From: Verrucomicrobiota bacterium
Lineage (GTDB): Bacteria; Verrucomicrobiota; Verrucomicrobiia; JADLBR01
DNA: 64,000 nucleotides
Assembly (NCBI GenBank): GCA_029560585.1
Contig: JAKQKQ010000061.1
Coordinates: forward strand, 1 to 64,000
Direction: 5' to 3'
Positions 1 to 64,000 of the stretch are shown here, in pieces (position 1 is the first letter of the stretch; every line of letters begins with the position of its first letter). Under the pieces are notes generated by a model. That model ran no database searches. It saw nothing but the letters and a program-made list of their open reading frames with translations, and had not been told where the DNA came from. Both the position numbers and the translations under genes were made by a program.

Positions 1-214
1 TGGACTGCGGTGGCAGAGCGAAGCGGCGGCACCGCTTTTGCCCCCGGCGGAGCCGAACCCGATGGTCCCGGCTCGCGCTTCGCGCGCTGCCAAAGCGGTG
101 GCGTCGTCCGGCGGTTGCCGGACTCTGCCACCGCAGTCCAAGACCCTCCCGGCCCGGATCCTGGGTCGGGGCACGAGCCGCGCCCGCGAACAGCGCCCGA
201 AGTTTTTGGCTTAG
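1..214. repeat. Family D palindromic repeat, copy 1 (cut by window edge)
   Basis: Outer arms of 18 bp, TGGACTGCGGTGGCAGAG at 1-18 and its reverse complement at 123-140, enclose smaller hairpins. A conserved flank follows to 214, ending in a GAAGTTTTTGGCTTAG tail. Close copies lie at 15049-15207 and 24313-24512, and a minimal one at 63147-63200. Short reading frames inside are by-products of the repeat. Confidence 0.85.
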
Positions 215-496
215 CCCCGCCGCCGGCGTCCGGGGGCGTCGCATCTTCATGGGGAAACTTGACGCCCACTGCCGCCTGATACAGGCGGCCTACAAGACTT
301 GTGGGGCGTCTCTGCGAGACGCCAAATGCGTGCGGAGTTTCAGGTCAGGCGTCATGCCCCGGTGACGGGGCATTGTCGCGCATCAAAACCGCGCCCGGAG
401 GGCGACCGGCCCTAGCCGCCCCCGCCTCCGATCGCCGAGGGAGAAGAACGGTCCGGGGATCCTGCCCATGGGATTTCGGGCCATCGGGCTGGGCCT
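215..496. other. Gene-free stretch filled with short hairpins
   Basis: No coding sequence is supported here. Three perfect hairpins are visible: GCCGCCTG with its complement at 271-289, GGCGTCTC with GAGACGCC at 305-323, and ATGCCCC with GGGGCAT at 354-373. The second recurs inverted at 18197-18215 with part of its flank, so it belongs to a dispersed family (F). The stretch lies just beyond the 3' end of the corrinoid-protein gene. Confidence 0.6.
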
Positions 497-1132
497 CTAT
501 GCCGCCCCGACGAGTTGGCGGGCCATGTCGACTGCGGAACCGGCGTCGGGGGAGAAGCCATCGGCGCCGATCTCCTCGGCGAAGGACTGGGTGACGGGCG
601 CACCGCCGACGGCGATCTTGACGCCGGCGAGGCCCGCGTCGCGAAGGGCCTTCACGGTATTCTTCATGGCGGGCATGGTGGTGGTGAGCAGGGCGGAGAG
701 GCCGACGAGGTGGGCGGCATGTTCCTTGGCGGCGCTGACGAAGCGCTCTGGCGAGACGTCCGTGCCGAGGTCGATGACGTTGAAATTGGCGCCGGTCCAC
801 ATCATGGCGACGAGGTTTTTCCCGATGTCGTGGAGGTCGCCCTGGACCGTTCCGATGATCGCGGTGTGGGCTGGGGCGACTCCGGCTTTGATCAGCAGGG
901 GTTTGAGGAGGACCATGCTTTCCTTCATGGCGCGGGCCGCAATGAGCACCTCGGGCACGTAGATCTCGTTATTCTTGAACCTGCGGCCGACATCGTCCAT
1001 GCCAGCGACCAGGGCCCCGAGGATCTCGTCGGGCTTGAGCTGTCCGTCGATGGCGGCCTGGGTCTGGGCGGTGGCGTTTTTTCGATCACCCTTCTTGATA
1101 GCTTCGGTAATCGAGGCGAGTATTGGGTTCAT
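497..1132 (-). CDS. Corrinoid (B12-binding) methyltransferase subunit, MttC/MtgC type
   Basis: A 211-residue protein that carries the methyl group on cobalamin between a substrate methyltransferase and an acceptor methyltransferase in the cytoplasm. Residues 1-90 form the B12-binding cap helices. Residues 91-211 are the Rossmann-like cobalamin domain with the lower-ligand motif D99-x-H101-x-x-G104, a serine at 147 and Gly-Gly at 176-177. The start is fixed by GGAGG a few bases upstream; a longer frame runs into the neighbouring gene and is rejected. It is divergent from the DUF1638 gene across about 70 bp. The family assignment is firm, but the substrate (methylamine, betaine or methoxy compound) cannot be read from the sequence. 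Confidence 0.93.
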   Translation of the reverse strand: MNPILASITEAIKKGDRKNATAQTQAAIDGQLKPDEILGALVAGMDDVGRRFKNNEIYVPEVLIAARAMKESMVLLKPLLIKAGVAPAHTAIIGTVQGDLHDIGKNLVAMMWTGANFNVIDLGTDVSPERFVSAAKEHAAHLVGLSALLTTTMPAMKNTVKALRDAGLAGVKIAVGGAPVTQSFAEEIGADGFSPDAGSAVDMARQLVGAA

Positions 1133-1203
1133 GAATTCCTCCGTGGTTGCGTTTGTACAAACTTGGAGCGGCGCGTCTCCGCGTCGGTCCGGGGGGGCCG
1201 ACG

Positions 1204-1989
1204 ATGGGCGCTGAGGGCCACCGGGCGGAGCCGATGGCGGTGATCGCCTGCGCTGTGCTCGAGGACGAGGTGAGGCACTTTGCAAAACCTTTTGGGCATA
1301 TTACCCACATTGAGATTCTGCCGCAAGGCTTGCACAACGAGCCGGACCGGCTGCGGCGGGAGGTCCAGGGGGCGATCGAGAGGGTGGAGGCCGGGTTCCC
1401 GGCGGTGTCGGCTATCGCGCTGGTGTATGGGCTGTGCAGCCGGGGTGTGGAGGGGATCTGCCCTTCCCGCTGCCGGGTGGGCGTGCCGCGCGCCCACGAT
1501 TGCATCACGCTGTTGCTGGGGAGCCGGGAGCGCTACGGCGAGTATGTCGCGAGGCACCCCGGGACGTATTGGTACAGCCCCGGGTGGAACCGATGCCATG
1601 TGCCGCCGGGTCCCGAGAGGCACGAGAAGCTGCTCCGGGAATACCGGGAGAAGTATGGGGAGGAGGACGCCGAATACCTGATGGAGCAGGAGCAATCCTG
1701 GTTCCGGAAGTATAACCGCGCGGCGTATGTCCACCTTGGACCTGGCTACTCGGAGAACGACGTGGCGTTCTCGAAGCAGTGCGCGGATTGGCTTGGCTGG
1801 TCGTTCGACATGCAGGTGGGGGACCCGGGGCTCCTGCGCGATCTGCTCTGTGGCGCGTGGGACGATGCGCGATTCATCGTGATCGGCCCTGGGCAGACGC
1901 CGCACATGACCGCCGATGATCGGATCGTGGAAGCGGTCGAGGCTGCGCCGGCCGGGGGGGCGAGAGCCGCGGCGCAGCCCATCGCGTGA
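1204..1989 (+). CDS. DUF1638 family protein
   Basis: A 261-residue cytoplasmic protein matching DUF1638 throughout: an N-terminal beta strand (AVIACAVLEDE), a GLCSRG segment, a PRAHDCITLLLGS stretch and a C-terminal WDDARFIVIGPG. Family members are repeatedly found beside corrinoid methyltransferase genes, but their biochemical role is not established. Cysteine and histidine residues (GLCSRG, RAHDC) could bind metal or corrinoid, which is inference. The start at 1204 follows a G-rich stretch; an internal ATG at 1234 (MAVIAC) also has a plausible ribosome site and would remove ten poorly conserved residues. It is divergent from the corrinoid gene and convergent with the URO-D gene. Confidence 0.85.
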   Translation: MGAEGHRAEPMAVIACAVLEDEVRHFAKPFGHITHIEILPQGLHNEPDRLRREVQGAIERVEAGFPAVSAIALVYGLCSRGVEGICPSRCRVGVPRAHDCITLLLGSRERYGEYVARHPGTYWYSPGWNRCHVPPGPERHEKLLREYREKYGEEDAEYLMEQEQSWFRKYNRAAYVHLGPGYSENDVAFSKQCADWLGWSFDMQVGDPGLLRDLLCGAWDDARFIVIGPGQTPHMTADDRIVEAVEAAPAGGARAAAQPIA

Positions 1990-2153
1990 GCGTCTGGCCA
2001 TTGGGGCTAAGACGTGACCGCACCGACGTTTTTTCGAGACAGATCCCATGCCGCCCGAGGGCGGGACGCCCGTGCCACAGGACCGTGGCAAGGGCATCGT
2101 GCCCATGGCCACCGCCGAAGGGCGCAAGCCCTTCGCTACTCGGCCGTTACGCC

Positions 2154-2168
2154 CTATTTTCGAGCTAG
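2154..2168. repeat. YYAG tail motif overlapping the URO-D gene stop
   Basis: CTATTTTCGAGCTAG. Its CTA is the TAG stop of the minus-strand gene starting at 3226. It matches the tails at 56886-56900 and 61661-61675. Bases 2048-2150 upstream contain further short dyads built on GGGCG/CGCCC and AAGGGC/GCCC. Confidence 0.55.
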
Positions 2169-3226
2169 GCCTCACAGGTCATCATGCGTTCGATCTTTGC
2201 CTTGATGATGCCCTCGCTTCCGGGGACAGACAGGACGTCGCACTCGGAGCCGAGGATGAAAGGGTGGCCGACCTGACGCATGCGGCGGATCAGGTCGCGA
2301 GAAAGTTCTCCGACGGAATCCAGCGGGACCTGGGCATCGGAATAGAAGTTCTTCGTGGGGAGGTTGCCGAAGAGAACGGTGGTCTTGGGCACCCAGCGCG
2401 AGTCCTCCCAGAGTTTTCGGGAACTGCCGAGGGAGAGGATGGCGGGGTCGAGGGTGGCGAAATCCCGGATCATGGGGTCGATCAGTTCCCCGCAATCGTG
2501 GAGGATCAGGTCGGCGCCCAGTTCGTCGAGGGTGGCCTTGATCCGGCGGAGGTTGGCCATGACGAGGCGCTCGAAGATATCGGCGCCGGCATCCAGCTGT
2601 CTTGGCGACAGGTAGACCTTATTGGCGGCGGGCTCGCAGACGCAGACGGCGCGCGCGCCGGCATCGACCTGCATTCGGATGCCGCGCTGGATGACGAGGA
2701 CGGCCAGTTCCAGGGCGATCTCGACGGCGTGAACCTCGGGGTCCTCCGCGCCGGTCACGCCGGAGCCGGCCATGAAGACGGGCGTGATCGGATCGTTGAG
2801 GAGTTTCGTCATGAGCGAGAACGGGCCGATGGCCATGCCCGCCGGCACGAGGTCGGGCCGACGGGAAGCGACGTGGCGGATCGCCTCACAGTTGGCGCGC
2901 ATGCGCGGCGAAGGCGGGGAGTCCAGCGAGGACCGGATGCGCGCGATGATGTCATCCGGGGGGCAGGCGTCGAAGTGGTGGGTGTTCACCTGCGCTTCGG
3001 GGATTCCGATCATGGTGAGCAGATCGGCTTTTTCGACCATGAGGTCCATCAGTGGCAGCGCCAGCGGCGTCCTGAATCGGTCGGCGGTTTCCGCGATAAC
3101 CCGGCCCAGGCCCTCACCCTGGGTGAGCAGCGCGTCGTGGTCGGGTTTTTCGCAGAGCACGAGGTGGGCGCCGATGGGGAAGCGCGCGCCAGATCGCGCG
3201 AGGTCGAGATAGAATGAGCGGTCCAT
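2165..3226 (-). CDS. Uroporphyrinogen decarboxylase-like (URO-D) corrinoid methyltransferase
   Basis: A 353-residue TIM-barrel protein of the URO-D superfamily, in the branch that moves methyl groups to or from corrinoid proteins (MtaA/CmuA/MtbA-like) rather than making heme. The zinc-site pattern of that branch is visible: H243-x-C245 in LILHDCGEL and a late C329 in GSECDV. The length is normal. It lies 98 bp downstream of the PocR-type regulator on the same strand. With the corrinoid protein and the ferredoxin-ASKHA reactivase it makes a near-complete methyl-transfer system. Whether it acts on the substrate or on the acceptor thiol or tetrahydrofolate is open. Its TAG stop lies inside a repeated tail motif. 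Confidence 0.88.
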   Translation of the reverse strand: MDRSFYLDLARSGARFPIGAHLVLCEKPDHDALLTQGEGLGRVIAETADRFRTPLALPLMDLMVEKADLLTMIGIPEAQVNTHHFDACPPDDIIARIRSSLDSPPSPRMRANCEAIRHVASRRPDLVPAGMAIGPFSLMTKLLNDPITPVFMAGSGVTGAEDPEVHAVEIALELAVLVIQRGIRMQVDAGARAVCVCEPAANKVYLSPRQLDAGADIFERLVMANLRRIKATLDELGADLILHDCGELIDPMIRDFATLDPAILSLGSSRKLWEDSRWVPKTTVLFGNLPTKNFYSDAQVPLDSVGELSRDLIRRMRQVGHPFILGSECDVLSVPGSEGIIKAKIERMMTCEA

Positions 3227-3302
3227 GGTTGTCGGGTCCCTTCTGTGCGGCGGGAAGATATTAGGCTACCCGGGGTGCCGGATGCGATCTGGTATGAGGG
3301 TG

Positions 3303-3321
3303 CGGGGATTTTGTATCCCCG
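3303..3321. promoter_or_regulatory. Perfect 7-bp hairpin between regulator and URO-D genes
   Basis: CGGGGAT and ATCCCCG flank a 5-nt loop just beyond the regulator stop codon. No T-run follows on either strand, so it is a weak candidate for a Rho-independent terminator. It could be an mRNA processing or operator site. Confidence 0.35.
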
Positions 3322-3324
3322 TGC

Positions 3325-4512
3325 TCAGCGGTCCGGTTGGCTCGGCGCGTGTGTTTTCCGGAATTCGAGCGGGGCCACGCCGGCGTGGCGGCGGAAGGCC
3401 TTGCTAAAATGGCTCTGGTCACAGAAGCCGCAGTCGAGGGCGATCTGGACGAGGCTCTTGTCGGTGCGGGCGAGAAGATGACGGGCCCGGTCGATGCGCA
3501 AACCGGCGACCAGGGCGGTGAACGTGCGGTCGAGCTCTCGTCGCACCACGCGAGAGAAATGGCTGGGCGACATGCCCACGGCGCGCGCGGTCTCGTCGCG
3601 GCCGACATCCCGGGAGAGGTTCTTTTCGATGAACGCGACGGCTTTGGCGAGGGAGGCGTTGAAGTGGCCGACACCTTTGGGGATGGCGGCGGCGAGGCGT
3701 TCGGCGGTCTCGGAGAGCCAGGCGCCCAGGGCGCGCTCGTCTTGCGGTTCGGCGAGTCGTCGGCGCCAGCGCGCGTGGCCGCCGAGGGCCTCGGCCGGCT
3801 CTGCCCCGGCCTCGATGGCTGCCCGGGCCATCATGACGAGGATTTCCAGCGCGAGGTCGTTGAGCAGGTCGGGCCTGTCGGGGGCGGCGCTGCGGAAGCC
3901 GGCGAGGATGCGTTGGACGGCACCTCGCGCGCCCCGCCGATCGCCACGGGAAACGGCCGCCAGCAGAGATGGCTCCTCGATGAGATAGACGCGGCGCATG
4001 CGGTCGGGCGGCGCGGACTTGAATTCGTGGATTGCCTCGGCGCGCTCACGCTCCTGTCTGCCCCGCGCGCGGTTGACCCCCAGGAGGGCGCCATTCGTCA
4101 CGTTGCGTTGTTCGGCGATCTCGAGGAGGCCCTGGGCTGCCGATCGGACATGTCGGAGGATTTCGGCTGGGGGTGCGCTTTCCGGTTCCAGGTTGACGCC
4201 CGCGGCGACGAGGCCACCGGTGACGCGCGCGTTTCGCATCAGGGGCACAGCCCAGATGGCGAGGCCCGCCGGACACAGGCTGACGCAGGGTTCACCCCAG
4301 CGCAGGGCCTCGTTGACGGCGGCCAGGCGGCAGCCGGCGCACGAGTCTTTGGCCCTGGTGGCCCGGCAGGCGCGGTTGCCGAAGAGCAGATCGCCCGATG
4401 GCCCACAGCAGGCGAGGACAAAACCGAACCGGCGGCGGTACGCCAGGGCGATGGCGCGAAACTCCGCCAGGGGGATCGGCGGTTCGGCCTGGCGTTTGCA
4501 GTCGTGGCTCAT
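3325..4512 (-). CDS. PocR-domain AraC-family transcriptional regulator
   Basis: A 395-residue one-component regulator. Residues about 10-120 resemble the PocR ligand-sensing domain, with a cysteine cluster (CRATRAKDSCAGCR, VSLCPAGL) of the type that links sensing to metal or small organic ligands. Residues about 285-390 are a double helix-turn-helix of AraC type, ending QIALDCGFCDQSHFSKAFRR. PocR-type regulators control corrinoid-dependent pathways such as propanediol use, and they sit beside methyltransferase genes in many anaerobes. It starts 14 bp after the reactivase gene on the same strand, so it is probably co-transcribed and likely controls this locus. The ligand is unknown. Confidence 0.88.
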   Translation of the reverse strand: MSHDCKRQAEPPIPLAEFRAIALAYRRRFGFVLACCGPSGDLLFGNRACRATRAKDSCAGCRLAAVNEALRWGEPCVSLCPAGLAIWAVPLMRNARVTGGLVAAGVNLEPESAPPAEILRHVRSAAQGLLEIAEQRNVTNGALLGVNRARGRQERERAEAIHEFKSAPPDRMRRVYLIEEPSLLAAVSRGDRRGARGAVQRILAGFRSAAPDRPDLLNDLALEILVMMARAAIEAGAEPAEALGGHARWRRRLAEPQDERALGAWLSETAERLAAAIPKGVGHFNASLAKAVAFIEKNLSRDVGRDETARAVGMSPSHFSRVVRRELDRTFTALVAGLRIDRARHLLARTDKSLVQIALDCGFCDQSHFSKAFRRHAGVAPLEFRKTHAPSQPDR

Positions 4513-4526
4513 GTGCGATGGGTGGG

Positions 4527-6146
4527 TCAGGGCAGGGCGAGTTCGTCGATGAAACGATCCTCGAATCCCGGATCGAGATTGAGCTCGACGATATCGATGC
4601 TCGCGCGGATTTCATCCATTTCCGCCACCGCGCTGCGGTCGAGCAATGCGATGTATGCGCCGGCCAGGGAGGTGTTGCCGACCGCCTCGATCTGTTCCGC
4701 CCGGAATCCGGGCAGCAGTCCGCTTCGGATGGCGTTGGCGGGGTCGATGTGCCTTCCGAATCCCCCTGCCAAGAGTACCCGGCTGATGTCGGTGGGCGCC
4801 AGTCCGACGCGCTCCATGAGCGTCCTGATGCCCGCGCCGATCGCCGCCTTGGCCTGGAGCAGGTGGGCGATGTCCACTTCGGACATCGTGATCTCGCGAT
4901 CCGCGGATCGGCCGAGCGAGAGCGCGCGACCGCCCTCGCCGTCGCGGAGAACATCTTTCGGCACGCGCCCGAGGAAGGCCTCATCGAAGCGTCCGGCATG
5001 ACCGAGCAACCCGATTCGCCGTCCCTCTGCCAAGAAGTCCAGCGCGCCGGTGCCACAGATGCCCTGCGGCGGCAGGCCATTGATGGTCCTGGATTCGATG
5101 CGGAATGGATCATCGCTCATCCGGACATGGCAGATGGCCCCCGGCACCGCCCGCATGCCGGAGGAGAGCATCCCTCCCTCGAACGCGGGGCCTGCCGCGG
5201 TGGCGCATCCGAACAGCCCGTCGCGGGTCTTGAGGATGATTTCGCCGTTGGTGCCGACGTCCACCAGCAGCGTTGGTTTTTCGGCGAAATGCATGCCGGT
5301 GGCATGGATACCGGCCGCCAGGTCCGCGCCCACGTATGCGGCCAAGCCCGGGAGGAACTGCACCGGCCAGTCCGCCGCATCGATGCCCAGGGCGGCGGCG
5401 GTGAACCGCCTCGGCTCAAGGAATCGGGCCCGGAAAGGGGCCACGCCGAGCGGGGAGGGATCCTCACCCGCGAGGAGGTGGAGCATGGCGGTGTTGCCCG
5501 CGACGGTCATGCCGCGGACGGAGGCCAGGCGCGTCCCGGCCTTCGTGCAGACTTGGAGTGCCAGGGGGCGGAGTGTTTCCGCCGACACGCACGCCTGGAG
5601 ACGCGCGAGCATCTCTGGGCTCTCGCCGGCCCGGTGGATGCGAGTGACCACGTTGTCGCCGAAACGGATCTGCCGATTGAAGTCGCCGGCCTCCGCGAGG
5701 ATCCTGCCGTCACAGATGTCCACGGCGATCATGGCCACGGTCGTGGTGCCGATGTCCGCCGCCAGTGCGACATCGCCCGCCGTGCCGGGAAAGGTGGGCT
5801 CCTGGGCGAAGGGAACCAGGATCTCGAATTCGGAGATCGCGATGGGCCGGTGGCCCGCGAGGGACCGGGGGGGCACGCGGATGGTGACCTCGGGCGAGGC
5901 GACCAGGGCCCGACACGACCGAATCGTTCCCGGCGCGGTGATCCGCTCGTCGCCGATCATGACCGAGCCGTCCTCCAGAGAGACCTCGCAGCCGCGGCAC
6001 AGGCCGCGCATGCCGCAGCGCGTATTGAGATATATCCCCGTGCGGACGAGAAGCTCGCAGAGGGAGGTGTGGGCATCCTCCTGCGCCAGTTCGATGGCGC
6101 CTTCGGTTTCGGAGGAACGGAAACGCAGCCGGTGGACTTCCTGCAT
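4527..6146 (-). CDS. RamA-like corrinoid reactivation protein (2Fe-2S ferredoxin plus ASKHA ATPase)
   Basis: A 539-residue protein that uses ATP and a low-potential electron to restore inactivated Co(II) corrinoid to Co(I). The N-terminal ferredoxin-like domain has the cluster ligands C44-x5-C50-x2-C53 and C78. From about residue 128 the DUF4445/ASKHA fold carries phosphate-binding loops (ADIGTTTVAM, VDVGTNGEI) and a late LLAGGFG. The start at 6146 begins directly before the ferredoxin domain; an upstream extension of about 166 residues only overlaps the FHA gene in another frame and is rejected. The cluster is of 2Fe-2S ferredoxin spacing, as in the DUF4445 branch, rather than the C-terminal 4Fe-4S pair of archaeal RamA. 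Confidence 0.9.
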   Translation of the reverse strand: MQEVHRLRFRSSETEGAIELAQEDAHTSLCELLVRTGIYLNTRCGMRGLCRGCEVSLEDGSVMIGDERITAPGTIRSCRALVASPEVTIRVPPRSLAGHRPIAISEFEILVPFAQEPTFPGTAGDVALAADIGTTTVAMIAVDICDGRILAEAGDFNRQIRFGDNVVTRIHRAGESPEMLARLQACVSAETLRPLALQVCTKAGTRLASVRGMTVAGNTAMLHLLAGEDPSPLGVAPFRARFLEPRRFTAAALGIDAADWPVQFLPGLAAYVGADLAAGIHATGMHFAEKPTLLVDVGTNGEIILKTRDGLFGCATAAGPAFEGGMLSSGMRAVPGAICHVRMSDDPFRIESRTINGLPPQGICGTGALDFLAEGRRIGLLGHAGRFDEAFLGRVPKDVLRDGEGGRALSLGRSADREITMSEVDIAHLLQAKAAIGAGIRTLMERVGLAPTDISRVLLAGGFGRHIDPANAIRSGLLPGFRAEQIEAVGNTSLAGAYIALLDRSAVAEMDEIRASIDIVELNLDPGFEDRFIDELALP

Positions 6147-6187
6147 CGTCTGTTGGGCGCTGCAGCGGTTTCCGCGGCGGGGGCGGT

Positions 6188-6880
6188 TCAGGCGGCCGCT
6201 GCCGCGGCCGGCCGCGCAAAAAGAGCCTTCACGGCGCCGAACGCGATCTCGTCGCTTTCCCCGAGCCAGCATTCCCTGACGCGCTGGCCGCGCAGGAATG
6301 TCCCGTTGCGGGAGTCGAGGTCTCGCATGATGATGCCCTGCGAGGTGCGCTCGATCGAAGCGTGGTGGGACGAGACTGTCGGATCGGGCACCACGATGTC
6401 GTTGTTGGATGTGCGGCCGACATAGACCAAACCGGGCTTGATGGCATATGTCTTCTCGCGGCCCTGCACAAAGACATGGATCATCGGCTCGCTGGCCAGC
6501 CGGCTCGATTTGATTTCCTCCACCGGCCCGATCACGGGAACGGCGGCCCCATTGACATGAATGCGGGCTGCGCTCTCGTCGCTCAGGCGGGCGGCCTCGC
6601 AGAGGATCTGTACATGGGGCATGTGCACCGTTCGGCGCGGGCACGGGATACCGACGCGGAACTCCGTGATGGCGTCTGGAAGATTGATCAGGGCGATGGC
6701 CGCCTCAAGTCCGTCTCGCCCTTCAAGTTCGGCGTGCACGATCTCGCCGTCCTGCAGGTACAGACTGGCCTCTGGCTTGACGTTGAGAACCGCTATCTGT
6801 CCCGTCTTGCGAGATTGGGCGAATGCCTGCACCTGTTCCGGGATGGTGAACAGGTTGCCGAAATTGATCGTCTCGTGCAT
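6188..6880 (-). CDS. DUF4388-FHA domain protein
   Basis: A 230-residue cytoplasmic protein. Residues about 8-80 resemble the DUF4388 (PATAN-like) module, with the typical LYLQDGEIVHAE segment. Residues about 130-225 are a forkhead-associated domain with the phosphothreonine-binding residues G155-R156, S171-x-H173 and N192-G193. It should read a phosphorylated partner, though no kinase is present in the window. The ATG at 6880 is preferred because the DUF4388 module starts directly after it. It lies 41 bp upstream of the reactivase gene on the same strand, so it may be the first gene of the corrinoid operon or an unrelated signalling gene. Confidence 0.85.
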   Translation of the reverse strand: MHETINFGNLFTIPEQVQAFAQSRKTGQIAVLNVKPEASLYLQDGEIVHAELEGRDGLEAAIALINLPDAITEFRVGIPCPRRTVHMPHVQILCEAARLSDESAARIHVNGAAVPVIGPVEEIKSSRLASEPMIHVFVQGREKTYAIKPGLVYVGRTSNNDIVVPDPTVSSHHASIERTSQGIIMRDLDSRNGTFLRGQRVRECWLGESDEIAFGAVKALFARPAAAAAA

Positions 6881-7143
6881 CAGCAGCGACCCTGTCGTAG
6901 TTCCAGAAAAGCTTTCCGTGATCCACCCAGAACCCACGCAGACCGCCGCGATCCCGATCGCGCGACCCGCTGGCTCCAGTACCTTAAATCATGCATACCA
7001 GAGCGCGTGGGTCAAATGGAATCCAAATGGGATTGACGCTTCCGCCAAGACGAAGCGATGCGGCGCGCGTCCGTTTTGGGGCAGTGTTTGCGCCATTTGA
7101 GGTAAGTAATTGGCGGGTGCTGGTTTGTCGGACGTTATCGAAG

Positions 7144-7809
7144 TCAGATACGAGTGGAGATTCTCCCGATGATAGAGAGGATCAGGATGGCGGCCGCGGC
7201 GGTGGGCGGGCGCGGATCGAATCGGTCGATGGGGCCACGTCCCCACGGGGCGACTCGGGCGAGGAGGAAAGCGAGGAGGAACCAGGCGAGGTAATTTTGC
7301 GGGGGGACGTTGGGGGATTGCCAGACCCAGTAGCTTTTAACGCAGGCGGCGAATGGTTCGAACACGAAGTCGAACAAGGTGGCCCAGGAGGCGACGGCGA
7401 TGGCGGTTAGCCGGCGGGAGGCGGGCTTGAGCCAGTGGAAAATCAGGTAGTGGCCGGAGGCGAGGATGATGTACCAGGTGAGGGGCAGGGCGGCGGGCAG
7501 GACACCGGCGATGCGTGGGCCGAAGAACGGCGTGTACTCGTAGGGCCCGAACGGGCGACCGGTGGTTGCGCCCAGGGCGGCCACGGCGCCGGAGCCGAAG
7601 GCGATGATGGCGAAAGAGGCGAGGGCATCGCGCCAGCCGTCGCGCCGGGCCATGGCCAGCAGGACGTTGGAGGCAGCGAGGAATATGAGGATGGCATCTG
7701 CCCAAGACAGGTAGTCCGGGAGGAGGAATTGGCGCTGGGCGAGGCTGACCGCGCCAGCCACGCTGCCGACGATGAAGAGCGCGAAGAGGACGCGTTCGAA
7801 GATGCGCAT
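7144..7809 (-). CDS. Carotenoid biosynthesis protein, CruF-like membrane hydratase
   Basis: A 221-residue protein with about six or seven hydrophobic segments. The family signature FDFVFEPFAACVKSYWVW (acidic and aromatic residues in a membrane helix) and the early GPYEYTPFFGPRIAGV segment match the DUF422/CruF family, which adds water to the psi end of acyclic carotenoids. No other carotenoid gene is present nearby, so the substrate is inferred from family only. The start ATG at 7809 directly precedes the first membrane helix. A much longer upstream frame crosses the divergent hydrolase gene and is rejected. Confidence 0.8.
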   Translation of the reverse strand: MRIFERVLFALFIVGSVAGAVSLAQRQFLLPDYLSWADAILIFLAASNVLLAMARRDGWRDALASFAIIAFGSGAVAALGATTGRPFGPYEYTPFFGPRIAGVLPAALPLTWYIILASGHYLIFHWLKPASRRLTAIAVASWATLFDFVFEPFAACVKSYWVWQSPNVPPQNYLAWFLLAFLLARVAPWGRGPIDRFDPRPPTAAAAILILSIIGRISTRI

Positions 7810-8070
7810 GGGTTTCAGCGGGTTGGGCGGTGAAGGTGTGGGCGTGGGGGACCGGTGGCGATCATGTCGCCGAACGGCATCAGGGGGATAGCACGACGGA
7901 CGGTTTTGGCATGCATGCCCGGCACATTTCTGCCAGAAACGGTGATCGCGGGAAGCCAGAAACATGAAGCGAGGAGACTTGGTCCAACGACAGATCGGCA
8001 GGCCGGGGAGGGTGTCCGCCAACACCGGGGCTAAAGCGATCTGGGTACGGGGAGCGCTCGCACCGCCCTT

Positions 8071-9084
8071 ATGAGCCCCCTCCGTTTTCTCCACCGCGGG
8101 TGGGCCGCGATCATCGATCTCGTGACGTTCGAACTGGTGAACCTCATACAGCATCGTCACGCCGCGGCGGCGATCACCCCGGAAAAGCTCGGCACCTACC
8201 TCGCTGAGTGGGAGGGTGTTTCCGCGGAAGAATTCTACGCCGCGCAAGACTTGGCCCTGGACTTGTGCCCTGGCGCGCCTCCCAGCGGGCGGGTGACATG
8301 CCCGAGTCCCGTGTCGCTCGGCGAAGCGAACAATGACCGGGTGGTATTCGAGTTCTTCCCGGCCGGACCTTCGTGGGATCGGCCCGTGATGTTTCTTCTG
8401 CATGGGTTGATGTCGGCGAGCGCGGTGGGCTATCGCGCCTGGGCGCGGAAGGTCAATGGCGAGGGATGGCATGCGGTCTTTGTGCATTTGCCGTTCCACT
8501 ACGACCGGTGCCCGTCTGGCTACATCAGCGGCGAGCTGGCCGTGAGTCCAGATGGCGCGCGCACCGTGGGCGGGGTGAGGCAGGCGGTGGTGGAGATACG
8601 AAGTCTGATGCGGCGGTTCCGGGCGATGGGCGCGCCGTACGCGGGGTGCTGGGGCATGAGCTACGGGGGTTGGATTGGCGCCCTCCTGGCGGTGTTCGAG
8701 CCGCTCGTCCGCTGCGCGATGCTCATGGAGCCGATCGTGGATTTCCAGCACGCGACATGGGAGTCGCCCGCCACCCGCACCCTGCGGCAGCACGTCGAAC
8801 GCGGCGGCGTGACGCGCGAAATGGTGGCCGCGCTCGACCGGCTTGTTTCGCCGATGACCATGCGCCCGGTGTGCGATCCGGGGCACATCGCGCTGCTCGC
8901 CGCCCAGTTTGACCGCATCGCCACCCCGGAGATCATCCGGGAACTGGCGCGCGCGTGGGGTTGCCACCGCTACCGCTGTTACCCGCAGGGCCACGTCGGA
9001 TACCGCCTCATGCGCGAGGCATTCCGCGAGTGGCGCGACGAGCTGCGGCCGATGCTGGAAGGAAAGGGGCAGGGGAGCCTGTAG
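8071..9084 (+). CDS. Alpha/beta-hydrolase fold protein
   Basis: A 337-residue hydrolase of unknown substrate. It shows the oxyanion HG near residue 111 (FLLHGLM), the nucleophile elbow GMSYGG with Ser197 and a C-terminal candidate catalytic His in PQGHVGY. No clear signal peptide is seen, so it is probably cytoplasmic; some relatives are annotated as dienelactone-hydrolase-like esterases. Its TAG stop ends one base before the ATG of the GH106 gene, which suggests translational coupling and a role in deacylating the same sugar substrate. About 260 bp without a recognisable gene separate it from the divergent CruF-like gene. Confidence 0.78.
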   Translation: MSPLRFLHRGWAAIIDLVTFELVNLIQHRHAAAAITPEKLGTYLAEWEGVSAEEFYAAQDLALDLCPGAPPSGRVTCPSPVSLGEANNDRVVFEFFPAGPSWDRPVMFLLHGLMSASAVGYRAWARKVNGEGWHAVFVHLPFHYDRCPSGYISGELAVSPDGARTVGGVRQAVVEIRSLMRRFRAMGAPYAGCWGMSYGGWIGALLAVFEPLVRCAMLMEPIVDFQHATWESPATRTLRQHVERGGVTREMVAALDRLVSPMTMRPVCDPGHIALLAAQFDRIATPEIIRELARAWGCHRYRCYPQGHVGYRLMREAFREWRDELRPMLEGKGQGSL

Positions 9085-9085
9085 G

Positions 9086-12000
9086 ATGAAAGCCATGAGA
9101 TGTTTGCGGATATTTGCGGTGTGGGTGGTGGCGGCGGGGACGGGCCTTGCGGCGGCCGACGAGATGGCGGCGGGTTTCGCGGAGCCCCCCGCGGGCACTC
9201 GCCCGTGGTGCTACTGGTACTGGATCAGCGACAATGTTTCGAAGGAGGGGATCACGCGGGACCTGGAGGCGATGGCGCGCGTGGGGATCGGCGAGGCACT
9301 CATTGGGAATGTCGTGGATCCCGATACGCCGCCCGGCGAAGTGAGGCTGCTTTCCGACGAATGGTTCGATTGCATGGCGCATGCGGCCATCGAGGCGAGA
9401 CGCCTCGGCGTGAAGATCGGCGTGTTCAACGGGCCGGGCTGGAGCCAGTCGGGCGGACCATGGGTCTCCCCGGCGCAGGCGATGCGGTACGTCGTCTCAT
9501 CCGAAACCCGAGTCAGGGGCCCGGCGAAATTCGAGGGGAAGCTGCCGGTTCCAAGAGAGCCGTTTCAGGATATCGCCGTCCTCGCGTTTCCCGCCCCGCG
9601 GGGCGATGGCGACGCGATGCACTCGCCGGGGGTTCGGTGTTTGCCCGAGGTGGCATCGCCAAAGCACATGGTGGACGACGATGTGGCCACGGCCTGCGCG
9701 TTCCCCGATGGGGCGAATGCGGCCGGCAAGAGCTTTGCCGTAGATCTCGAATTTGCGGAGCCGTTCACGGCCCGCAGCCTCGCGCTCCATCCCGGGGGCG
9801 GGAGCTTTTCGGCGAAGTGCGAGCTGAGCGCGGCGAATGCCGAGGGCGAGTTCCGGAGGATCTGCGAGTTTGTGATGGATCGGCGCGGTCTCTCGCGGCC
9901 GAAGTATGCCGTAAACGTGGGGCCGATGCTCCGGGGGCCTGCGGTCGTGTCGTTCGCGGCGACGACGGCGCGGGTGTTCCGATTGAAGGTCACACTGTTG
10001 GCGGTGGAGGGCGCGGGGTCCGTCGGCGGATCGGCCGAGTCGGTGTCTGATGCGCCGGGTCTGGCCGAGATCATCCTCTCGGGCGCGGCGCGGCTGGACC
10101 GGGCCATCGAGAAGCAGCTCGGCAAGATGCATCCCACGCCGCTTCCGGATTTTGGCTCATACCTCTGGCCGTCCCCCGCGGAACCGGAGTCGGCGGACCT
10201 CATGATCCCGGCGGACCGGATCGTGGACCTCGGCGAACGGATGACCGCCGAAGGCGTGCTGCGCTGGGACGTGCCCGATGGCGAATGGGTCCTGCTGCGG
10301 ACGGGCATGACCCCGACCGGCGCACAGAATCATCCCACGACCGATCAGGGCCGCGGGCCAGAGTGCGACAAGATGAGCCGGGCGGCCATCGAGGCCCATT
10401 TCAACGGCTTCATGGCCCGGATCATGGACCGAATCCCGAAGGAGGCGCGCCAGGCGCTGAATCACGTCATCATCGACAGCTACGAGGTGGGCTCGGAAAA
10501 CTGGACCGACGGATTTCACGAGACGTTCCAGAAGGCCTGTGGCTATGACCCGCGGCCCTGGCTCCCGGTGTTGACGGGGCGAATCGTTGGCAGCGCGGGT
10601 CAATCCGACCGTTTCTTGTGGGACCTGCGGCGCCATGTCGCCGACCGCATCGCGACGGAGTACGTCGGCGGTCTGCGCGACATCGCCCATCGCCACGGCA
10701 TGCGGTTGTGGCTGGAGAACTATGGGCACTGGGGTTTTCCTGGAGAATTCCTGCAATATGGCGGGCAGAGCGATGATCTCGGCGGGGAGTTCTGGATCCG
10801 CGAGGGTTCGCCCGTCTCCCAGGCGGGGATCGAATTGCGCGCCGCCTCGTCTGCCGCGCACACCTATGGCAAGCGGCAGGTGTACTCTGAGGCGTTCACC
10901 TCCGCCCGCTCCTTTCTTGAGGCGCCTGGGAACATCAAGGCGCTGGGTGATTGGGCCTTCTGCCACGGGATCAATCACCTCGTTTTCCACGTCTACATCC
11001 ATCAGCCGTGGGAGGACAGGAAACCGGGCGTGAACGCGTGGTTCGGGACCGAGTTCAATCGGCACAACACGTGGTTCGATCAGTCGAAGGGCTTCGTCGA
11101 TTATCTGCGGCGCTGCCAGTTTCTCCTGCAGCGCGGCACGAGCGCCGCGGATGTCGCATATTTCATCGGTGAGGACGCGCCGAAGATGACGGGCATCCGC
11201 CAGCCCGCGCCGCCACCCGGCTATGACTTCGATTACATCAATGCCGAGGCCTTGCTGAATCGGGCCCGCGTCATCGAAGGGCGCATCGCGCTGCCGGATG
11301 GTCCGTCGTACGCGCTGCTGGTCCTGCCGCCGCTGGACACGATGCGGCCGGAAACGTTGCGCAGGATCCGCGATCTCGTCGCAGAGGGCGCGCGCGTGCT
11401 GGGCCCCCCGCCGCGCCGCTCGCCCAGCCTGAGGGGTTACCCGGATTGCGATCGCGAGGTCGAGCGCCTTGCGGCGGAACTCTGGGGCGAACTGGCGCGC
11501 AATGATGCGGGGGACTTGGCGGGGCGCACGTTTGGCAAAGGGCGCGTGTTTCGGGGCGCCGATCTGGCGTGGGCGTTGCGCGAGGCGGGGGCCGAACCGG
11601 CGGTCGTCGCGCCCGAGGGCATCCTGTGGACATACCGCAGGGACGGTGAGACCGATATCTATTTTCTCTCCAATCAGAAGAATGAGCCGGTGCTGGCGGA
11701 CATCTCGTTTCGCGCGGTCGGCCGAGTCCCGGAGTTCTGGAGGCCGGACACGGGCGAGCGCGAGGCGACCGCATGGTTCGAGGCGAAGGAAGGGCGCACC
11801 CGCGTGCCGGTAGCGCTCGATGCGAACGGATCGGTCTTCTTGGTGTTTCGTGAGACCGTGGCCGGCCCGAGCGTGGCGCGCGTGCTTAAGGATGGCGCGC
11901 CGGTCGGCCCCGCTGGCGGTAAGGCCTGCCCCGTCCGCGTGATCCGGGGCGCGGGCGGCGAGGTTTCGGTCATCGCGGCGGGGAAGGGCCGGTACACGCT

Positions 12001-12553
12001 GGTGCGAACCGACGGGAAAGAATCGGTGATCGATGTGACGCTTCCGCCAGCGGTGGCCGTGTCCGCGCCATGGACGCTGAGCTTTCCTCCCGTGCCCGGT
12101 GCGCCGGCCCACCCGTTCGAGTTGAAGGAACTGATCTCATGGTCTGAGCATGCCGATGACGCGGTGAAATATTTCTCTGGCACGGCGACGTACCGCGGCA
12201 CCCTCGGGCTGCCACCGGACGTCATGCGACCGGGCCGACGCCTCTGGCTCGACCTTGGCGCGGTCGAGGTCATCGCCCAGGTGAGCGTCAACGGCAAGGA
12301 CGTGGGCACGCTGTGGAAGAAGCCTTTTGCTGCGGACATCTCTGACGTGGCGCGACCCGGGGCGAACGACATTGAGGTTAAGGTGACGAACCTGTGGTGG
12401 AACCGGCTGGTTGGCGACGACAGGCTGCCGCCGGAGGCGCGCACGACTTTCACCACCGCCAGACCGCGCGTCCCGCGGAACAAGCTCCTGCCGTCCGGTT
12501 TGCTTGGGCCGGTGAAGGTGAGCGTGTCGGAAACGCGGGCCCAACCCCAATGA
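9086..12553 (+). CDS. GH106-like alpha-L-rhamnosidase, secreted
   Basis: A 1155-residue secreted enzyme with a signal peptide at about 1-24. The N-terminal region (WCYWYWISDNVSKEGITRDL and FNGPGWSQSGGPWV) is characteristic of glycoside hydrolase family 106, whose members are inverting calcium-dependent alpha-L-rhamnosidases acting on pectic or algal polysaccharides. The central TIM barrel carries an HVIIDSYEVGSENWTDGF segment with acidic residues suited to catalysis. A C-terminal jelly-roll (VNGKDVGTLWKKPF and KVTNLWWNRL) is the usual galactose-binding-like module. The start follows the hydrolase stop almost directly; a longer frame beginning at 8909 lies in that gene. Activity on rhamnose is a family inference. 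Confidence 0.9.
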   Translation: MKAMRCLRIFAVWVVAAGTGLAAADEMAAGFAEPPAGTRPWCYWYWISDNVSKEGITRDLEAMARVGIGEALIGNVVDPDTPPGEVRLLSDEWFDCMAHAAIEARRLGVKIGVFNGPGWSQSGGPWVSPAQAMRYVVSSETRVRGPAKFEGKLPVPREPFQDIAVLAFPAPRGDGDAMHSPGVRCLPEVASPKHMVDDDVATACAFPDGANAAGKSFAVDLEFAEPFTARSLALHPGGGSFSAKCELSAANAEGEFRRICEFVMDRRGLSRPKYAVNVGPMLRGPAVVSFAATTARVFRLKVTLLAVEGAGSVGGSAESVSDAPGLAEIILSGAARLDRAIEKQLGKMHPTPLPDFGSYLWPSPAEPESADLMIPADRIVDLGERMTAEGVLRWDVPDGEWVLLRTGMTPTGAQNHPTTDQGRGPECDKMSRAAIEAHFNGFMARIMDRIPKEARQALNHVIIDSYEVGSENWTDGFHETFQKACGYDPRPWLPVLTGRIVGSAGQSDRFLWDLRRHVADRIATEYVGGLRDIAHRHGMRLWLENYGHWGFPGEFLQYGGQSDDLGGEFWIREGSPVSQAGIELRAASSAAHTYGKRQVYSEAFTSARSFLEAPGNIKALGDWAFCHGINHLVFHVYIHQPWEDRKPGVNAWFGTEFNRHNTWFDQSKGFVDYLRRCQFLLQRGTSAADVAYFIGEDAPKMTGIRQPAPPPGYDFDYINAEALLNRARVIEGRIALPDGPSYALLVLPPLDTMRPETLRRIRDLVAEGARVLGPPPRRSPSLRGYPDCDREVERLAAELWGELARNDAGDLAGRTFGKGRVFRGADLAWALREAGAEPAVVAPEGILWTYRRDGETDIYFLSNQKNEPVLADISFRAVGRVPEFWRPDTGEREATAWFEAKEGRTRVPVALDANGSVFLVFRETVAGPSVARVLKDGAPVGPAGGKACPVRVIRGAGGEVSVIAAGKGRYTLVRTDGKESVIDVTLPPAVAVSAPWTLSFPPVPGAPAHPFELKELISWSEHADDAVKYFSGTATYRGTLGLPPDVMRPGRRLWLDLGAVEVIAQVSVNGKDVGTLWKKPFAADISDVARPGANDIEVKVTNLWWNRLVGDDRLPPEARTTFTTARPRVPRNKLLPSGLLGPVKVSVSETRAQPQ

Positions 12554-12563
12554 GCTGCTCCAT

Positions 12564-13695
12564 GTGAGGACACGCGTGGCGATTATGGTGGAGAACGCCA
12601 GATGGCTGGCTCTGGTCCTGGGCCCATGCCTTGCCCTGTGCCAGCCGCACGCCGACCAGACGGATATCCCGACCCAGAAACCAAACATCGCCATCATCCT
12701 CGCCGACGACCTTGGTTACGCGGACCTCGGCTGCCAGGGTTCGACCGAGGTGCGGTCGCCACAGATCGATTCGATCGCCGCCCATGGCGTGCGTTTCACG
12801 GCGGGCTATGTCAGCGCACCGCAGTGTTCTCCCTCGCGCGCGGGTCTGGTCACGGGGCGCTACCAGAACCGTTTTGGCTTCGAGGCGAACTGGCCGCCCT
12901 CGGCGGGGAACAAGGCGGGCCTTCCCCCGACCGAGCGCACCCTGGGCGACCATCTCAAGGCCGCAGGGTACGTGACCGGAATGATCGGCAAATGGCACCT
13001 CGGCGACAGCGAGGCGATGCGGCCTTACAACCGCGGCTTTGACGAGACCTTCTGGCATCCGAATGGTGGCGTGTTGCTCCCCGATCCGAAGACTGGTTTC
13101 CTCAAGAACGTGCGTCGCGGCCCCGAGGTGGTGGAGGAGTCCGACTATTCCACTGATGCCTTCGGGCGCGAGGCGGCGGCGTTCATAGGGCGGCACCGCC
13201 ACGAACCCTTTTTCCTCTACCTCGCCTTCGTGCCACCGCACTGGCCGATGGAGGCCAAGTCGGAGCATCTGGCGGGATCCGCCGCCCGTCTTCAGCCAGA
13301 CGAGGCAAGCCAGGGCCGAGGTCTTCGCCACCGAGGTGCAGGTCCACTGCACGGGCAATGACCCCCAGCTGGTGCTCGGTGGAATTCCCACAGTCCAAGG
13401 ACCTTTGACGCTGGAACTCAAGATGAAGTCGGCGAGCCGTGGTCCCGCCCAGGTATTCTGGGCGACCATCGCGAAACCGGAGTTTTCCGCCGGACAGAGC
13501 GTCAGCTTTGAACCCCGGCACGATGGCGAGCAATGGCATGTCTACGCGATCAAGCTTCCATCGGTGGCACAACGGATCACCCGCCTCCGGCTCCGTCCCG
13601 GCAACGCGCCCGGCCTCGTCCGCATCGCGCGCCTGCTGCTCAGGGACGCGAACGGCACGGTGGTCAAAGCGTGGGTGGGTGATGAGCGCAAGTGA
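12564..13695 (+). pseudogene. Broken sulfatase: N-terminal half joined out of frame to a C-terminal domain
   Basis: Frame 1 encodes a signal-like segment and the first about 235 residues of an arylsulfatase, with the metal-site ADDLGYADLG, the formylglycine motif CSPSR and GKWHLGD. It stops making sense after VPPHWPMEAKSEH. About 20 bases later a different frame takes up a coherent carbohydrate-binding-like tail (VHCTGNDPQLVLGG onward), ending at 13695. The missing middle would hold the second half of the metal site (DNG-type motif), so the product cannot be an active sulfatase. A deletion with frameshift near 13265-13290 explains this best; a sequencing or assembly error is possible. It starts 10 bp after the GH106 gene; ATG 12585 is an alternative start. 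Confidence 0.78.
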
Positions 13696-13720
13696 CGCAG
13701 GGGGAAGGACCAGAAGCCGG

Positions 13721-14938
13721 ATGGTGGGATCGAGAAAAGCCGGACACCACGGGTGGCAGCCGCCGGTGTTGGGCCACACGTTGGAACGCTGGCGCTTCTT
13801 GCCGCGCCATCCCGATGCGGTCGTGGTCATCGCATCCTGCTTGGTGGGTTGTGCTATCTGCCAGTCGAAAGAACCGGACCATGTGACCATCGGCGCAATC
13901 CGGTGGGATGCGTGGCATGCCCCCGTGGCGGGCGAGGAACATGGGGCAACGGGGGGGCCGGTGAAGGCCATGGAAGCGTCGCTGAACCCAAAGCAGTATC
14001 GTCATCGCGCCCCGTTTTTCGCGCGCGTCGATGCGGGCGGCGCGCTTCGCATCAATGGGTATACGCAGCAGATCGTGGACCGGGAGATCGCCTACGCGAA
14101 GGCGGGTGGCATCGATTACTGGGCTTTCCTTTTGTACGACGAGGGCAACGTCATGAGCCAGGGGTTGTCGCTGTATCTCCGGAGTTCGAAGAGGAAGGAC
14201 GTGCACTTCTGTGCGATCGCATCGCCGGGCACGTTTGGGGCGGAGGCGAACTGGCCGACGGGAATCGGGCGCATTGTTCGCCTCATGCGGGAGCCCGGCT
14301 ATCAGACCGCCTGCGGCGGTCGACCGCTGCTGTACGTGTTTCGCGTCGGGGACAAGTGGGTTCAGGCGTGGGGTGGTCCAGCGGGCGCGCGAAAGCTGTT
14401 CGATGGACTTCGGTCCGCGGTCCGTGCGACGGGCGTGGGCGATCCGTATCTGGTGGTCATGGAGGACACGGCGGTCCAGGCGAAGCGCACGGCGGATGTG
14501 ATCGGGGCGCAGGCGCTGTCCGACTATGCGCGGTCTGGCAATGGGATGGGCGCGCCGTATTCGGATCTGACGGCGAAGGCCCGGGCGGCCTGGGAGGAAT
14601 GGGCCACGACCGGCGTGCAGGTCGTGCCGCTTGTCATGGCCGGGTGGGATCGGCGACCCCGCGTGGAGCATCCGGTTCCTTGGGAGCCGTATCAGAGGGC
14701 CGGCGTAGGATTGGACAAGTTCTATGCGGCCCCCACGCCCCGCGAGTTGGCGGCCCACATCGGCGAGGCGATGGATTGGGTCGAAGCGCGACCGGAGAAG
14801 TGTCCGGCGAAAACCGTCATCGTCTATGCGTGGAACGAGCATGACGAGGGAGGCTGGCTTTGCCCCGACCTGGGCCAAGGTGACGCGAGGCTGAAGGCGA
14901 TCCGCGACATGCTCGAACAACGGCCGGACGGGCAATAG
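13721..14938 (+). CDS. GH99/WbsX-like glycoside hydrolase lipoprotein
   Basis: About 405 residues. A hydrophobic run ends in a lipobox (CLVGC) near residue 44, pointing to an outer-membrane or periplasmic lipoprotein; the n-region is unusually long, so a GTG closer to the run may be the real start. The ATG at 13721 follows a G/A-rich ribosome site. The body resembles the WbsX/GH99-like TIM barrel: GAIRWDAWHAP near the start, GGIDYWAFLLYDEGN, and the typical ending IVYAWNEHDEGGWLCP with paired acidic residues. Such proteins cleave alpha-mannosidic or related links, but the substrate here is unknown. It follows the GH106 and sulfatase genes on the same strand. Confidence 0.78.
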   Translation: MVGSRKAGHHGWQPPVLGHTLERWRFLPRHPDAVVVIASCLVGCAICQSKEPDHVTIGAIRWDAWHAPVAGEEHGATGGPVKAMEASLNPKQYRHRAPFFARVDAGGALRINGYTQQIVDREIAYAKAGGIDYWAFLLYDEGNVMSQGLSLYLRSSKRKDVHFCAIASPGTFGAEANWPTGIGRIVRLMREPGYQTACGGRPLLYVFRVGDKWVQAWGGPAGARKLFDGLRSAVRATGVGDPYLVVMEDTAVQAKRTADVIGAQALSDYARSGNGMGAPYSDLTAKARAAWEEWATTGVQVVPLVMAGWDRRPRVEHPVPWEPYQRAGVGLDKFYAAPTPRELAAHIGEAMDWVEARPEKCPAKTVIVYAWNEHDEGGWLCPDLGQGDARLKAIRDMLEQRPDGQ

Positions 14939-14993
14939 CCATCTTGGGCAAAACGGGATGTGCCCCATGGCCCACCCGACGGCACCGCTCTGA

Positions 14994-15034
14994 GCCTGCA
15001 TGTTTCACGCGGAAGCGCGAAACATGCAGGTTAG
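14994..15034 (+). repeat. Family A hairpin, copy 1
   Basis: Near-perfect 16-bp arms around a GGAA loop (left arm GCCTGCATGTTTCACGC), ending TTAG. One arm base is mismatched in this copy (GCGCGAAA). It is followed directly by a family D copy in the convergent space between the GH99-like and ACT genes. Confidence 0.88.
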
Positions 15035-15048
15035 CCTCGACCGGGCCC

Positions 15049-15207
15049 GGGGCCGATGGCCCCGGCTCGCGCTTCGCGCGCTGCCAAAGCGGTGGCGTCG
15101 TCCGGCGGTTGCCGGACTCGGCCACCGCAGTCCAAAACGCTCCCGGCCCGGATCCTGGGCCAGGGCACGAGCCACGCCCGCGAACAGCGCCCGAAGTTTC
15201 TGGCTAG
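15049..15207 (+). repeat. Family D repeat, copy 2 (left arm lost)
   Basis: It matches the right three quarters of copy 1, including the GCCACCGCAGTCCA arm at 15121-15134. It ends GAAGTTTCTGGCTAG at 15193-15207, where CTA (15204-15206) is the TAG stop of the ACT-domain gene. Confidence 0.85.
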
Positions 15208-15662
15208 CGACAGATATCGCTGCGGGCGACGACGCGATAGCCGGCGACGTTCAGGGCGGCCGCGGCGTATTCCTCCTCCTCGGTATGCAGCGCCAACAGG
15301 AATTTGCCCGAGTGCCGCGTGAGGAGCGGGAAGGTGTAGTCGATGTTGCACTCGGCCTGAAGGACGGCCGCCAGCACACCCTTGAGATTCGGTGGGCCGC
15401 TGATCTCGACCACGATCAGGCCCGATTCCGCGAACGTGAGGCCGGAGTCCGCGAGCACCCGCCTCAGGCTCTCGGGATCGTCCGGGACGAACCGCACCAC
15501 AGAGAATTCCCCGACGTTCTGCATGGAGTGCCCGAGCACGTGAATGCCCGCCGCGTCGAGTGTCCGGACCAGATCCAGCAGGCCACCCACCCGGTTCTCA
15601 AGGAGGACGGAGAACCCGACGATGCGGTCCCCGCACCGCGTCTTGGTGGCATCTTGCGTCAT
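15204..15662 (-). CDS. Two-ACT-domain protein
   Basis: A 152-residue cytoplasmic protein made of two ACT folds. The first is at about 13-75 (VGFSVLLENRVGGLLDLVRTLDAAGIHVLGHSM) and the second at about 82-150 (GLIVVEI through the IDYTFPLL segment). ACT pairs bind amino acids and regulate enzymes allosterically; with no catalytic domain here, a stand-alone ligand sensor is likely. It resembles small ACT proteins of PVC bacteria annotated only by domain. It is divergent from the yicC-gmk-coaC operon across about 100 bp, and its stop codon lies in a family D tail. Confidence 0.85.
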   Translation of the reverse strand: MTQDATKTRCGDRIVGFSVLLENRVGGLLDLVRTLDAAGIHVLGHSMQNVGEFSVVRFVPDDPESLRRVLADSGLTFAESGLIVVEISGPPNLKGVLAAVLQAECNIDYTFPLLTRHSGKFLLALHTEEEEYAAAALNVAGYRVVARSDICR

Positions 15663-15763
15663 GGCCGCCGCGTTCCTTCCGCAACATGGCCCCCGCCCTC
15701 GCGGAAGTCAACGGGCCGAGATTCGGCTGGCGCCGCGCCGATCGTCGGATAAGTAAGGTGGGC

Positions 15764-16633
15764 ATGCTGAGCATGACCGGATTTGGGAAGGCCCGCGTTC
15801 GCGCCGGGCAGGGCTGGCTCGTCGCCGAGATTAGCTCCGTCAACCGAAAGCAACTCGAGGTGGTCGTCAGCCTCCCGCGGGAGTGCGGTGAACTGGAGAA
15901 CGAGGTGCGCGAGACCGTGATGCCCGCGGCGACGCGGGGCCGCGTCCAGGTCGCAATCTATTACATGCCTCCGGCGGGCACGGGTTCTGGGCACATCAAC
16001 CACCGGGTTGCGGAGGCCTATGCGAAAGAGCTGGGCGTGCTCCGCCGCCGCCTGAGGCTGGTCGGCGAGGTCGCCTTGGCCGACGTGCTGCGGGCCCCCG
16101 GCGTCTTTGGCGAGGCACCGCTGCCGCCGCGCGGCGAACTGGTGCCCGCGCTCCGCGACGTCGCACGCCGGGCGGTCGTGGATTGGCAGCGGATGCGCCG
16201 CGCCGAAGGCCGGCACCTCGAGGCGGACCTCCGCCGCAGGCTGGCGAGGATGCGGGCCGCCTGCGGGCGGATCGAACGCCGCGCGCCCCGCGTGGTCGAA
16301 GCTTACCGCCGCGCGCTGGAGAAGCGGATGCGAGAGTTCGTCCCCGCCGCCGACGTCTCTGCCGAGTCGTTCCGGCGCGAGGTATTCCATTTCGCCGACC
16401 GCTGCGACATCTCGGAGGAGATCACTAGGTTGCGCAGCCACTTCGGACAGTTCGCGGCGTTCCTGCGAGGCGGCGAGGGCAACGGCCGCAGACTCGAGTT
16501 CCTCCTCCAGGAGATCCACCGGGAGGCCAACACCATAGGCTCCAAGGCGAACGACGTCGCCATCGCGCACGAGGTCGTGGATCTCAAATCCGAGATCGAA
16601 AAGGTCCGGGAACAGGTGCAGAATCTAGAATGA
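15764..16633 (+). CDS. yicC: YicC family endoribonuclease
   Basis: A 289-residue protein with the invariant YicC start MLSMTGFGKARV, an N-terminal YicC_N domain (to about 155) and a C-terminal DUF1732 domain with the diagnostic HFADRCDISEEITRLRSH and QEIHREANTIGSKAND segments. In E. coli YicC is a metal-dependent RNase that affects small-RNA turnover. The start follows AAGGTGG. The last bases overlap the gmk start (ATGA), so the two are translationally coupled, an arrangement widely conserved in bacteria. Confidence 0.95.
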   Translation: MLSMTGFGKARVRAGQGWLVAEISSVNRKQLEVVVSLPRECGELENEVRETVMPAATRGRVQVAIYYMPPAGTGSGHINHRVAEAYAKELGVLRRRLRLVGEVALADVLRAPGVFGEAPLPPRGELVPALRDVARRAVVDWQRMRRAEGRHLEADLRRRLARMRAACGRIERRAPRVVEAYRRALEKRMREFVPAADVSAESFRREVFHFADRCDISEEITRLRSHFGQFAAFLRGGEGNGRRLEFLLQEIHREANTIGSKANDVAIAHEVVDLKSEIEKVREQVQNLE

Positions 16634-17253
16634 ACAGGATGAATTACTTCCGCCGCTCCGGCATCATCTTTGCCGTCTCGGCACCCTCTGGCGCCGGGAA
16701 GAGCACCATCTGCGCCAACCTCAAGCAGACGCCCGATTTCCAGTATTCGATCTCGTGCACCACCCGGCCGCCGAGGGCGGGCGAGGAGGATGGCATCGAT
16801 TATCATTTTCTTTCCGAGGCCGAATTCGTCCGGCGCATCGGGGCGGGCGAGTTCTTGGAGCACGCGGCGTTCAACGGTTTTCGGTACGGCACCCTCAAGG
16901 CCACCACCCGCCAGGCGATCGAGGCCGGCACCGACCTCCTCTTGGACATTGACGTGAGCGGCGTCGCGCAGCTCCGCTCGCTCCCCGATCCGTGGATCAG
17001 GGATGCGCTGGTGGATATCTTCATCATGCCGCCCACGCTCGCCGAACTCGAGCGACGCCTGCGCAAGCGCGGCACCGAAAGCGACGCGCAGATCGCCGAA
17101 CGCCTCGATATCGCCCGCGTCGAGATGAGGTCCTGGCGCGACTACCGATACACGATTCTCAGCGGCACCATGGAGGAGGACCTCCAGAAGTTCCGCGCCA
17201 TCATCCGGGCCGAGCGCTACCGCTCGTCGCGGCTTACCCTCGAGGAGCAATGA
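16630..17253 (+). CDS. gmk: Guanylate kinase
   Basis: A 207-residue kinase converting GMP and ATP to GDP and ADP in nucleotide salvage and biosynthesis. The P-loop is S20-GAGKST26; the GMP-binding region has SCTTRPPRAGEEDGIDYHF, and the lid segment is RLRKRGTESDAQIAERLD. It starts inside the yicC stop and ends two bases before coaC. A rpoZ gene, often found between gmk and coaBC, is absent here. Confidence 0.97.
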   Translation: MNRMNYFRRSGIIFAVSAPSGAGKSTICANLKQTPDFQYSISCTTRPPRAGEEDGIDYHFLSEAEFVRRIGAGEFLEHAAFNGFRYGTLKATTRQAIEAGTDLLLDIDVSGVAQLRSLPDPWIRDALVDIFIMPPTLAELERRLRKRGTESDAQIAERLDIARVEMRSWRDYRYTILSGTMEEDLQKFRAIIRAERYRSSRLTLEEQ

Positions 17254-17255
17254 CC

Positions 17256-17810
17256 ATGTCCGACGGCCCAAAGACGATCCTGCTCGGCGTGACCGGTTCC
17301 ATCGCCGCGTACAAGGCGGCCGACATCGCCAGCGCCCTTACCAAGGCCGGCCACTCGGTCCACGCCGTGCTCACGGAGGAAGCCACCCACTATGTCACCC
17401 CCTTCCTCCTCCAGAACCTCACCCGCAACCACGTGACGGTCCGATTGCGCGACGAGGCGCCCGGCCGGCCGCCGCACATCGAGATCGCCGAGCGCGCCCA
17501 CCTGGCCCTCGTCGCGCCCGCGACGGCAAACCTCATCGCCAAACACGCGCTCGGCATCGCCGACGACGCCCTCACCACGATCCTCCTCGCGACCCGCGCC
17601 CCCATGCTCTTCGCGCCGGCCATGAATGGCAACATGTGGCTCCATCCCGCAATCCAGGCACATGTCGCCACCCTAAAATTGCGCGGCGTGAGCTTCATCG
17701 GCCCGGACACCGGCATGCTCGCCTGCGGGTACGAGGGCATCGGACGCCTCTGGGACCCCGCCGGCATCGTCGCGCGCGCCATCGAGATCCTCGCGGCTTC
17801 TCCTGCCTGA
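17256..17810 (+). CDS. coaC: Phosphopantothenoylcysteine decarboxylase (CoaC domain only)
   Basis: A 184-residue HFCD-family flavoprotein that decarboxylates phosphopantothenoylcysteine in coenzyme A synthesis. The GVTGSIAAYKA start, FLLQNLTRN, the APATANLIAKHALGIADD FMN/substrate motif, PAMNGNMW and the flexible-flap GMLACGYEGIGR are all present. The CoaB ligase domain that is normally fused in bacteria is missing, as the frame stops after VARAIEILAASPA. CoaB must be encoded elsewhere. GAGGAG upstream supports ATG 17256; ATG 17250 is too close to it. It is the third gene of a tight operon. Confidence 0.92.
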   Translation: MSDGPKTILLGVTGSIAAYKAADIASALTKAGHSVHAVLTEEATHYVTPFLLQNLTRNHVTVRLRDEAPGRPPHIEIAERAHLALVAPATANLIAKHALGIADDALTTILLATRAPMLFAPAMNGNMWLHPAIQAHVATLKLRGVSFIGPDTGMLACGYEGIGRLWDPAGIVARAIEILAASPA

Positions 17811-17987
17811 CCAGCCATTGTGCCCAAAACACGCCCCCGATCATTTTGTTGGGGGCAAATCAAAAAATTTTTCAAATTTTTTCTTTTTCTTGTTGACGGA
17901 ATGTCGGATTGCGGACACTTTATTTCCATGGGCAGTTCCTTGAGTGCTGTCTCACGCGCCCCTGCGCGAGAAGGGGGGTGTCGTTAG
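17811..17987 (+). other. A/T-rich leader upstream of the 17-residue micro-gene
   Basis: A gene-free stretch whose composition breaks sharply from the GC-rich surroundings, with A- and T-tracts at about 17858-17890. A GCCCCC/GGGGGC stem at 17833-17856 may end coaC transcription, though no direct T-run follows. Downstream the transcript could pair CCCCT (about 17960) with the AGGGG just before the micro-gene start. Confidence 0.5.
17893..17924 (+). promoter_or_regulatory. Candidate promoter with UP-like A/T tracts
   Basis: TTGACG at 17893-17898 matches the -35 consensus well and is preceded by about 35 bp of A/T tracts resembling an UP element. The best -10 match (TTTATT at 17919-17924) sits 20 bp away and is weak, so only the -35 and UP part is convincing. 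It points at the micro-gene. Confidence 0.35.
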
Positions 17988-18041
17988 ATGCCAGCTAAGA
18001 AGAAAGCTAAGAAGAAAGTTGCGAAGAAGAAGCGTTTCTAA
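17988..18041 (+). CDS. 17-residue lysine-rich micro-protein
   Basis: ATG to TAA encodes MPAKKKAKKKVAKKKRF: ten lysines and one arginine in 17 residues. The repeat unit (AKKK, V/A, AKKK) resembles the tails of bacterial histone-H1-like proteins and a minimal nucleic-acid- or ribosome-binding peptide. A G-run (AGGGGGG) about 8 bases upstream can serve as ribosome site. A strong terminator lies 30 bp after the stop, and a promoter-like A/T-rich leader lies upstream, so the unit is autonomous. Lysine codons are mostly AAG. Function is unknown. It could instead be the decoded part of a small RNA or a leader peptide, but no regulated gene follows on this strand. Confidence 0.6.
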   Translation: MPAKKKAKKKVAKKKRF

Positions 18042-18071
18042 GGTGACGCGCTTCGGCGCACGCTTCTGGAG

Positions 18072-18099
18072 GGCCCCCGCAAGGGGGCCTTCTTTTTTT
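18072..18099 (+). terminator. Rho-independent terminator of the micro-gene
   Basis: A perfect 7-bp GC stem (GGCCCCC with GGGGGCC) around a GCAA tetraloop is followed by TTCTTTTTTT. It is among the clearest intrinsic terminators in the window and lies 30 bp after the micro-gene stop. Confidence 0.9.
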
Positions 18100-18258
18100 G
18101 TCGATGTGGATTGGCGGGGTTGGGCGGCATTGATGGAGCGGCCGGTATCCGAATGCCGTCTAACACGGGCTGCGCATGGCGTTCGCATGCCCTTGCGGCG
18201 TCTCACAGAGACGCCCCACAATATCTTGGGTGCGCCATGCGGGCATCATGGGGAGGGC
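18100..18258. other. Gene-free stretch with family F hairpin
   Basis: No gene is supported. GGCGTCTC/GAGACGCC at 18197-18215 is the inverted counterpart of the hairpin at 305-323, with similar flank (GTGGGG on the outer side). Confidence 0.5.
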
Positions 18259-18474
18259 CCGCGGCCTTGCGGGCTGTGAAGTTCCGGGCTCTGGGAAAAC
18301 CGCGCCACGAGAGCCATTTATTGGGAAAGGTCTGGCAAAGACTGGGATTTTTCGCGGTTGCGGAGTGTGTTTCGCGGATCGGTGGCACCAGACCCTCCAA
18401 AATCGCGTTTTTCGGAGCGCGGTTTTCCTTTGAGCCTGCATGTTTCACGCGGAAGCGTGAAACATGCAGGCTAG
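18259..18474 (+). repeat. Composite B-spacer-A element, copy 1
   Basis: A degenerate family B palindrome (18259-18290) is followed by a spacer of about 145 bp bounded by 12-bp inverted repeats, GGAAAACCGCGC at 18294-18305 and GCGCGGTTTTCC at 18417-18428. A family A hairpin (18434-18474) ends CTAG. By eye it is nearly 90 percent identical to 24622-24851. The CTA at 18471-18473 is the pyrD stop codon. Confidence 0.85.
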
Positions 18475-19481
18475 CGCCTGGCGTGGAGGAGGTGGTGCGC
18501 GATCAGGGGCCCCTCATAGACGAAGCCGGTGTAGACTTGGACGAGGGAGGCGCCGGCTTCGATCATGCGCTCGAAATGCTCGCGTTTTGAAATTCCGCCG
18601 CAACCGATGATCGGTAGGGCGCCGCCGGATCGTTCCCGCACGATCCGCACAATGCGGAGGCTGAGGTCCAGAAGGGGCAATCCGCTCATGCCGCCGGCGA
18701 GGGGAATGTGGTTGGGCAGAGCGGAGTGATCGGTGGTGGTGTTGGTGGCGACGATGCCGTCGATGCCGGTCTCCTGGGCCGCCGCGACGATGGCGCCGAT
18801 CTGATCGTCCTCCAGGTCTGGCGCAATTTTGACCACGACCGGTTTACGTCCGGCATCCGTCGCGAGTGAGTCACGTTCGCGGGCGACGGCTGAGAGGAGG
18901 TCGCGGATCGCGTTTGCGTCCTGGAGGTGCCGGAGGCCTGGGGTGTTTGGGGAACTGATATTCAGCGCGAAGTAATCGGCGTGGGGGTACAGGTGGCGGA
19001 GGCACTCCACGTAGTCATCGGCGGCCGACTCGATGGACGTGCCGCGATTCTTGCCGACGTTCGCGCCGATGGGCATGCCGGGCGGACGCGGGGAGGAGAG
19101 GCGCTTGGCCACCGCGTCGGCGCCGTGGTTGGGGAATCCCATGGAGTTGACGATGGCGCGCTGCGCGGGGAAGCGGTGGATCCGGGGTTTGGGGTTGCCG
19201 TGCTGTGGCCTGGGGGTGACTGTGCCGATCTCGACGAAGCCGAAGCCCATGGCGGCCCACGAGTTGATCGCTTCGGCGTTCTTGTCGAAACCGGCGGCCA
19301 GGCCCACGGGATTTCGAAACTGGAGGCCCCAGACGGTCGTGGGGCAGGAGGGCGGCGGCGGAAGGAACGAGGGCAGGGCGCGCGAGACCGCGGGTATCTT
19401 GAGCGCGCCGAGGGCCACGTCATGGATGAACTCGGGATCCTGGGTGAAGAGGATGGATCGGATGAGGGGATAGAGCGTCAT
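18471..19481 (-). CDS. pyrD: Dihydroorotate dehydrogenase (quinone), class 2
   Basis: A 336-residue FMN enzyme oxidising dihydroorotate to orotate with quinone in pyrimidine synthesis. The amphipathic N-terminal extension (MTLYPLIRSILFTQDPEFIHD) typical of membrane-bound class 2 enzymes is present, with NPVGLAAGFDKNAEAI, the substrate-loop NSMGFPN, the catalytic-serine region ISSPNTPGLR and the phosphate-binding IIGCGGIS. Its ATG overlaps the mnmE TAA by one base, so the two are co-transcribed. The stop codon is supplied by the end of a family A hairpin. Confidence 0.96.
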   Translation of the reverse strand: MTLYPLIRSILFTQDPEFIHDVALGALKIPAVSRALPSFLPPPPSCPTTVWGLQFRNPVGLAAGFDKNAEAINSWAAMGFGFVEIGTVTPRPQHGNPKPRIHRFPAQRAIVNSMGFPNHGADAVAKRLSSPRPPGMPIGANVGKNRGTSIESAADDYVECLRHLYPHADYFALNISSPNTPGLRHLQDANAIRDLLSAVARERDSLATDAGRKPVVVKIAPDLEDDQIGAIVAAAQETGIDGIVATNTTTDHSALPNHIPLAGGMSGLPLLDLSLRIVRIVRERSGGALPIIGCGGISKREHFERMIEAGASLVQVYTGFVYEGPLIAHHLLHARR

Positions 19482-20842
19482 TATTTTCCTATGCAGAAGC
19501 TGCCGAATAGCCGATCGAGGATATCCTCGGCCGTCGTGATGCCAATGATATCCGTCAGGGCACCGAGGGCCTCGCGGAGTTCGATGGCGACACACTCCAG
19601 GGGCATGCCGTGGCCGAGTCCATCGGATGCGCGGCGAAGGGGGGCGGCGGCCCGCCGCAGGCAGTCGCGATGGCGGGCGTTGACCGTGACCAGCGATTCG
19701 CCGGCGGGGGGGCCAGCCCAGACCCGTTCGGTGATCGCTCGCCTGAGCGCGCCGATGCCCTCGCCGGTGACGGCGGAGACGCGGAGTCCGGAGGGTTCCC
19801 TGGCCGGCGGGAGGTCACACTTGTTGAACACGACGATGGTGCGCGCGGGATCGCAATCGCGCCCGATCGCCTCCTCGATCGGATCTGGTTTGGCGGCGGC
19901 GTCGATGACGCGGAGGATGAGTTCGGCGCTCTCGAGCGCGATGCGGCTTCGCCGGATGCCCTCGATCTCCGCCGGTTCGGTCGCATGGCGGATGCCGGCG
20001 GTATCGATGAGGTGCAGCGGGATGCCCTCGACGCTGATCCATTCCTCGACCGTGTCGCGAGTGGTTCCCGGCAGCGGTGTCACGATGGCCCGATCGGAGC
20101 CGATCAGCGCATTGAGGAGACTGGATTTGCCGGCATTTGGGGCGCCGGTGATCACGGTCCGGATGCCCTCCCGAAGGATGCGTCCAGCCTCGGCGGTCGC
20201 GAGCAGTCGATCGATCTCGGCGCCCTGTGCGGCGAGCCGATCTTTGAGCGACCGGGCGGTGGCGGGTTCGATGTCCTCGTCCGGAAAATCGATGTGGGCC
20301 TCGACGTGGGCGAGCACATCCACGAGTGTGTCGCGCAGCGCGGATATGGCGCGGCCGAGGCGACCCTCCCGGGCGGCGTGTGCGGAGCGGAGGGCGAGAT
20401 CCGTCCGGGCCGCGATGAGATCCATGACGGCCTCGGCCTGCGTGAGATCCATCCGCCCGTTGAGAAATGCGCGCTGCGTGAATTCGCCGGGATGCGCGAG
20501 GCGGCCTCCCAGATCAAACACGGCATCGAGAACCCTCCGGACGATGAGCGGGTTCCCGTGGCAACCGATCTCGACCATTTCCTCGCCGGTGTATGAGTGG
20601 GGGGCGCAGAAGGGGGTCACCAGGGCCTCGTCCAGTGCCTGACCGCCATGGCTCAAGCGGCGGACGGCCGCAACCCTGGGGCCTGGCAGGGGCCGCCCCC
20701 CCGACAGCGCCGTTATTATAGAGTGGCTCTTGGGCCCGCTGATACGGATCAGCGCAATGGCCGAGGCCCCGGGGGGCGTTGCGGGGGCCGCGATCGTGTC
20801 GGCATCCTGCAGGGTGGCGAGCGGAATCGAAAATGATTGCAA
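19481..20842 (-). CDS. mnmE: tRNA uridine-5-carboxymethylaminomethyl GTPase MnmE
   Basis: A 453-residue GTPase that, with MnmG, modifies the wobble uridine of certain tRNAs. The N-terminal folate-binding domain opens TIAAPATPPGASAIALIRISG. The G domain has G1 GAPNAGKSS (about 233-241), PGTTRD, DTAGIR and NKCD. The last residues, FCIGK, include the conserved catalytic cysteine. No ATG lies before the conserved N-terminus; TTG at 20842, preceded by AAGGA, is the best start. It is divergent from the ferredoxin gene and first of the mnmE-pyrD pair. Confidence 0.95.
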   Translation of the reverse strand: MQSFSIPLATLQDADTIAAPATPPGASAIALIRISGPKSHSIITALSGGRPLPGPRVAAVRRLSHGGQALDEALVTPFCAPHSYTGEEMVEIGCHGNPLIVRRVLDAVFDLGGRLAHPGEFTQRAFLNGRMDLTQAEAVMDLIAARTDLALRSAHAAREGRLGRAISALRDTLVDVLAHVEAHIDFPDEDIEPATARSLKDRLAAQGAEIDRLLATAEAGRILREGIRTVITGAPNAGKSSLLNALIGSDRAIVTPLPGTTRDTVEEWISVEGIPLHLIDTAGIRHATEPAEIEGIRRSRIALESAELILRVIDAAAKPDPIEEAIGRDCDPARTIVVFNKCDLPPAREPSGLRVSAVTGEGIGALRRAITERVWAGPPAGESLVTVNARHRDCLRRAAAPLRRASDGLGHGMPLECVAIELREALGALTDIIGITTAEDILDRLFGSFCIGK

Positions 20843-20904
20843 GGGGCGTCCTTCGAATCTATTTAACCTCGGAGCCGCTTTAGCTCTAACCGGAGAATTG
20901 GAAC

Positions 20905-21138
20905 ATGGCAAACATCGCTGACAAGTACGCGGAAAATGCCGCGGGCAAGTATTACGTGGACAACCAGTGCATTGACTGCGACCTGTGCCGGGAGACGGCC
21001 CCCGACAACTTCAAACGGAACGAGGATGGCGGCTATTCCTACGTGTGCAAGCAGCCCGAGAACGCGGACGAAGAGAAACTCTGCCAGGAAGCCATGGAAG
21101 GGTGCCCCGTCGAGGCGATCGGGAACGACGGCGCCTGA
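20905..21138 (+). CDS. 4Fe-4S ferredoxin
   Basis: A 77-residue electron carrier with one classical cluster site, C22-x2-C25-x2-C28 (CIDCDLCRETAP) and the distal Cys-Pro near residue 67 (GCPVEAIG). Two further cysteines (near 48 and 60) do not complete a second standard set and may form a disulfide, as in single-cluster ferredoxins. GGAG lies 8 bases before the ATG. It is divergent from mnmE and 21 bp ahead of the DUF721 gene. Its redox partner is not indicated, although the corrinoid reactivase in this window would need a low-potential donor. Confidence 0.93.
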   Translation: MANIADKYAENAAGKYYVDNQCIDCDLCRETAPDNFKRNEDGGYSYVCKQPENADEEKLCQEAMEGCPVEAIGNDGA

Positions 21139-21159
21139 TCGGAACGGCCCGGCTCTCGC

Positions 21160-21525
21160 ATGAAGGCCCGCAAGAGCCTTCCCACCGAGGCCGACTATCG
21201 CCAGCTATGCGGCGTCGGCCCAGATGCCCAGTGGGCCACGGGCGACGCCAAACCACCGAAGGTCGTGCTCGGCCGTCTGCTGGAAAAGCTCAAACTCGAG
21301 GAGCGTTTTCGGCAGGCGGAGATCCAGGCGCTCTGGCCGCGGCTCGTCGGGGAATTCAACGCCCGTCACTCGCATCCGGACTCCCTTCGCCGTGGCGTCC
21401 TGCTCGTGCGCGTCACGCACGCCCCGCTCCGCCACCATCTTGAGATGATGAGATCAGAGCTCATCCGGCATTTCGAGGAACAGCTGCAGTCCACGACTAT
21501 CCGGGAGATCCGGTTCGTGGCTTGA
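21160..21525 (+). CDS. DUF721 (DciA-like) protein
   Basis: A 121-residue protein of the DUF721 family. The core LGRLLEKLKLEERFRQAEIQALWPRLVGEFNARHS followed by LRRGVLLVRVTHAPLRHHLEMM matches the KH-like fold of DciA, the ancestral loader of the replicative helicase DnaB in bacteria lacking DnaC or DnaI. It lacks the long extra domain seen in some DciA proteins. It sits directly downstream of the ferredoxin gene on the same strand. A helicase-loading role is inferred from family; many DUF721 proteins are uncharacterised. Confidence 0.82.
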   Translation: MKARKSLPTEADYRQLCGVGPDAQWATGDAKPPKVVLGRLLEKLKLEERFRQAEIQALWPRLVGEFNARHSHPDSLRRGVLLVRVTHAPLRHHLEMMRSELIRHFEEQLQSTTIREIRFVA

Positions 21526-21566
21526 TCGGGGCCAGATCCCATCCGGCGGCTGCCGGACCACCGGGG

Positions 21567-21665
21567 CAGAAAATGGGACGCAGGAGCGCGCTTGCGCGCG
21601 ATTCGAATCGCCTGCAAGCAGGCTCCTACGATTCGATGTCTGAATTTTCAAGTCAGCGCAGCCCC
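21567..21665 (+). repeat. Family C double palindrome, copy 1
   Basis: It contains GGAGCGCGCTTGCGCGCG, then ATCGCCTGCAAGCAGGC and a second CTCCTACG, with a GAATTTTCAAGTCAG tail. Copies lie at 44074-44166 (inverted) and 56806-56900, with a degraded one at 33633-33731. Here the tail TCA is not the stop of the right-hand gene, which ends 31 bp further on. Confidence 0.8.
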
Positions 21666-21683
21666 GGCAGCGGGGGCGCATGG

Positions 21684-22469
21684 TCACTGCGTCGCCCGGA
21701 CCTGAAAGCGCTCCAACTGCAGGGCGCGGCCGGTGGCCTCATCGATTTCGACAAAGGCGCCGCTTAGGCGCACGTCGGAATGGCTGAGGTGCCACCGCTG
21801 CGGCAGGAGGGTGAGGTAGCGTTCCACCACGGCCGCCGCGTCGCGCCCGATCACGGAATCGTAGGGGCCGGTCATGCCGACATCGGTGATATAAGCGGTG
21901 CCGGCCGGGAGTATCATTTCATCGGCGGTGGGGATGTGGGTGTGGGTGCCGAAGACCGCCGAGACGCGGCCATCGAGGTATCGGCCGAACGCCACTTTCT
22001 CGGATGTGGCCTCGGCGTGGAAATCGACCAGGATGCAGGGAGTCTCCGCACGGATTTGTTCGATGAGGGGAACGACCAGCCGGAATGGGTTGTCGAGTTC
22101 GGGCCTCATGAAGGTCCGTCCCTGGGCGTTGATGATGCCGAGTGCCTTGCCGTTGCCGCGGACCACCACGTGCCCGGCGCCCGGGGTTCCCTCGGGGTAA
22201 TTGAAGGGGCGGATGAGCCGGGGTTCCGTCGCGAAATAGGGAACGATCTCCTTCTGGTCCCAGGCATGGTCGCCCAGCGTGATGGCGTCGGCACCGTACC
22301 GCATCAGTTCGATGGCGAGGCGCGGGGTGATGCCATTGCCGCCGGCGGCGTTCTCGCCGTTGATGATGACAAAGTCCGGGGCGAAACGCTCCTTGGCCAT
22401 CGGCAGCAGATCGCGGACCGCATTGCGGCCCGGTTCGCCAACGACATCACCGATGAAGATGACCTTCAT
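21684..22469 (-). CDS. YmdB-type metallophosphoesterase (TIGR00282)
   Basis: A 261-residue dinuclear-metal phosphodiesterase. The N-terminal MKVIFIGDVVGEPGR carries Asp8; IINGENAAGG, GDHAWDQKE, VDFHAEATSEK and GTHTHIPTADE supply the other metal ligands in order. In Bacillus, YmdB hydrolyses 2',3'- or 3',5'-cAMP and affects biofilm and motility decisions. The start is placed at the invariant MKVIFIGD. An upstream extension of 20 residues runs into a family A hairpin and is not conserved. Confidence 0.92.
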   Translation of the reverse strand: MKVIFIGDVVGEPGRNAVRDLLPMAKERFAPDFVIINGENAAGGNGITPRLAIELMRYGADAITLGDHAWDQKEIVPYFATEPRLIRPFNYPEGTPGAGHVVVRGNGKALGIINAQGRTFMRPELDNPFRLVVPLIEQIRAETPCILVDFHAEATSEKVAFGRYLDGRVSAVFGTHTHIPTADEMILPAGTAYITDVGMTGPYDSVIGRDAAAVVERYLTLLPQRWHLSHSDVRLSGAFVEIDEATGRALQLERFQVRATQ

Positions 22470-22518
22470 GCCGCGGCATTTGTGGCGCGAAAGAGGGCGC
22501 CGGTCACGGAGAATCTGG

Positions 22519-22559
22519 CTAGCCTGCATGGTTCACCCTTCCGCGTGAAACATGCAGGC
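22519..22559 (-). repeat. Family A hairpin, copy 2 (inverted, less perfect)
   Basis: Read on the minus strand it matches the other copies (GGAA loop, ending CTAG at 22522-22519), with two arm mismatches. Unlike the others it lies at the 5' end of a gene (ymdB-like), not at a stop codon. Confidence 0.8.
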
Positions 22560-22627
22560 CCATGCCCCGCACGGCCCCGCGTCATTTCCCTCGTGGTGCC
22601 GGGGGAGATTCGTGCCATCTTAGGGAC

Positions 22628-24049
22628 ATGCTGGAGGAAGTGAGGCGGACGGTCCGCGAGAAGGCCCTGCAGATCAACATCGACGGGTCGCGGCATGGCA
22701 CCTTTGCCGAGATCGGCGGGGGGCAGGAGGTCGCCCGGTGGTTTTTTCACGTGGGTGGTGCCGCGGGCACCGTTGCGAAGACGATGTCCGCGTACGACAT
22801 GGCGGTTTCCGACGCGATCTATGGGCCGTGCGCGCGATACGTGAGCCGACAGCGTCTCCAGGCGATGCTCGACCACGAGTGGGGACTCCTGCTGGAGCGC
22901 CTTGCGGGAAAGCGGGGGGACAAGACCCGATTCTTCGTCTTTGCCGATACCGTGGCCACCCGCAGCTACACCCGCAGTGAGGACGGGCGCGGATGGCTCG
23001 GCATCCGGTTCCAGACCGGGCCCCGTGGCGAACCTTCCGAGATCCTGGTTCACGCGAGGATGTGGGATCACGACAACGCCCGCCAGCAAGAGGCGCTGGG
23101 ACTCCTCGGCGTCAATCTCTGCTACGGCGCCTGTTTCCTGAGCCATGACCCCGAACGGCTCATCGGCTCCCTGATGGACGATCTGACGCGCGACCGGATG
23201 GAGGTCGACACGATCAAGTTCTCCGGGCCGGCGTTCTTGGGCGTGGACAATCGGCTCATGAGCCTGCAGCTCGTGCACCAGCGCCTGACGAACGCCGCGG
23301 TGTTCACCGCGGAGGGCGAGGTGGTGGAGCCCGCGGAGGTCCTACACCAGCGGCCGGTCCTGATCGAGCGCGGAAGTTTTCGGCCCGTCACCAACGTGAC
23401 CCTGGACATGATCGATGGCGCCCTGGCCGAGATGCGCAAGGAACCCGAGCTTCAGGATGCGGAGCCGGTGGTCCTGATGGAGATGACGCTGCGCCACTTG
23501 CTGGCCACGGGCAGCTCGATCGATTTCGCCGATTACCTCGCCCGCGTGGACACGCTGAGCGCGCTGGGCCGGATGGTCATGATCTCGAACTACTCCCGAT
23601 TCCACAACGTCGCCATGTACCTCCGCCGCTACACGCGCAATCTGGTGGGCATGGTCCTGGGCGTGCCCACGCTGGAGAAGATCTGCGACGAGCATTTCTA
23701 CAACGACTTGGAGGGGGGCGTGCTTGAGGCGCTGGGGCGACTGTTCCGCGGCCGGGTGAAGCTGTACCTGTACCCGTGGAAGAATCAGGAGACGGGCGAA
23801 CTCGTCACCGCGGAGAATTTCCGCATCGGCGCCGGCTACGAGCACCTGTACGCCCATTTGCGCGAGAATCGGTTCATCGTCCCGATCCGCCGTTTCAAGG
23901 GGGAGGAGCTGTCGGTGTTTCCGGGTGACGTGCTGGAGCGCATTCAGCGCGGCGACGATTCCTGGGAGCGCATGGTGCCCGCGCCGGTCGTCCCGGTGAT
24001 CAAACGGAACGGGCTGTTTGGCTTTGGCGGTGAGCGGGATCGGGCCTGA
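22628..24049 (+). CDS. Conserved hypothetical protein, about 473 residues
   Basis: No function is recognised with confidence. The sequence has FHVGGAAGTVAKTMSAYDMAVSDAIYG, DKTRFFVFADTVATRSY and ARMWDHDNARQQEALGLLGVNLCYGACF near the N-terminal half, and LGVPTLEKICDEHFYNDLEGGVLEALGRLF in the second half. It appears to belong to a family of similar length found in cyanobacteria, myxobacteria and planctomycetes whose database names (TonB-dependent receptor, nicotinamide mononucleotide adenylyltransferase) are not supported by any motif here. There is no signal peptide or beta-barrel character, so it is probably a cytoplasmic enzyme. The ATG at 22628 follows AGGGAC. Confidence 0.72.
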   Translation: MLEEVRRTVREKALQINIDGSRHGTFAEIGGGQEVARWFFHVGGAAGTVAKTMSAYDMAVSDAIYGPCARYVSRQRLQAMLDHEWGLLLERLAGKRGDKTRFFVFADTVATRSYTRSEDGRGWLGIRFQTGPRGEPSEILVHARMWDHDNARQQEALGLLGVNLCYGACFLSHDPERLIGSLMDDLTRDRMEVDTIKFSGPAFLGVDNRLMSLQLVHQRLTNAAVFTAEGEVVEPAEVLHQRPVLIERGSFRPVTNVTLDMIDGALAEMRKEPELQDAEPVVLMEMTLRHLLATGSSIDFADYLARVDTLSALGRMVMISNYSRFHNVAMYLRRYTRNLVGMVLGVPTLEKICDEHFYNDLEGGVLEALGRLFRGRVKLYLYPWKNQETGELVTAENFRIGAGYEHLYAHLRENRFIVPIRRFKGEELSVFPGDVLERIQRGDDSWERMVPAPVVPVIKRNGLFGFGGERDRA

Positions 24050-24130
24050 CCATCGTTCGGGGTGCGGCGGGGCCGACCCGATCGAGAGCGCGCCGCATCA
24101 TTCATGTGGAAACTTCGCGGCCCAGCGCCG

Positions 24131-24223
24131 GGACCGTGGGGCAAACAATCCTGTCTGCCACCGGGTCTCAGGGCCGCCGACGCAGGCAGGATTGCCTGCG
24201 CCACGGGGGAAGTTTCTGGTCAG
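24131..24223 (+). repeat. Family E repeat, copy 1
   Basis: CCGTGGGGCAAACAATCCTG opens the element and CAGGCAGGATTGCCTGCGCC closes the palindromic part. It ends GAAGTTTCTGGTCAG, the same tail as family D. The other copy is at 59792-59870. Confidence 0.75.
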
Positions 24224-24312
24224 CGCCGCCCCCGGCGCGAGGGGGCGGCGCAGGCCAGGGTCGTCCACGCGCCGGATTATTCAGGGTAAAACTTCTGGGA
24301 GCGGAGCCGTTT

Positions 24313-24512
24313 TGGACTGCGGTGGCAGAGCGAAGCGGCGACACCGCTTTTGCCCCCGGCGGAGCCGAAGCCGATGGTCCCGGCTCGCGCTTCGCGCGCT
24401 GCCAAAGCGGTGGCGTCGTCCGGCGGTTGCCGGAGTTTGCCACCGCAGTCCAAAACCCTCCCGGCCCGGATCCTGGGTCGGGGCACGAGCCGCGCCCGAA
24501 GTTTCTGGTCAG
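24313..24512 (+). repeat. Family D repeat, copy 3
   Basis: Full-length match to 1-214. Outer arms at 24311-24328 and 24438-24455 pair over 18 bp. It ends GAAGTTTCTGGTCAG. A short deletion relative to copy 1 removes part of the 3' flank. Confidence 0.88.
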
Positions 24513-24621
24513 GCGCAATACTGTTCATCTTGCGGGGCAAGTGCCATCGGCGTCCCGCCGATGAGCCAGCAGCGAGCACATGGCCGAGACGGCCATGCCA
24601 CTCATGTGAACTTTATTGGGG

Positions 24622-24851
24622 CTAGGCCCGGATATTTCACAGCCTGTCGGCTGTGAAATTCCGGGCTCTGGGAAAACCGCGCCATGAAAGCCATTTATTG
24701 GGAAAGGTCAGGCACAGACTGGGATTTTGCACGGTTGCAGAGTGCGTTTCGCGGACCGGTGGCCCCAGACCCTCCAGAATCGTGCCTTTCGGAGCGCGGT
24801 TTTCCTTCGAGCCTGCATATTTCACACGGAAGCGTGAAATATGCAGGCTAG
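24622..24851 (+). repeat. Composite B-spacer-A element, copy 2
   Basis: CTAG at 24622 opens a family B palindrome (to 24667). The spacer has the same 12-bp inverted repeats as copy 1 (24671-24682 and 24794-24805). A family A hairpin (24811-24851) ends CTAG. CTA at 24848-24850 is the rarA stop codon. The hairpin arms differ from other A copies by paired changes (ATA opposite TAT). Confidence 0.88.
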
Positions 24852-26206
24852 GTGGTCCCGCCCGGCGTATTCCGGAGTCTTCTCCACCGGGCGAGGCGCT
24901 CGGTGATGTCCTTCTCGAAACCGCGGTCGGTGGGCTCATAGTACACCCGTGGGGCGGGCAGGTAATCCTGCTGGGCGACCGCCTCGGGAAAGTCGTGCGA
25001 GTACTGGTAGCCCTCGCCGTGCTGCAGGCGGGCCGCGCCCTTGTAGTGGGTGTCGCGCAAGTGCCTTGGGATCTCGAGGGTGACGCCCGACTTGACGTCG
25101 GCCAGCGCCGCGTCGACCCCCAGATAGGCGGCGTTGCTTTTTGGCGCGGTGGCGACGTACACGGTCGCCTCGGCGAGCGGTATGCGGGCCTCGGGCATGC
25201 CCACGAACTCGACCGCCTGCTGCGCGGCCACCGCCACCATCAGTGCACGGGGGTCCGCCATGCCGACATCCTCCGCGGCGCAGATGACGATGCGGCGGGC
25301 GATGAACCGGATGTCCTCCCCCGCGTAAAGCATTTTGGCAAGCCAGTAGAGGGCGGCGTCCGGATCGCCCCCCCGCATGGACTTGATAAATGCGGATATG
25401 GTGTCGTAGTGGCCGTCCTCGTCGGCGTCATATACGACGGCCTTGCGCTGGATGCATTGCTCGGCGATCCCGAGGTCGATGCGGATGATGCCATCGGGGC
25501 CGCGCGGGGTTGTGAGGGCGCCGACCTCGAGGGAGTTCAACGCCTTTCGGGCGTCGCCGTCGGCCTGGGTGGCGAGGTGCCTGATGGCATCGTCGGCGAC
25601 CTCGACGCCCATCGAGCCGATGCCGCGCTCGGGATCGGCGAGCGCGCGGCGCAGCAACTCAGCCAGGTGCTCCGGCGCGAGCGGCTCAAGTTGGAAGACC
25701 TGGGACCGCGAGACGAGCGGGGCGTTGACATAGAAGAAAGGGTTGTGGGTGGTGGCCCCGATGAGGCGGACCACGCCGCTCTCTACGTCCGGCAGAAGCA
25801 CATCCTGCTGGGCCTTGTTGAACCTGTGGATCTCGTCGATGAACAGGATCGTCTTGCGGCCCGCGTTGGCCAGGCGGTTGGAGGCGGCCGCGACGGTGCG
25901 CCGGATGTCGGCGACCGAGGACTCGACGCCGCTGAGGCGCTCGAAATGGCATGATGTCGCCCGCGCGATAATCTGCGCGAGGGATGTCTTTCCCGTGCCG
26001 GGTGGGCCAAACAGAATGATGGAAGTGATGCGGTCCGCCTCGATGGCGCGGCGCAGGAGTTTCCCTGGTCCGAGGATGTGCTCCTGTCCGGCGAATTCGT
26101 CCAGGGTCCTTGGGCGAAACCGGGATGCCAGAGGCGCCGCGGCGGAGGGGGTGGCGGTGCCCGCCGTATCCGGGGTGGGCGCATCGTTGCCGAAAAGATC
26201 ATCCAT
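24848..26206 (-). CDS. rarA: Replication-associated recombination protein A (RarA/MgsA AAA ATPase)
   Basis: A 452-residue clamp-loader-like ATPase acting at stalled replication forks. It starts MDDLFGNDAP, then the typical PLASRFRPRTLDEFAGQEHILG, Walker A FGPPGTGKTSLA, Walker B LFIDEIHRFNKAQQD, sensor GATTHNPFF and the C-terminal MgsA domain (KSMRGGDPDAALYWLAKML, AAEDVGMADPRAL, HYKGAARLQHGEGYQYSHD). The start at 26206 fits family N-termini; ATG 26227 with a nearer G-rich site is possible. It is divergent from the mtfA-like gene. The TAG stop comes from a family A hairpin end. Confidence 0.95.
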   Translation of the reverse strand: MDDLFGNDAPTPDTAGTATPSAAAPLASRFRPRTLDEFAGQEHILGPGKLLRRAIEADRITSIILFGPPGTGKTSLAQIIARATSCHFERLSGVESSVADIRRTVAAASNRLANAGRKTILFIDEIHRFNKAQQDVLLPDVESGVVRLIGATTHNPFFYVNAPLVSRSQVFQLEPLAPEHLAELLRRALADPERGIGSMGVEVADDAIRHLATQADGDARKALNSLEVGALTTPRGPDGIIRIDLGIAEQCIQRKAVVYDADEDGHYDTISAFIKSMRGGDPDAALYWLAKMLYAGEDIRFIARRIVICAAEDVGMADPRALMVAVAAQQAVEFVGMPEARIPLAEATVYVATAPKSNAAYLGVDAALADVKSGVTLEIPRHLRDTHYKGAARLQHGEGYQYSHDFPEAVAQQDYLPAPRVYYEPTDRGFEKDITERLARWRRLRNTPGGTT

Positions 26207-26394
26207 GTTGATGTGTCCCGCCTCCATTATCGGTCCCCGGGGGCGCGGCGGCAAGTTTTGCGTCTTTGGGGCCACTCGCCCGGGCGGTGGCGAAGGAGGC
26301 ACTCGGGCTTTCAATGGCCCGTTTGCTGGATAGAATGGGTCAGATCGAGGAGGGCCGTGGATTATAAGAAGTCGGAAGCGGTGGCGGGAATGCC

Positions 26395-27186
26395 ATGATT
26401 TTCGGGATCCTGAAACGCCGGCGTCGGAAGCGTCTCCGGGCGAGGCCGTTTCCACGGGAGTGGGACCTGCTGCTTCGGCGGCGATGGGAGACCTATTCGC
26501 TCTTGCCGGAGGCGGATCGCCTGGAGCTTCAGGGGCACGTGCAGGTTCTCTTGGCCGAGAAGCGTTTCGAGGGGTGTTCGGGCCAGGAGGTCGACGAGGA
26601 AATGCGGGTGCTGGTGGCGGCGCAGGCCAGTCTCCTCCTGCTCCACCGGGAGACGGACTATTTTCCCCGCCTGGTGGCCATCCTCATCTATCCCGGCTCG
26701 TTCCGGTCGCCGCGGCAGCATCGTGACGAGGTCGGCGTGGTCACCGAACACCATGAGGTGCTGTCGGGAGAATCTTGGGAACGGGGCACGGTCGTGCTCG
26801 CGTGGGACGAGGTGCGCCGCGGGATGCGCGGCCGCGGGGACGGATACAACGTGGTCCTGCATGAATTTGCCCACCAGATCGACTGCGAGAACGGGCCGGC
26901 GGATGGATGCCCGGGGCTGTCGAGGGGGCAGGCGCGTGCCGACTGGGCCCGGGTGTTGGGCGAGGCGTTCGAAGAGTTGCGCCGCGAATCGGATCGCGGA
27001 CGATGGACATTCCTTGATCCCTATGGCGCGCAGGATCCGGCGGAATTCTTCGCCGTGGCGACGGAGTCCTTCTTCCAGTGCCCCGAAGAAACGCGCAGCG
27101 AGATGCCGGCACTCTACGAGCAATTGCGGCGCTTCTACTGCCAGGATCCCGCGGGTTGGTCCTGGGATTCGCGCCGGAAACCGTAG
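26395..27186 (+). CDS. mtfA: MtfA-family zinc peptidase (M90)
   Basis: A 263-residue protein of the MtfA/DgsA-anti-repressor family. The gluzincin motif H156-E157-F-A-H160-Q-I-D163 and the downstream glutamate in FFAVATESFFQ are present, as is the family WERGTVVLAWDEV segment. In E. coli MtfA binds the glucose-transport repressor Mlc and is an aminopeptidase; here the regulatory partner is unknown. There is no signal peptide. The ATG follows GGCGGGAA, 188 bp from the divergent rarA start. Confidence 0.9.
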   Translation: MIFGILKRRRRKRLRARPFPREWDLLLRRRWETYSLLPEADRLELQGHVQVLLAEKRFEGCSGQEVDEEMRVLVAAQASLLLLHRETDYFPRLVAILIYPGSFRSPRQHRDEVGVVTEHHEVLSGESWERGTVVLAWDEVRRGMRGRGDGYNVVLHEFAHQIDCENGPADGCPGLSRGQARADWARVLGEAFEELRRESDRGRWTFLDPYGAQDPAEFFAVATESFFQCPEETRSEMPALYEQLRRFYCQDPAGWSWDSRRKP

Positions 27187-27213
27187 CCTCGAACCTTCGA
27201 ATCAGCGGATTGA

Positions 27214-27254
27214 GCCTGCGTGTTTCACGCGGAAGCGTGAAACACGCAGGTTAG
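27214..27254 (+). repeat. Family A hairpin, copy 5
   Basis: Perfect arms around GGAA with paired substitutions relative to other copies (GTG opposite CAC instead of ATG opposite CAT), ending TTAG. It lies between the mtfA-like gene and the convergent small membrane-protein gene, whose own stop is 10 bp further right. Confidence 0.88.
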
Positions 27255-27263
27255 GTGGGTGGC

Positions 27264-27554
27264 TCACACCCCGATCTTGTGCTCGGCGCGCAGATCCTCG
27301 GCGGCGAACGCGTGCGCGCCGACGGCGATCCAGTAGATGGCCGGGATGATGACGAGGCTCGTGAATGCGGTGGCCCAGATCATCATGACGCTGATGAAGA
27401 TGATCAGCATGATGCCGAACATGAACAGGAGCCCCAGGCCCACGTGCCCTTTATAGAGATGGCCGAGGCCGGGGATGATGCTCAGTGCCGCCGCGGCCAC
27501 GTGCCGCGCCCTGAGTGTCTCTGGGCCGGGCTTCTCGTTCTCCTGCGTTTCCAT
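27264..27554 (-). CDS. Small membrane protein, two or three transmembrane segments
   Basis: 96 residues. After a hydrophilic N-terminus, RARHVAAAALSIIPGLGHLYKGHVGLGLLFMFG resembles the TM2/PGPGLGxxY-type module of small bacterial membrane proteins, followed by two strongly hydrophobic helices (IMLIIFISVMMIWATAF and LVIIPAIYWIAVGAHAFA). No specific function is recognised. It may be co-transcribed with the BrkB-like gene 52 bp upstream on the same strand. Confidence 0.75.
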   Translation of the reverse strand: METQENEKPGPETLRARHVAAAALSIIPGLGHLYKGHVGLGLLFMFGIMLIIFISVMMIWATAFTSLVIIPAIYWIAVGAHAFAAEDLRAEHKIGV

Positions 27555-27606
27555 CCAGATCAATCTACGTTGCCGGCGCCATCTATTCAATCCAAAGCAT
27601 TCGCCA

Positions 27607-28437
27607 TTAGCCGGGCTTGGGGTGGTCGCGGATCATCCAGCAGCCGGCCAGGATGACGACCCAGGCGTTGAGCTGTGCCCAGAGCAGGAACGCGATGAGG
27701 CTCCCGAGGGCGCCATAGACCTCGTGATAGTTGCGCCAGAAGGTCGGCAACAGGTAGGAGAACCCGATGCTCAGGCCGAACCATCCCAGCGCCGCCAACA
27801 GGGCGGCCTGCGGGGCGCCATGCGGCGCCAGATGCCGGGGGGAGATCGTGTGATAGGTGAGATAGAAGGCCCCGAAGAGCAGGCCAACGGTCACGCCCGC
27901 TCGGGCGAGCGCCCAGATTTTCAGGCTCACGAGCGACACGAGCCCATGGCCCCCGAGGAATTTTTCGATGGGTACCGCCAGGATGAAGAACAGCGCCATG
28001 AGGACCAGCGCGACCATCCACACCGCCAGCAGCAAGACGGCCCAGAGCGCCCGCTTCCAGAGCGCGGGCGCGGGCTCCCCCTGGTCGCGGGCGATAAAAT
28101 GGAGGGCCTGCACGCACGCGTCCATGAAGCGGAACGATGTCCAGATCGCCAACAGGAACCCGAAGGTGAGCCAGCCCCTGCTGGCGGACGTTCGCGCGTG
28201 ATCGAGCATCGCGCCTATGTCGATGTCTACGCCCGGTGGCAGCATGTGGCCGATGATCTGGGCGATCTGGTCGGTGACGTGCAGGTCGCTTGGAATGGCA
28301 AAGCTGGCGACGGCAAAGGTGACGATGAGGAAAGGCACCAGCGCCAGCACGAAGTAAAAGGCGATTTCAGCGGCGAATGTTCCGAAGAATCGCCAGCGCA
28401 CAGTCAACCTGCGGCCGAGGAAGGATCGCGTCGGCAT
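27607..28437 (-). CDS. YihY/BrkB family inner-membrane protein
   Basis: A 276-residue protein with six predicted membrane helices and the YihY/BrkB signatures: an early FYFVLALVPFLIVTFAV, GWLTFGFLLAIWTSFRFMDACVQAL and the late YGALGSLIAFLLWAQLNAWVVILA. The name tRNA-processing RNase BN once attached to this family is not valid. The role is unknown, perhaps envelope transport. It lies upstream of the small TM gene on the same strand. Confidence 0.88.
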   Translation of the reverse strand: MPTRSFLGRRLTVRWRFFGTFAAEIAFYFVLALVPFLIVTFAVASFAIPSDLHVTDQIAQIIGHMLPPGVDIDIGAMLDHARTSASRGWLTFGFLLAIWTSFRFMDACVQALHFIARDQGEPAPALWKRALWAVLLLAVWMVALVLMALFFILAVPIEKFLGGHGLVSLVSLKIWALARAGVTVGLLFGAFYLTYHTISPRHLAPHGAPQAALLAALGWFGLSIGFSYLLPTFWRNYHEVYGALGSLIAFLLWAQLNAWVVILAGCWMIRDHPKPG

Positions 28438-28482
28438 GTCCGCATCATGGGCGCGACGGCCCCGGATGGCAATGCGGGGAGA

Positions 28483-28528
28483 TAGCCCGGAATCTCACAG
28501 CCGGAGGGCTGTGAAATATCCGGGCTAG
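28483..28528 (+). repeat. Family B palindrome, copy 2
   Basis: It opens TAGCCCGGAATCTCACAG and closes CTGTGAAATATCCGGGCTAG. CTA at 28525-28527 is the TAG stop of the following hydrolase gene. Its loop and some arm bases differ from the other copies. Confidence 0.85.
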
Positions 28529-29304
28529 GGTTTGAGCACGCCATGTTTCAGGAACCATGCTCGCGTGGCGGCAAGGACCTCGTCGGACCTCTCGTTGGGC
28601 AACGCGTGGCCGACGCCCTCCCAGACCCGGCGCTCGCAGGGCACCTTGTTCCTCTCGAGGATCAACTGCAGCGAAGCCGAGCGCTCGGGCGGGACGGTCG
28701 TGTCGGCGCCGCCGTGAAGGATAAGGAAGGGGATCCGGATTCGTTCTGCGCGCGAAGGGGCGGGCGCCGGGTAGCCTTCGGATGGCGCGAGCCCACCGGC
28801 GGTGATGGCCGCCGCCTTCAGAAGGTCGGGCCTATCGGCGGCGAGGCCGATGGTCAGGAAGGCGCCCATGCTGTGGCCGTAGGCGGCGATTCGCCGCCTG
28901 TCGACATCCGGCATGCTGCGAAGGACCTCGATGCAGGCCGTGGCACGGCGGACGTTCTCGGAGCTGGCCCCGAATTCTGAGGGACTGGGGCCGGGGCGCA
29001 CGTGCGTGTAATCGGTCGCGATGCACACGAAGCCCATCCGGGCAAACTCTCGACCTTTTGAGAGTCCCATCCCGCGCGCGCTCCCGCCCAGCCCATGACT
29101 GATGAGCAGGCCGGGAAATGGCCCGTTGCCGGCGGGTTTTACGAGGACGCCGGCGAGCGGCTTCCCATCGGCCACGCAAGACCAGTTCTCGCCATCGATC
29201 CTGATATCGACGATGGGGGGGACGGTTGCGGACGGTTCGGCCGGGGCCGTCGGTGCCGCGAGCGCCGCGATCATCACGATGGTCTGGGTCGTCGCCTTGG
29301 GCAT
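28525..29304 (-). CDS. Secreted alpha/beta hydrolase (dienelactone-hydrolase-like)
   Basis: A 259-residue protein with a short signal-like N-terminus (MPKATTQTIVMIAALAAPTAPAE). The hydrolase core has oxyanion ISHGLGG near 69-74, the nucleophile G143-H-S145-M-G, an acid in LILHGGADTTVPP and a base in GVGHALPNE. The length fits peptidase-S9/DLH-type esterases, and the substrate is unknown. It is divergent from the trpB2 gene across about 110 bp. Its stop lies in a family B palindrome. Confidence 0.85.
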   Translation of the reverse strand: MPKATTQTIVMIAALAAPTAPAEPSATVPPIVDIRIDGENWSCVADGKPLAGVLVKPAGNGPFPGLLISHGLGGSARGMGLSKGREFARMGFVCIATDYTHVRPGPSPSEFGASSENVRRATACIEVLRSMPDVDRRRIAAYGHSMGAFLTIGLAADRPDLLKAAAITAGGLAPSEGYPAPAPSRAERIRIPFLILHGGADTTVPPERSASLQLILERNKVPCERRVWEGVGHALPNERSDEVLAATRAWFLKHGVLKP

Positions 29305-29418
29305 GGTCGGTTCTCTTTGTCCCGCGCCGATTCAACCCCGGCATAAGCGCGGCGTTGCGCCCCGCGGGACGCTTTTGGCGTTTGAGTTTTAGGCGGCACC
29401 CTCCCATTATCGACAGTC

Positions 29419-30783
29419 ATGTCCGAGCCCATGAAATACATCCTCGACGAGAAGGATATCCCCACCCACTGGTATAATATCGTGGCCGACTTGCCGAAGC
29501 CGCCGGCGGCGGTGCGGCATCCCGCGACTGGCGAGCCCTGCACCGCCGACGACCTCAGGCCGCTGTTTCCCGATGCGCTCATCGCCCAGGAGATGAGCGC
29601 GGAGCGACAGATCGAGATCCCGGGTGAGGTGCGGGACATCCTCCGCCTCTGGAGACCGGCGCCGCTCTACCGCGCCAGGCGGCTGGAGCGCGCACTCGAT
29701 ACCCCCGCGCACATCTATTACAAGTACGAGGGCGTCAGCCCCGCGGGCTCGCACAAGCCCAACACCGCGGTCCCACAGGCATTCTACAACAAGGCCGCGG
29801 GCGTCAGGCGCCTGTCGACGGAGACCGGCGCCGGCCAGTGGGGTTCGTCGCTGGCGATGGCCTGCAATTTCTTTGGCCTGGAATGCAAGGTGTTCATGGT
29901 CAAGGTCAGCTACCATCACAAGCCGTACCGCCGCGCGCTCATGGAGACCTATGGCGCCAGCGTGACCGCGAGCCCATCGGAGGAAACCGCCGCGGGCCGA
30001 TCCATCCTCGCAAGAGATCCGGAATGCTCCGGTTCGCTGGGCATCGCGATCTCCGAGGCGGTCGAAGTCGCCGCGCAGCGCGACGACACGAAATATGCCC
30101 TTGGCAGCGTCCTCAATCACGTGTTGCTGCACCAGACCGTCATCGGGCTCGAGTGTTTCAAGCAGATGGAGATGGCCGGTGATGAGCCCGACGTGATCAT
30201 CGGCTGTGCCGGCGGCGGCTCGAATTTTGCGGGGATCTCCTTCCCGTACATCGGCCGGAAGCTGCGCGGCGGCCGCGGGCCGCGCATCGTGGCCGTGGAA
30301 CCGGACGCGTGCCCCACGTTGACCCGGGGCCGATACGCCTACGATTATGGTGACACCGCGAAACTCACCCCGCTGGTGAAGATGCACACTCTGGGCAGTT
30401 CCTTCGTGCCACCGGGGTTCCACGCGGGCGGGCTTCGCTACCACGGCATGGCGCCGCTGGTGAGCCATGTGCTGGATCTCGGCCTCATCGAGGCGGTCTC
30501 GGCGCCGCAGCTTGAGGTTTTTGAAGCCGGGGTCCGGTTCGCCCGGGCCGAGGGCATCGTCCCCGCACCCGAGGCATCCCATGCCGTAGCCGTGGCCCTG
30601 CGCGAGGCGCTCCGATGCAAGGAGGAGGGCCGACCGCGCGTCATCCTCTTCAACCTCTCCGGGCACGGGCACTTCGACATGCAGGCCTATACCGACTACT
30701 TCGCCGGGAAGCTAAAGAACTACGCATACCCGGAGCAGGAGATCGCCATGGCGCTGGCCGGCCTGCCGTCGATCGTCGATTGA
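29419..30783 (+). CDS. Tryptophan synthase beta chain-like, TrpB2 type
   Basis: A 454-residue PLP enzyme. The TrpB2 branch is recognised by its long N-terminus (YNIVADLPKPP, RPLFPDALIAQEMS, LWRPAPLYRARRLE), the PLP lysine K113 in GSHKPNTA, ETGAGQWGSSLA and the phosphate-binding CAGGGSNFAG. It would make tryptophan from serine and indole, often as a salvage enzyme, since TrpB2 does not form the classic complex with TrpA. No other trp gene is nearby. The start is the ATG at 29419. Confidence 0.93.
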   Translation: MSEPMKYILDEKDIPTHWYNIVADLPKPPAAVRHPATGEPCTADDLRPLFPDALIAQEMSAERQIEIPGEVRDILRLWRPAPLYRARRLERALDTPAHIYYKYEGVSPAGSHKPNTAVPQAFYNKAAGVRRLSTETGAGQWGSSLAMACNFFGLECKVFMVKVSYHHKPYRRALMETYGASVTASPSEETAAGRSILARDPECSGSLGIAISEAVEVAAQRDDTKYALGSVLNHVLLHQTVIGLECFKQMEMAGDEPDVIIGCAGGGSNFAGISFPYIGRKLRGGRGPRIVAVEPDACPTLTRGRYAYDYGDTAKLTPLVKMHTLGSSFVPPGFHAGGLRYHGMAPLVSHVLDLGLIEAVSAPQLEVFEAGVRFARAEGIVPAPEASHAVAVALREALRCKEEGRPRVILFNLSGHGHFDMQAYTDYFAGKLKNYAYPEQEIAMALAGLPSIVD

Positions 30784-30878
30784 CGATGTGGCGCGGGGGA
30801 TACAGATTCTAAGGGTGCCCGCACGCGTGATGCGGGGCACAGGATGAAGCCAACATTCTGGAGCAGGGAGGTAGTCTG

Positions 30879-31328
30879 ATGGATGCGACCAGTCCCGTAA
30901 GCGCCATTATTCAGCACAAGGGCTCGACCGTGTGGAGCGTCTCGCCGGACATTTCCGTCCTGGATGCGATCCGCGAGTTGTCGGACCACAACGTCGGTGC
31001 GCTGCCCGTCGTGGAGGACGGCCGGCTCATTGGCATGATCTCGGAACGCGATTACACGCGGAAGGTGATTCTCCGGGGCAAGGCCTCGCGCAATACGCCC
31101 GTGCGTGAGATCATGAGCAGTCCCCCCATTACGGTGTCGCCCTCTCACACGGTAGAGCAGTGCATGCGAATCATGACCGAGCACAGGACGCGGCACCTGC
31201 CGATCATCGAATCGGGCGGCCTGGCGGGCATCGTGTCCATCGGGGATCTCGTGAACTGGACGCTCGCGGCACAGGCGGAGCAGATTCGCCAGCTCAAGGA
31301 TTATATCTCGGGCGGGTACCCGTCTTGA
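30879..31328 (+). CDS. CBS-pair domain protein
   Basis: 149 residues made of two CBS motifs: about 10-70 (VWSVSPDISVLDAIRELSDHNVGALPVVEDGRLIGMISERDYTRKV) and 85-140 (IMSSPPITVSPSHTVEQCMRIMTEHRTRHLPIIE). Such pairs bind adenosine nucleotides and act as energy sensors or tether regulators. GGGAGG lies 7 bases before the ATG. It is a single-gene unit between trpB2 and a sulfatase, and its partner is unknown. Confidence 0.92.
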   Translation: MDATSPVSAIIQHKGSTVWSVSPDISVLDAIRELSDHNVGALPVVEDGRLIGMISERDYTRKVILRGKASRNTPVREIMSSPPITVSPSHTVEQCMRIMTEHRTRHLPIIESGGLAGIVSIGDLVNWTLAAQAEQIRQLKDYISGGYPS

Positions 31329-31422
31329 TGGTGGTGAATTCGTCGCCCGCGCTGACGCGGAGCCCGACCGCTCTCGCGTCAGGCCGGCAGAGCGCAATAG
31401 GACATTCGTGGAGGTTCGAGTC

Positions 31423-32868
31423 ATGAGGTACATCATCGCCCTATGGGCCTTCCTTGGAGCGGTCGCGGTGGCTGGCGCGAAACCGAACATCATTTTCATT
31501 CTGGCTGACGACCTTGGCTGGACCGATCTCGGTTGCCAGGGGAGCCGCTATTACGAGACGCCGAACATCGACCGCATGGCCGCGGAAGGTGTCCGGTTCA
31601 CGGCGGGATACGCGGGGGCCGCGAACTGCCAGCCCACCCGCGCCTGCCTGATGAGCGGCCAGTACAATCCGCGGACCGGCGTATACACGGTGGGGGGCAC
31701 CGACCGATTCAATACATCGATGCGCCCGCTCGTCCCGGTGCCCAACGTTGAAGAGCTTGCCCTGGAGAAGGTGACGATCGCCGAGGCGCTCAAGGCGGCC
31801 GGATATGCCACGGGCATGTTTGGCAAGTGGCACCTCGGCGAACCCTCCGCGTACGGGCCCGCGAAACAGGGCTTTGACGAGGCGATAGCCTCCATGGGGA
31901 AGCATTTCAAATTCAACACGTATCCCAAGATGCAGGTGCCGCCTGACGTCTACCTGGCCGACTTTTTGACCGATCATGCCCTGAAGTTCATCGAAGCGCA
32001 CAGGGATGGTCCGTTTTTCCTGTATCTGCCGCATTTCGGGGTCCACTCGCCATGGGACTCGAAGCCGGACAAGGAGGCACATTTCAAGGACAAGCCTCCG
32101 GTCGACGGGCACAGCAGCGCCGCCTACGCGGGGATGATCGCCAGCGTGGATGACAGCGTCGGGCGAGTGCTGGAGAAGATCGCGGCGCTTGGCATTGACC
32201 AGAACACGCTGGTTGTCTTTTCGAGCGACAATGGCGGGGTGGGCGGCTACGAGGAGATCTTCAAGGGTGCGCCTGCGCCATCCGGCGGCGGGAAAGGGAA
32301 GGGAAGGCGCGGCCAGGGAGAGGGCGGCAGGATCGGTATCACGTCCAACGTCCCGCTGCGCGGCGGCAAGGGGATGTTCTACGAGGGCGGGATCCGCGTG
32401 CCCTACATCTTTCGCTGGAAGGGCACGATCCCGGCCGGCGCCACATGTGACCAGCCCATCCATAGCGTGGATCTTTACCCGACGCTCCTCGATGTGGCTG
32501 GTGGCCTCCCGCCGAAGGGCTATGTCCTGGACGGTGTCAGTTATGCGGCCTGCATGAAGAGCGGCGGCTCGGAGAAGATCGGGCGCGACGCGCTGTTTTG
32601 GCACTTCCCCGGTTACCTCGGATCGGGGCCCAACATCTGGCGCACCACCCCCGTGGGCGTCATCCGCCGCGGTGACTACAAGCTACTCGAGTTCTTCGAG
32701 GATGGGCGCCTCGAGCTGTATAACCTCGCCAGCGATATCGGGGAGAAGACCGACCTCGCCAAAGAGAAGCCGGATCTTGTGAAGGAACTCCATGGCCGCC
32801 TCAAGTCTTGGCGGGAGAGCATGCATGCGCCCATGCCCCGGCAGCGCGGACAAGATCAGGCGCCGTGA
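31423..32868 (+). CDS. Secreted sulfatase (arylsulfatase A-like)
   Basis: A 481-residue enzyme with a signal peptide (MRYIIALWAFLGAVAVAGA). Metal-binding ADDLG (Asp29-Asp30), the formylglycine precursor C69-Q-P-T-R, GKWHLGE and SSDNGG are all intact, so it should hydrolyse sulfate esters after activation. CxPTR instead of CxPSR is accepted by maturation enzymes. A low-complexity Gly/Lys insert (GGGKGKGRRGQGEGG) lies near 290-305. GGAGG upstream supports this ATG over the GTG five codons earlier. No maturation enzyme is in the window. Confidence 0.93.
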   Translation: MRYIIALWAFLGAVAVAGAKPNIIFILADDLGWTDLGCQGSRYYETPNIDRMAAEGVRFTAGYAGAANCQPTRACLMSGQYNPRTGVYTVGGTDRFNTSMRPLVPVPNVEELALEKVTIAEALKAAGYATGMFGKWHLGEPSAYGPAKQGFDEAIASMGKHFKFNTYPKMQVPPDVYLADFLTDHALKFIEAHRDGPFFLYLPHFGVHSPWDSKPDKEAHFKDKPPVDGHSSAAYAGMIASVDDSVGRVLEKIAALGIDQNTLVVFSSDNGGVGGYEEIFKGAPAPSGGGKGKGRRGQGEGGRIGITSNVPLRGGKGMFYEGGIRVPYIFRWKGTIPAGATCDQPIHSVDLYPTLLDVAGGLPPKGYVLDGVSYAACMKSGGSEKIGRDALFWHFPGYLGSGPNIWRTTPVGVIRRGDYKLLEFFEDGRLELYNLASDIGEKTDLAKEKPDLVKELHGRLKSWRESMHAPMPRQRGQDQAP

Positions 32869-32967
32869 CGGGGCCGGGCACGATCTTGCCAGCAGCCGTG
32901 GGCTCGATCGTGTCAGGATGCCGGGGCCCGGCATTTCGCGGGACATAGCGGCACGCCGGAAGCGCGC

Positions 32968-33591
32968 ATGACGGCCCCATCCCTCCTCGCCTTCATGGGT
33001 GCCTCGGTGGTGCTCACGATCGCGCCCGGACCAGACAATCTCTTCGTGATCGCGCAGGGGATATCCCGGGGTCGGCGTGCGGCGACGGTCACCGCATGGG
33101 GGATGTGCAGTGGCATCACGGTGCACACGCTGGCAGCCGCTGCGGGGATCTCGGTGATATTCTATTCATCGCCCGTGGTGTTTCATGCGGTGAAGTATGC
33201 GGGGGCGGCCTATCTGCTCTATTTGGCGTACCGGGCCCTCGCGTCGGATGGCGCGCGCCCCGGCGCGACGGCCCCCGCCGCGGTCACGGGTTTCGGGCAC
33301 TTCCGTCGCGGGCTCCTGATGAACGTCCTGAATCCCAAGGTGGCGCTTTTCTTCCTCGCGTTCCTCCCGCAATTCGTGGATCGCGGCCCCGGGAACATTG
33401 GCATGCAGATGGCCATGCTCGGCATCATCTTCATGCTCCAGGCCTTCGTGATCTTTTCTGCGATCGCGTGGTTCTCCGGCGGGATTGGCGAAAGGATGAA
33501 CAGGCATCCCCGATGGCCGAAGTATCTCTCGTGGGCCACGGCCGCGATCTTCGTGGGGTTGGCCGTCCGGCTTGCGATCACATCCCCGTGA
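32968..33591 (+). CDS. LysE/RhtB family amino-acid exporter
   Basis: A 207-residue inner-membrane protein with about six helices. The family start AFMGASVVLTIAPGPDNLFVIAQGISRGRRAA and the middle RRGLLMNVLNPKVALFFLAFLPQFVD are unmistakable for LysE/RhtB exporters of lysine, homoserine or threonine; the true substrate is unknown. It appears as a single gene. The region 33592-33727 after it holds a degraded family C repeat. Confidence 0.92.
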   Translation: MTAPSLLAFMGASVVLTIAPGPDNLFVIAQGISRGRRAATVTAWGMCSGITVHTLAAAAGISVIFYSSPVVFHAVKYAGAAYLLYLAYRALASDGARPGATAPAAVTGFGHFRRGLLMNVLNPKVALFFLAFLPQFVDRGPGNIGMQMAMLGIIFMLQAFVIFSAIAWFSGGIGERMNRHPRWPKYLSWATAAIFVGLAVRLAITSP

Positions 33592-33632
33592 CGTCGACGC
33601 GCGCAGCCCGGCACCGCCAGGGCGCCGTGGGG

Positions 33633-33731
33633 AATGAGAATCGGAACGCGCTCGTGCGCGAATCAAATCGCCTGTGAGCAGGGACGTGCGACCTTTCCGG
33701 CGATTGCGGCCATCGGCCATTTTGGAGTTAG
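33633..33731 (+). repeat. Family C repeat, degraded copy 2
   Basis: AACGCGCTCGTGCGCGAATC and ATCGCCTGTGAGCAGG correspond to the two hairpins of family C with decay. It ends CATTTTGGAGTTAG at 33718-33731, and its TTA is the TAA stop of the next gene. Confidence 0.6.
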
Positions 33732-35899
33732 GGCTTCGGCGCGGGAGCGGCATCGAGCCAGGCGGGCCGATGGCGGAAGGCCTCGTCGTTCTCCGCCTCC
33801 GTCACCTCGCTGAATCGGCCGTTGTCCTGCCGGATGTAGAGGCTTTTCCACGCCTGCTCGGCGAGGCGCCGGTCTCGGTCTTGGTCCATGAATCCGCGGA
33901 GGATTTTCTCACCGGGCTCGCCCAGTTTGAGCAGCGCATTGCCGATGGGCCGATAACCCCAATCGGCGTCCGCGCGCGCGCAGCCATCGCCCAGCTTCGC
34001 ATACAGTTCGCGGAGGGCGACCCACATCCGCTCTCGCAACGGCTCCACATCGGGTTCCTTTCGCTCGGCGATGAGCCCCAGCGACGTCGCGGCACGATCC
34101 GAAACCACGGGATCCTCGTGGCGCGTTGCGGTGATGAGCGCCTCCACCGCCTCCGGGCACCGACGAACGGCCCCGAGGCCCTGCGCCGCGGCGAAACGCA
34201 CATAGCGGTCGGCGTCGCCGAGGGCCGCGGCGTAGTGGGGCACCAGATCGGCTCGCGGCATAAAGGTCAGCGCGCGCATCGCCACCTGGCGCACGACCGG
34301 ATTGGCGTGCTCGCGGGCGACGGTCTTGAGTTCCTCCAGCGGCGTTGGCCGCATCCGGCTCAGCGTGACGACAACCACCTCGTTGAGCGGATGGTTTCCG
34401 TGGCGATCCACGCACTCCAGCAGCCGGGCGGCGCTCTGTGGCCCTGAGATATCTCGCAGCTCCTGCGCCGCCATCGACCGCACGCAGCCCTCGGTGTCCG
34501 CGAGTCCCTTTTCCAGCAGCGCGACGGCCGCGGGGTCCTTCGTCTTGCCGAGCGCGAGGAGGGATGCCCGTCGCACAAGCGGGTTGCGGTGTTCGGCCGA
34601 GGGTGCGATGTCCTGCACGGTCGCCTTGGCTTTCTCCCGGGCCACTCGCCAGAGCGCCGCCAGGCGCCCCATGTCATCTGGCGAATCGAGCGCCTCCTTC
34701 ATCCCTTCCGGCAACCCGAAGCGCTCCAGGTATTGCCCCTCGTCATGCAGGGCGGACACGACCTCGGCACCCTGGTCCCGGAAGGTTGTCCACCCTTTAT
34801 CCGATGGGCTTGACGTCAGGACGCCGACTCTGCTCTCGGTATTGCGAACCATCCACAGGCAGTTGTTCGCGGCGCGCTTTTGCATTTCGGGGTGGCAGTA
34901 CCCATAGACGACGAAGCGATCCATCAGCCCCTCTTTGGCCCACGTTTCGAGGTCGAAGTACACGTGGCCGCCGGTCAGCATCAGCTCGGGCACGTTCCAC
35001 GGCTGTGGGAAATGAGGTTGCTGCGGATTGATGAAAATGCCGAGCCGCCGTCCGCCCGCGGGGAGCGATGCCTTCAGTTCTCTCAGGTACGTGGTGACAT
35101 ATTCGCCGCGCAGGGCGTACCAGTCGAACCGGCTCGCGGTCCGCGTGAAAGGTCCGGCCGCCATATCCAGGCCGGTGCGCCGCTTGAACTCTGTCATGAT
35201 GGTTGGCGCGTATCCAAATTCGTCCTGAAAGCGCGTCGAATAGTTCTCGGCGTACGTCATGAAGAGCAGCCCGTCGTAACCCCAGCGTTCCATGAGTCGT
35301 CGGTGCAAGTCCACCAGCGCGCTTCGTGCCTCGGGGTAGGCCAGTTCGATCGGGCCGCCCTGGCGCAGGATGACGCGCCTATCGACCGGCACCCATTCGG
35401 GATGAGCGGCGCGGAGTCTCGACTCGGCAGCGTAGGGGAAGTCGCCCGAGCAGGGTGTGTCTGCCGCGCTCCCCCAGTCGAAGAGCGCGCTCACGCCCCA
35501 GATTTCCATCCCGTGTCGGCGCGCGGCCTCCACCGCGAGCCGGTCGGGATCGACATCGGCGTACAGTTGGCGCGCCCATCGCCAGAAACCCGCGTAGCGG
35601 CAGTTCTCTTCTTGGATCACCACCGTCTCCAGCCATGCCGCCTCCTGCAGGCCGCGCCAGTAGACCCGCCGGATGCCAAGCCGCCCGAGGAATTCGAACG
35701 AGGCCGCTATGGAACTCGCGCTATCGATCGGCAGCGAACTTGCCAGCCAGTGATTATCTCCCGTGCTGATATAGCAACCCGGCGGCAGCTCGGCAGGCGA
35801 TGCCGCCGCGGGGATCAGCGGCAGGAAGGCGGCGAGAACGAACCGCGGGAAGATCGGTGCGACAGTCGCGAGCGAGAGCCTGGACTTGGCTGACATCAT
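33728..35899 (-). CDS. Secreted glycosidase-like TIM barrel fused to HEAT repeats
   Basis: 723 residues. The signal segment is MMSAKSRLSLATVAPIFPRFVLAAFLPLIPAAASPA. Residues about 40-370 read as a glycosyl-hydrolase-like barrel (GIRRVYWRGLQEAAWLE, AARRHGMEIWGVSALFDWG, RWGYDGLLFMTYAEN with a candidate acidic Glu, and GRRLGIFINPQQP). From about 410 to 680 tandem HEAT-type units repeat every 30 or so residues (NPLVRRASLLALGKTKDPAAV; NPVVRQVAMRAL; DRYVRFAAAQGLGAVRR). Carbohydrate enzyme plus HEAT scaffold suggests a surface complex. No GH family is assigned with confidence. TAA lies in a repeat tail. Confidence 0.75.
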   Translation of the reverse strand: MMSAKSRLSLATVAPIFPRFVLAAFLPLIPAAASPAELPPGCYISTGDNHWLASSLPIDSASSIAASFEFLGRLGIRRVYWRGLQEAAWLETVVIQEENCRYAGFWRWARQLYADVDPDRLAVEAARRHGMEIWGVSALFDWGSAADTPCSGDFPYAAESRLRAAHPEWVPVDRRVILRQGGPIELAYPEARSALVDLHRRLMERWGYDGLLFMTYAENYSTRFQDEFGYAPTIMTEFKRRTGLDMAAGPFTRTASRFDWYALRGEYVTTYLRELKASLPAGGRRLGIFINPQQPHFPQPWNVPELMLTGGHVYFDLETWAKEGLMDRFVVYGYCHPEMQKRAANNCLWMVRNTESRVGVLTSSPSDKGWTTFRDQGAEVVSALHDEGQYLERFGLPEGMKEALDSPDDMGRLAALWRVAREKAKATVQDIAPSAEHRNPLVRRASLLALGKTKDPAAVALLEKGLADTEGCVRSMAAQELRDISGPQSAARLLECVDRHGNHPLNEVVVVTLSRMRPTPLEELKTVAREHANPVVRQVAMRALTFMPRADLVPHYAAALGDADRYVRFAAAQGLGAVRRCPEAVEALITATRHEDPVVSDRAATSLGLIAERKEPDVEPLRERMWVALRELYAKLGDGCARADADWGYRPIGNALLKLGEPGEKILRGFMDQDRDRRLAEQAWKSLYIRQDNGRFSEVTEAENDEAFRHRPAWLDAAPAPKP

Positions 35900-35945
35900 C
35901 CGCGATGAGATACGTCAATCGCCAACGACCCGCAAGCCCGTGTCC

Positions 35946-36842
35946 TCACTTCGCCGCGTTGGCGCCCTTGACGCGCATCTTGATCGAGTAGAAGCCCGTG
36001 GTGGCCGTGATGAAAAGGGTCCTGTGGTCGGGGCCGCCGAAGGACACATTGGCGCACCATTTCTCGGGAACATCGATGTGCGCGATCTCTTTGCCGTCGG
36101 GGGCGATGACGAAAACGCCCTTGCCGGTGAGGTAGAGGTTGCCGGCGTCATCGAGCGTGATGCCGTCGGAGCCAAGTTCGCAGAGGAGCGCCCTGTTGGC
36201 GAGCGAGCCATCCGGCGCGATATCGAAGCGGTAGGTCTTTTTCGCGCCAATGTCGGCGACGAAGAGGCGCTTGCCGTCAGGCGTGCCGATGATGCCGTTG
36301 GGCTGGACGAGATCCGTGGTCACGCGGGTCAACGATTTGCCGTCGGGCGCGAGCCGATAGACGTGCTGCCCGTCCTGTGGCGGCTCTTTGTGCTGCCACC
36401 AGGGGCGTTTGTAGAATGGATCGGTGAAATACATGGCGCCCGAGGGATGGACCCAGACGTCGTTGGGGCCATTGAGGCGCTTGCCCAGATACTCCTTGAG
36501 GATCGTGGTGACTTTGCCATCGGGATCGATCGACCAGAGTTCGTTGTTTTCATCCGCGCAGGCGATCAGGTTGCCCTTCGCATCGAAGCACATGCCATTC
36601 GATCGTCCGGCGGGCTGCATGAAGGTGGAGAGACCGCCCCCCGCCGCCCACTTCATGATCCGGTCGTTGGGCTGATCTGTGAAGAAGACATCGCCTTTTG
36701 CGTTTGAGGTGGGGCCCTCGGTGAACTTGAAGTCGCCGGCGGCCTTCTGCAGCGTCGCGCCGGGGGCAATGGGGCCGATGTCCTGTGCGGAGACGATCCC
36801 GATGCCGAGGGTGAAGGCGATTGCGGGGGCAAGTGATTTCAC
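35946..36842 (-). CDS. Secreted SMP-30/gluconolactonase family lactonase
   Basis: 298 residues. GTG at 36842, preceded by AAGGAGG, begins a signal peptide (KSLAPAIAFTLGIGIVSAQ). The six-bladed propeller contains FTEGPTSNAKGDVFFTD (metal-ligand Glu), RSNGMCFDAKGNLIACAD, GPNDVWVHPSGAMYFTD and VQPNGIIGTPDGKRLFVAD, which carry the Asn and Asp metal ligands of SMP-30/XylC lactonases. It would open sugar lactones in the periplasm, complementing the nearby sugar oxidoreductases. It lies just downstream of the unknown secreted protein at 37047-38360 on the same strand. Confidence 0.9.
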   Translation of the reverse strand: MKSLAPAIAFTLGIGIVSAQDIGPIAPGATLQKAAGDFKFTEGPTSNAKGDVFFTDQPNDRIMKWAAGGGLSTFMQPAGRSNGMCFDAKGNLIACADENNELWSIDPDGKVTTILKEYLGKRLNGPNDVWVHPSGAMYFTDPFYKRPWWQHKEPPQDGQHVYRLAPDGKSLTRVTTDLVQPNGIIGTPDGKRLFVADIGAKKTYRFDIAPDGSLANRALLCELGSDGITLDDAGNLYLTGKGVFVIAPDGKEIAHIDVPEKWCANVSFGGPDHRTLFITATTGFYSIKMRVKGANAAK

Positions 36843-37046
36843 GATCTGAGTCCTCCTTGATTCGGACCTTACGCGCGCCCGGCCGGAAGCCGAGAGAAAA
36901 CGGGGGCGTGTGATTGGCGCACGTTGGGGAACCCACCCCACGTTTGCCTTGGGTTCGCAATGTCGCCTTGCGGCCGATCGGCGGTGGCCGTGGTTGTGGC
37001 ATGGTTCAACTCGGCCGCGCACGTCATCGGCGGTTGAAACTTCAAC

Positions 37047-38360
37047 TCAATGCTGTCCCGTCGCAACGCACAGCAGCAGGTACATGATCGTGTGATTGGC
37101 GAGCCAACCGGAGTCGGAGCTCGCGGGGTCGGCCTTGGCGAGGACTTCACGGGCGAACGGGAGCGCGCGTTCGGCCAGTCGCGGGTCGCGGGAGAGCAGC
37201 GCCGTCTGCCAGGCGAGAAGCGCGGGCCGCGCGAGGAGGCTTTCGTAACGGCGCGGAGCCCCGCCGCCCATGGGCGCGGGGGCCTTGAGGGCGGGGTCGA
37301 ACTTGGCCCAGAGATCCGCGACGGTCGCAGATGATTTCGATGAAAGCCCCAGCGGCGCGAGAAAATGATCCACCTCGGCATCGCTGACCTCGCCGATCCA
37401 GTCGAGGCGTCGCCACTGGGCGATCGCATTGCAGGACATCATGTCCTCGGCGAGCCCGCCGAGGCGCGCCTCGACCACCGCGCGACGCAACGGATCGGCT
37501 TCGATGCGGGCGAGGGTGGCAAGGCGGACGGAGGATTGGTTATAGAATAGCGTATATCGCGGCTCCTCGGTGGGGTTGGCGCCGATGAGTCTCCAGCGGA
37601 GGCCGTTTCCCTCATCGGCAAAGCGCCGGTATTCGTCGCGCCAGTGCGAATCGCCCGTGGCATCGGCGACCGCGGCGAGCGTCGAGAGCAGGATGTGCGC
37701 GGAGGGGTCACTCTTGCCGCGCCAGTCCCACCCCACGTGCGCCCTGCGGCTGTCGTCTTCGACCTTCAGGGTCCAGCCGTTCCTCTGCATGCGCCGGGCG
37801 AACTCATCCAATTCGCGACGGATGAAGGCCCTGTCATCGTCGCTCGCAATCGTCGAGCGGAAGTAGCGCCAGAGCGAGCACACGAAGAGGGTGTGCTGGT
37901 CCGTGGAGGAGTCTCGGTAGTAGCTGATGCCGTCGGGGTGAGGGCCCCGGGGCACGAAACCCGGCACCGGGCTGAGCGTGCCCACCCTCCTCATCCCGCG
38001 GAAGACGCGCCTCGCAAAATCGGCGATCCACGGTGATGGTTTTGCGCCATGCGCGTCGCACAGGGCGAATAGCAGCAACCCGTTTGCCAGGGCGACATCC
38101 TCGATTCCAGAACCGTAGCCGTAGGGCTTGTCTTGTCCCCCGACGCGCCCGGCGGCGATCTCCTCGGGTCGCTCCAGCGCCCCGATGCCGCGCGGTCCGT
38201 CCAATCGCTGAAGATAGGCAACGTCGGTGTTCGTGCTGAAGAATCCGACCTGGTACGCGTCGCAGGCCGCACGGACGCGGTCGGAGAAGTTCTCGTCGGT
38301 GGTTGCCAATGTTGCACTGGTGATTCCCAGTGCTATCCCGGGCAGAAGGCAGGAGGGCAT
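37047..38360 (-). CDS. Secreted protein of unknown function, 437 residues
   Basis: There is a short signal segment (MPSCLLPGIALGITSATLA). The body is rich in helices and aromatic residues, with GIEDVALANGLLLFALCDAHG, HPDGISYYRDSSTDQHTLFVCSLWRYFRS and LNGWLANHTIMYLLLCVA-like ending segments, a pattern suggestive of an alpha/alpha-toroid such as polysaccharide lyases or GH88/105-like enzymes. No catalytic motif is assigned. The gene is upstream of the lactonase on the same strand, with 204 bp without a gene between them, and divergent from the sugar-oxidation cassette. A carbohydrate role is inferred from context only. Confidence 0.7.
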   Translation of the reverse strand: MPSCLLPGIALGITSATLATTDENFSDRVRAACDAYQVGFFSTNTDVAYLQRLDGPRGIGALERPEEIAAGRVGGQDKPYGYGSGIEDVALANGLLLFALCDAHGAKPSPWIADFARRVFRGMRRVGTLSPVPGFVPRGPHPDGISYYRDSSTDQHTLFVCSLWRYFRSTIASDDDRAFIRRELDEFARRMQRNGWTLKVEDDSRRAHVGWDWRGKSDPSAHILLSTLAAVADATGDSHWRDEYRRFADEGNGLRWRLIGANPTEEPRYTLFYNQSSVRLATLARIEADPLRRAVVEARLGGLAEDMMSCNAIAQWRRLDWIGEVSDAEVDHFLAPLGLSSKSSATVADLWAKFDPALKAPAPMGGGAPRRYESLLARPALLAWQTALLSRDPRLAERALPFAREVLAKADPASSDSGWLANHTIMYLLLCVATGQH

Positions 38361-38540
38361 CTGGACTGAATCGTCCTTTGTCGGATGTGCCGCGTCAAGG
38401 CGGCTTGCGCGGGACCCTTGATTCTGGTACGAGCCTCATATGGTCGCGGCCTTTCAGGCTGTGGTGCGGGTTTCGATGTCCTTCGGGTGGGCCTGCGGCC
38501 GCGTGGGCCGCAAATGCAAAGGGGCTCGAGCAACGGGTGG

Positions 38541-38575
38541 GATGCGGACGCCTGGGCCGGCGCCCCTCCCGTGCG
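38541..38575 (+). repeat. Family G palindrome, copy 1, upstream of the epimerase gene
   Basis: GATGCGGACGCC then GGGCCGGCGCCCCTCCC: a slightly degraded 9-bp-arm dyad 23 bp before the epimerase ATG. The cleaner copy is at 41809-41840 before the FAD oxidoreductase gene. Confidence 0.55.
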
Positions 38576-38597
38576 AATCGCGCCCGCGGGAACCGCG

Positions 38598-39581
38598 ATG
38601 AAGATCAAAACCGTACTGGTGACTGGGGCGAGCGGCAAACTGGGCCGGTCGCTGGTTCCCGCGCTGCTCAAGGCGGGGTATCAGGTGAGGGCCACCCAGT
38701 TCAGGACGCCCGTGAAGGTGCCCGGCGTGCGCACGGTGACCGGGTCGATCTCCGACCCGGGATTTGCACGCAGGGCACTGGCGGGCGCCGATGCCGTCTG
38801 CCACCTGGCCACCTGCAAGGAGGATTCCGAGAACTTCTTCGACGTGAGCATCAGGGGAACGTTCACGTTGCTCGATGAGGCACGGCGGCGGGGAGGGCTG
38901 AAGCAATTCATATTGGCTTCGGGTGACGCGGCGCTGGGCATCTTCTTCTACCCGCAGCCGAAGCCACTGGATGAGGGCGCCCCGCTGGCCGCGTACCCCG
39001 GATGCTATGCGTTCTCCAAGGTCATGGAGGAGGTGATGGTGGGGCAGTACCACATCCAATACGGCCTGCCCTCTACGATACTCCGCATCTCGTGGATCCA
39101 CGGGGAGGACGACCTCCTGGCGCACATGACCCTGCGGCCGCCGGACTTTGGCGGGCCCGCATGGCGAGACTTGGCGCGGAGCGCGCGCCAGAAAGAGATG
39201 TTCCGGAAGAAGCGCGAGGCGGTGGGATGCCTGGTCCATCCCGATGGTCGGCCGTTTATTCGACACATCGTGGGCATCGCCGATGTGGTGCAGTCCTTCC
39301 TGCTGGCGCTGGGAAACCCCGCCGCCGTCGGGCAGACCTTCAACATCGCCGGCCCGGAGGCGTTCTCGTACGACGCGCTGGCGGCACACATCGCGGGCAG
39401 GCTCGGCGTGCCGGTGGTGAAGTTCACGTGCCGCGAAGGGCACGACTTTCGGATCAACATCGGGAAGGCGAGATCCGTGCTCGGCTACGATCCGCGGTGG
39501 GACGCCGCCCGGATCGCCGACGCGGGCATCGCCTGGCGAGGCGCCGGTGGCCGGCGCCCTCCGATACGATACAGGGGCTAA
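38598..39581 (+). CDS. NAD-dependent epimerase/dehydratase (extended SDR)
   Basis: A 327-residue sugar-nucleotide-type oxidoreductase. The N-terminal VLVTGASGKLGRSLVP is the NAD-binding loop, and Y-x-x-x-K is seen in GCYAFSKVMEE. It resembles the GalE/UDP-glucuronate-like extended SDRs, but the substrate is unknown. It starts a four-gene + strand cassette; the next gene begins 19 bp after its stop. The ATG at 38598 directly precedes the conserved strand, with GGGA upstream. Confidence 0.87.
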   Translation: MKIKTVLVTGASGKLGRSLVPALLKAGYQVRATQFRTPVKVPGVRTVTGSISDPGFARRALAGADAVCHLATCKEDSENFFDVSIRGTFTLLDEARRRGGLKQFILASGDAALGIFFYPQPKPLDEGAPLAAYPGCYAFSKVMEEVMVGQYHIQYGLPSTILRISWIHGEDDLLAHMTLRPPDFGGPAWRDLARSARQKEMFRKKREAVGCLVHPDGRPFIRHIVGIADVVQSFLLALGNPAAVGQTFNIAGPEAFSYDALAAHIAGRLGVPVVKFTCREGHDFRINIGKARSVLGYDPRWDAARIADAGIAWRGAGGRRPPIRYRG

Positions 39582-39600
39582 TCGACCTGTGGAGGTGATG

Positions 39601-40623
39601 ATGAAAACGATCAGGTGCGGGGTTATCGGGCTCGGCTGGTTTGGCGAGAAGCACTGCGAGGTCTTGCGCGACTTGCCCTGGGCGGAGCTGCGGGCAGTTT
39701 GCACCCGGCGCCCTCATCGGCTCAAGGAGGTGGCGGACCGATTTGGCGCGGCATCGTACACCGACTATCGGGAGATGCTGGCCGACCCGGAGATTGACGT
39801 CGTCAGCGTCGTGACCATGTGGGATCAGCACGTGGAGCCGACAATCGCGGCCCTCGAGGCGGGCAAGCACGTCTTTCTGGAGAAACCGATGGCATCGACC
39901 GTTGCGGACTGCGACCGGATCCTTGCGGCCGCGCGCAAGGCGCCCGGGAAGTTCATGGTCGGCCATATCTGTCGGTTCAATCCGCGGTATGCGGCGGCCA
40001 AGCGGCATATCGACACCCACGGGATTGGCGACATCGTCTCCATCTACGCCAGGCGGAATCTGCCCGCGTGGGTCACCGAGGGCGTGGTGGGCAAGATCGG
40101 CCCGATCATCGGTGACGCCGTCCACGACACCGACCTGATGCTCTGGTACACCGGGGCCAACGTGAAGACCGTGTACGCGCAGACGCACCGCGTGCGCGAT
40201 CTCAAGTATCCCGACATCGGCTGGACGATGTACCGTTTCGACAGCGGTGCCATAGGCGTGTGCGAGACCGTCTGGTGCCTGCCGGGGAAGACCCCTTTCC
40301 AGATCGACGAGCGAATGCAGATCATCGGGACCACCGGATCGATACAGATTCACGACACGACGCCGAATCTCATGATGGTCGGGCGCGAATCGGTGTCTTT
40401 CCCGGATACGACCTACTGGCCAGAATTGCACGGCCAGCGGGTGGGGGCACTGCGGGAGGAGTGGTCATACTTCCTGAAATGCGTGGCCGAGGGGCGCGAC
40501 CCCGACATCGTGCCGCCGGAGGATTCGCGCGCCGCGGTCGTCGCGTGCTTGGCCGCGGAGGAGTCCGCGGCGAAAGGACAGGTGATCGAACTCCAGGCAA
40601 TGGGGAGGGAGAGAGGCGAATGA
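39601..40623 (+). CDS. Gfo/Idh/MocA family oxidoreductase
   Basis: A 340-residue NAD(P)-dependent dehydrogenase. N-terminal VIGLGWFGEKHCEVL binds the cofactor; FLEKPMAST is the catalytic-lysine motif of the family. The C-terminal substrate domain contains GDAVHDTDLMLWY with the usual Asp/His pair. Family members act on inositol, glucose and other sugars. GGAGG precedes tandem ATGs at 39598 and 39601. Its stop overlaps the VOC-like gene start, so translation is coupled. Confidence 0.92.
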   Translation: MKTIRCGVIGLGWFGEKHCEVLRDLPWAELRAVCTRRPHRLKEVADRFGAASYTDYREMLADPEIDVVSVVTMWDQHVEPTIAALEAGKHVFLEKPMASTVADCDRILAAARKAPGKFMVGHICRFNPRYAAAKRHIDTHGIGDIVSIYARRNLPAWVTEGVVGKIGPIIGDAVHDTDLMLWYTGANVKTVYAQTHRVRDLKYPDIGWTMYRFDSGAIGVCETVWCLPGKTPFQIDERMQIIGTTGSIQIHDTTPNLMMVGRESVSFPDTTYWPELHGQRVGALREEWSYFLKCVAEGRDPDIVPPEDSRAAVVACLAAEESAAKGQVIELQAMGRERGE

Positions 40624-40952
40624 GATTTCATCATACGGGCGTCATCACGGACCAGAAACAGGCCGGCGAGGTCTACGTCGCTGCGACAAGGGTGTGGGTG
40701 ACGAACCCGGAGGCGCACCCGTATCGGATCGAGTTCCTCCGGTTCGAGCCGGATTCGCCGGTGGTCCCGCCGGTGCGCGATCATTGCCACATCGCCTATA
40801 CGGTCGATGACCTCGATGAGGCGATCCGGGGGAAGAACGTCGTGCTGGGCCCCTTCGATGCGCTGGATGGCCTGCGCGTTGTGTTCATCGAGGAGAATGG
40901 GGCGGTGGTCGAATACATGCAGTTTGGGAAGGGAAGGACGGAGATTTCATGA
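40620..40952 (+). CDS. Small VOC/glyoxalase-like protein
   Basis: 110 residues beginning MRFHHTGVITDQKQAGEVYV, with DHCHIAYTVDDLDEAIRGKNVVLGPFDALDGLRVVFIEENGAVVEYMQF. The HHTGV opening, HIAYTVDDL and the late VVEYMQ are vicinal-oxygen-chelate features, with metal-ligand candidates H5, the histidine of CHIAY and the late Glu. It may isomerise or epimerise a sugar intermediate, which is inference from its place between oxidoreductase genes. It overlaps both neighbours through ATGA junctions. Confidence 0.82.
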   Translation: MRFHHTGVITDQKQAGEVYVAATRVWVTNPEAHPYRIEFLRFEPDSPVVPPVRDHCHIAYTVDDLDEAIRGKNVVLGPFDALDGLRVVFIEENGAVVEYMQFGKGRTEIS

Positions 40953-41725
40953 GTGAATTGATTGCGGGCAAGGTCATCATCATCACTGGTGGCACCTCGG
41001 GCATTGGCGAGGCGTGTGTCCGCCATTTTTCGAACTGTGGCGCGAAGGTCGTGTGTGCGTCGATCCAGGAGAAGGAGGGCGGCGCCCTCGAGCGGGAGCT
41101 GCGAGGCCTGGGCCGGGAGGTGAGCTTCGTGCCTTGCGACGCCTCGGATGACGCGAGCGTCCGCCGATTTGTGCAGGTGGCAGTGGAGAGGCACGGCCGG
41201 ATCGATGGGGCCATGGCCAATGCCGGGGTGTGGAAACAGGGCAAGGTCACATCGGCAACGCGGGGAGACCTGGATCTGCTGATGGGCGTGAATGTCATGG
41301 GCCCCGTGTGGCTCGCGAAACATCTGGTGCCCATATACGAGAGGCAAGGCGGGGGCGTGCTGCTGATAACGACGTCGGTGGCGGCCCACATTGGATTTCC
41401 GGCCCACGTCCTGTACTGCGCGTCGAAGGCCGGGGCCGAGGCTGTCGTGCGGTGTCTCGCGACGGATCATGCCGGGGTGATGCGCGTGGTTGGCCTGTGC
41501 CCGGGAACCATCGACACCCCCATGCTTGCGGCGAGCTGCGCCGGATGGGACAAGCCCAAGGAGGAAATCTACGCCGACGTGCGCAAGCGCATCCCCGTGC
41601 GCCGCATTGGCGAGCCCATGGACGTTGCCCGTGCCGCCGCCTTTCTGCTCGGCGATGGGGCCGGCTACATCAATGGCACCAGCCTCGTCCTTGACGGCGG
41701 CACGATGGCGCTGCCTCCTTGGTGA
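40949..41725 (+). CDS. Short-chain dehydrogenase/reductase (classical SDR)
   Basis: 258 residues with all classical SDR motifs: TGGTSGIG (13-20), the NAG motif in MANAGVWK, the catalytic Ser in LLITTSV, Y-CAS-K, and PGTIDTPML with a C-terminal GGTM. It probably oxidises or reduces a sugar or sugar acid together with the other cassette enzymes. It overlaps the VOC gene (ATGA) and ends the operon. Confidence 0.93.
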   Translation: MSELIAGKVIIITGGTSGIGEACVRHFSNCGAKVVCASIQEKEGGALERELRGLGREVSFVPCDASDDASVRRFVQVAVERHGRIDGAMANAGVWKQGKVTSATRGDLDLLMGVNVMGPVWLAKHLVPIYERQGGGVLLITTSVAAHIGFPAHVLYCASKAGAEAVVRCLATDHAGVMRVVGLCPGTIDTPMLAASCAGWDKPKEEIYADVRKRIPVRRIGEPMDVARAAAFLLGDGAGYINGTSLVLDGGTMALPPW

Positions 41726-41808
41726 GGTGGGACCCGTGGTGCGGCATCGGCATGGGCCGATAGGCGAAGACCTTGACCGGGCCTTGACTCTGCTTGCGCG
41801 CCACATGG

Positions 41809-41840
41809 GGTGCGGACGCCGGGGCCGGCGTCCCTCCCAA
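41809..41840 (+). repeat. Family G palindrome, copy 2
   Basis: GGACGCCGGGGCCGGCGTCC is a perfect 9-bp-arm dyad 76 bp upstream of the FAD oxidoreductase ATG. It sits in the same orientation and a similar position as the copy upstream of the epimerase gene, so it could be an operator as well as a repeat. Confidence 0.6.
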
Positions 41841-41915
41841 ATCCAATGCGGCTGTTGTGTGGGATTCTCAACGGACTGCTAGAAGACACTGGAGACTTCT
41901 GGTAAGAAACGACCC

Positions 41916-44033
41916 ATGCGAATCTCGATTGGCACTTGTTTATTCGGCGGTCTGATCTTGGTCGCCGCGCGGCCCATCGTTGCGGCGGAGAGCCGCAGCG
42001 CGGATATCGTTGTCTATGGCGGGACTTCAAGCGGCATCGCTTCGGCGGTGGCGGCGGCTCGCGAGGGGAAGACGGTGCTGCTCCTCGAGGCGGGCAAACA
42101 CCTCGGTGGTCTCACCACGGGCGGCCTCGGTGCGACGGATATCGGCAACAAGGGCGCCATCGGCGGCATCGCGCGGGAATTCTACGAGCGCATCCATCGG
42201 CACTACGCGAAGCCGGAAGCCTGGACATGGGAGCAGACGCCGCAGGCCAAAGCTGGCCAGGAACGGGGCAAGGATCCCCTCGTTGAAAAGACGGGTCGTC
42301 CAACGCAATGGACGTTCGAGCCGCACGTGGCCATGGCGATCTACAGGCAGATGTTGGCCGAGGCGAAGATCGAGCCCCGGTTCGGGCAACGGCTCGACAA
42401 GGTGAAGAAGGACGGAGGGCGCATTGTCGAGATCACGATGGCGGATGGCCAGACCTACGGCGGGCGGATGTTCGTAGACGCAACGTACGAGGGCGATCTC
42501 ATGGCGAAGGCCGGCGTCAGCTACACCGTGGGACGCGAGGCCAACGCCCAATATGGTGAGACTCTGAATGGCGTCCGGGCGGAGACACGATACCACCAGT
42601 TCAAGGTCGCCGTGGACCCGTACCTAAAGCCGGGAGATCCTTCCAGCGGCCTGCTGCCGTACGTCCAGCCGGGCGACGGTGGGGCACCGGGCTCGGGCGA
42701 CAAGGCTGTCCAGGCCTACAACTATCGACTTTGCATGACCCGCGTGGCCGCCAACAGGGTGCCATGGGCGGCGCCGCCGGGATACGACGAGAAGAAGTAT
42801 GAGCTGTTGGCGAGGTACCTCGCCGCGCGGGTTGAGTCGGGCCGTCCCGCAAAAGTTGGCGAACTGATGAACCCGGTCCCCATGCCCAATGGCAAGACGG
42901 ACACGAATAATAACGGACCCTTCTCGACGGACTTTATCGGTATGAACTACGACTATCCCGACGCCGGCTACGCGGTCCGGGCCCGGATAGAGAAGGAGCA
43001 CGAGAATTACATCCGGGGCTTCCTCTATTTCCTCTCCAGCAGCCCACGCGTGCCGCAGGCGCTGCGCGACGAGATGAACAGCTGGGGCCTCGCCAAGGAC
43101 GAGTTTATCGACACGGATCACTTCCCGCCGCAGATGTACGTGCGCGAGGCGAGGCGGATGGTCTCCGACTACGTCATGACCGAACACGATTGCCGCTGGG
43201 AGCGAAAACCCAGCGACGGCATCGGCCTCGGCGCCTACGGGATGGACAGCCACAACTGCCAGCGGATCGTGAAAGCGGGCCGTGTCGAAAACGAGGGCGA
43301 CGTCGAGGTCCCGGTCAGTGGGCCCTATCCGGTTTCCTATCGGTCGATCGTGCCAAAGGCTAGCGAGTGCGAGAACCTATTCGTGCCCGTGTGCTTATCC
43401 GCGACGCACATCGCCTACGGTTCGATCCGCATGGAACCGGTGTTCATGATACTCGGCCAGTCGTGCGCCGTCGCCGCATCCATGGCCATCGATGACAAGG
43501 TCGCCATTCAGAAAGTCGACTATGACAAACTCGCGGCGAAACTGCGGGCACAGGAGCAGATCATTTCAAACGAGGGCTTTCCGCCGAGACGGCCGCCGCC
43601 GGCGGCGCTGGATCCGACCCGGCTGGGTGGCATCGTCGTCGATGACGCGGACGCGGCGATCACCGGCGAATGGTCTAGCTCATCGGCCTCGGGGCCGTTC
43701 GTTGGCGAGGGCTATCTGCACGACGCGAACGAGGGCAAGGGCGAGAAGCGGATCCGATACACGCCAAGACTCCCGAAGGTCGGTCGCTATGAGGTCCGCA
43801 TCATATATGCGGCGCTGGCAAACCGCGCCTCGAACGTGCCCGTGACCATTCGGTCGGCCGACGGCGCAAAGACGGTCACCGTGAACGAGAAGCAACCGCT
43901 GAAGAATGATCAGCCGCTTTCTCTCGGTGTGTTTTCGTTCGAGGCCGGTTCGAGCGGTTGGGTGGAGATCCGCAACGATGGCACCGATGGCCACGTCATC
44001 GCCGACGCGGTGCAGTTTGTGCCAGAACGCTAG
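41916..44033 (+). CDS. Secreted FAD-dependent oxidoreductase with golvesin-like C-terminus
   Basis: 705 residues, signal peptide MRISIGTCLFGGLILVAARPIVAAE. Residues about 28-560 are the FAD_oxidored fold (ADIVVYGGTSSGIASAVAAAREGKTVLLLEAGKHLGGLTTGGLG, then MFVDATYEGDLMAKAGVSYTVGREA). From about 570 a beta-sandwich (DDADAAITGEWSSSSASGPFVGEGYLHD ... IADAVQFVPE) matches the golvesin/xanthan-lyase C-terminal domain. The combination is common in PVC and Bacteroidota genomes near polysaccharide genes, but the reaction is unknown. Its TAG stop begins a family B palindrome. Confidence 0.9.
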   Translation: MRISIGTCLFGGLILVAARPIVAAESRSADIVVYGGTSSGIASAVAAAREGKTVLLLEAGKHLGGLTTGGLGATDIGNKGAIGGIAREFYERIHRHYAKPEAWTWEQTPQAKAGQERGKDPLVEKTGRPTQWTFEPHVAMAIYRQMLAEAKIEPRFGQRLDKVKKDGGRIVEITMADGQTYGGRMFVDATYEGDLMAKAGVSYTVGREANAQYGETLNGVRAETRYHQFKVAVDPYLKPGDPSSGLLPYVQPGDGGAPGSGDKAVQAYNYRLCMTRVAANRVPWAAPPGYDEKKYELLARYLAARVESGRPAKVGELMNPVPMPNGKTDTNNNGPFSTDFIGMNYDYPDAGYAVRARIEKEHENYIRGFLYFLSSSPRVPQALRDEMNSWGLAKDEFIDTDHFPPQMYVREARRMVSDYVMTEHDCRWERKPSDGIGLGAYGMDSHNCQRIVKAGRVENEGDVEVPVSGPYPVSYRSIVPKASECENLFVPVCLSATHIAYGSIRMEPVFMILGQSCAVAASMAIDDKVAIQKVDYDKLAAKLRAQEQIISNEGFPPRRPPPAALDPTRLGGIVVDDADAAITGEWSSSSASGPFVGEGYLHDANEGKGEKRIRYTPRLPKVGRYEVRIIYAALANRASNVPVTIRSADGAKTVTVNEKQPLKNDQPLSLGVFSFEAGSSGWVEIRNDGTDGHVIADAVQFVPER

Positions 44034-44076
44034 CCCGGATATTTCACAGCCGGCCGGCTGTGAAATATCCGGGCTC
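44030..44076 (-). repeat. Family B palindrome, copy 3
   Basis: CTAG at 44030 leads into GCCCGGATATTTCACAGCC paired with its complement around a GGCC centre, a nearly uninterrupted stem of about 21 bp. TAG at 44031-44033 is the FAD oxidoreductase stop. Confidence 0.9.
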
Positions 44077-44166
44077 GAAAACTCAGATGCCTGGCAGCAG
44101 GAGCCTGCTTGCAGGCGATTCCATGCGCGAATCGCGCGCAAGCGCGCTCCTACGTCTCATTTTCAC
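44074..44166 (-). repeat. Family C repeat, copy 3 (inverted, abutting family B)
   Basis: On the minus strand it reads GAAAATGAGACGTAGGAGCG, then the two family C hairpins, with a CTGAGTTTTCGAG tail that merges into the family B copy. A B-C composite therefore fills the convergent gap between the FAD gene and the DUF4091 gene. Confidence 0.82.
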
Positions 44167-44214
44167 CCCCGGTGGGGTCCCCGCGCCCCGCACCGGGCGT
44201 GGGATCTGACTGGG

Positions 44215-47200
44215 TTATCTCTTCTGCAGTTCGACGATTGCTCGGGCGAGCTTGTCCCTGTGGGCCTCGATCGTGGCCGGATCGCGCGTGAAGTGGGTGA
44301 GATCTGTGGAGACATCGGCGGGGATCGTCAGCAGGGCCTCGTACTTCGCGCGCTCCCGAGGATCGACCTTTGACGCTTTTTTGGTCAAGAGCCGTTTGAG
44401 GATGACGAAATACTCGTAATCCTCGATGCCATCGCGAAGGAGCTCGAGGCGGATGCTGTCCACGGGTCCGTCCATCACCGGGGCCGGTGGCTTGCCATCG
44501 GCGGCCGCCTCCGGCGGATACATGAAACGGCCATCGCCATTGCCCCACGCATTCTTGGTGCCGGGGGCGAGGGTTGCGGAGGACACCCAGCTCATCGGAT
44601 CGAGATAGGGGTTCTGCGGATGCGCACCGTCGGGATAGGCCGTTGGGCTGGTCCAATAGACGGTTTCCCAGATGAGGACGCCGGTCACGCGTTCAGCCCA
44701 TGTCTGCCAGAGCCAGACGCGCATCTCGGTGCCGGGGTGGTCAATGAACTCCGTTGCATACGGCGCCTTCGGGCCACAGCAGACATACCACCAGAACTGG
44801 TCGCCGGCCCTGCGCCTTTCCTCAGTGCCTTCGACGTTGAGCGAGGGGGTCAGCGGCACCCAGAGATTCGGCCCGCCGACCAGCTCCGTCTCCACTTGTT
44901 CGGTCAACATCCGCCGCAGGCCGGGCGCATGCTTTTTGAGTTTGGCGAAGCCGTTCATGACGAATGCGTAGTCCTTGGGGTCGGGCTCGTCGAACCAGTA
45001 GACGTAAGCCCTATTGAGCCACCCCTTGTCGCGCAGGTGGTCCTCGACGCCCTTCAGGTATTTGCCGAGCAGGATGTCGTATTTGGGGGCGTCCTCCGCG
45101 TAGCCCAGGAATCTGGGCTCGGACCGTCCCTGGAATGTGCCGCCGCCAAGGCCGTCGATATGGATGACGAAAGAGTTGAAGTGATACTGTTCAAAGGCGC
45201 GCGTCATGGCCGCGTCCCACTTTTCCCAATCGAACACCGGCGTGACCTTTGCTGCGTCGATAGGTTCGAAGTCCCCGCCCTCGATCATCGGATTGCCGGA
45301 GGCGGCATCGGTGATCGACAGCGCATCGATCCACAGGCGGCCCGTGGCGGCGCCCGGTTCCTGATAGCCTGCGGCCCATAGTGAGAAACGACATGTGGTG
45401 GCCCCCTGCGGGAATGCCGAGACCGTGGTTTCGAAATCCTGCCACGCGGGTTTCCCGTCGATCGCGATATCGGTATTGCGGCCGCGAATCCAGGTGCCGT
45501 CCGCCCTCTGATAATTCAGTGAGAAAAGGAATCGGTGCGGCCTGTCGGTCCTGTGCTTGAAGGCGATCTTGAGCCCCTTTGGTGGCAGCGTCACCACCTG
45601 ATCGTAAGAGGCGCACACGTTTTCTCGTTCGCTCGCGTCATCCACGAAAAGAGCGCCCCGGCCCTCCGCATGCTCGTTGGTGACGATGGTGCCGCCGTGC
45701 CAGGGGTTCAGCCCCAGCCATTGGACATGCCAGCCATCCATGGGCGCGGGATTGTAGGGCGAAATGTGATGCTCCGACAGACTCGTGAGATATTTGCCCA
45801 GCACCGCGCGGCGATGCTCGGGATCCGTGACTTTCTGATATCGCCACACCGTATTCGGGCTGAAGCCGAACGACGTCTCGCAGGTGACCGTATCCGGGAG
45901 TGCAAAACCGTACACCTCGACGTGGAAAGCCGTCGACAGCGTCGCACCATCCGCCTCGATCGTCAGGGTGCCGCGATAGATGCCGGCGGGCGCATCCTTC
46001 GGGGCCTTGACGCGAATCCAGTACGGCTGGTTTTCGCCCGCGGCGAGATGGATGGGTTTGGCCTGGGGTGGCAGTGGGTCGGGCCAATCCGCGAGCGTCC
46101 CGGTCTTGTCGGTCTTCTTCGTGATGGGCACATAGCCCACGCGCAGCACCTCGACATTTTCGGCGGGGATCCGGCCTTCGTCCGAAACAAGTTCGCTGGC
46201 GCGGACCACGACGTTCGAGAGGGCGGCGCTGGGTGTGATCACCACTTGCAGCGCCTCCCGCTCGTTTTTTGCGGTGCGCAGGATCAGGTCCTTCGCGACA
46301 CGTCGTGGCAAGGTGCGGTGGCGCGGGATCTTCCACCCGGAGGAGGCGCACCACAGATTCAGCTTGGGGTGATTCACCGGGATGATCTCGCCATAGGTGT
46401 CATCGTAATAGTCGGGCACGAGGATGGAGGCCTTGGCCGCGTAGGCATCGCCCAGTTCGACGGCCATCTGCCACGGGCCGGTTCCGGGAATTTCGTATGG
46501 CGCGCGCAGGTCGAGTGTTTCGCCGGCGGGCAATGCCACCGCGACGATATTGGTATGCGTGGGCGAACCGTCGCGCGAGAGGAGCACGCGCGCCTCGGTT
46601 TTCAGGGCGGTTCCCGACTCGTTACGAGCCCGTAAGGCCACGGCATTGCCGCCGCCGGGGATGGTCGCGCCCAGTCCCAAGACCTGAACCTTGACCTCGG
46701 GATTCATGGCTTCGACCTCGATGTACCGTGTGCTGCCGACGAGGTTCAGGGGGTTTCCGTCCACGGCGGCATGAAAGGCATAGCCGTGTACCTGCAGGTT
46801 GCAGGGGGAGGCGTCGGATCGCATGCGCACGCACACGACGCGGGCGGGAAACAGGGCGTGCGGCAGGTCAAATTTCGCGGTCCCCGTACGGGACAAAGAG
46901 CCCACCTGTTGCCAGTCGTTGGAGTTGGTCGAGGCCTCGACGAACAAAGTGCCGTTCACGTAGTAGTTGCAGGCAATTTCGATGGCGCCCGACAGTAGTC
47001 GGCGACCATCCGTCCCGTGCCGGTACGTCACGGTGTGGGCCTTTCCGAAACACCACCGGTCCGAATTGAAGGACGCATCGAAGTCCGCGAGGGGACGGCT
47101 GTGATTGCCGCACTCGTTGCCGAGCGGGGCATCGAACGCATACTTGTTGCCCGTGAGCTGCTCGCCCGCGCCGAGGGTCAAGCCCTCCGCCGAGGCATAA

Positions 47201-47694
47201 ACCGGCTGCACCGGCACGAGTGATGCGCCGTCAAAAAACAACTTTCCCCTCATCTGCCACTGGCCCAGGCGAATGGGCGCCGTCGCCCCTCCGGTGCTGG
47301 ACGGTGCGGCGAACACATATTCGTGGCGCGCCCACGTCTTGCCTGGGACGCCGATGTCCCTATTCGCGAACGTCGGCCCGCTGACCGCCGTCCCGCCACT
47401 GGCGTCGTCAGCCCGCGCGTCGAAGCCAAAACGGTACGTGCGACCGGGTTGAAACGTCACGGGCTCGGAGAGCCACGCGCCGTCACCCGTCCCGTTCCCA
47501 TCGATTCTGATGCAGGCGGCGCCATCGACGCCATTTGTTTTGAGCCACTCGCCATGACCCCGCGGCAGGCCCCAGCCCAAAAGTGTCTTCTGCCCCTGCT
47601 CAAATGAAGGATTGACCAGCAACCCGCCTTGACCGAATGCCCCGACTGTCCAGCCGAACAGCATCCAGAGCGTGGCACCTGTCACAGAATTCAT
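44215..47694 (-). CDS. DUF4091 glycoside-hydrolase-like protein, secreted
   Basis: 1159 residues with a signal peptide after MNSVTGATLWMLFGWTVGAFG. Carbohydrate-binding-like beta modules occupy about 20-330 (LVNPSFEQGQKTLLGWG). Later come an Ig-like support domain (NEREALQVVITPSAALSNVVVRASEL, AGIYRGTLTIEADG) and the DUF4091 barrel with YVYWFDEPDPKDYAFV and the closing RLELLRDGIEDYEYFVILKRLL. DUF4091 is a poorly characterised glycosidase-like family often encoded near other carbohydrate genes. GAGAAAAGGGC precedes the ATG. It is last in a same-strand series from the ECF sigma gene. Confidence 0.9.
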   Translation of the reverse strand: MNSVTGATLWMLFGWTVGAFGQGGLLVNPSFEQGQKTLLGWGLPRGHGEWLKTNGVDGAACIRIDGNGTGDGAWLSEPVTFQPGRTYRFGFDARADDASGGTAVSGPTFANRDIGVPGKTWARHEYVFAAPSSTGGATAPIRLGQWQMRGKLFFDGASLVPVQPVYASAEGLTLGAGEQLTGNKYAFDAPLGNECGNHSRPLADFDASFNSDRWCFGKAHTVTYRHGTDGRRLLSGAIEIACNYYVNGTLFVEASTNSNDWQQVGSLSRTGTAKFDLPHALFPARVVCVRMRSDASPCNLQVHGYAFHAAVDGNPLNLVGSTRYIEVEAMNPEVKVQVLGLGATIPGGGNAVALRARNESGTALKTEARVLLSRDGSPTHTNIVAVALPAGETLDLRAPYEIPGTGPWQMAVELGDAYAAKASILVPDYYDDTYGEIIPVNHPKLNLWCASSGWKIPRHRTLPRRVAKDLILRTAKNEREALQVVITPSAALSNVVVRASELVSDEGRIPAENVEVLRVGYVPITKKTDKTGTLADWPDPLPPQAKPIHLAAGENQPYWIRVKAPKDAPAGIYRGTLTIEADGATLSTAFHVEVYGFALPDTVTCETSFGFSPNTVWRYQKVTDPEHRRAVLGKYLTSLSEHHISPYNPAPMDGWHVQWLGLNPWHGGTIVTNEHAEGRGALFVDDASERENVCASYDQVVTLPPKGLKIAFKHRTDRPHRFLFSLNYQRADGTWIRGRNTDIAIDGKPAWQDFETTVSAFPQGATTCRFSLWAAGYQEPGAATGRLWIDALSITDAASGNPMIEGGDFEPIDAAKVTPVFDWEKWDAAMTRAFEQYHFNSFVIHIDGLGGGTFQGRSEPRFLGYAEDAPKYDILLGKYLKGVEDHLRDKGWLNRAYVYWFDEPDPKDYAFVMNGFAKLKKHAPGLRRMLTEQVETELVGGPNLWVPLTPSLNVEGTEERRRAGDQFWWYVCCGPKAPYATEFIDHPGTEMRVWLWQTWAERVTGVLIWETVYWTSPTAYPDGAHPQNPYLDPMSWVSSATLAPGTKNAWGNGDGRFMYPPEAAADGKPPAPVMDGPVDSIRLELLRDGIEDYEYFVILKRLLTKKASKVDPRERAKYEALLTIPADVSTDLTHFTRDPATIEAHRDKLARAIVELQKR

Positions 47695-47932
47695 ATCGCC
47701 CTTTTCTCTCGTGAGCCCTTTCAGCGGGGTCTGCCACTTCAAGGCCATCAGGCCCGCGGCCAGCTATCCGTATCAGGCTATCCAACGGCCGTTGAGCTTC
47801 AAGCCGATGAATCGGCACCACAGGATGCGATCTGACTTCTTCCTTTCGCCCGCATGCGTTGATTCCGGTTCCGTGGCCAAAGCGGCCCGGGAAGGGTCGG
47901 GGGTTGAGGGGATATGCAGATCTTTGGCACGC

Positions 47933-50437
47933 TCAACGAAGATTGGGCGCGTAGGTGAACTGCGCGGTCGCAGTGGTCTCTCGGTTGGTCTTTAAACGGA
48001 CCCAGTGTGCGGAGTAGCCGATCGGGAAGTCATGTGTCGCGGTCTTGCCGGGCTCGACGGTCAGCCGCCGATATTCGCTCCAGGTGCCGTCCGCCGCGAA
48101 ATCGATCTCGATCGTGAAGGTGACGGGCGCATCGGACGCATGGGACAGGGCGAGGGATTTGGCGCGGTAGCCCGCCATGAGATAGGGATCGCTGGGTTCG
48201 TCCGCATTGACCGCCGTGTCCTTCCACGGTCCGCCGGTGCCGCGGGGTGGACCCATTCGCCAGAGGTCATCCACGTCACCGAACCAGATCGCGGCCTTGT
48301 CATCTGGGGCCTTATAGACGTGTTCGCCGGCGGGGGCGTCGGCTCGAACGCCGGTCAGGACGAGCATCCCGCGCCAGGAGGCGAAATCGCCGATGCGTTT
48401 GCCATGCGTGCAGATGGGCCGCATGCGGCGAAAGCCCCCGGCGTCCCCATAGGGCACTTCATAGAAGGTGCCGTGCGCGTTGAGATGGATGCGTTCGGTG
48501 ACGACCTCCCTGCTGCCACGCGGCCAACCGTCGGCGAAGGGCCGATCATAGGTCGCATCGGTCTTTGGGATGCGGTAGCGCAGCTCGCCCTGTCGCACGA
48601 TGACTGATGCGGCGTCGATCTCGAAGGGGGGCTCGGTGCCGACGCCATATTTTTTGCGAAGGACGCCCTCTTTGTCCGCGTCATCCATCGGGGTGAACTC
48701 CAGTTTGCCGTCCATGGTCCACGCACTTCTTCCTTTCACCGCATCGTCCTCGCAGAGGTTCGAGGCGAAGAGCAATTGCCTTGCATTGGCCATGGCGGGC
48801 TTGGCGATTCCACCGACGACGGCCGAGGATTCTTTCGCGGATGCGAGAGCGCCGAAAAGCTCGGGCGTCGCGGGCCGGGGCGGGTTCGCGAGGCGGAAGT
48901 AGGCACTGGCCGATTTGGCGGCCTGGGTGGCTTTCACGCGCACCCACTGCGCCTTGAATTCATCGCCGAGGATGTGGAACGCGTAGCCGTTGGCGGGCAC
49001 CCTGACCTTTGCGGTGGGGCGCCATTCACCGCGACCATCGGCATCCGCTTCGACGATGAACTCGACATCGCTTTCCGACGCATGTTTCAGGTGGAGGCAA
49101 CCCTCGCGGAAGCCGCGGACGAGAAAGGGGGGCGAGATTTCGCCGGCGGTCACGTCGTCGTTGAGCCACGGGCCGCCATTGCCCGAGGGCGCGCCCATGT
49201 TGTTCTCGATATCCGACCATGAACCAAACCAGATGCCGGAGTTCGACTGGCCGGCGATCTCGTTGCGCATGACCGAGGCATCGTCGCGGGTCATGACGAT
49301 CTGCCCCTGCCAGCCGCAATAATCCACGGGCATGCGGGTGTAGGTGGCGACAGGGCGGAGGCCGACCGTGTTCGCGGCACAGAACGTTTTCGGAAAGTCG
49401 TAGAAAAGCCCGTGCATGTGGGCCAAGAGACGACCGTCCGCGACCTCGCGGATTCGCGGCCATTCCGTATACCAGCCCCCGATGGCGTCGTGTGAATAGC
49501 TGCCCATCGGCAGCCGGAACGTGTGCCACGTGCCACCATCGAGAAGTTTCAGGATGACGGAGCGCTTGTCCCAGCCCATGGACCAGAGCGGGGCGCTGTC
49601 GTCGGGCGAGCCGAGGATGCCGCCGGGGCCTGTGACCTCGGTGAACTGGCGGCGCTCTACCAGTCGCCACGTGCGGCCATCCCATTCGGCGAGCGCGCCG
49701 CGGTCGTCGGGGCCCGAGGCGTCGGCACCGGCGAGATACTCGAATCTCATTTTCCCCACGCGCGCCTCTCCGTTGTTCGCGATCACGAGGCGGCCCTGCG
49801 CGGTGTAGGCGCCCTTGCCGTGCCAGCCGGGGACGGGTTTCTCGAAGAGGCGGTTGACCGCGAGGCTGTGGACATCGACCTCATAGATCGCGCCCTCCAT
49901 GTCGTAGAAGTAAACCTTATTGGCGGGGTCGCTGAGGTGGCGGGCGGTGGCGGTCATGCGTCCGACGAGCGCATCTTTGACGTTGGTCGCGCGGACGGCG
50001 CCATCGGCCCCGATGAAGTAGGGGCCGATGATCAGCTGATTGGATTCGCGGTGGATCATGCGGTTGGCGTGGGTGCCGCCGACGCTCTCGGGCCGCATCT
50101 CCATACGGAGGTCTTTATCGATGGTGTAGAGCCTGTCCTCTCCACCATGGGTCATGTGGGGTGGGTACGTGATGATCCAGAGCCTGTCGGCCCAGGGCAC
50201 GACGGCGCCGATGCCGCATTCTCCGTAGGGGTTGAATACGGCCAGGTGCGGGTAGATCCCGCTGACGCGGACCACCTTGTCACCGGGGGTTGGCCCCCAT
50301 GCCTTTCCGATGCCATCCGAGCGGGAGGTGGGATCCGCGGCGTGCGATGTCGCGCACGCGATGGCCAGCAGCACCGCGATAAGGGGCCCACGGCGCAGGG
50401 GAGCGATGTTTCTTCTAATTTGGGTTGTCATGGGCAT
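47933..50437 (-). CDS. Secreted protein of unknown function with an internal tandem duplication
   Basis: About 834 residues, signal peptide ending ATSHAA. The N-terminal 330 residues have propeller-like repeats (LWIITYPPHMTHGGEDRLYTID, VYFYDMEGAIYEVDV). Two related blocks follow: IWFGSWSDIENNMGAPSGNG to about 500, and IWFGDVDDLWRMGPPRGTGG to the C-terminus. Both share GPW, HAS, a predicted beta-sandwich and a WVR-K strand. No enzyme motif is assigned. GGAGG supports ATG 50437; ATG 50431 also fits. The start overlaps the FecR-LamG gene, which implies coupled expression. Confidence 0.72.
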   Translation of the reverse strand: MPMTTQIRRNIAPLRRGPLIAVLLAIACATSHAADPTSRSDGIGKAWGPTPGDKVVRVSGIYPHLAVFNPYGECGIGAVVPWADRLWIITYPPHMTHGGEDRLYTIDKDLRMEMRPESVGGTHANRMIHRESNQLIIGPYFIGADGAVRATNVKDALVGRMTATARHLSDPANKVYFYDMEGAIYEVDVHSLAVNRLFEKPVPGWHGKGAYTAQGRLVIANNGEARVGKMRFEYLAGADASGPDDRGALAEWDGRTWRLVERRQFTEVTGPGGILGSPDDSAPLWSMGWDKRSVILKLLDGGTWHTFRLPMGSYSHDAIGGWYTEWPRIREVADGRLLAHMHGLFYDFPKTFCAANTVGLRPVATYTRMPVDYCGWQGQIVMTRDDASVMRNEIAGQSNSGIWFGSWSDIENNMGAPSGNGGPWLNDDVTAGEISPPFLVRGFREGCLHLKHASESDVEFIVEADADGRGEWRPTAKVRVPANGYAFHILGDEFKAQWVRVKATQAAKSASAYFRLANPPRPATPELFGALASAKESSAVVGGIAKPAMANARQLLFASNLCEDDAVKGRSAWTMDGKLEFTPMDDADKEGVLRKKYGVGTEPPFEIDAASVIVRQGELRYRIPKTDATYDRPFADGWPRGSREVVTERIHLNAHGTFYEVPYGDAGGFRRMRPICTHGKRIGDFASWRGMLVLTGVRADAPAGEHVYKAPDDKAAIWFGDVDDLWRMGPPRGTGGPWKDTAVNADEPSDPYLMAGYRAKSLALSHASDAPVTFTIEIDFAADGTWSEYRRLTVEPGKTATHDFPIGYSAHWVRLKTNRETTATAQFTYAPNLR

Positions 50438-52067
50438 TCGCCTCCGGTTTGTGTTGCGGTGGCGCGTTCTCGCGCATCAGCCTCCGGATGGCCTCGCGCG
50501 CCAGCGCCGCATCGAAGATGAAGATCTCATCGAGCGCGCCACGGAACACGCGGCCGCCGCGGCGGGGATGGGCGTCCATGTTTCGGCCAAGTGTCACGGC
50601 GGTGGCGCCGGCCCGATCGACATCGGTGTTGACCTCGCGGATTCCCTTGCGTTCGGCGGGCTCAAGTTCGCCATCGATGTAGAGCAGGATGTGCGTGGTA
50701 TTGCGCGGGCCCACGCCGTCGAAGAGGACCGCGGCGAGGTGGTGCCATTGGCCGTCGCGGAGGTCGCGTGCGCCAATGACTTGGCTCGTGTGGACGCCGG
50801 CGCGGAGGCGACCGAGCGGTCCGTCCTCGGGAAGCGGATTGATCGAGATCTGCCACGCGGCCCCCGGGCTTTGCATGGTGCCCCAGCTCACGAGCGCGAA
50901 TCCGTTGATCGGATTCCAGTCCGTGGGGATCTTGGCCCATAGGGCGACGGTTCTTGCCCGGCCGCCGGATATTCCGCCGAAATCGGTGGCGACGAAATCT
51001 CCAGCCCCATCGAAGTCGAGGGCGGAACCGAACCGGCCGGGTATCCAAGCGGGTCCAGGGTCGTCGGCCTGTAGCGACGTGAGGCGTGCGGCGACTGCGG
51101 TGGCGAGCGGCCCTTCGGCCCGTGCCGTCCTTCCCGTTCCATCATCGAGGCTCCAGTGCACGTAAGATGCGGGGGATGCGCCCTGCGGGGGTAGTCGCGT
51201 CAAGAAGCGTGTGCCATCGGCGACCATGGCGGTGGCTGCGCGCCCCTCGATACGAAGGGCCTGGGACTCGTGCAGCTCTCGCGCCGCGACCTCGCCGGGG
51301 ACTGCCGCCCGCACGAGACCCTCGAGAACATGCACCTCCGTGCCGCGCCCGCGGGGATCGACCTGGATCCCGAATCGGGTGCCCACATCGATGATCCGGC
51401 CGTCGGGGCTCTCGATCGTGAAGCCGGTCGCGGCGGGGGGCACTTCGGCCGCGGCGCGTCCGGCGTGGAGACGCACCTTGTTCGGCCCAATCACATCCAG
51501 GCGCGCCGGGCCCTCGAAGATCGCGCTGGCACCGCTCATGAAGCGGATCTTTAGGAAACCTCCCTCGATTCCGATTCGTCCCCGGCAGAGCTTTTGGCCA
51601 TCCACCAGGGGAACCTGTCCGTCGGCCCATCGAATCGCCTCGGCGCCCGCGACGGTGGCAAGCGCGCCTTGCGAGGCCTCCCTCCGGGCCAGAAGAGAGA
51701 CGAGTCCCAACAAGATAAGGAAGACGGCGGCCCATGCGCCCCACTGACGCATCCATGAGAGGTCGCGCCGGCGCGGGCGCGATGCTCCCGCCTCGTGGCC
51801 GATGCGCGCGATCACGCGCGAGCAGAATTGCTGGCCGTCCGCGTCTTTCGCCTGCAGTCGCGCGAGCACCTCGTCCGCGAACGCATCGGCCATCCCGCTG
51901 GTGGTGCCATGGTGCCGGAGGAGTCTCTCGACTTGTCGGAGGATGGCGAGATCGCGCAGGAGAGCGGGATCCGACCGTGCGGCGGAGAATAGCGCCGGGG
52001 CATTCATTGGCGCGAGTTCGCCAGCGAGCCATTGTGAAAGCATGCGGTGGCGCATCGCGGGCTTCAT
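50415..52067 (-). CDS. FecR-domain anti-sigma-like protein with LamG domain
   Basis: 550 residues. The cytoplasmic N-terminus (about 1-105, anti-sigma-like helices) is followed by one membrane helix (GAWAAVFLILLGLVSLLA). A FecR domain spans about 140-290 (GPARLDVIGPNKVRLHAGRAAAEVPPAATGFTIESPDGRIIDVGTRFGI), and a C-terminal LamG/concanavalin-like domain spans about 330-530 (ALDFDGAGDFVATDFGGISG, DGQWHHLAAVLFDG). This architecture is characteristic of PVC bacteria and pairs with the ECF sigma factor whose stop overlaps its start (ATGA). It would sense an outer carbohydrate or protein signal and release the sigma factor. Confidence 0.92.
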   Translation of the reverse strand: MKPAMRHRMLSQWLAGELAPMNAPALFSAARSDPALLRDLAILRQVERLLRHHGTTSGMADAFADEVLARLQAKDADGQQFCSRVIARIGHEAGASRPRRRDLSWMRQWGAWAAVFLILLGLVSLLARREASQGALATVAGAEAIRWADGQVPLVDGQKLCRGRIGIEGGFLKIRFMSGASAIFEGPARLDVIGPNKVRLHAGRAAAEVPPAATGFTIESPDGRIIDVGTRFGIQVDPRGRGTEVHVLEGLVRAAVPGEVAARELHESQALRIEGRAATAMVADGTRFLTRLPPQGASPASYVHWSLDDGTGRTARAEGPLATAVAARLTSLQADDPGPAWIPGRFGSALDFDGAGDFVATDFGGISGGRARTVALWAKIPTDWNPINGFALVSWGTMQSPGAAWQISINPLPEDGPLGRLRAGVHTSQVIGARDLRDGQWHHLAAVLFDGVGPRNTTHILLYIDGELEPAERKGIREVNTDVDRAGATAVTLGRNMDAHPRRGGRVFRGALDEIFIFDAALAREAIRRLMRENAPPQHKPEANAHDNPN

Positions 52068-52630
52068 GTGGTTCGCGCCAGGCCGAGGCGCCTTTCGATG
52101 CAGGCCCGCAGCTGGAGGCGGATGCGGTGCAGTTGCATCGTCACCGCGGAGTGTTTCTTGCCAGAGCGGCGGCAGATTTCGGCGACGTCGATGTCGTCCT
52201 CATAGCGGGCGCGCACCAAATGCCTGGGAGCTTCATCGAGTTGGCCGAGACAGGTTTCAAGGGCGGTCCGCCAGTCTGCCTCGTGGCCTTCCTGGTGCAG
52301 CGCGTCGATCTCGGCATCGACCAGAGACTGCAGATCTTCCGCGTCGCCCGACGAGATCGCCCGGATCTTGCGCCGGTGATTCCGGAGCAGATTGAAGGCG
52401 ATGCCCCTCAGCCATGGCGCGAAGGGTCGTTGGGGGTCGAACTCGGCCAGTTTCCTGAATGCGAGGATAAAGACCTCTTGTGCGAGATCCTCCGCGTGGT
52501 GCGGTTCGTCGAGCCGGACGGCGAGGCATGCGCGCAAGGCTCCCTGGTGGCGCAGCACCAGCCGGGAGAACGCATCGAGATCGCCGTGTCGCGAGGCCTC
52601 GATAAGGGGGCTGTCGTCCGTTTCTGGCAT
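52064..52630 (-). CDS. ECF-type sigma-70 factor
   Basis: 188 residues. Region 2 is seen in HQGALRACLAVRLDEPHHAEDLAQEVFILAFRKLAEFDPQRPFAPWLRGIAFNLLRNHRRK. Region 4 is a helix-turn-helix at RARYEDDIDVAEICRRSGKKHSAVTMQLHRIRLQLRACI. It matches sigma factors typical of Verrucomicrobiota and Planctomycetota. The ATG at 52630 has AAGG upstream. Together with the FecR-LamG protein it would control a surface-polysaccharide regulon, probably including the two large secreted proteins downstream. Confidence 0.93.
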   Translation of the reverse strand: MPETDDSPLIEASRHGDLDAFSRLVLRHQGALRACLAVRLDEPHHAEDLAQEVFILAFRKLAEFDPQRPFAPWLRGIAFNLLRNHRRKIRAISSGDAEDLQSLVDAEIDALHQEGHEADWRTALETCLGQLDEAPRHLVRARYEDDIDVAEICRRSGKKHSAVTMQLHRIRLQLRACIERRLGLARTT

Positions 52631-52744
52631 GGTTCGCCTTTGACTAGGATTGTCACGGGGCGAAAAAATGACACGTGCCAAGTGCTGGATGGGGGCCGAT
52701 TCCTGAATTGAGAATCGCCGTGGACTGAATCCGATCGCCTGCGG

Positions 52745-54223
52745 TCACGGATCGGTGAGGTTCGGCGCCCAGAGGTTGGTGCCGATTTGAGGGACGGTGC
52801 CGGAGGGCGGGAGCGTGGCCTTTCGGGTGGAACGGAGTTTCTCCGATAGCGCCTTGACGGTGGTGGCATTCTCGGATTTCTCCGCGAGGTTGGTGATCTC
52901 CTGCGGATCGGCGTCATGGTCGTAGAGCTCGCGTCCGTCGGCGGCCTCGTCGCCCCACTCCGTGTAGCGCCACCGGGGTGTCCGGATCGAATAGCCGATG
53001 CGGGCTGTCTTGTTCTTTGCCGCGAGGGTGATCTGGCTGAATGCCCATCCGCGGCCCTCCGCCGCCGGGTCGCGGAGCATGGGGACGAGGCTCTGGCCCT
53101 GAATGTTCTCGGGGGCCTTGACGCCGCAGAGTTCGGCGAGGGTCGGGTATAGATCGATGAGGCCGACCGGGGCCTTGGCAACGCCGCCGGCTTTGGACAC
53201 GCCGGGCGCCACGATGAACAGCGGCACGCGCGTGCTTCCCTCGAAAAGGCTGAGTTTCTGCCAGAGCCCGTGTTCGCCGAGGTGATAGCCGTGGTCGCTT
53301 GCGAAGACGATGATCGTGTTCTCAGCGAGGCCGAGACGCTCCAGGGCCGCCAGGATCTTGCCCACCTGGGCATCCATGAATGTGATGCTCGCGAAGTAGG
53401 CCTGCACCGCCTGTTGGCGCAGGTCGTCGGTCATCTCGTCCTGGACCTTCTGCCTGCTCGCGAGCGCGGCGGCGGGGACGTCTTTCTGGTCTTCGGCGGC
53501 GCCGCGGACGATGGGCATCTCGCCCTTCGGGTAGCGGTCGAAGTAGGGGCGCGGGGCGACATAGGGTGTGTGCGGGCGAAAGAAGCCAACGGCGAGGAAG
53601 AAGGGGCGATCCTTTTGGCGCGCGCAACGCTCCAGCACCCATTCCGCATCGGCGGCCATGAGGCCATCGGTGTGGCGCTCGTCGGGCCGGGGAGAGGCGT
53701 ACCAGCTCAGCGTTCCCCCGAACTGACCTTTGACCAGGGTGAAAATGTCCGGTTCTTCCTCCAGCCGATCACAGCCGGCGGGGTTGAGCTCCATCTCCCA
53801 GGAGCCGGGGTCATCGTGGCCATTGGTCCCGATCGATCGAGGCACGTTGTAGTGATAGAGCTTGCCGACGCGCGCGGCGAAGTAGCCCGCGAGCCGGAAG
53901 CTCTGCGGAAGGCTGATATGGGAGGGGATCGTCTGGCGGAAGATCTGGCTGTTGGTCAGGATGCCGTTGCTATTGGGGTACAGGCCGGTGAGGAGCGAAT
54001 TCCGGCTCGGCCCGCAGAGGGGGTACTGGCAATACGCGCTGTCGAATCGCACGCCGCGCGAGGCCAGCCGGTCGAGGTTCGGGGTCCTGACGATGGCGTG
54101 GCCATAGCAAGAGAGGGAGTTGTTCAGATCGTCGGCCATCAGGAAGAGGACGTTGCATCGCGGCGCGGCCGATGCGGGTGCCAGCGCGGCGGCCAGCGCG
54201 AGAATGGCGAGGGGGTGTCTCAT
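52745..54223 (-). CDS. Secreted sulfatase, iduronate-2-sulfatase-like
   Basis: 492 residues, signal peptide MRHPLAILALAAALAPASAA. Metal ligands ADD near 30-32, the formylglycine motif C70-G-P-S-R, GKLYHYN (in place of GKWH in this branch), HTPYVAP and FASDHGYHLGEHGLWQK are intact. The DLNNSLSCYGH opening and the HGYHLGEHG segment mark the iduronate-2-sulfatase/choline-sulfatase-like subgroup. It lies 114 bp upstream of the ECF sigma gene on the same strand and is divergent from the cytochrome gene across about 180 bp. Confidence 0.93.
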   Translation of the reverse strand: MRHPLAILALAAALAPASAAPRCNVLFLMADDLNNSLSCYGHAIVRTPNLDRLASRGVRFDSAYCQYPLCGPSRNSLLTGLYPNSNGILTNSQIFRQTIPSHISLPQSFRLAGYFAARVGKLYHYNVPRSIGTNGHDDPGSWEMELNPAGCDRLEEEPDIFTLVKGQFGGTLSWYASPRPDERHTDGLMAADAEWVLERCARQKDRPFFLAVGFFRPHTPYVAPRPYFDRYPKGEMPIVRGAAEDQKDVPAAALASRQKVQDEMTDDLRQQAVQAYFASITFMDAQVGKILAALERLGLAENTIIVFASDHGYHLGEHGLWQKLSLFEGSTRVPLFIVAPGVSKAGGVAKAPVGLIDLYPTLAELCGVKAPENIQGQSLVPMLRDPAAEGRGWAFSQITLAAKNKTARIGYSIRTPRWRYTEWGDEAADGRELYDHDADPQEITNLAEKSENATTVKALSEKLRSTRKATLPPSGTVPQIGTNLWAPNLTDP

Positions 54224-54406
54224 GGCGGGAGTGTCGGCTGGCCCGATGCCTCGTGTCAACATCGCGGGGTCTCGCGGGTTGGACCCTGCCGACATCGGTG
54301 GCGCGCCAGGAGTCGGGGGTCCATTAGGGTGAAAACACTATATTGCAAATCGGATGAACGATCTTAGTGAAACCCATTATTTGATCCTAATACGGTGAAC
54401 CGGGCG

Positions 54407-56725
54407 ATGATGAGTCGATGGGTGCGAGTGGGCGCGTGCGCACTGGTGGGGGTTGGGGCGTTGGGGGCGCGTGGGGCCACCGTGAATGGGACCAACTGGG
54501 TGGTGCTGGGGTGGAACAACCTCGGCATGCACTGCATGGATGATGACTACTCGGTGTTCTCCATCCTGCCGCCCTACAATACCGTGAATGCGCAGTTGCT
54601 GTGGTCGCGCAATGGCACGACGCGGTTGGTGACCAACGGGGTCGGTGCATTCAGCGTGACATACGAGGCTGTGGCGGACCTCGACGGCTCACGAAACACG
54701 ACAGCGATCGGCAAGACGGGGTTTTGGGACCACGACGTGCAGATGTACGGCGCGGATCTCCCGCCGGACATGGGCCTGGCGGGCAAGTCGATGCCCGGCC
54801 CCGGCAATGTGGCGCAGGGGATGGACTGGGAGGGCGCCTGGGGATGGTTCGCAGCCTATGGCATTCCCATCACGCCCACCGATGATCGCGGCATGAAGAA
54901 CCCTTATCCCATGATGCGGGTCACTGCGAAAAGAAACAGCGATGGCGCGACCCTGGCGTCGTTGGATGTGGTCCTGCCCGTTTCTGACGAGATGGACTGC
55001 CGCGCCTGTCACGCGTCGGGGGCCGGGGATGGCGCGCGGCCTGTCGCGGGCTGGGTGTACAACGCGGGGCCAAAGCACGACTATCGTCTGAACATCCTCC
55101 GGCTGCATGACGAGCATCACGCCGCGACGACGAATTTCACGGACGCGGCGTTGGCCGTTGGCTACAGCACCAACGGACTGTTCGCCACGGTGCAGGGCGG
55201 CACCACCATCCTCTGCGCCAAGTGCCATGGCTCCGAGGCGCTCCCGGGCCTGGGCGTCTCATGGATTCCTCCGCTGACGCGCGCGGTGCACTCTTTGCAC
55301 GCGGGCGTGACCAACCCGGCCAATGGTCTGGTGATGGATGCGATCAACAATCGCAGCGCCTGTTACCAGTGCCATCCCGGTTCGACCACGCGCTGTCTGC
55401 GTGGCGCGATGGGTTCCGCGGTGGCGGCGGACGGTTCGGCGGCCATCCAGTGCCAGAGCTGCCACGGTGGCATGAGCACGGTGGGCGCGGCCGGGCGCAC
55501 CGGCTGGCTGGAGGAGCCCGACTGCCAGGCGTGCCACACCGGCACCGCGACCGCCAACAGCGGACAGATCCGCTACGCCGATGCATTCGTGAGCCCGGGG
55601 ATCCTTCGGGTCGCCGCCACGAATCTGTTCGCCACCAACCCCGACACACCCAACATGCCCCCGCATCACTATTCGCTGTACCGTTTCTCTCGCGGACACG
55701 GGGGCCTCCAGTGCTCGGCGTGCCACGGGTCCACCCACGCGGAATTTCCCTCCTCCCATCGCAATGACAATGTCGCGTCCTATCAGGTGCAGGGGCACGT
55801 CGGAACGGTTACGGATTGCACCGCGTGCCACCAGAGCCTGCCGAGCAACACGACGAAGGGCCCGCACGGCATGCACCCGATCGGCATGGATTGGGTAAAC
55901 GCCCACCACGATGTGGCGAAGGGCGCCGCGCTCGCCGGTTGTCAGGCGTGCCACGGCTCCGATTACCGGGGCACCGTACTCTCGCGCGCCGCGGGAGACC
56001 GGAATTTTGTCATGGGCGAGGGGCGAGGCACGGTCCGGTTCTGGCGCGGCTTCCAGGTGAGCTGCTACGCATGCCACAACGGGCTCGGCTCAAGCTCGCC
56101 GGCCCCCAATGGTGCGCCGGTCGTGACGAACAAGTGGCTGGCGGTCTCTCCGGACGGGTCGAATTCGGTTTCGGTGGCGGGCAATGACCCCGACGGGAAT
56201 ACGCTCAGCTACCGGGTCGTGAGCCAGCCGATGCACGGGGCCGTCGCGCTGAATACGAACACGGGATTGGCGACGTACATGGCCGAGTCGGGCTACACCG
56301 GGCCAGACTTCTTCACGTTCACGGCGTGGGATGGCCTGGTGAATTCCACCAACCCCGCCGTCGTGTCTGTGACGGTCGGAGGCGCTGGTTCGCTGGCGCT
56401 GGACTCCGACGGCGATGGGTTGAGCGATCTCACCGAATACGGTCTCGGGATGGATCATAACTTCTATTCGCGCCCGGGTGCCCCCCGTGCCGAGATGGTT
56501 CAAGATGGCTCGGGAAAATTCATATCCCTGGTCACGGATCGCCTGTTCGTTCCGCCCGATGTGAGCATGGTCGTCGAGGAATCGACGAATCTTGTAAACT
56601 GGTTCTCCGATTCCGGGCATGTCGTGACGTTGACCAATTCCGCCACCCTGCTGAGGGCCCGGAGCGCCGCGCCCGCACAGGGCACGCCGAAAGATTTCCT
56701 GCGGCTCAAGATCACGCGGCCGTGA
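54407..56725 (+). CDS. Nine-heme c-type cytochrome with Ig-like and C-terminal sorting-type domains
   Basis: About 772 residues, exported (signal-like RVGACALVGVGALGARGA). Nine CXXCH heme motifs occur in order: CRACH, CAKCH, CYQCH, CQSCH, CQACH, CSACH, CTACH, CQACH, CYACH. Many extra histidines are available as distal ligands. After the heme region comes an Ig-like module (VAGNDPDGNTLSYRVVSQPMHG), a calcium-binding DSDGDGLSDLTEYGLG and a beta-sandwich ending (VEESTNLVNWFSDSG ... DFLRLKITRP) often found on exported Verrucomicrobiota proteins. It would conduct electrons outside the inner membrane. GTG at 54395 is an alternative start. Confidence 0.9.
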   Translation: MMSRWVRVGACALVGVGALGARGATVNGTNWVVLGWNNLGMHCMDDDYSVFSILPPYNTVNAQLLWSRNGTTRLVTNGVGAFSVTYEAVADLDGSRNTTAIGKTGFWDHDVQMYGADLPPDMGLAGKSMPGPGNVAQGMDWEGAWGWFAAYGIPITPTDDRGMKNPYPMMRVTAKRNSDGATLASLDVVLPVSDEMDCRACHASGAGDGARPVAGWVYNAGPKHDYRLNILRLHDEHHAATTNFTDAALAVGYSTNGLFATVQGGTTILCAKCHGSEALPGLGVSWIPPLTRAVHSLHAGVTNPANGLVMDAINNRSACYQCHPGSTTRCLRGAMGSAVAADGSAAIQCQSCHGGMSTVGAAGRTGWLEEPDCQACHTGTATANSGQIRYADAFVSPGILRVAATNLFATNPDTPNMPPHHYSLYRFSRGHGGLQCSACHGSTHAEFPSSHRNDNVASYQVQGHVGTVTDCTACHQSLPSNTTKGPHGMHPIGMDWVNAHHDVAKGAALAGCQACHGSDYRGTVLSRAAGDRNFVMGEGRGTVRFWRGFQVSCYACHNGLGSSSPAPNGAPVVTNKWLAVSPDGSNSVSVAGNDPDGNTLSYRVVSQPMHGAVALNTNTGLATYMAESGYTGPDFFTFTAWDGLVNSTNPAVVSVTVGGAGSLALDSDGDGLSDLTEYGLGMDHNFYSRPGAPRAEMVQDGSGKFISLVTDRLFVPPDVSMVVEESTNLVNWFSDSGHVVTLTNSATLLRARSAAPAQGTPKDFLRLKITRP

Positions 56726-56805
56726 GGTCCTTTGCACCGCGACCGCTGGCCCGGCGTGGGCGGGGATCCCCTCCGCGGTGGGCACGGCGGGGTACGACCG
56801 GGGAA

Positions 56806-56900
56806 GAAAATGAGACGTAGGAGCGCGCTTGCGCGCGATTCGCGCACGGGATCGCCTGCAAGCAGGCTCCTACGATTCGGTGTCTGAATTTTCGAGTCAG
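56806..56900 (+). repeat. Family C repeat, copy 4
   Basis: GAAAATGAGACGTAGGAGCG opens it; both hairpins are intact. It ends GAATTTTCGAGTCAG at 56886-56900, with TCA at 56897-56899 serving as the TGA stop of the metacaspase-fusion gene. Confidence 0.85.
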
Positions 56901-58693
56901 CGCCGTGGGGACTGTCTGGGCCCCGGACGGTTGCTGCGCCAGGGGACGGGGGCCTTGAGTTTTGATGCGGGGCCGAAGGCCGCGGGCGTCTGGTCGAAGC
57001 CGAGGTCTGGGCAGCGGAGCAGCCGTGCGGTCTTCTCAACGAGTCTGCCAAAAGAGATCTCTCGGTTGGCCTTGCCGTGGTCGCGGAGGGTTTTGACGAG
57101 CGCGAACGTGAAGGCGCCGTAGGTGATGGGGCCGTGGTGATACTCACCGGCGAGTTCCTGCTCGCCGCAGGCGAACAGGAGGAGCGGCCAGTAGGGTCCG
57201 CGATGGCCGAGTTCCCGCCGGACGCGGTCGTAATCGGAATCCCTGAGCTGGCGGGCGGCGACGCCGGAGCCGATGCGCCGCGCGCCGGACGAGGTCACGA
57301 GGCCATGATATTTCAATAGGTCGCGATTGTGCGGGGCGAGATCGCGCGCCAGCCACATCTCTTTCGCCGTGTCCCACCGGAGGGAACGGTGGCGGATGTC
57401 GTCGGGCGGGCTGATCGTGCGGATCTTCGCGCCCGCCGGGCGGGCCATGCCGCCCGAGTGGCAACAGTCGAAGATTGCGGCGAAGTGGACGCCGTAGGGC
57501 AACTGCGCATACAGGTCGAAGAAGTCGTCGTCGCAGATCGCCGTTTCTCGAGAGCCGTCGAAATCCCATGGCACGAGGCATTCGTCGAGGCGGTCGATGG
57601 TTTCTCCCGCGCCGTAGCCGGCGAGCTGGGACCCGTGGCCCGCGTAGAAGAAAACGCGCTGGTCGCCGTCGGCGGCGCCCCCGAGCAACCACTCGAGGCG
57701 CCGGCGGATCCCGCGCGCCGTGGCCCGGGAGTCGGTGACCAGGCGGATGTCTTCGGCCGCGAAGCCGCACTCCTGGAGCGTGGCACTCATCAGGAATGCG
57801 TCGTTGACGCAGCCATCCAGCCGCTTGGTCGGATCGGGGTATTCGTTGATGCCGACGAGGAGGGCGCGTCGGTTCGGATGGCGCGCCATCGTTTGGGAGG
57901 GCCGGGCCTTGCGGCGGGCGTTTGGCTGGCGCGTGCCGCGTGTCGGCCGAGAGGCCAGGGCGCGCCAGACGTTCTCGCGGGTGGCGGGGTGGCCGAGGTA
58001 GAGCCCGCCATCGTGGTCGCCCACGCCCTCCTGTTCGAATTCCACGACGATCTCGGTGAAACGCGCGTCGCGGAGCCGGATCGGGGCGGTGAGGACATCG
58101 TCGCGCGGGTTGTAGAGGTGGTACCACATGCGGCATTCGATGGGGCGGATGAATCCGCCGTAGATGCCGCGGACCGCGGGGAACCCTATCTGCGATCCGA
58201 ATGAAACGAACGTGCGGTCCGCCATCGCGGCGTTCTCGCCGGGCCAGATGATGGTGTCGTAGGCCAACAGTGAGCCGAGGCTATGGGCGCAGACCGCATC
58301 GGGCGCGAACTCGACGATGGCCCGCGCGAGTCGCGAGCGGAGCCTGGCGCGCAGGCGCGGGTCGGATGCCCATTGGGCGACCATCCCGGCGCACCACCGC
58401 TGTGCGTCGAGCCAGTCGCCCATGCTCCGGCCCGACCGGAACATGTCCGCGGTCCCGTGCGCGATCAGCCCGCCGAATAGCTCCCGTAGCGCCCGAGCGA
58501 TCACGAGTGGATTGAACGGCGCCTCTGCAAAGAGATCATCGAAATCGAAGAACTGGACCTCCACGGCGGCATCCGGCGCCCATCCCCGGATGCCGCTGGA
58601 AATCGCGCGCTCCCAGTCGGGTTGCCATTGCGGTTTGCGCGCCTCCTGATGCGCGATGCCATGAATTGCCAAAATCCGGATCCCCTGACCCAT
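56897..58693 (-). CDS. Alpha/beta-hydrolase fused to a metacaspase (peptidase C14)
   Basis: 598 residues, no signal peptide. Residues 1-250 are an alpha/beta-hydrolase with IRILAIHGI and the nucleophile elbow A136-H-S138-L-G. A basic linker (about 250-273) leads to a caspase-like domain: RALLVGINEYPDPTKRLDGCVNDAFLM, the catalytic His in FFYAGHGSQ (His353) and Cys in FDCCHSGG (Cys411). Both active sites look intact. Acidic residues near the Cys site fit a metacaspase cutting after Arg or Lys. Esterase-caspase fusions of this kind may act in stress response or cell death, which is inference. The TGA stop is shared with a family C tail. Confidence 0.88.
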   Translation of the reverse strand: MGQGIRILAIHGIAHQEARKPQWQPDWERAISSGIRGWAPDAAVEVQFFDFDDLFAEAPFNPLVIARALRELFGGLIAHGTADMFRSGRSMGDWLDAQRWCAGMVAQWASDPRLRARLRSRLARAIVEFAPDAVCAHSLGSLLAYDTIIWPGENAAMADRTFVSFGSQIGFPAVRGIYGGFIRPIECRMWYHLYNPRDDVLTAPIRLRDARFTEIVVEFEQEGVGDHDGGLYLGHPATRENVWRALASRPTRGTRQPNARRKARPSQTMARHPNRRALLVGINEYPDPTKRLDGCVNDAFLMSATLQECGFAAEDIRLVTDSRATARGIRRRLEWLLGGAADGDQRVFFYAGHGSQLAGYGAGETIDRLDECLVPWDFDGSRETAICDDDFFDLYAQLPYGVHFAAIFDCCHSGGMARPAGAKIRTISPPDDIRHRSLRWDTAKEMWLARDLAPHNRDLLKYHGLVTSSGARRIGSGVAARQLRDSDYDRVRRELGHRGPYWPLLLFACGEQELAGEYHHGPITYGAFTFALVKTLRDHGKANREISFGRLVEKTARLLRCPDLGFDQTPAAFGPASKLKAPVPWRSNRPGPRQSPRR

Positions 58694-58897
58694 CTTGATT
58701 GCTCCTTCCCTCCGGATGGGGAGCGCCCGGTTGGCCGATGGTGGGCGCCTGGCCCCAAAACCCTATGGGCGAGGATGGCGCGGCCATGCCCTTCGGGCAA
58801 ATCGTTATTTCAGCTGAATCGAGGTTTCAAGCCGCGGACATCGTCCGTGCCACGGATAGGATGTTCTCCGTGGGCCTGTTGGGTCCCGGCCCGCGCC

Positions 58898-59683
58898 TCA
58901 CGGGAGCGTCTTGGGCGTGACCTCGTGGGCGCTCTTATAGGCCTCGGATTCGAGGAAACGGCGATGTTCTTCGAGAACGCGGTTGGCGACCTCGCAGAAT
59001 TCGATCGCCTTGTAAGACGACTCCTTGGTCAACTCGGAGAGGTCCTCGATTTGTTTCGTGACCCCCTGCAGCGCCTCTCGCTGGGCGGCCACGTTCGCCT
59101 GGGCCTTCTTGTATGCCGCATTCAGATCCGTGATCACCTTTCCCATCGCCCGGCGCTCCCCCAGCTTGCGATTGTATTCGTTGATCTCGCCGCGCCGGAA
59201 TATGGAGGCGAAGATCCATCCCTTGGGTGCCTCCACTTTTTGCCCGAGGTTCTTGGCGTAGGCGTCCTTGAGCCGCACGAGTTCTTGGAGTGGTCCGGCA
59301 TAGCCCTCCTCGAGCGCCCGGAGCCGGCCCGCGACGAACCGCAGGGTCTGGAGCGCCATCGTGTCGCTGTCGGCGCCGCGCTTGAGCTCGTCGCGGATCT
59401 GGGTGATCTGCGCCATCATCTTGCCGGGATGCTCGGCGATGGCGCTGATCCTGGTCTCGAATAGCTCTATCTGTTTCTTGTGCTCCTGGCGGGCCGCCTC
59501 GGCGGAATTCTCGTATTCCGTGACGAGTGCCTTGCGCTCCAGCCGGAAGTCGGCCTTCGCCTGTTCCAGGCGCGCCTCGGCGTCCGCCTTGGCCCGGAAG
59601 AAGTACCATGCGGCCCCGCACCCCGCCAGGGTGACGACGATGGCGGCTATGACGGCGATAGTGAACTTTCGCTCGATGGTCAT
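58898..59683 (-). CDS. Single-span membrane protein with long coiled coil
   Basis: 261 residues. Residues about 5-27 (FTIAVIAAIVVTLAGCGAAWYFF) form one membrane helix. The remainder is charged and mostly helical (ADAEARLEQAKADFRLERKALVTEYENSAEAARQEHKKQIELF), with heptad spacing over most of its length. Topology suggests a periplasmic or cytoplasmic coiled coil anchored in the inner membrane. No family is assigned. It is divergent from a sulfatase gene across about 310 bp. Confidence 0.75.
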   Translation of the reverse strand: MTIERKFTIAVIAAIVVTLAGCGAAWYFFRAKADAEARLEQAKADFRLERKALVTEYENSAEAARQEHKKQIELFETRISAIAEHPGKMMAQITQIRDELKRGADSDTMALQTLRFVAGRLRALEEGYAGPLQELVRLKDAYAKNLGQKVEAPKGWIFASIFRRGEINEYNRKLGERRAMGKVITDLNAAYKKAQANVAAQREALQGVTKQIEDLSELTKESSYKAIEFCEVANRVLEEHRRFLESEAYKSAHEVTPKTLP

Positions 59684-59996
59684 ATCGTAATCAAAAACTA
59701 TGACCGATTTGGGCACGCGAGGCAAGGACGCATCGTGTCATACAACGTGAGGGGTGCATGACGCCAAGATTACCGGTCTGCGGATATCCCCAGGCACCGT
59801 GGGGCAGACAATCCTGCCCGCGACCAACCGCGCAGGACCGCCGCCGCAGGCAAGTTTGCCTGCGCCACGAAAGGCGGACGCGTCGAAGGCCTGCGACACA
59901 AGCAACTTTGGCGTCACGCGCCCAACTCACGTGACGTGAGTCTGGCGACCGTCGAACGGCTTTCCCAAATGGGGATTGGGCGTGTAGCATTTTTGC
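59684..59996. other. Gene-free stretch with a family E repeat and a dyad
   Basis: No gene is supported. Family E copy 2 lies at 59792-59870 (GGGGCAGACAATCCTGCCCG; GGCAAGTTTGCCTGCGCC). A perfect dyad, CTCACGTGACGTGAG, at 59926-59940 lies 57 bp before the sulfatase ATG and could be an operator. Confidence 0.6.
59792..59870 (+). repeat. Family E repeat, copy 2
   Basis: It matches 24131-24223 in the GGGGCA-ACAATCCTG and GCAGGCA-TTGCCTGCGCCACG parts, but the shared GAAGTTTCTGG tail is lost. Confidence 0.65.
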
Positions 59997-61445
59997 ATGT
60001 GGCGCGTGGCGCTTGCTTGCACGTTCCTTGTGATCACGGGGGCGGCGAAGGCCGAGGCGCCGCGAAACCTGGTGGTCATCATCACCGACAACCAGGGCCA
60101 GTGGACACTGGGCTGTTACGGGAACCGAGACATCGCCACCCCGAACATCGACGGGCTTGCCGCGGGCGGCACCCTCTTCACGCGGGCCTTTGCGAACAAC
60201 GCGGTCTGCTCGCCGACGCGCGCGACATTCTTGACGGGACTGATGCCGAGCGGCCACGGCGTCCATTGCTACCTGGGTGCGAAGGGCATTCAGGTCGGCC
60301 CCGGCGCCCGGAACGCGCTCGAGGGACTTCGGACGTTGCCGGAGATCCTGTCCGCGCGCGGATACGAGTGCGGCCTCGTTGGGAAATGGCACCTCGGCGA
60401 GAATCTTCGGCCGCAGGAGGGTTTCACGACGTGGGTCACCATGCCCCACGGTGCCACCTCCACGTTCCACGGCGCGGAGGTGATCGAGGATGGCGCGATC
60501 CGCAAGGAGCCGCAGTACCTGACGGAATTCTGGACCCGGCGAGCGGTGGAGTTCTTGGAGCGACCGAGGGAGAAGCCGTTCTTTCTGTTTTTGGCGTTCA
60601 ACGGCCCCTATGGCCTGGGCAAGAGCATGCTCGAGGAACCGCGCAACCGGCACGCCGACCGATACGCGGGAGAACCTCCGGCGTGCTTCCCTCACGAACC
60701 GATGCACCCATGGCTCCGCGCCACGACAAACCTCTTCGAGAGCCCGACGGCCCGCCGCCGCTACGCATCGGAGATCTCAGGTGTCGACGATGGGGTGGGC
60801 GAAGTGCTGGGCGCCCTGAAACGTCTCGGATTGGAGGGCCGGACGACGGTGCTGTTCACCGCCGATCAGGGGCTCGCTTGCGGACAGCACGGCCTGTGGG
60901 GCATGGGCGACCACACGCGTCCGCTCAGCGCCTATGAGTGGACCATGCGCGTGCCGCTGATCTGGCGCCATCCGGACCAGATCCCGGCCGGCCGCAAGAT
61001 CGACCTCATGGTCTCGCACTGCGACGCGCTGCCGACCATCCTCGACTGGCTCGGTTTCTCGGATGATCTGCCGCGCGATCCACCAAGGCCCGGCAGGAGC
61101 TTTGCGGCCGCCCTGCGCGGCGGCGCGACCCCCGCGTGGGACAACACCATTTTTTTCGAGTTCGAGAATGTCCGCGCGATCCGCACCGACCGCTGGAAGT
61201 ACATCGAGCGCATCCACGAGGGGCCGGTTGAACTGTACGACATCATGGCCGATCCCGATGAGCGCCACAACCTCGCCGCCGATCCCGCGCAAAATGCGCC
61301 GATGTCCCAGCTCCGCGAAAGAATGAGTGCCTTCTTCGGGCGCTATGCCGACCCGAGGTGGGATCTCTGGAAGGGCGGGCGATCCAAGAGCAACCTCATC
61401 ACGCGCGAGCTGTTTGGTCTCCCTAATCCCGAGCGGGCACCATAG
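59997..61445 (+). CDS. Secreted sulfatase
   Basis: 482 residues, signal peptide MWRVALACTFLVITGAAKA. The formylglycine motif C71-S-P-T-R, GKWHLGE and FTADQGLACGQHGLWG are present. In the first metal site Asp31 is followed by Asn (TDNQGQW) instead of a second Asp, a variant seen in some sulfatase subgroups that may alter calcium binding. Otherwise the core is complete. It is a single gene on the + strand, possibly controlled by the dyad just upstream. Confidence 0.9.
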   Translation: MWRVALACTFLVITGAAKAEAPRNLVVIITDNQGQWTLGCYGNRDIATPNIDGLAAGGTLFTRAFANNAVCSPTRATFLTGLMPSGHGVHCYLGAKGIQVGPGARNALEGLRTLPEILSARGYECGLVGKWHLGENLRPQEGFTTWVTMPHGATSTFHGAEVIEDGAIRKEPQYLTEFWTRRAVEFLERPREKPFFLFLAFNGPYGLGKSMLEEPRNRHADRYAGEPPACFPHEPMHPWLRATTNLFESPTARRRYASEISGVDDGVGEVLGALKRLGLEGRTTVLFTADQGLACGQHGLWGMGDHTRPLSAYEWTMRVPLIWRHPDQIPAGRKIDLMVSHCDALPTILDWLGFSDDLPRDPPRPGRSFAAALRGGATPAWDNTIFFEFENVRAIRTDRWKYIERIHEGPVELYDIMADPDERHNLAADPAQNAPMSQLRERMSAFFGRYADPRWDLWKGGRSKSNLITRELFGLPNPERAP

Positions 61446-61671
61446 CCGATAACCACCTCTGGCGGGAGTCCTCGAGTTCAGTTTCTATGCCCCGCGCTGC
61501 GGGTCGCCATGGGGGGGTGAAAATGCCTGGTCCTGTTGCTGTGCAAAGCGGTGCGAGGACGCACCGCACTCCAAGACGCGGAGCGTGGTTCAAGATGCTG
61601 GAAAGGGGCGCCAGCTTATGGAGTGCGGCGCGCGACCGCGCCGCTTTTTGCGAGCAGACGGAATCTTCGAG
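61446..61671. other. Convergent intergenic region with family-D-like hairpin
   Basis: No gene. GCAAAGCGGTGCGAGGACGC and CACCGCACTCCAAGACGCGG resemble the core of family D (AAAGCGGTG, CCACCGCAGTCCAAGAC), and a further arm, GGAGTGCGGCGCG, follows. The tail GAATCTTCGAGTCAG at 61661-61675 supplies the next gene's stop. Confidence 0.55.
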
Positions 61672-62949
61672 TCAGAACACCGTCTTGAGCCCGATGCGCG
61701 CCTCGTTGCGGTAGTATTCGCGGCCTGCGGTGGCGGGGAGATCGCTTTCGACCCACTGGTAGGTGTAGCCGGCGGTCGCGGCGAGGTGCTCGTTGATCTT
61801 CCAGGTCACCTTCAGCGATGGCGTGTAGATGGTGTCGTCCCGGAGGTGGGGGCTCTCGAACTCGCCGCGGAAGACCCAGAAGTCGGCCGCCGCCGAAACC
61901 GCGTCGGTGAATCGGTGCTCCCAGGTGGCGCGGTACTGGATGTCCTCGTAGGCGCCGCAGGCGCTCGAGACCATCTCCTCGTAACGGCCCAGTTTAATGG
62001 TGCACGTGTCCAGGTGCGTGGGCTTGAGCGCGACGCAGGCATCGACGAAGACACGGTCCTGGTTCCGGGAGAAGTATGGGGCGACCGAGTCGTTGAAGCG
62101 GTGGAAGCTCGGCCCGATGAGAAACGAGAGTCTCAGCCAGGGCAGAGGTTCGCCCTCGAGGCCGGCCACGGCGCGCTGGTAGTCGTTGGAATAATGGACG
62201 GGGTTCCACTGCGTGGTGTCCTGTTTCTGGATGCCGCCCCGATACCCGCCCACGAGCCACAACTTGGGCGCAAGCGAGAGGCCTACGTCGATGCCGCCCT
62301 CGAAGCGCTCGCGGTCCAGGTAGTTGCAGTAGCCCGGTATGGGCTGGTGGATCTCCATGAAATCATTGATGAAACCAAAGTACTGCGGGCGGACAAAGAC
62401 CGGGCCGAGATCCCAGCGCAGCCGGATCAGCTGCTTGGTCCAGAAGTTCTCGCGCCGGTCGCGGATCTGGAAGCCGCCGATGGCCGGCGCGCCGCCGGGA
62501 CCGAGGAACACCAGCCCCAGGCGATCGCCGTCGGTGTAGGCCATCCGGCCGTCGATCTCCCAGGAGAAGATGCCGCTGTGGCCCTCTTGACGGCAATCGA
62601 CGGAGTGGATGATGTGATCCTCGGAGGGCTCGCTGTGAAACCACGTGAATCGCGGGTGATATGAGAAAAGGAAAGTGGATGGCTCGGTGTCCTCGTCCTT
62701 CCACCGGACACCCATCTCCGGCTCGATCTGGGTGACCATCGAGTCCTGCCCCGCGATGTCGCCAAACTCGTAGATGTACACGTTGCTGTCGTAGTACGAA
62801 TCTAGCGACAGCGAGAGCACCGGCGACCAGTCGCCGCCGCTCGCCGGGACCGGCCCCGTGACCGTCGGCCCAACCTCGCCGCCCAGCGCTGGCACCATCG
62901 CCATCGCCAGCGCGACCATCGCGCCTCGCGCGTTCCCTGAAAAAAACAT
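61672..62949 (-). CDS. Predicted outer-membrane beta-barrel protein
   Basis: About 425 residues (start at 62949, with a signal-like GAMVALAMAMVPALGG; ATG 62997 would add 16 residues). Alternating strands run through most of it (SPVLSLSLDSYYDSNVYIYE, FLFSYHPRFTWFHSEP, QYRATWEHRFTDAVSAAADFWVF) and the chain ends in phenylalanine (IGLKTVF), typical of barrels folded by BamA. It has no recognised substrate or TonB box. It is convergent with the sulfatase, and TGA lies in a repeat tail. Confidence 0.8.
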   Translation of the reverse strand: MFFSGNARGAMVALAMAMVPALGGEVGPTVTGPVPASGGDWSPVLSLSLDSYYDSNVYIYEFGDIAGQDSMVTQIEPEMGVRWKDEDTEPSTFLFSYHPRFTWFHSEPSEDHIIHSVDCRQEGHSGIFSWEIDGRMAYTDGDRLGLVFLGPGGAPAIGGFQIRDRRENFWTKQLIRLRWDLGPVFVRPQYFGFINDFMEIHQPIPGYCNYLDRERFEGGIDVGLSLAPKLWLVGGYRGGIQKQDTTQWNPVHYSNDYQRAVAGLEGEPLPWLRLSFLIGPSFHRFNDSVAPYFSRNQDRVFVDACVALKPTHLDTCTIKLGRYEEMVSSACGAYEDIQYRATWEHRFTDAVSAAADFWVFRGEFESPHLRDDTIYTPSLKVTWKINEHLAATAGYTYQWVESDLPATAGREYYRNEARIGLKTVF

Positions 62950-63330
62950 CGCGGCACACTGGGGGAGACGCCCATCAGCTGCAATGGAAATTCTCATGGT
63001 ATAGAATTAGAAATATTAATCTGCAAAACCTGTTCGCCTAAAGGGTGGACGGAGCCAGTACGTGGGTCGGGGGCTGGGCTCGGCTCGGGCATGCTTGAAT
63101 CAAGCGCCCCCCGATGCCCTGGCCCAAGATCTAGGCCGAGAAGATTTTGGACTGCGGTGGCAGAGTTCGGCAACCGCCGGACGGCGCCACCGCAGTCCAA
63201 GACGGCCCCGCCCCCGGCGCGCGCCTGTGGCTGGGCCATCACCTCGGGTGGCACCACGCATGCGGGGCATGACGTCTGGCCCACAAACTCCTGTTTTCTG
63301 GATGCCCGCGGGCTGCTAGGACTGTGCGTC
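62950..63330. other. Gene-free stretch with promoter-like A/T segment and family D hairpin
   Basis: The A/T-rich segment at about 63000-63030 contrasts with the surroundings and probably holds promoter elements of the barrel gene. No other gene is seen. The minimal family D hairpin (63147-63200) and a CTAG at 63131-63134 lie to its right. Confidence 0.5.
63147..63200 (+). repeat. Family D minimal hairpin
   Basis: A perfect 15-bp stem, TTGGACTGCGGTGGC with GCCACCGCAGTCCAA, encloses the CGGCAACCGCCGG element. The inner part of the longer copies is deleted. Confidence 0.85.
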
Positions 63331-64000
63331 ATGGCGCGACTGTTGAACATGCTGGCGAACGCGTTCCCGCTCTGGGTGCTGTCGTGCAGCACGCTGGCGC
63401 TGTTCTGGCCGGAATGGTTCTCGTGGTTTCGCGGTCCGATGATCGTGTGGGGTTTGGCGGTGATCATGCTGGGGATGGGTGTCACGCTGACAGTCGATGA
63501 TTTCAAGCGCGTGCTGCGCACGCCTTGGTCGGTCTTTGCCGGTTTCGCGGCGCAGTACACGATCATGCCCCTCCTGGGATTCCTCGTTGCGAGACTCCTG
63601 CATCTGGAGACGCCTTTCGCGGTCGGGCTGATCCTCGTCGGCTGTTGCCCGGGCGGCACGGCGTCGAACGTCGTGACATACATCGCAAGGGCCAACGTCC
63701 CGCTCTCGGTGCTCATGACGATGTGCTCGACGTTTGGGGCGGTGTTCATGACCCCGATTCTGACGAAATGGCTGGCGGGCACCTACGTGCCGGTGGATGC
63801 GGCCGGACTGCTGTGGAGCACGGTGCAGGTGGTGCTGTTGCCGCTGGTCGTGGGGCTCGCGCTGCACCACGGTTTCCCGCGGTTGGTGAAGGCGGTGCTG
63901 CCCGTCGCGCCCCTGATTTCCGTGCTCACGATCGCGCTGATCTGCGCCAGCATCGTCGGCCAGAATCGCGATGCCGTCCTTCGCTCGGGGGGAAAGATGC
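63331..64000 (+). CDS. Bile acid:sodium symporter (BASS) family transporter, 5' part
   Basis: The open frame runs to the window edge without a stop (223 codons present). It starts MARLLNMLANAFPLWVLS. Membrane helices carry MIVWGLAVIMLGMGVTLTVDDF and the sodium-site segment GCCPGGTASNVVTYIARANVPLSV, both diagnostic of the BASS family that takes up bile acids, pantothenate, keto-acids or other organic anions with sodium. The substrate is unknown. The C-terminal third lies beyond the window. Confidence 0.9.
   Translation, partial: MARLLNMLANAFPLWVLSCSTLALFWPEWFSWFRGPMIVWGLAVIMLGMGVTLTVDDFKRVLRTPWSVFAGFAAQYTIMPLLGFLVARLLHLETPFAVGLILVGCCPGGTASNVVTYIARANVPLSVLMTMCSTFGAVFMTPILTKWLAGTYVPVDAAGLLWSTVQVVLLPLVVGLALHHGFPRLVKAVLPVAPLISVLTIALICASIVGQNRDAVLRSGGKM

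What the first reader, a model, noticed from the sequence alone, without database searches (positions are those of the whole stretch)
17893..18099. Autonomous transcription unit for a 17-residue lysine-rich peptide
MPAKKKAKKKVAKKKRF is encoded between an A/T-rich promoter-like leader and a textbook terminator, with a G-rich ribosome site. The leader could fold CCCCT against AGGGG over that site, hinting at control. Histone-H1-like lysine tails are known in PVC bacteria, but a free 17-mer would be unusual; it may coat nucleic acid, modulate ribosomes or be a dual-function small RNA.
Basis: partly seen in the sequence, partly recalled or inferred. Interest (0 to 1): 0.72.

Follow-up and report, generated by a model that had tools for sequence, protein, structure and literature searches.

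The report
Free lysine-tail micropeptide gene
A real, conserved gene, missed because it is so short, makes a free 17-residue peptide that is little more than a run of lysines; the same kind of 11-30-residue peptide turns up as its own small gene in many bacterial groups, and it probably works as a miniature histone-H1-like coat for DNA or RNA.

Summary
MPAKKKAKKKVAKKKRF (17988-18041) sits in its own unit, from a TTGACG box (17893) through a leader and a G-rich ribosome site to a terminator (to ~18099). The congener keeps this unit about 96% identical while the flanking spacers cannot be aligned. The peptide is the conserved product: pN/pS is 0.10 over 11 clades (0.13 outside the search pattern) and indels are in frame. 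At least 20 families of the class carry a positional or near-identical counterpart (13-70 aa), mostly in two conserved places: after yicC-gmk-dfp, as here, or before a 3'-5' exonuclease-like gene. At the dfp locus a sister family (f2) and f19 encode 50-70 aa KAP-rich proteins that resemble chlamydial HC2 below the family cut-off, so the 17-mer is a miniature H1-like tail protein. A scan of named genomes found the same free 11-30 aa Lys/Ala peptides in many other phyla (48 of 80 hits), while in viral contigs the motif is mostly a tail on larger proteins. The leader can mask the ribosome site; in family f12 the two ends of the mRNA are complementary. Attenuation, small-RNA-only and fragment readings are disfavoured. 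The function (electrostatic nucleic-acid binding) is inferred. I found no description of such peptides in the papers held.

The parts
17862..17898 (+). A/T-rich tract and TTGACG -35-like box (17893-17898); -10 not identifiable
   Evidence: Sequence; CTTTTTCTTGTTGACGGAA conserved in congener while upstream spacer is not. f12 and f19 units also start with TTGACA/TTGTTGACG. Promoter activity is inferred.
17925..17987 (+). Leader with two mutually exclusive hairpins: CGCGC-CCCT-GCGCG (17955-17968) or CCCCT/AGGGG masking the SD
   Evidence: Folding; 17942-17987 identical in both species. No covariation evidence (2 sequences).
17971..17980 (+). Shine-Dalgarno AAGGGGGGTG, 7 nt before the start codon
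   Evidence: Sequence; GAAAGGGGG-type SD also precedes counterparts in f2, f12, f19, f41, f64, f80.
17988..18041 (+). Micro-ORF MPAKKKAKKKVAKKKRF
   Evidence: conserved frame, purifying selection, positional orthologues.
18068..18099 (+). Intrinsic terminator (11-pair hairpin and T-run)
   Evidence: conservation with the congener stops just after the T-run.
15560..17810 (+). Upstream genes yicC - gmk (16630-17253) - dfp/coaC-like flavoprotein (17250-17810), the conserved neighbourhood
   Evidence: Genes recognised from their translations; same order yicC-gmk-dfp-K-peptide in f19 and gmk-dfp-K-peptide in f2; dfp-K-peptide in f12 and f41.

Best explanation
A protein-coding micro-gene. A dedicated promoter makes a short mRNA whose leader holds a strong but partly masked ribosome site. 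The mRNA is translated into a 17-residue peptide of net charge about +10 (the initiator Met is probably removed before Pro), and transcription ends at the terminator. The peptide is a miniaturised, free-standing histone-H1-like lysine tail: disordered, binding DNA and/or RNA (or another polyanion) by charge, and so acting on nucleoid or RNP compaction. Shown here: gene structure, conserved frame, purifying selection, positional orthology to longer KAP-rich H1-like proteins, wide occurrence of free forms. Inferred: transcription, translation, disorder, nucleic-acid binding and physiological role.
For: Congener unit ~96% identical from -35 to T-run; ORF changes are 3 synonymous plus the last codon. 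pN/pS 0.10 over 11 clades, 0.13 for codons >=10 outside the search pattern. Counterparts of 13-70 aa with in-frame length changes at two conserved loci. f2 (50 aa) and f19 (70 aa) dfp-locus proteins match PF07382 HC2 at E about 5e-6 and NF038053 H1-like at 9e-5 and 7e-6, below curated cut-offs. The same Lys/Ala N-terminal tail is fused to HU/IHF, SWIB and SmpB domains elsewhere. Own genome has HU but no Hc1. Only composition (K, A, P, V), not exact sequence, is conserved across families, as expected for charge-based binding.
Against: No expression, peptide or binding data. The tail is also fused to enzymes (PFK, glyoxalase), so it is not exclusively a nucleic-acid module. Lys/Ala low complexity permits convergence, so homology between phyla is unproven. 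Family matches of the long forms are below curated cut-offs and partly compositional. Many class families showed no hit with the patterns used.
Confidence: 0.6

Rival explanations
1. Ribosome-associated micro-protein (like bTHX or bS22): the peptide threads into rRNA and stabilises a subunit.
For: Strong SD, single copy, very basic, conserved place, sizes similar to known extra ribosomal proteins; tail also found on SmpB, a ribosome-binding protein.
Against: Length varies 13-70 aa at one kind of locus and only composition is conserved; known small r-proteins keep specific residues. No match in PDB chains for a 69-aa form or in NCBIfam/Pfam for short forms.
Confidence: 0.17
2. Regulatory RNA (or dual-function RNA) in which the ORF is secondary.
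For: Leader is more conserved than the ORF between the two species; SD masking in f1, f12, f41, f64; f12 5' TGAAGTT and 3' AACTTCA complementary in nearly all of 10 sequences.
Against: Codon-level purifying selection in the clades tested and in-frame indels; leaders and 3' ends differ between families while the peptide persists; no Rfam match. The f12 closing stem does not covary.
Confidence: 0.1
3. Lysine-codon leader peptide of a transcription attenuator (ORF followed by terminator, as in hisL or thrL).
For: Lys-rich ORF directly followed by a terminator with T-run.
Against: Here the next gene, pyrD, is convergent, so there is nothing to attenuate. Downstream genes elsewhere are an inositol-monophosphatase-like gene, an exonuclease, etc., not lysine genes.
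Confidence: 0.03
4. Type I toxin-like peptide: toxic small protein kept silent by 5'-3' mRNA closure and SD masking.
For: f12 mRNA architecture (5'-3' pairing, masked SD) recalls hok mRNA (hok comparison from general knowledge).
Against: Peptide is not hydrophobic; no antisense RNA was identified; single copy in a vertically conserved place; longer H1-like orthologues.
Confidence: 0.05
5. Non-functional stub left from a longer H1-like gene.
For: f2 and f19 have 50-70 aa versions at the same place.
Against: Kept in both species with few amino-acid changes and short in most families and phyla; leader and terminator intact.
Confidence: 0.04

Closest known systems
Chlamydial histone H1-like HC2 (PF07382) and Burkholderiales H1-like proteins (NF038053)
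   Same: Lys/Ala(/Pro) repeat composition; longer positional orthologues give weak matches
   Different: 11-30 aa free forms, own small unit, no profile match for the short forms
Lys-rich tails of HU/IHF-, SWIB- or SmpB-type proteins
   Same: Same M(A/P)AKKKAKK module at the N-terminus
   Different: Here the tail is a free peptide with no folded domain
Small ribosomal proteins bTHX and bS22 (from general knowledge)
   Same: Very short, very basic, single copy
   Different: Variable length and composition-only conservation; no sequence match found
hok-type type I toxin mRNAs (from general knowledge)
   Same: f12 mRNA ends complementary, SD masked
   Different: Non-hydrophobic peptide, no antisense RNA identified

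Membership tests
HC2 / histone H1-like (PF07382, NF038053) | Profile score over curated cut-off | tested here: not met
   Short forms no hit; 50-70 aa orthologues 27 bits vs 40 (PF07382) and 23-26 vs 80 (NF038053)
HC2 / histone H1-like (PF07382, NF038053) | Lys/Ala/Pro-rich low-complexity composition | tested here: met
   All members listed
HC2 / histone H1-like (PF07382, NF038053) | Binds and condenses DNA | not testable with these tools
   Needs a binding assay
Protein-coding gene | Selection on the encoded peptide | tested here: met
   pN/pS 0.10, 0.13 outside the pattern
Known Rfam RNA | Covariance model match at gathering score | tested here: not met
   only chance-level terminator matches
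Leader-peptide attenuator | Co-directional amino-acid gene after the terminator | tested here: not met
   pyrD is convergent; other downstream genes unrelated to lysine
Type I toxin | Small hydrophobic membrane peptide | tested here: not met
   Peptide is Lys/Ala with no hydrophobic stretch
Type I toxin | Antisense RNA partner | not testable with these tools
   Needs transcript data
Small ribosomal protein (bTHX, bS22) | Sequence match to a known small ribosomal family | tested here: inconclusive
   No NCBIfam/Pfam hit for 20-27 aa forms, but the 17-mer itself is too short to scan

The most novel reading that the evidence does not exclude
Bacteria of many phyla carry an undescribed class of self-standing lysine-tail micropeptide genes (11-30 aa, own promoter, strong ribosome site and terminator) that supply a diffusible, H1-tail-like polycation for nucleoid or RNP compaction, in some clades switched by an RNA fold that masks the ribosome site.
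Probability: 0.4. Interest if true: 0.8.

Novelty: new variant of a known kind. Interest (0 to 1): 0.64.

Why it matters
Peptides this short fall below usual gene-calling limits (sORFdb reports that families under 30 aa are scarce, PMC11796252), so a common, selected, highly cationic gene product may be absent from annotation across bacteria. If it binds nucleic acid it would be among the smallest chromatin-like proteins under selection, and it can be tested directly in cultivable hosts by tagging, deletion and small-protein proteomics.

Tried and rejected
Rfam searches of window and counterparts: nothing real. Relaxed pattern phylum-wide became noise similar to reversed controls outside the class, bar a few true cases. 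Literature searches for AKKK-type peptides or small Lys-rich proteins found nothing relevant. Covariation test on f12: closing stem and terminator hardly vary, so it neither proves nor refutes the fold. Upstream 19-codon ORF (17928-17987) abutting the start codon: conserved in the congener, not pursued. Attenuator and toxin readings rejected as above. Structure prediction was not run: the 17-residue Lys peptide is too short and would be uninformative. Organism naming: class taken as Verrucomicrobiae-like from relatives' genome sizes only; not proven.

Full report
Observation. The unit is as described: TTGACG at 17893, leader, AAGGGGGGTG at 17971, ATG 17988 to TAA 18041, terminator 18068-18099. 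The -10 is not recognisable. The peptide MPAKKKAKKKVAKKKRF has 9 Lys and 1 Arg. No similar ORF arises in 40 Markov versions of the window, and the genome (7.06 Mb, 336 contigs) has no second Lys array of this type.

Conservation. The only congener found keeps the unit about 96% identical from the -35 box to the T-run; the spacer before the A/T tract and the sequence after the T-run are not alignable. In the ORF there are three synonymous changes and a changed last codon (F to R). A pattern scan of the class found about one micro-ORF locus per positive genome, in many families, with no reversed-control match in 384 genomes. Sequences include MPAKKKAKKKVAKKKK, MAAKKKAKKAKKK, MAAKKKAKKAPAKKKAAAKKKKH and MAKKKKAAKKKKK. 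pN/pS is 0.10 across 11 clades and 0.13 for codons 10 onward, which the search patterns constrain little.

Place. In this genome the gene follows yicC-gmk-dfp and faces pyrD. f12 and f41 also have it after dfp/coaBC. A dfp-anchored search showed a 50-aa KAP-rich protein at the same place in f2 (same order) and a 70-aa one in f19, both with GAAAGGGGG-type ribosome sites. A second conserved place is before an exonuclease-like gene (MATLVFDIETSALP...): f17, f18, f22, f25, f28, f31, f39, f42, f44 and f58 carry 13-69 aa versions there, some with GTG starts that the patterns had missed. f9, f14, f34 and f36 lack it next to the exonuclease, and in f23 it lies elsewhere. Same place, same composition and variable length identify the 17-mer as a short form of an H1-like tail protein. 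The 50- and 70-aa forms match HC2 (PF07382) at E about 5e-6 but below the curated cut-off, so I do not file it as HC2.

Beyond the class. Of 80 listed hits, 48 are free peptides of 30 aa or less, most with ribosome sites, in records labelled Acidobacteria (MAAKKKAKKKR), Alpha-, Beta- and Gammaproteobacteria, Nitrospirae, Chloroflexi, Actinomycetota, Patescibacteria and archaea. Several have a terminator-like hairpin and a promoter-like leader of their own. The long hits carry the same tail on HU/IHF, SWIB, SmpB, PFK and glyoxalase domains. In viral contigs only 7 of 59 are 30 aa or less, and most of these lack a ribosome site. Homology across phyla cannot be shown for such simple sequence; recurrent origin is possible.

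RNA. SD masking is predicted in f1, f12, f41 and f64 but less in Betaproteobacteria. In f12 the 5' end (TGAAGTT) is complementary to AACTTCA before the terminator and the SD to TCCTT. These stems barely vary, so covariation is silent. Regulation is plausible, not shown.

Mechanism. The best reading is a translated, charge-driven nucleic-acid-binding micropeptide. My confidence that it is a selected protein-coding gene is about 0.95; that the role is nucleic-acid binding or compaction about 0.6. The main rival is ribosome association.

Novelty. No paper found describes such peptides (the library is open-access only). sORFdb notes that families under 30 aa are scarce (PMC11796252). I call it a new variant of a known kind: H1-like lysine-tail proteins reduced to a free micropeptide.

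Noticed in passing
window 17928-17987 +: A 19-codon ORF (MGSSLSAVSRAPAREGGCR) whose TAG directly abuts the micro-ORF start; one change (L to M) in the congener. Possible translational coupling or chance.
   Followed up: partly
window 14999, 18439, 22536, 24816, 27219: Dispersed palindrome CATGTTTCACGCGGAAGCG(TGAAACATG), 5 copies within 2 mismatches where 0.01 are expected: REP-like element.
   Followed up: partly
L022-L027, L089-L092 (f12): mRNA ends complementary (TGAAGTT / AACTTCA) with masked SD and a 3' hairpin, recalling closed hok-type mRNAs.
   Followed up: partly
L032, L033, L034, L036, L039, L246, L248, L256: Terminator hairpin with conserved arms CCAGGATGG / CCATCCTGG after the K-peptide in several families.
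   Followed up: partly
L041 (G309), L035 (G371), L131: Lys-rich N-terminal extensions of the same type on an RpoD-like sigma factor, a mannose-1-phosphate guanylyltransferase-like protein and a phosphofructokinase.
   Followed up: no
L266, L268, L283 and others (viral contigs): Small phage-like proteins of 55-62 aa with the motif MAAKKKAKK followed by a conserved domain (...YPSAYANAWLVRTYKKRGGGY), unidentified.
   Followed up: no
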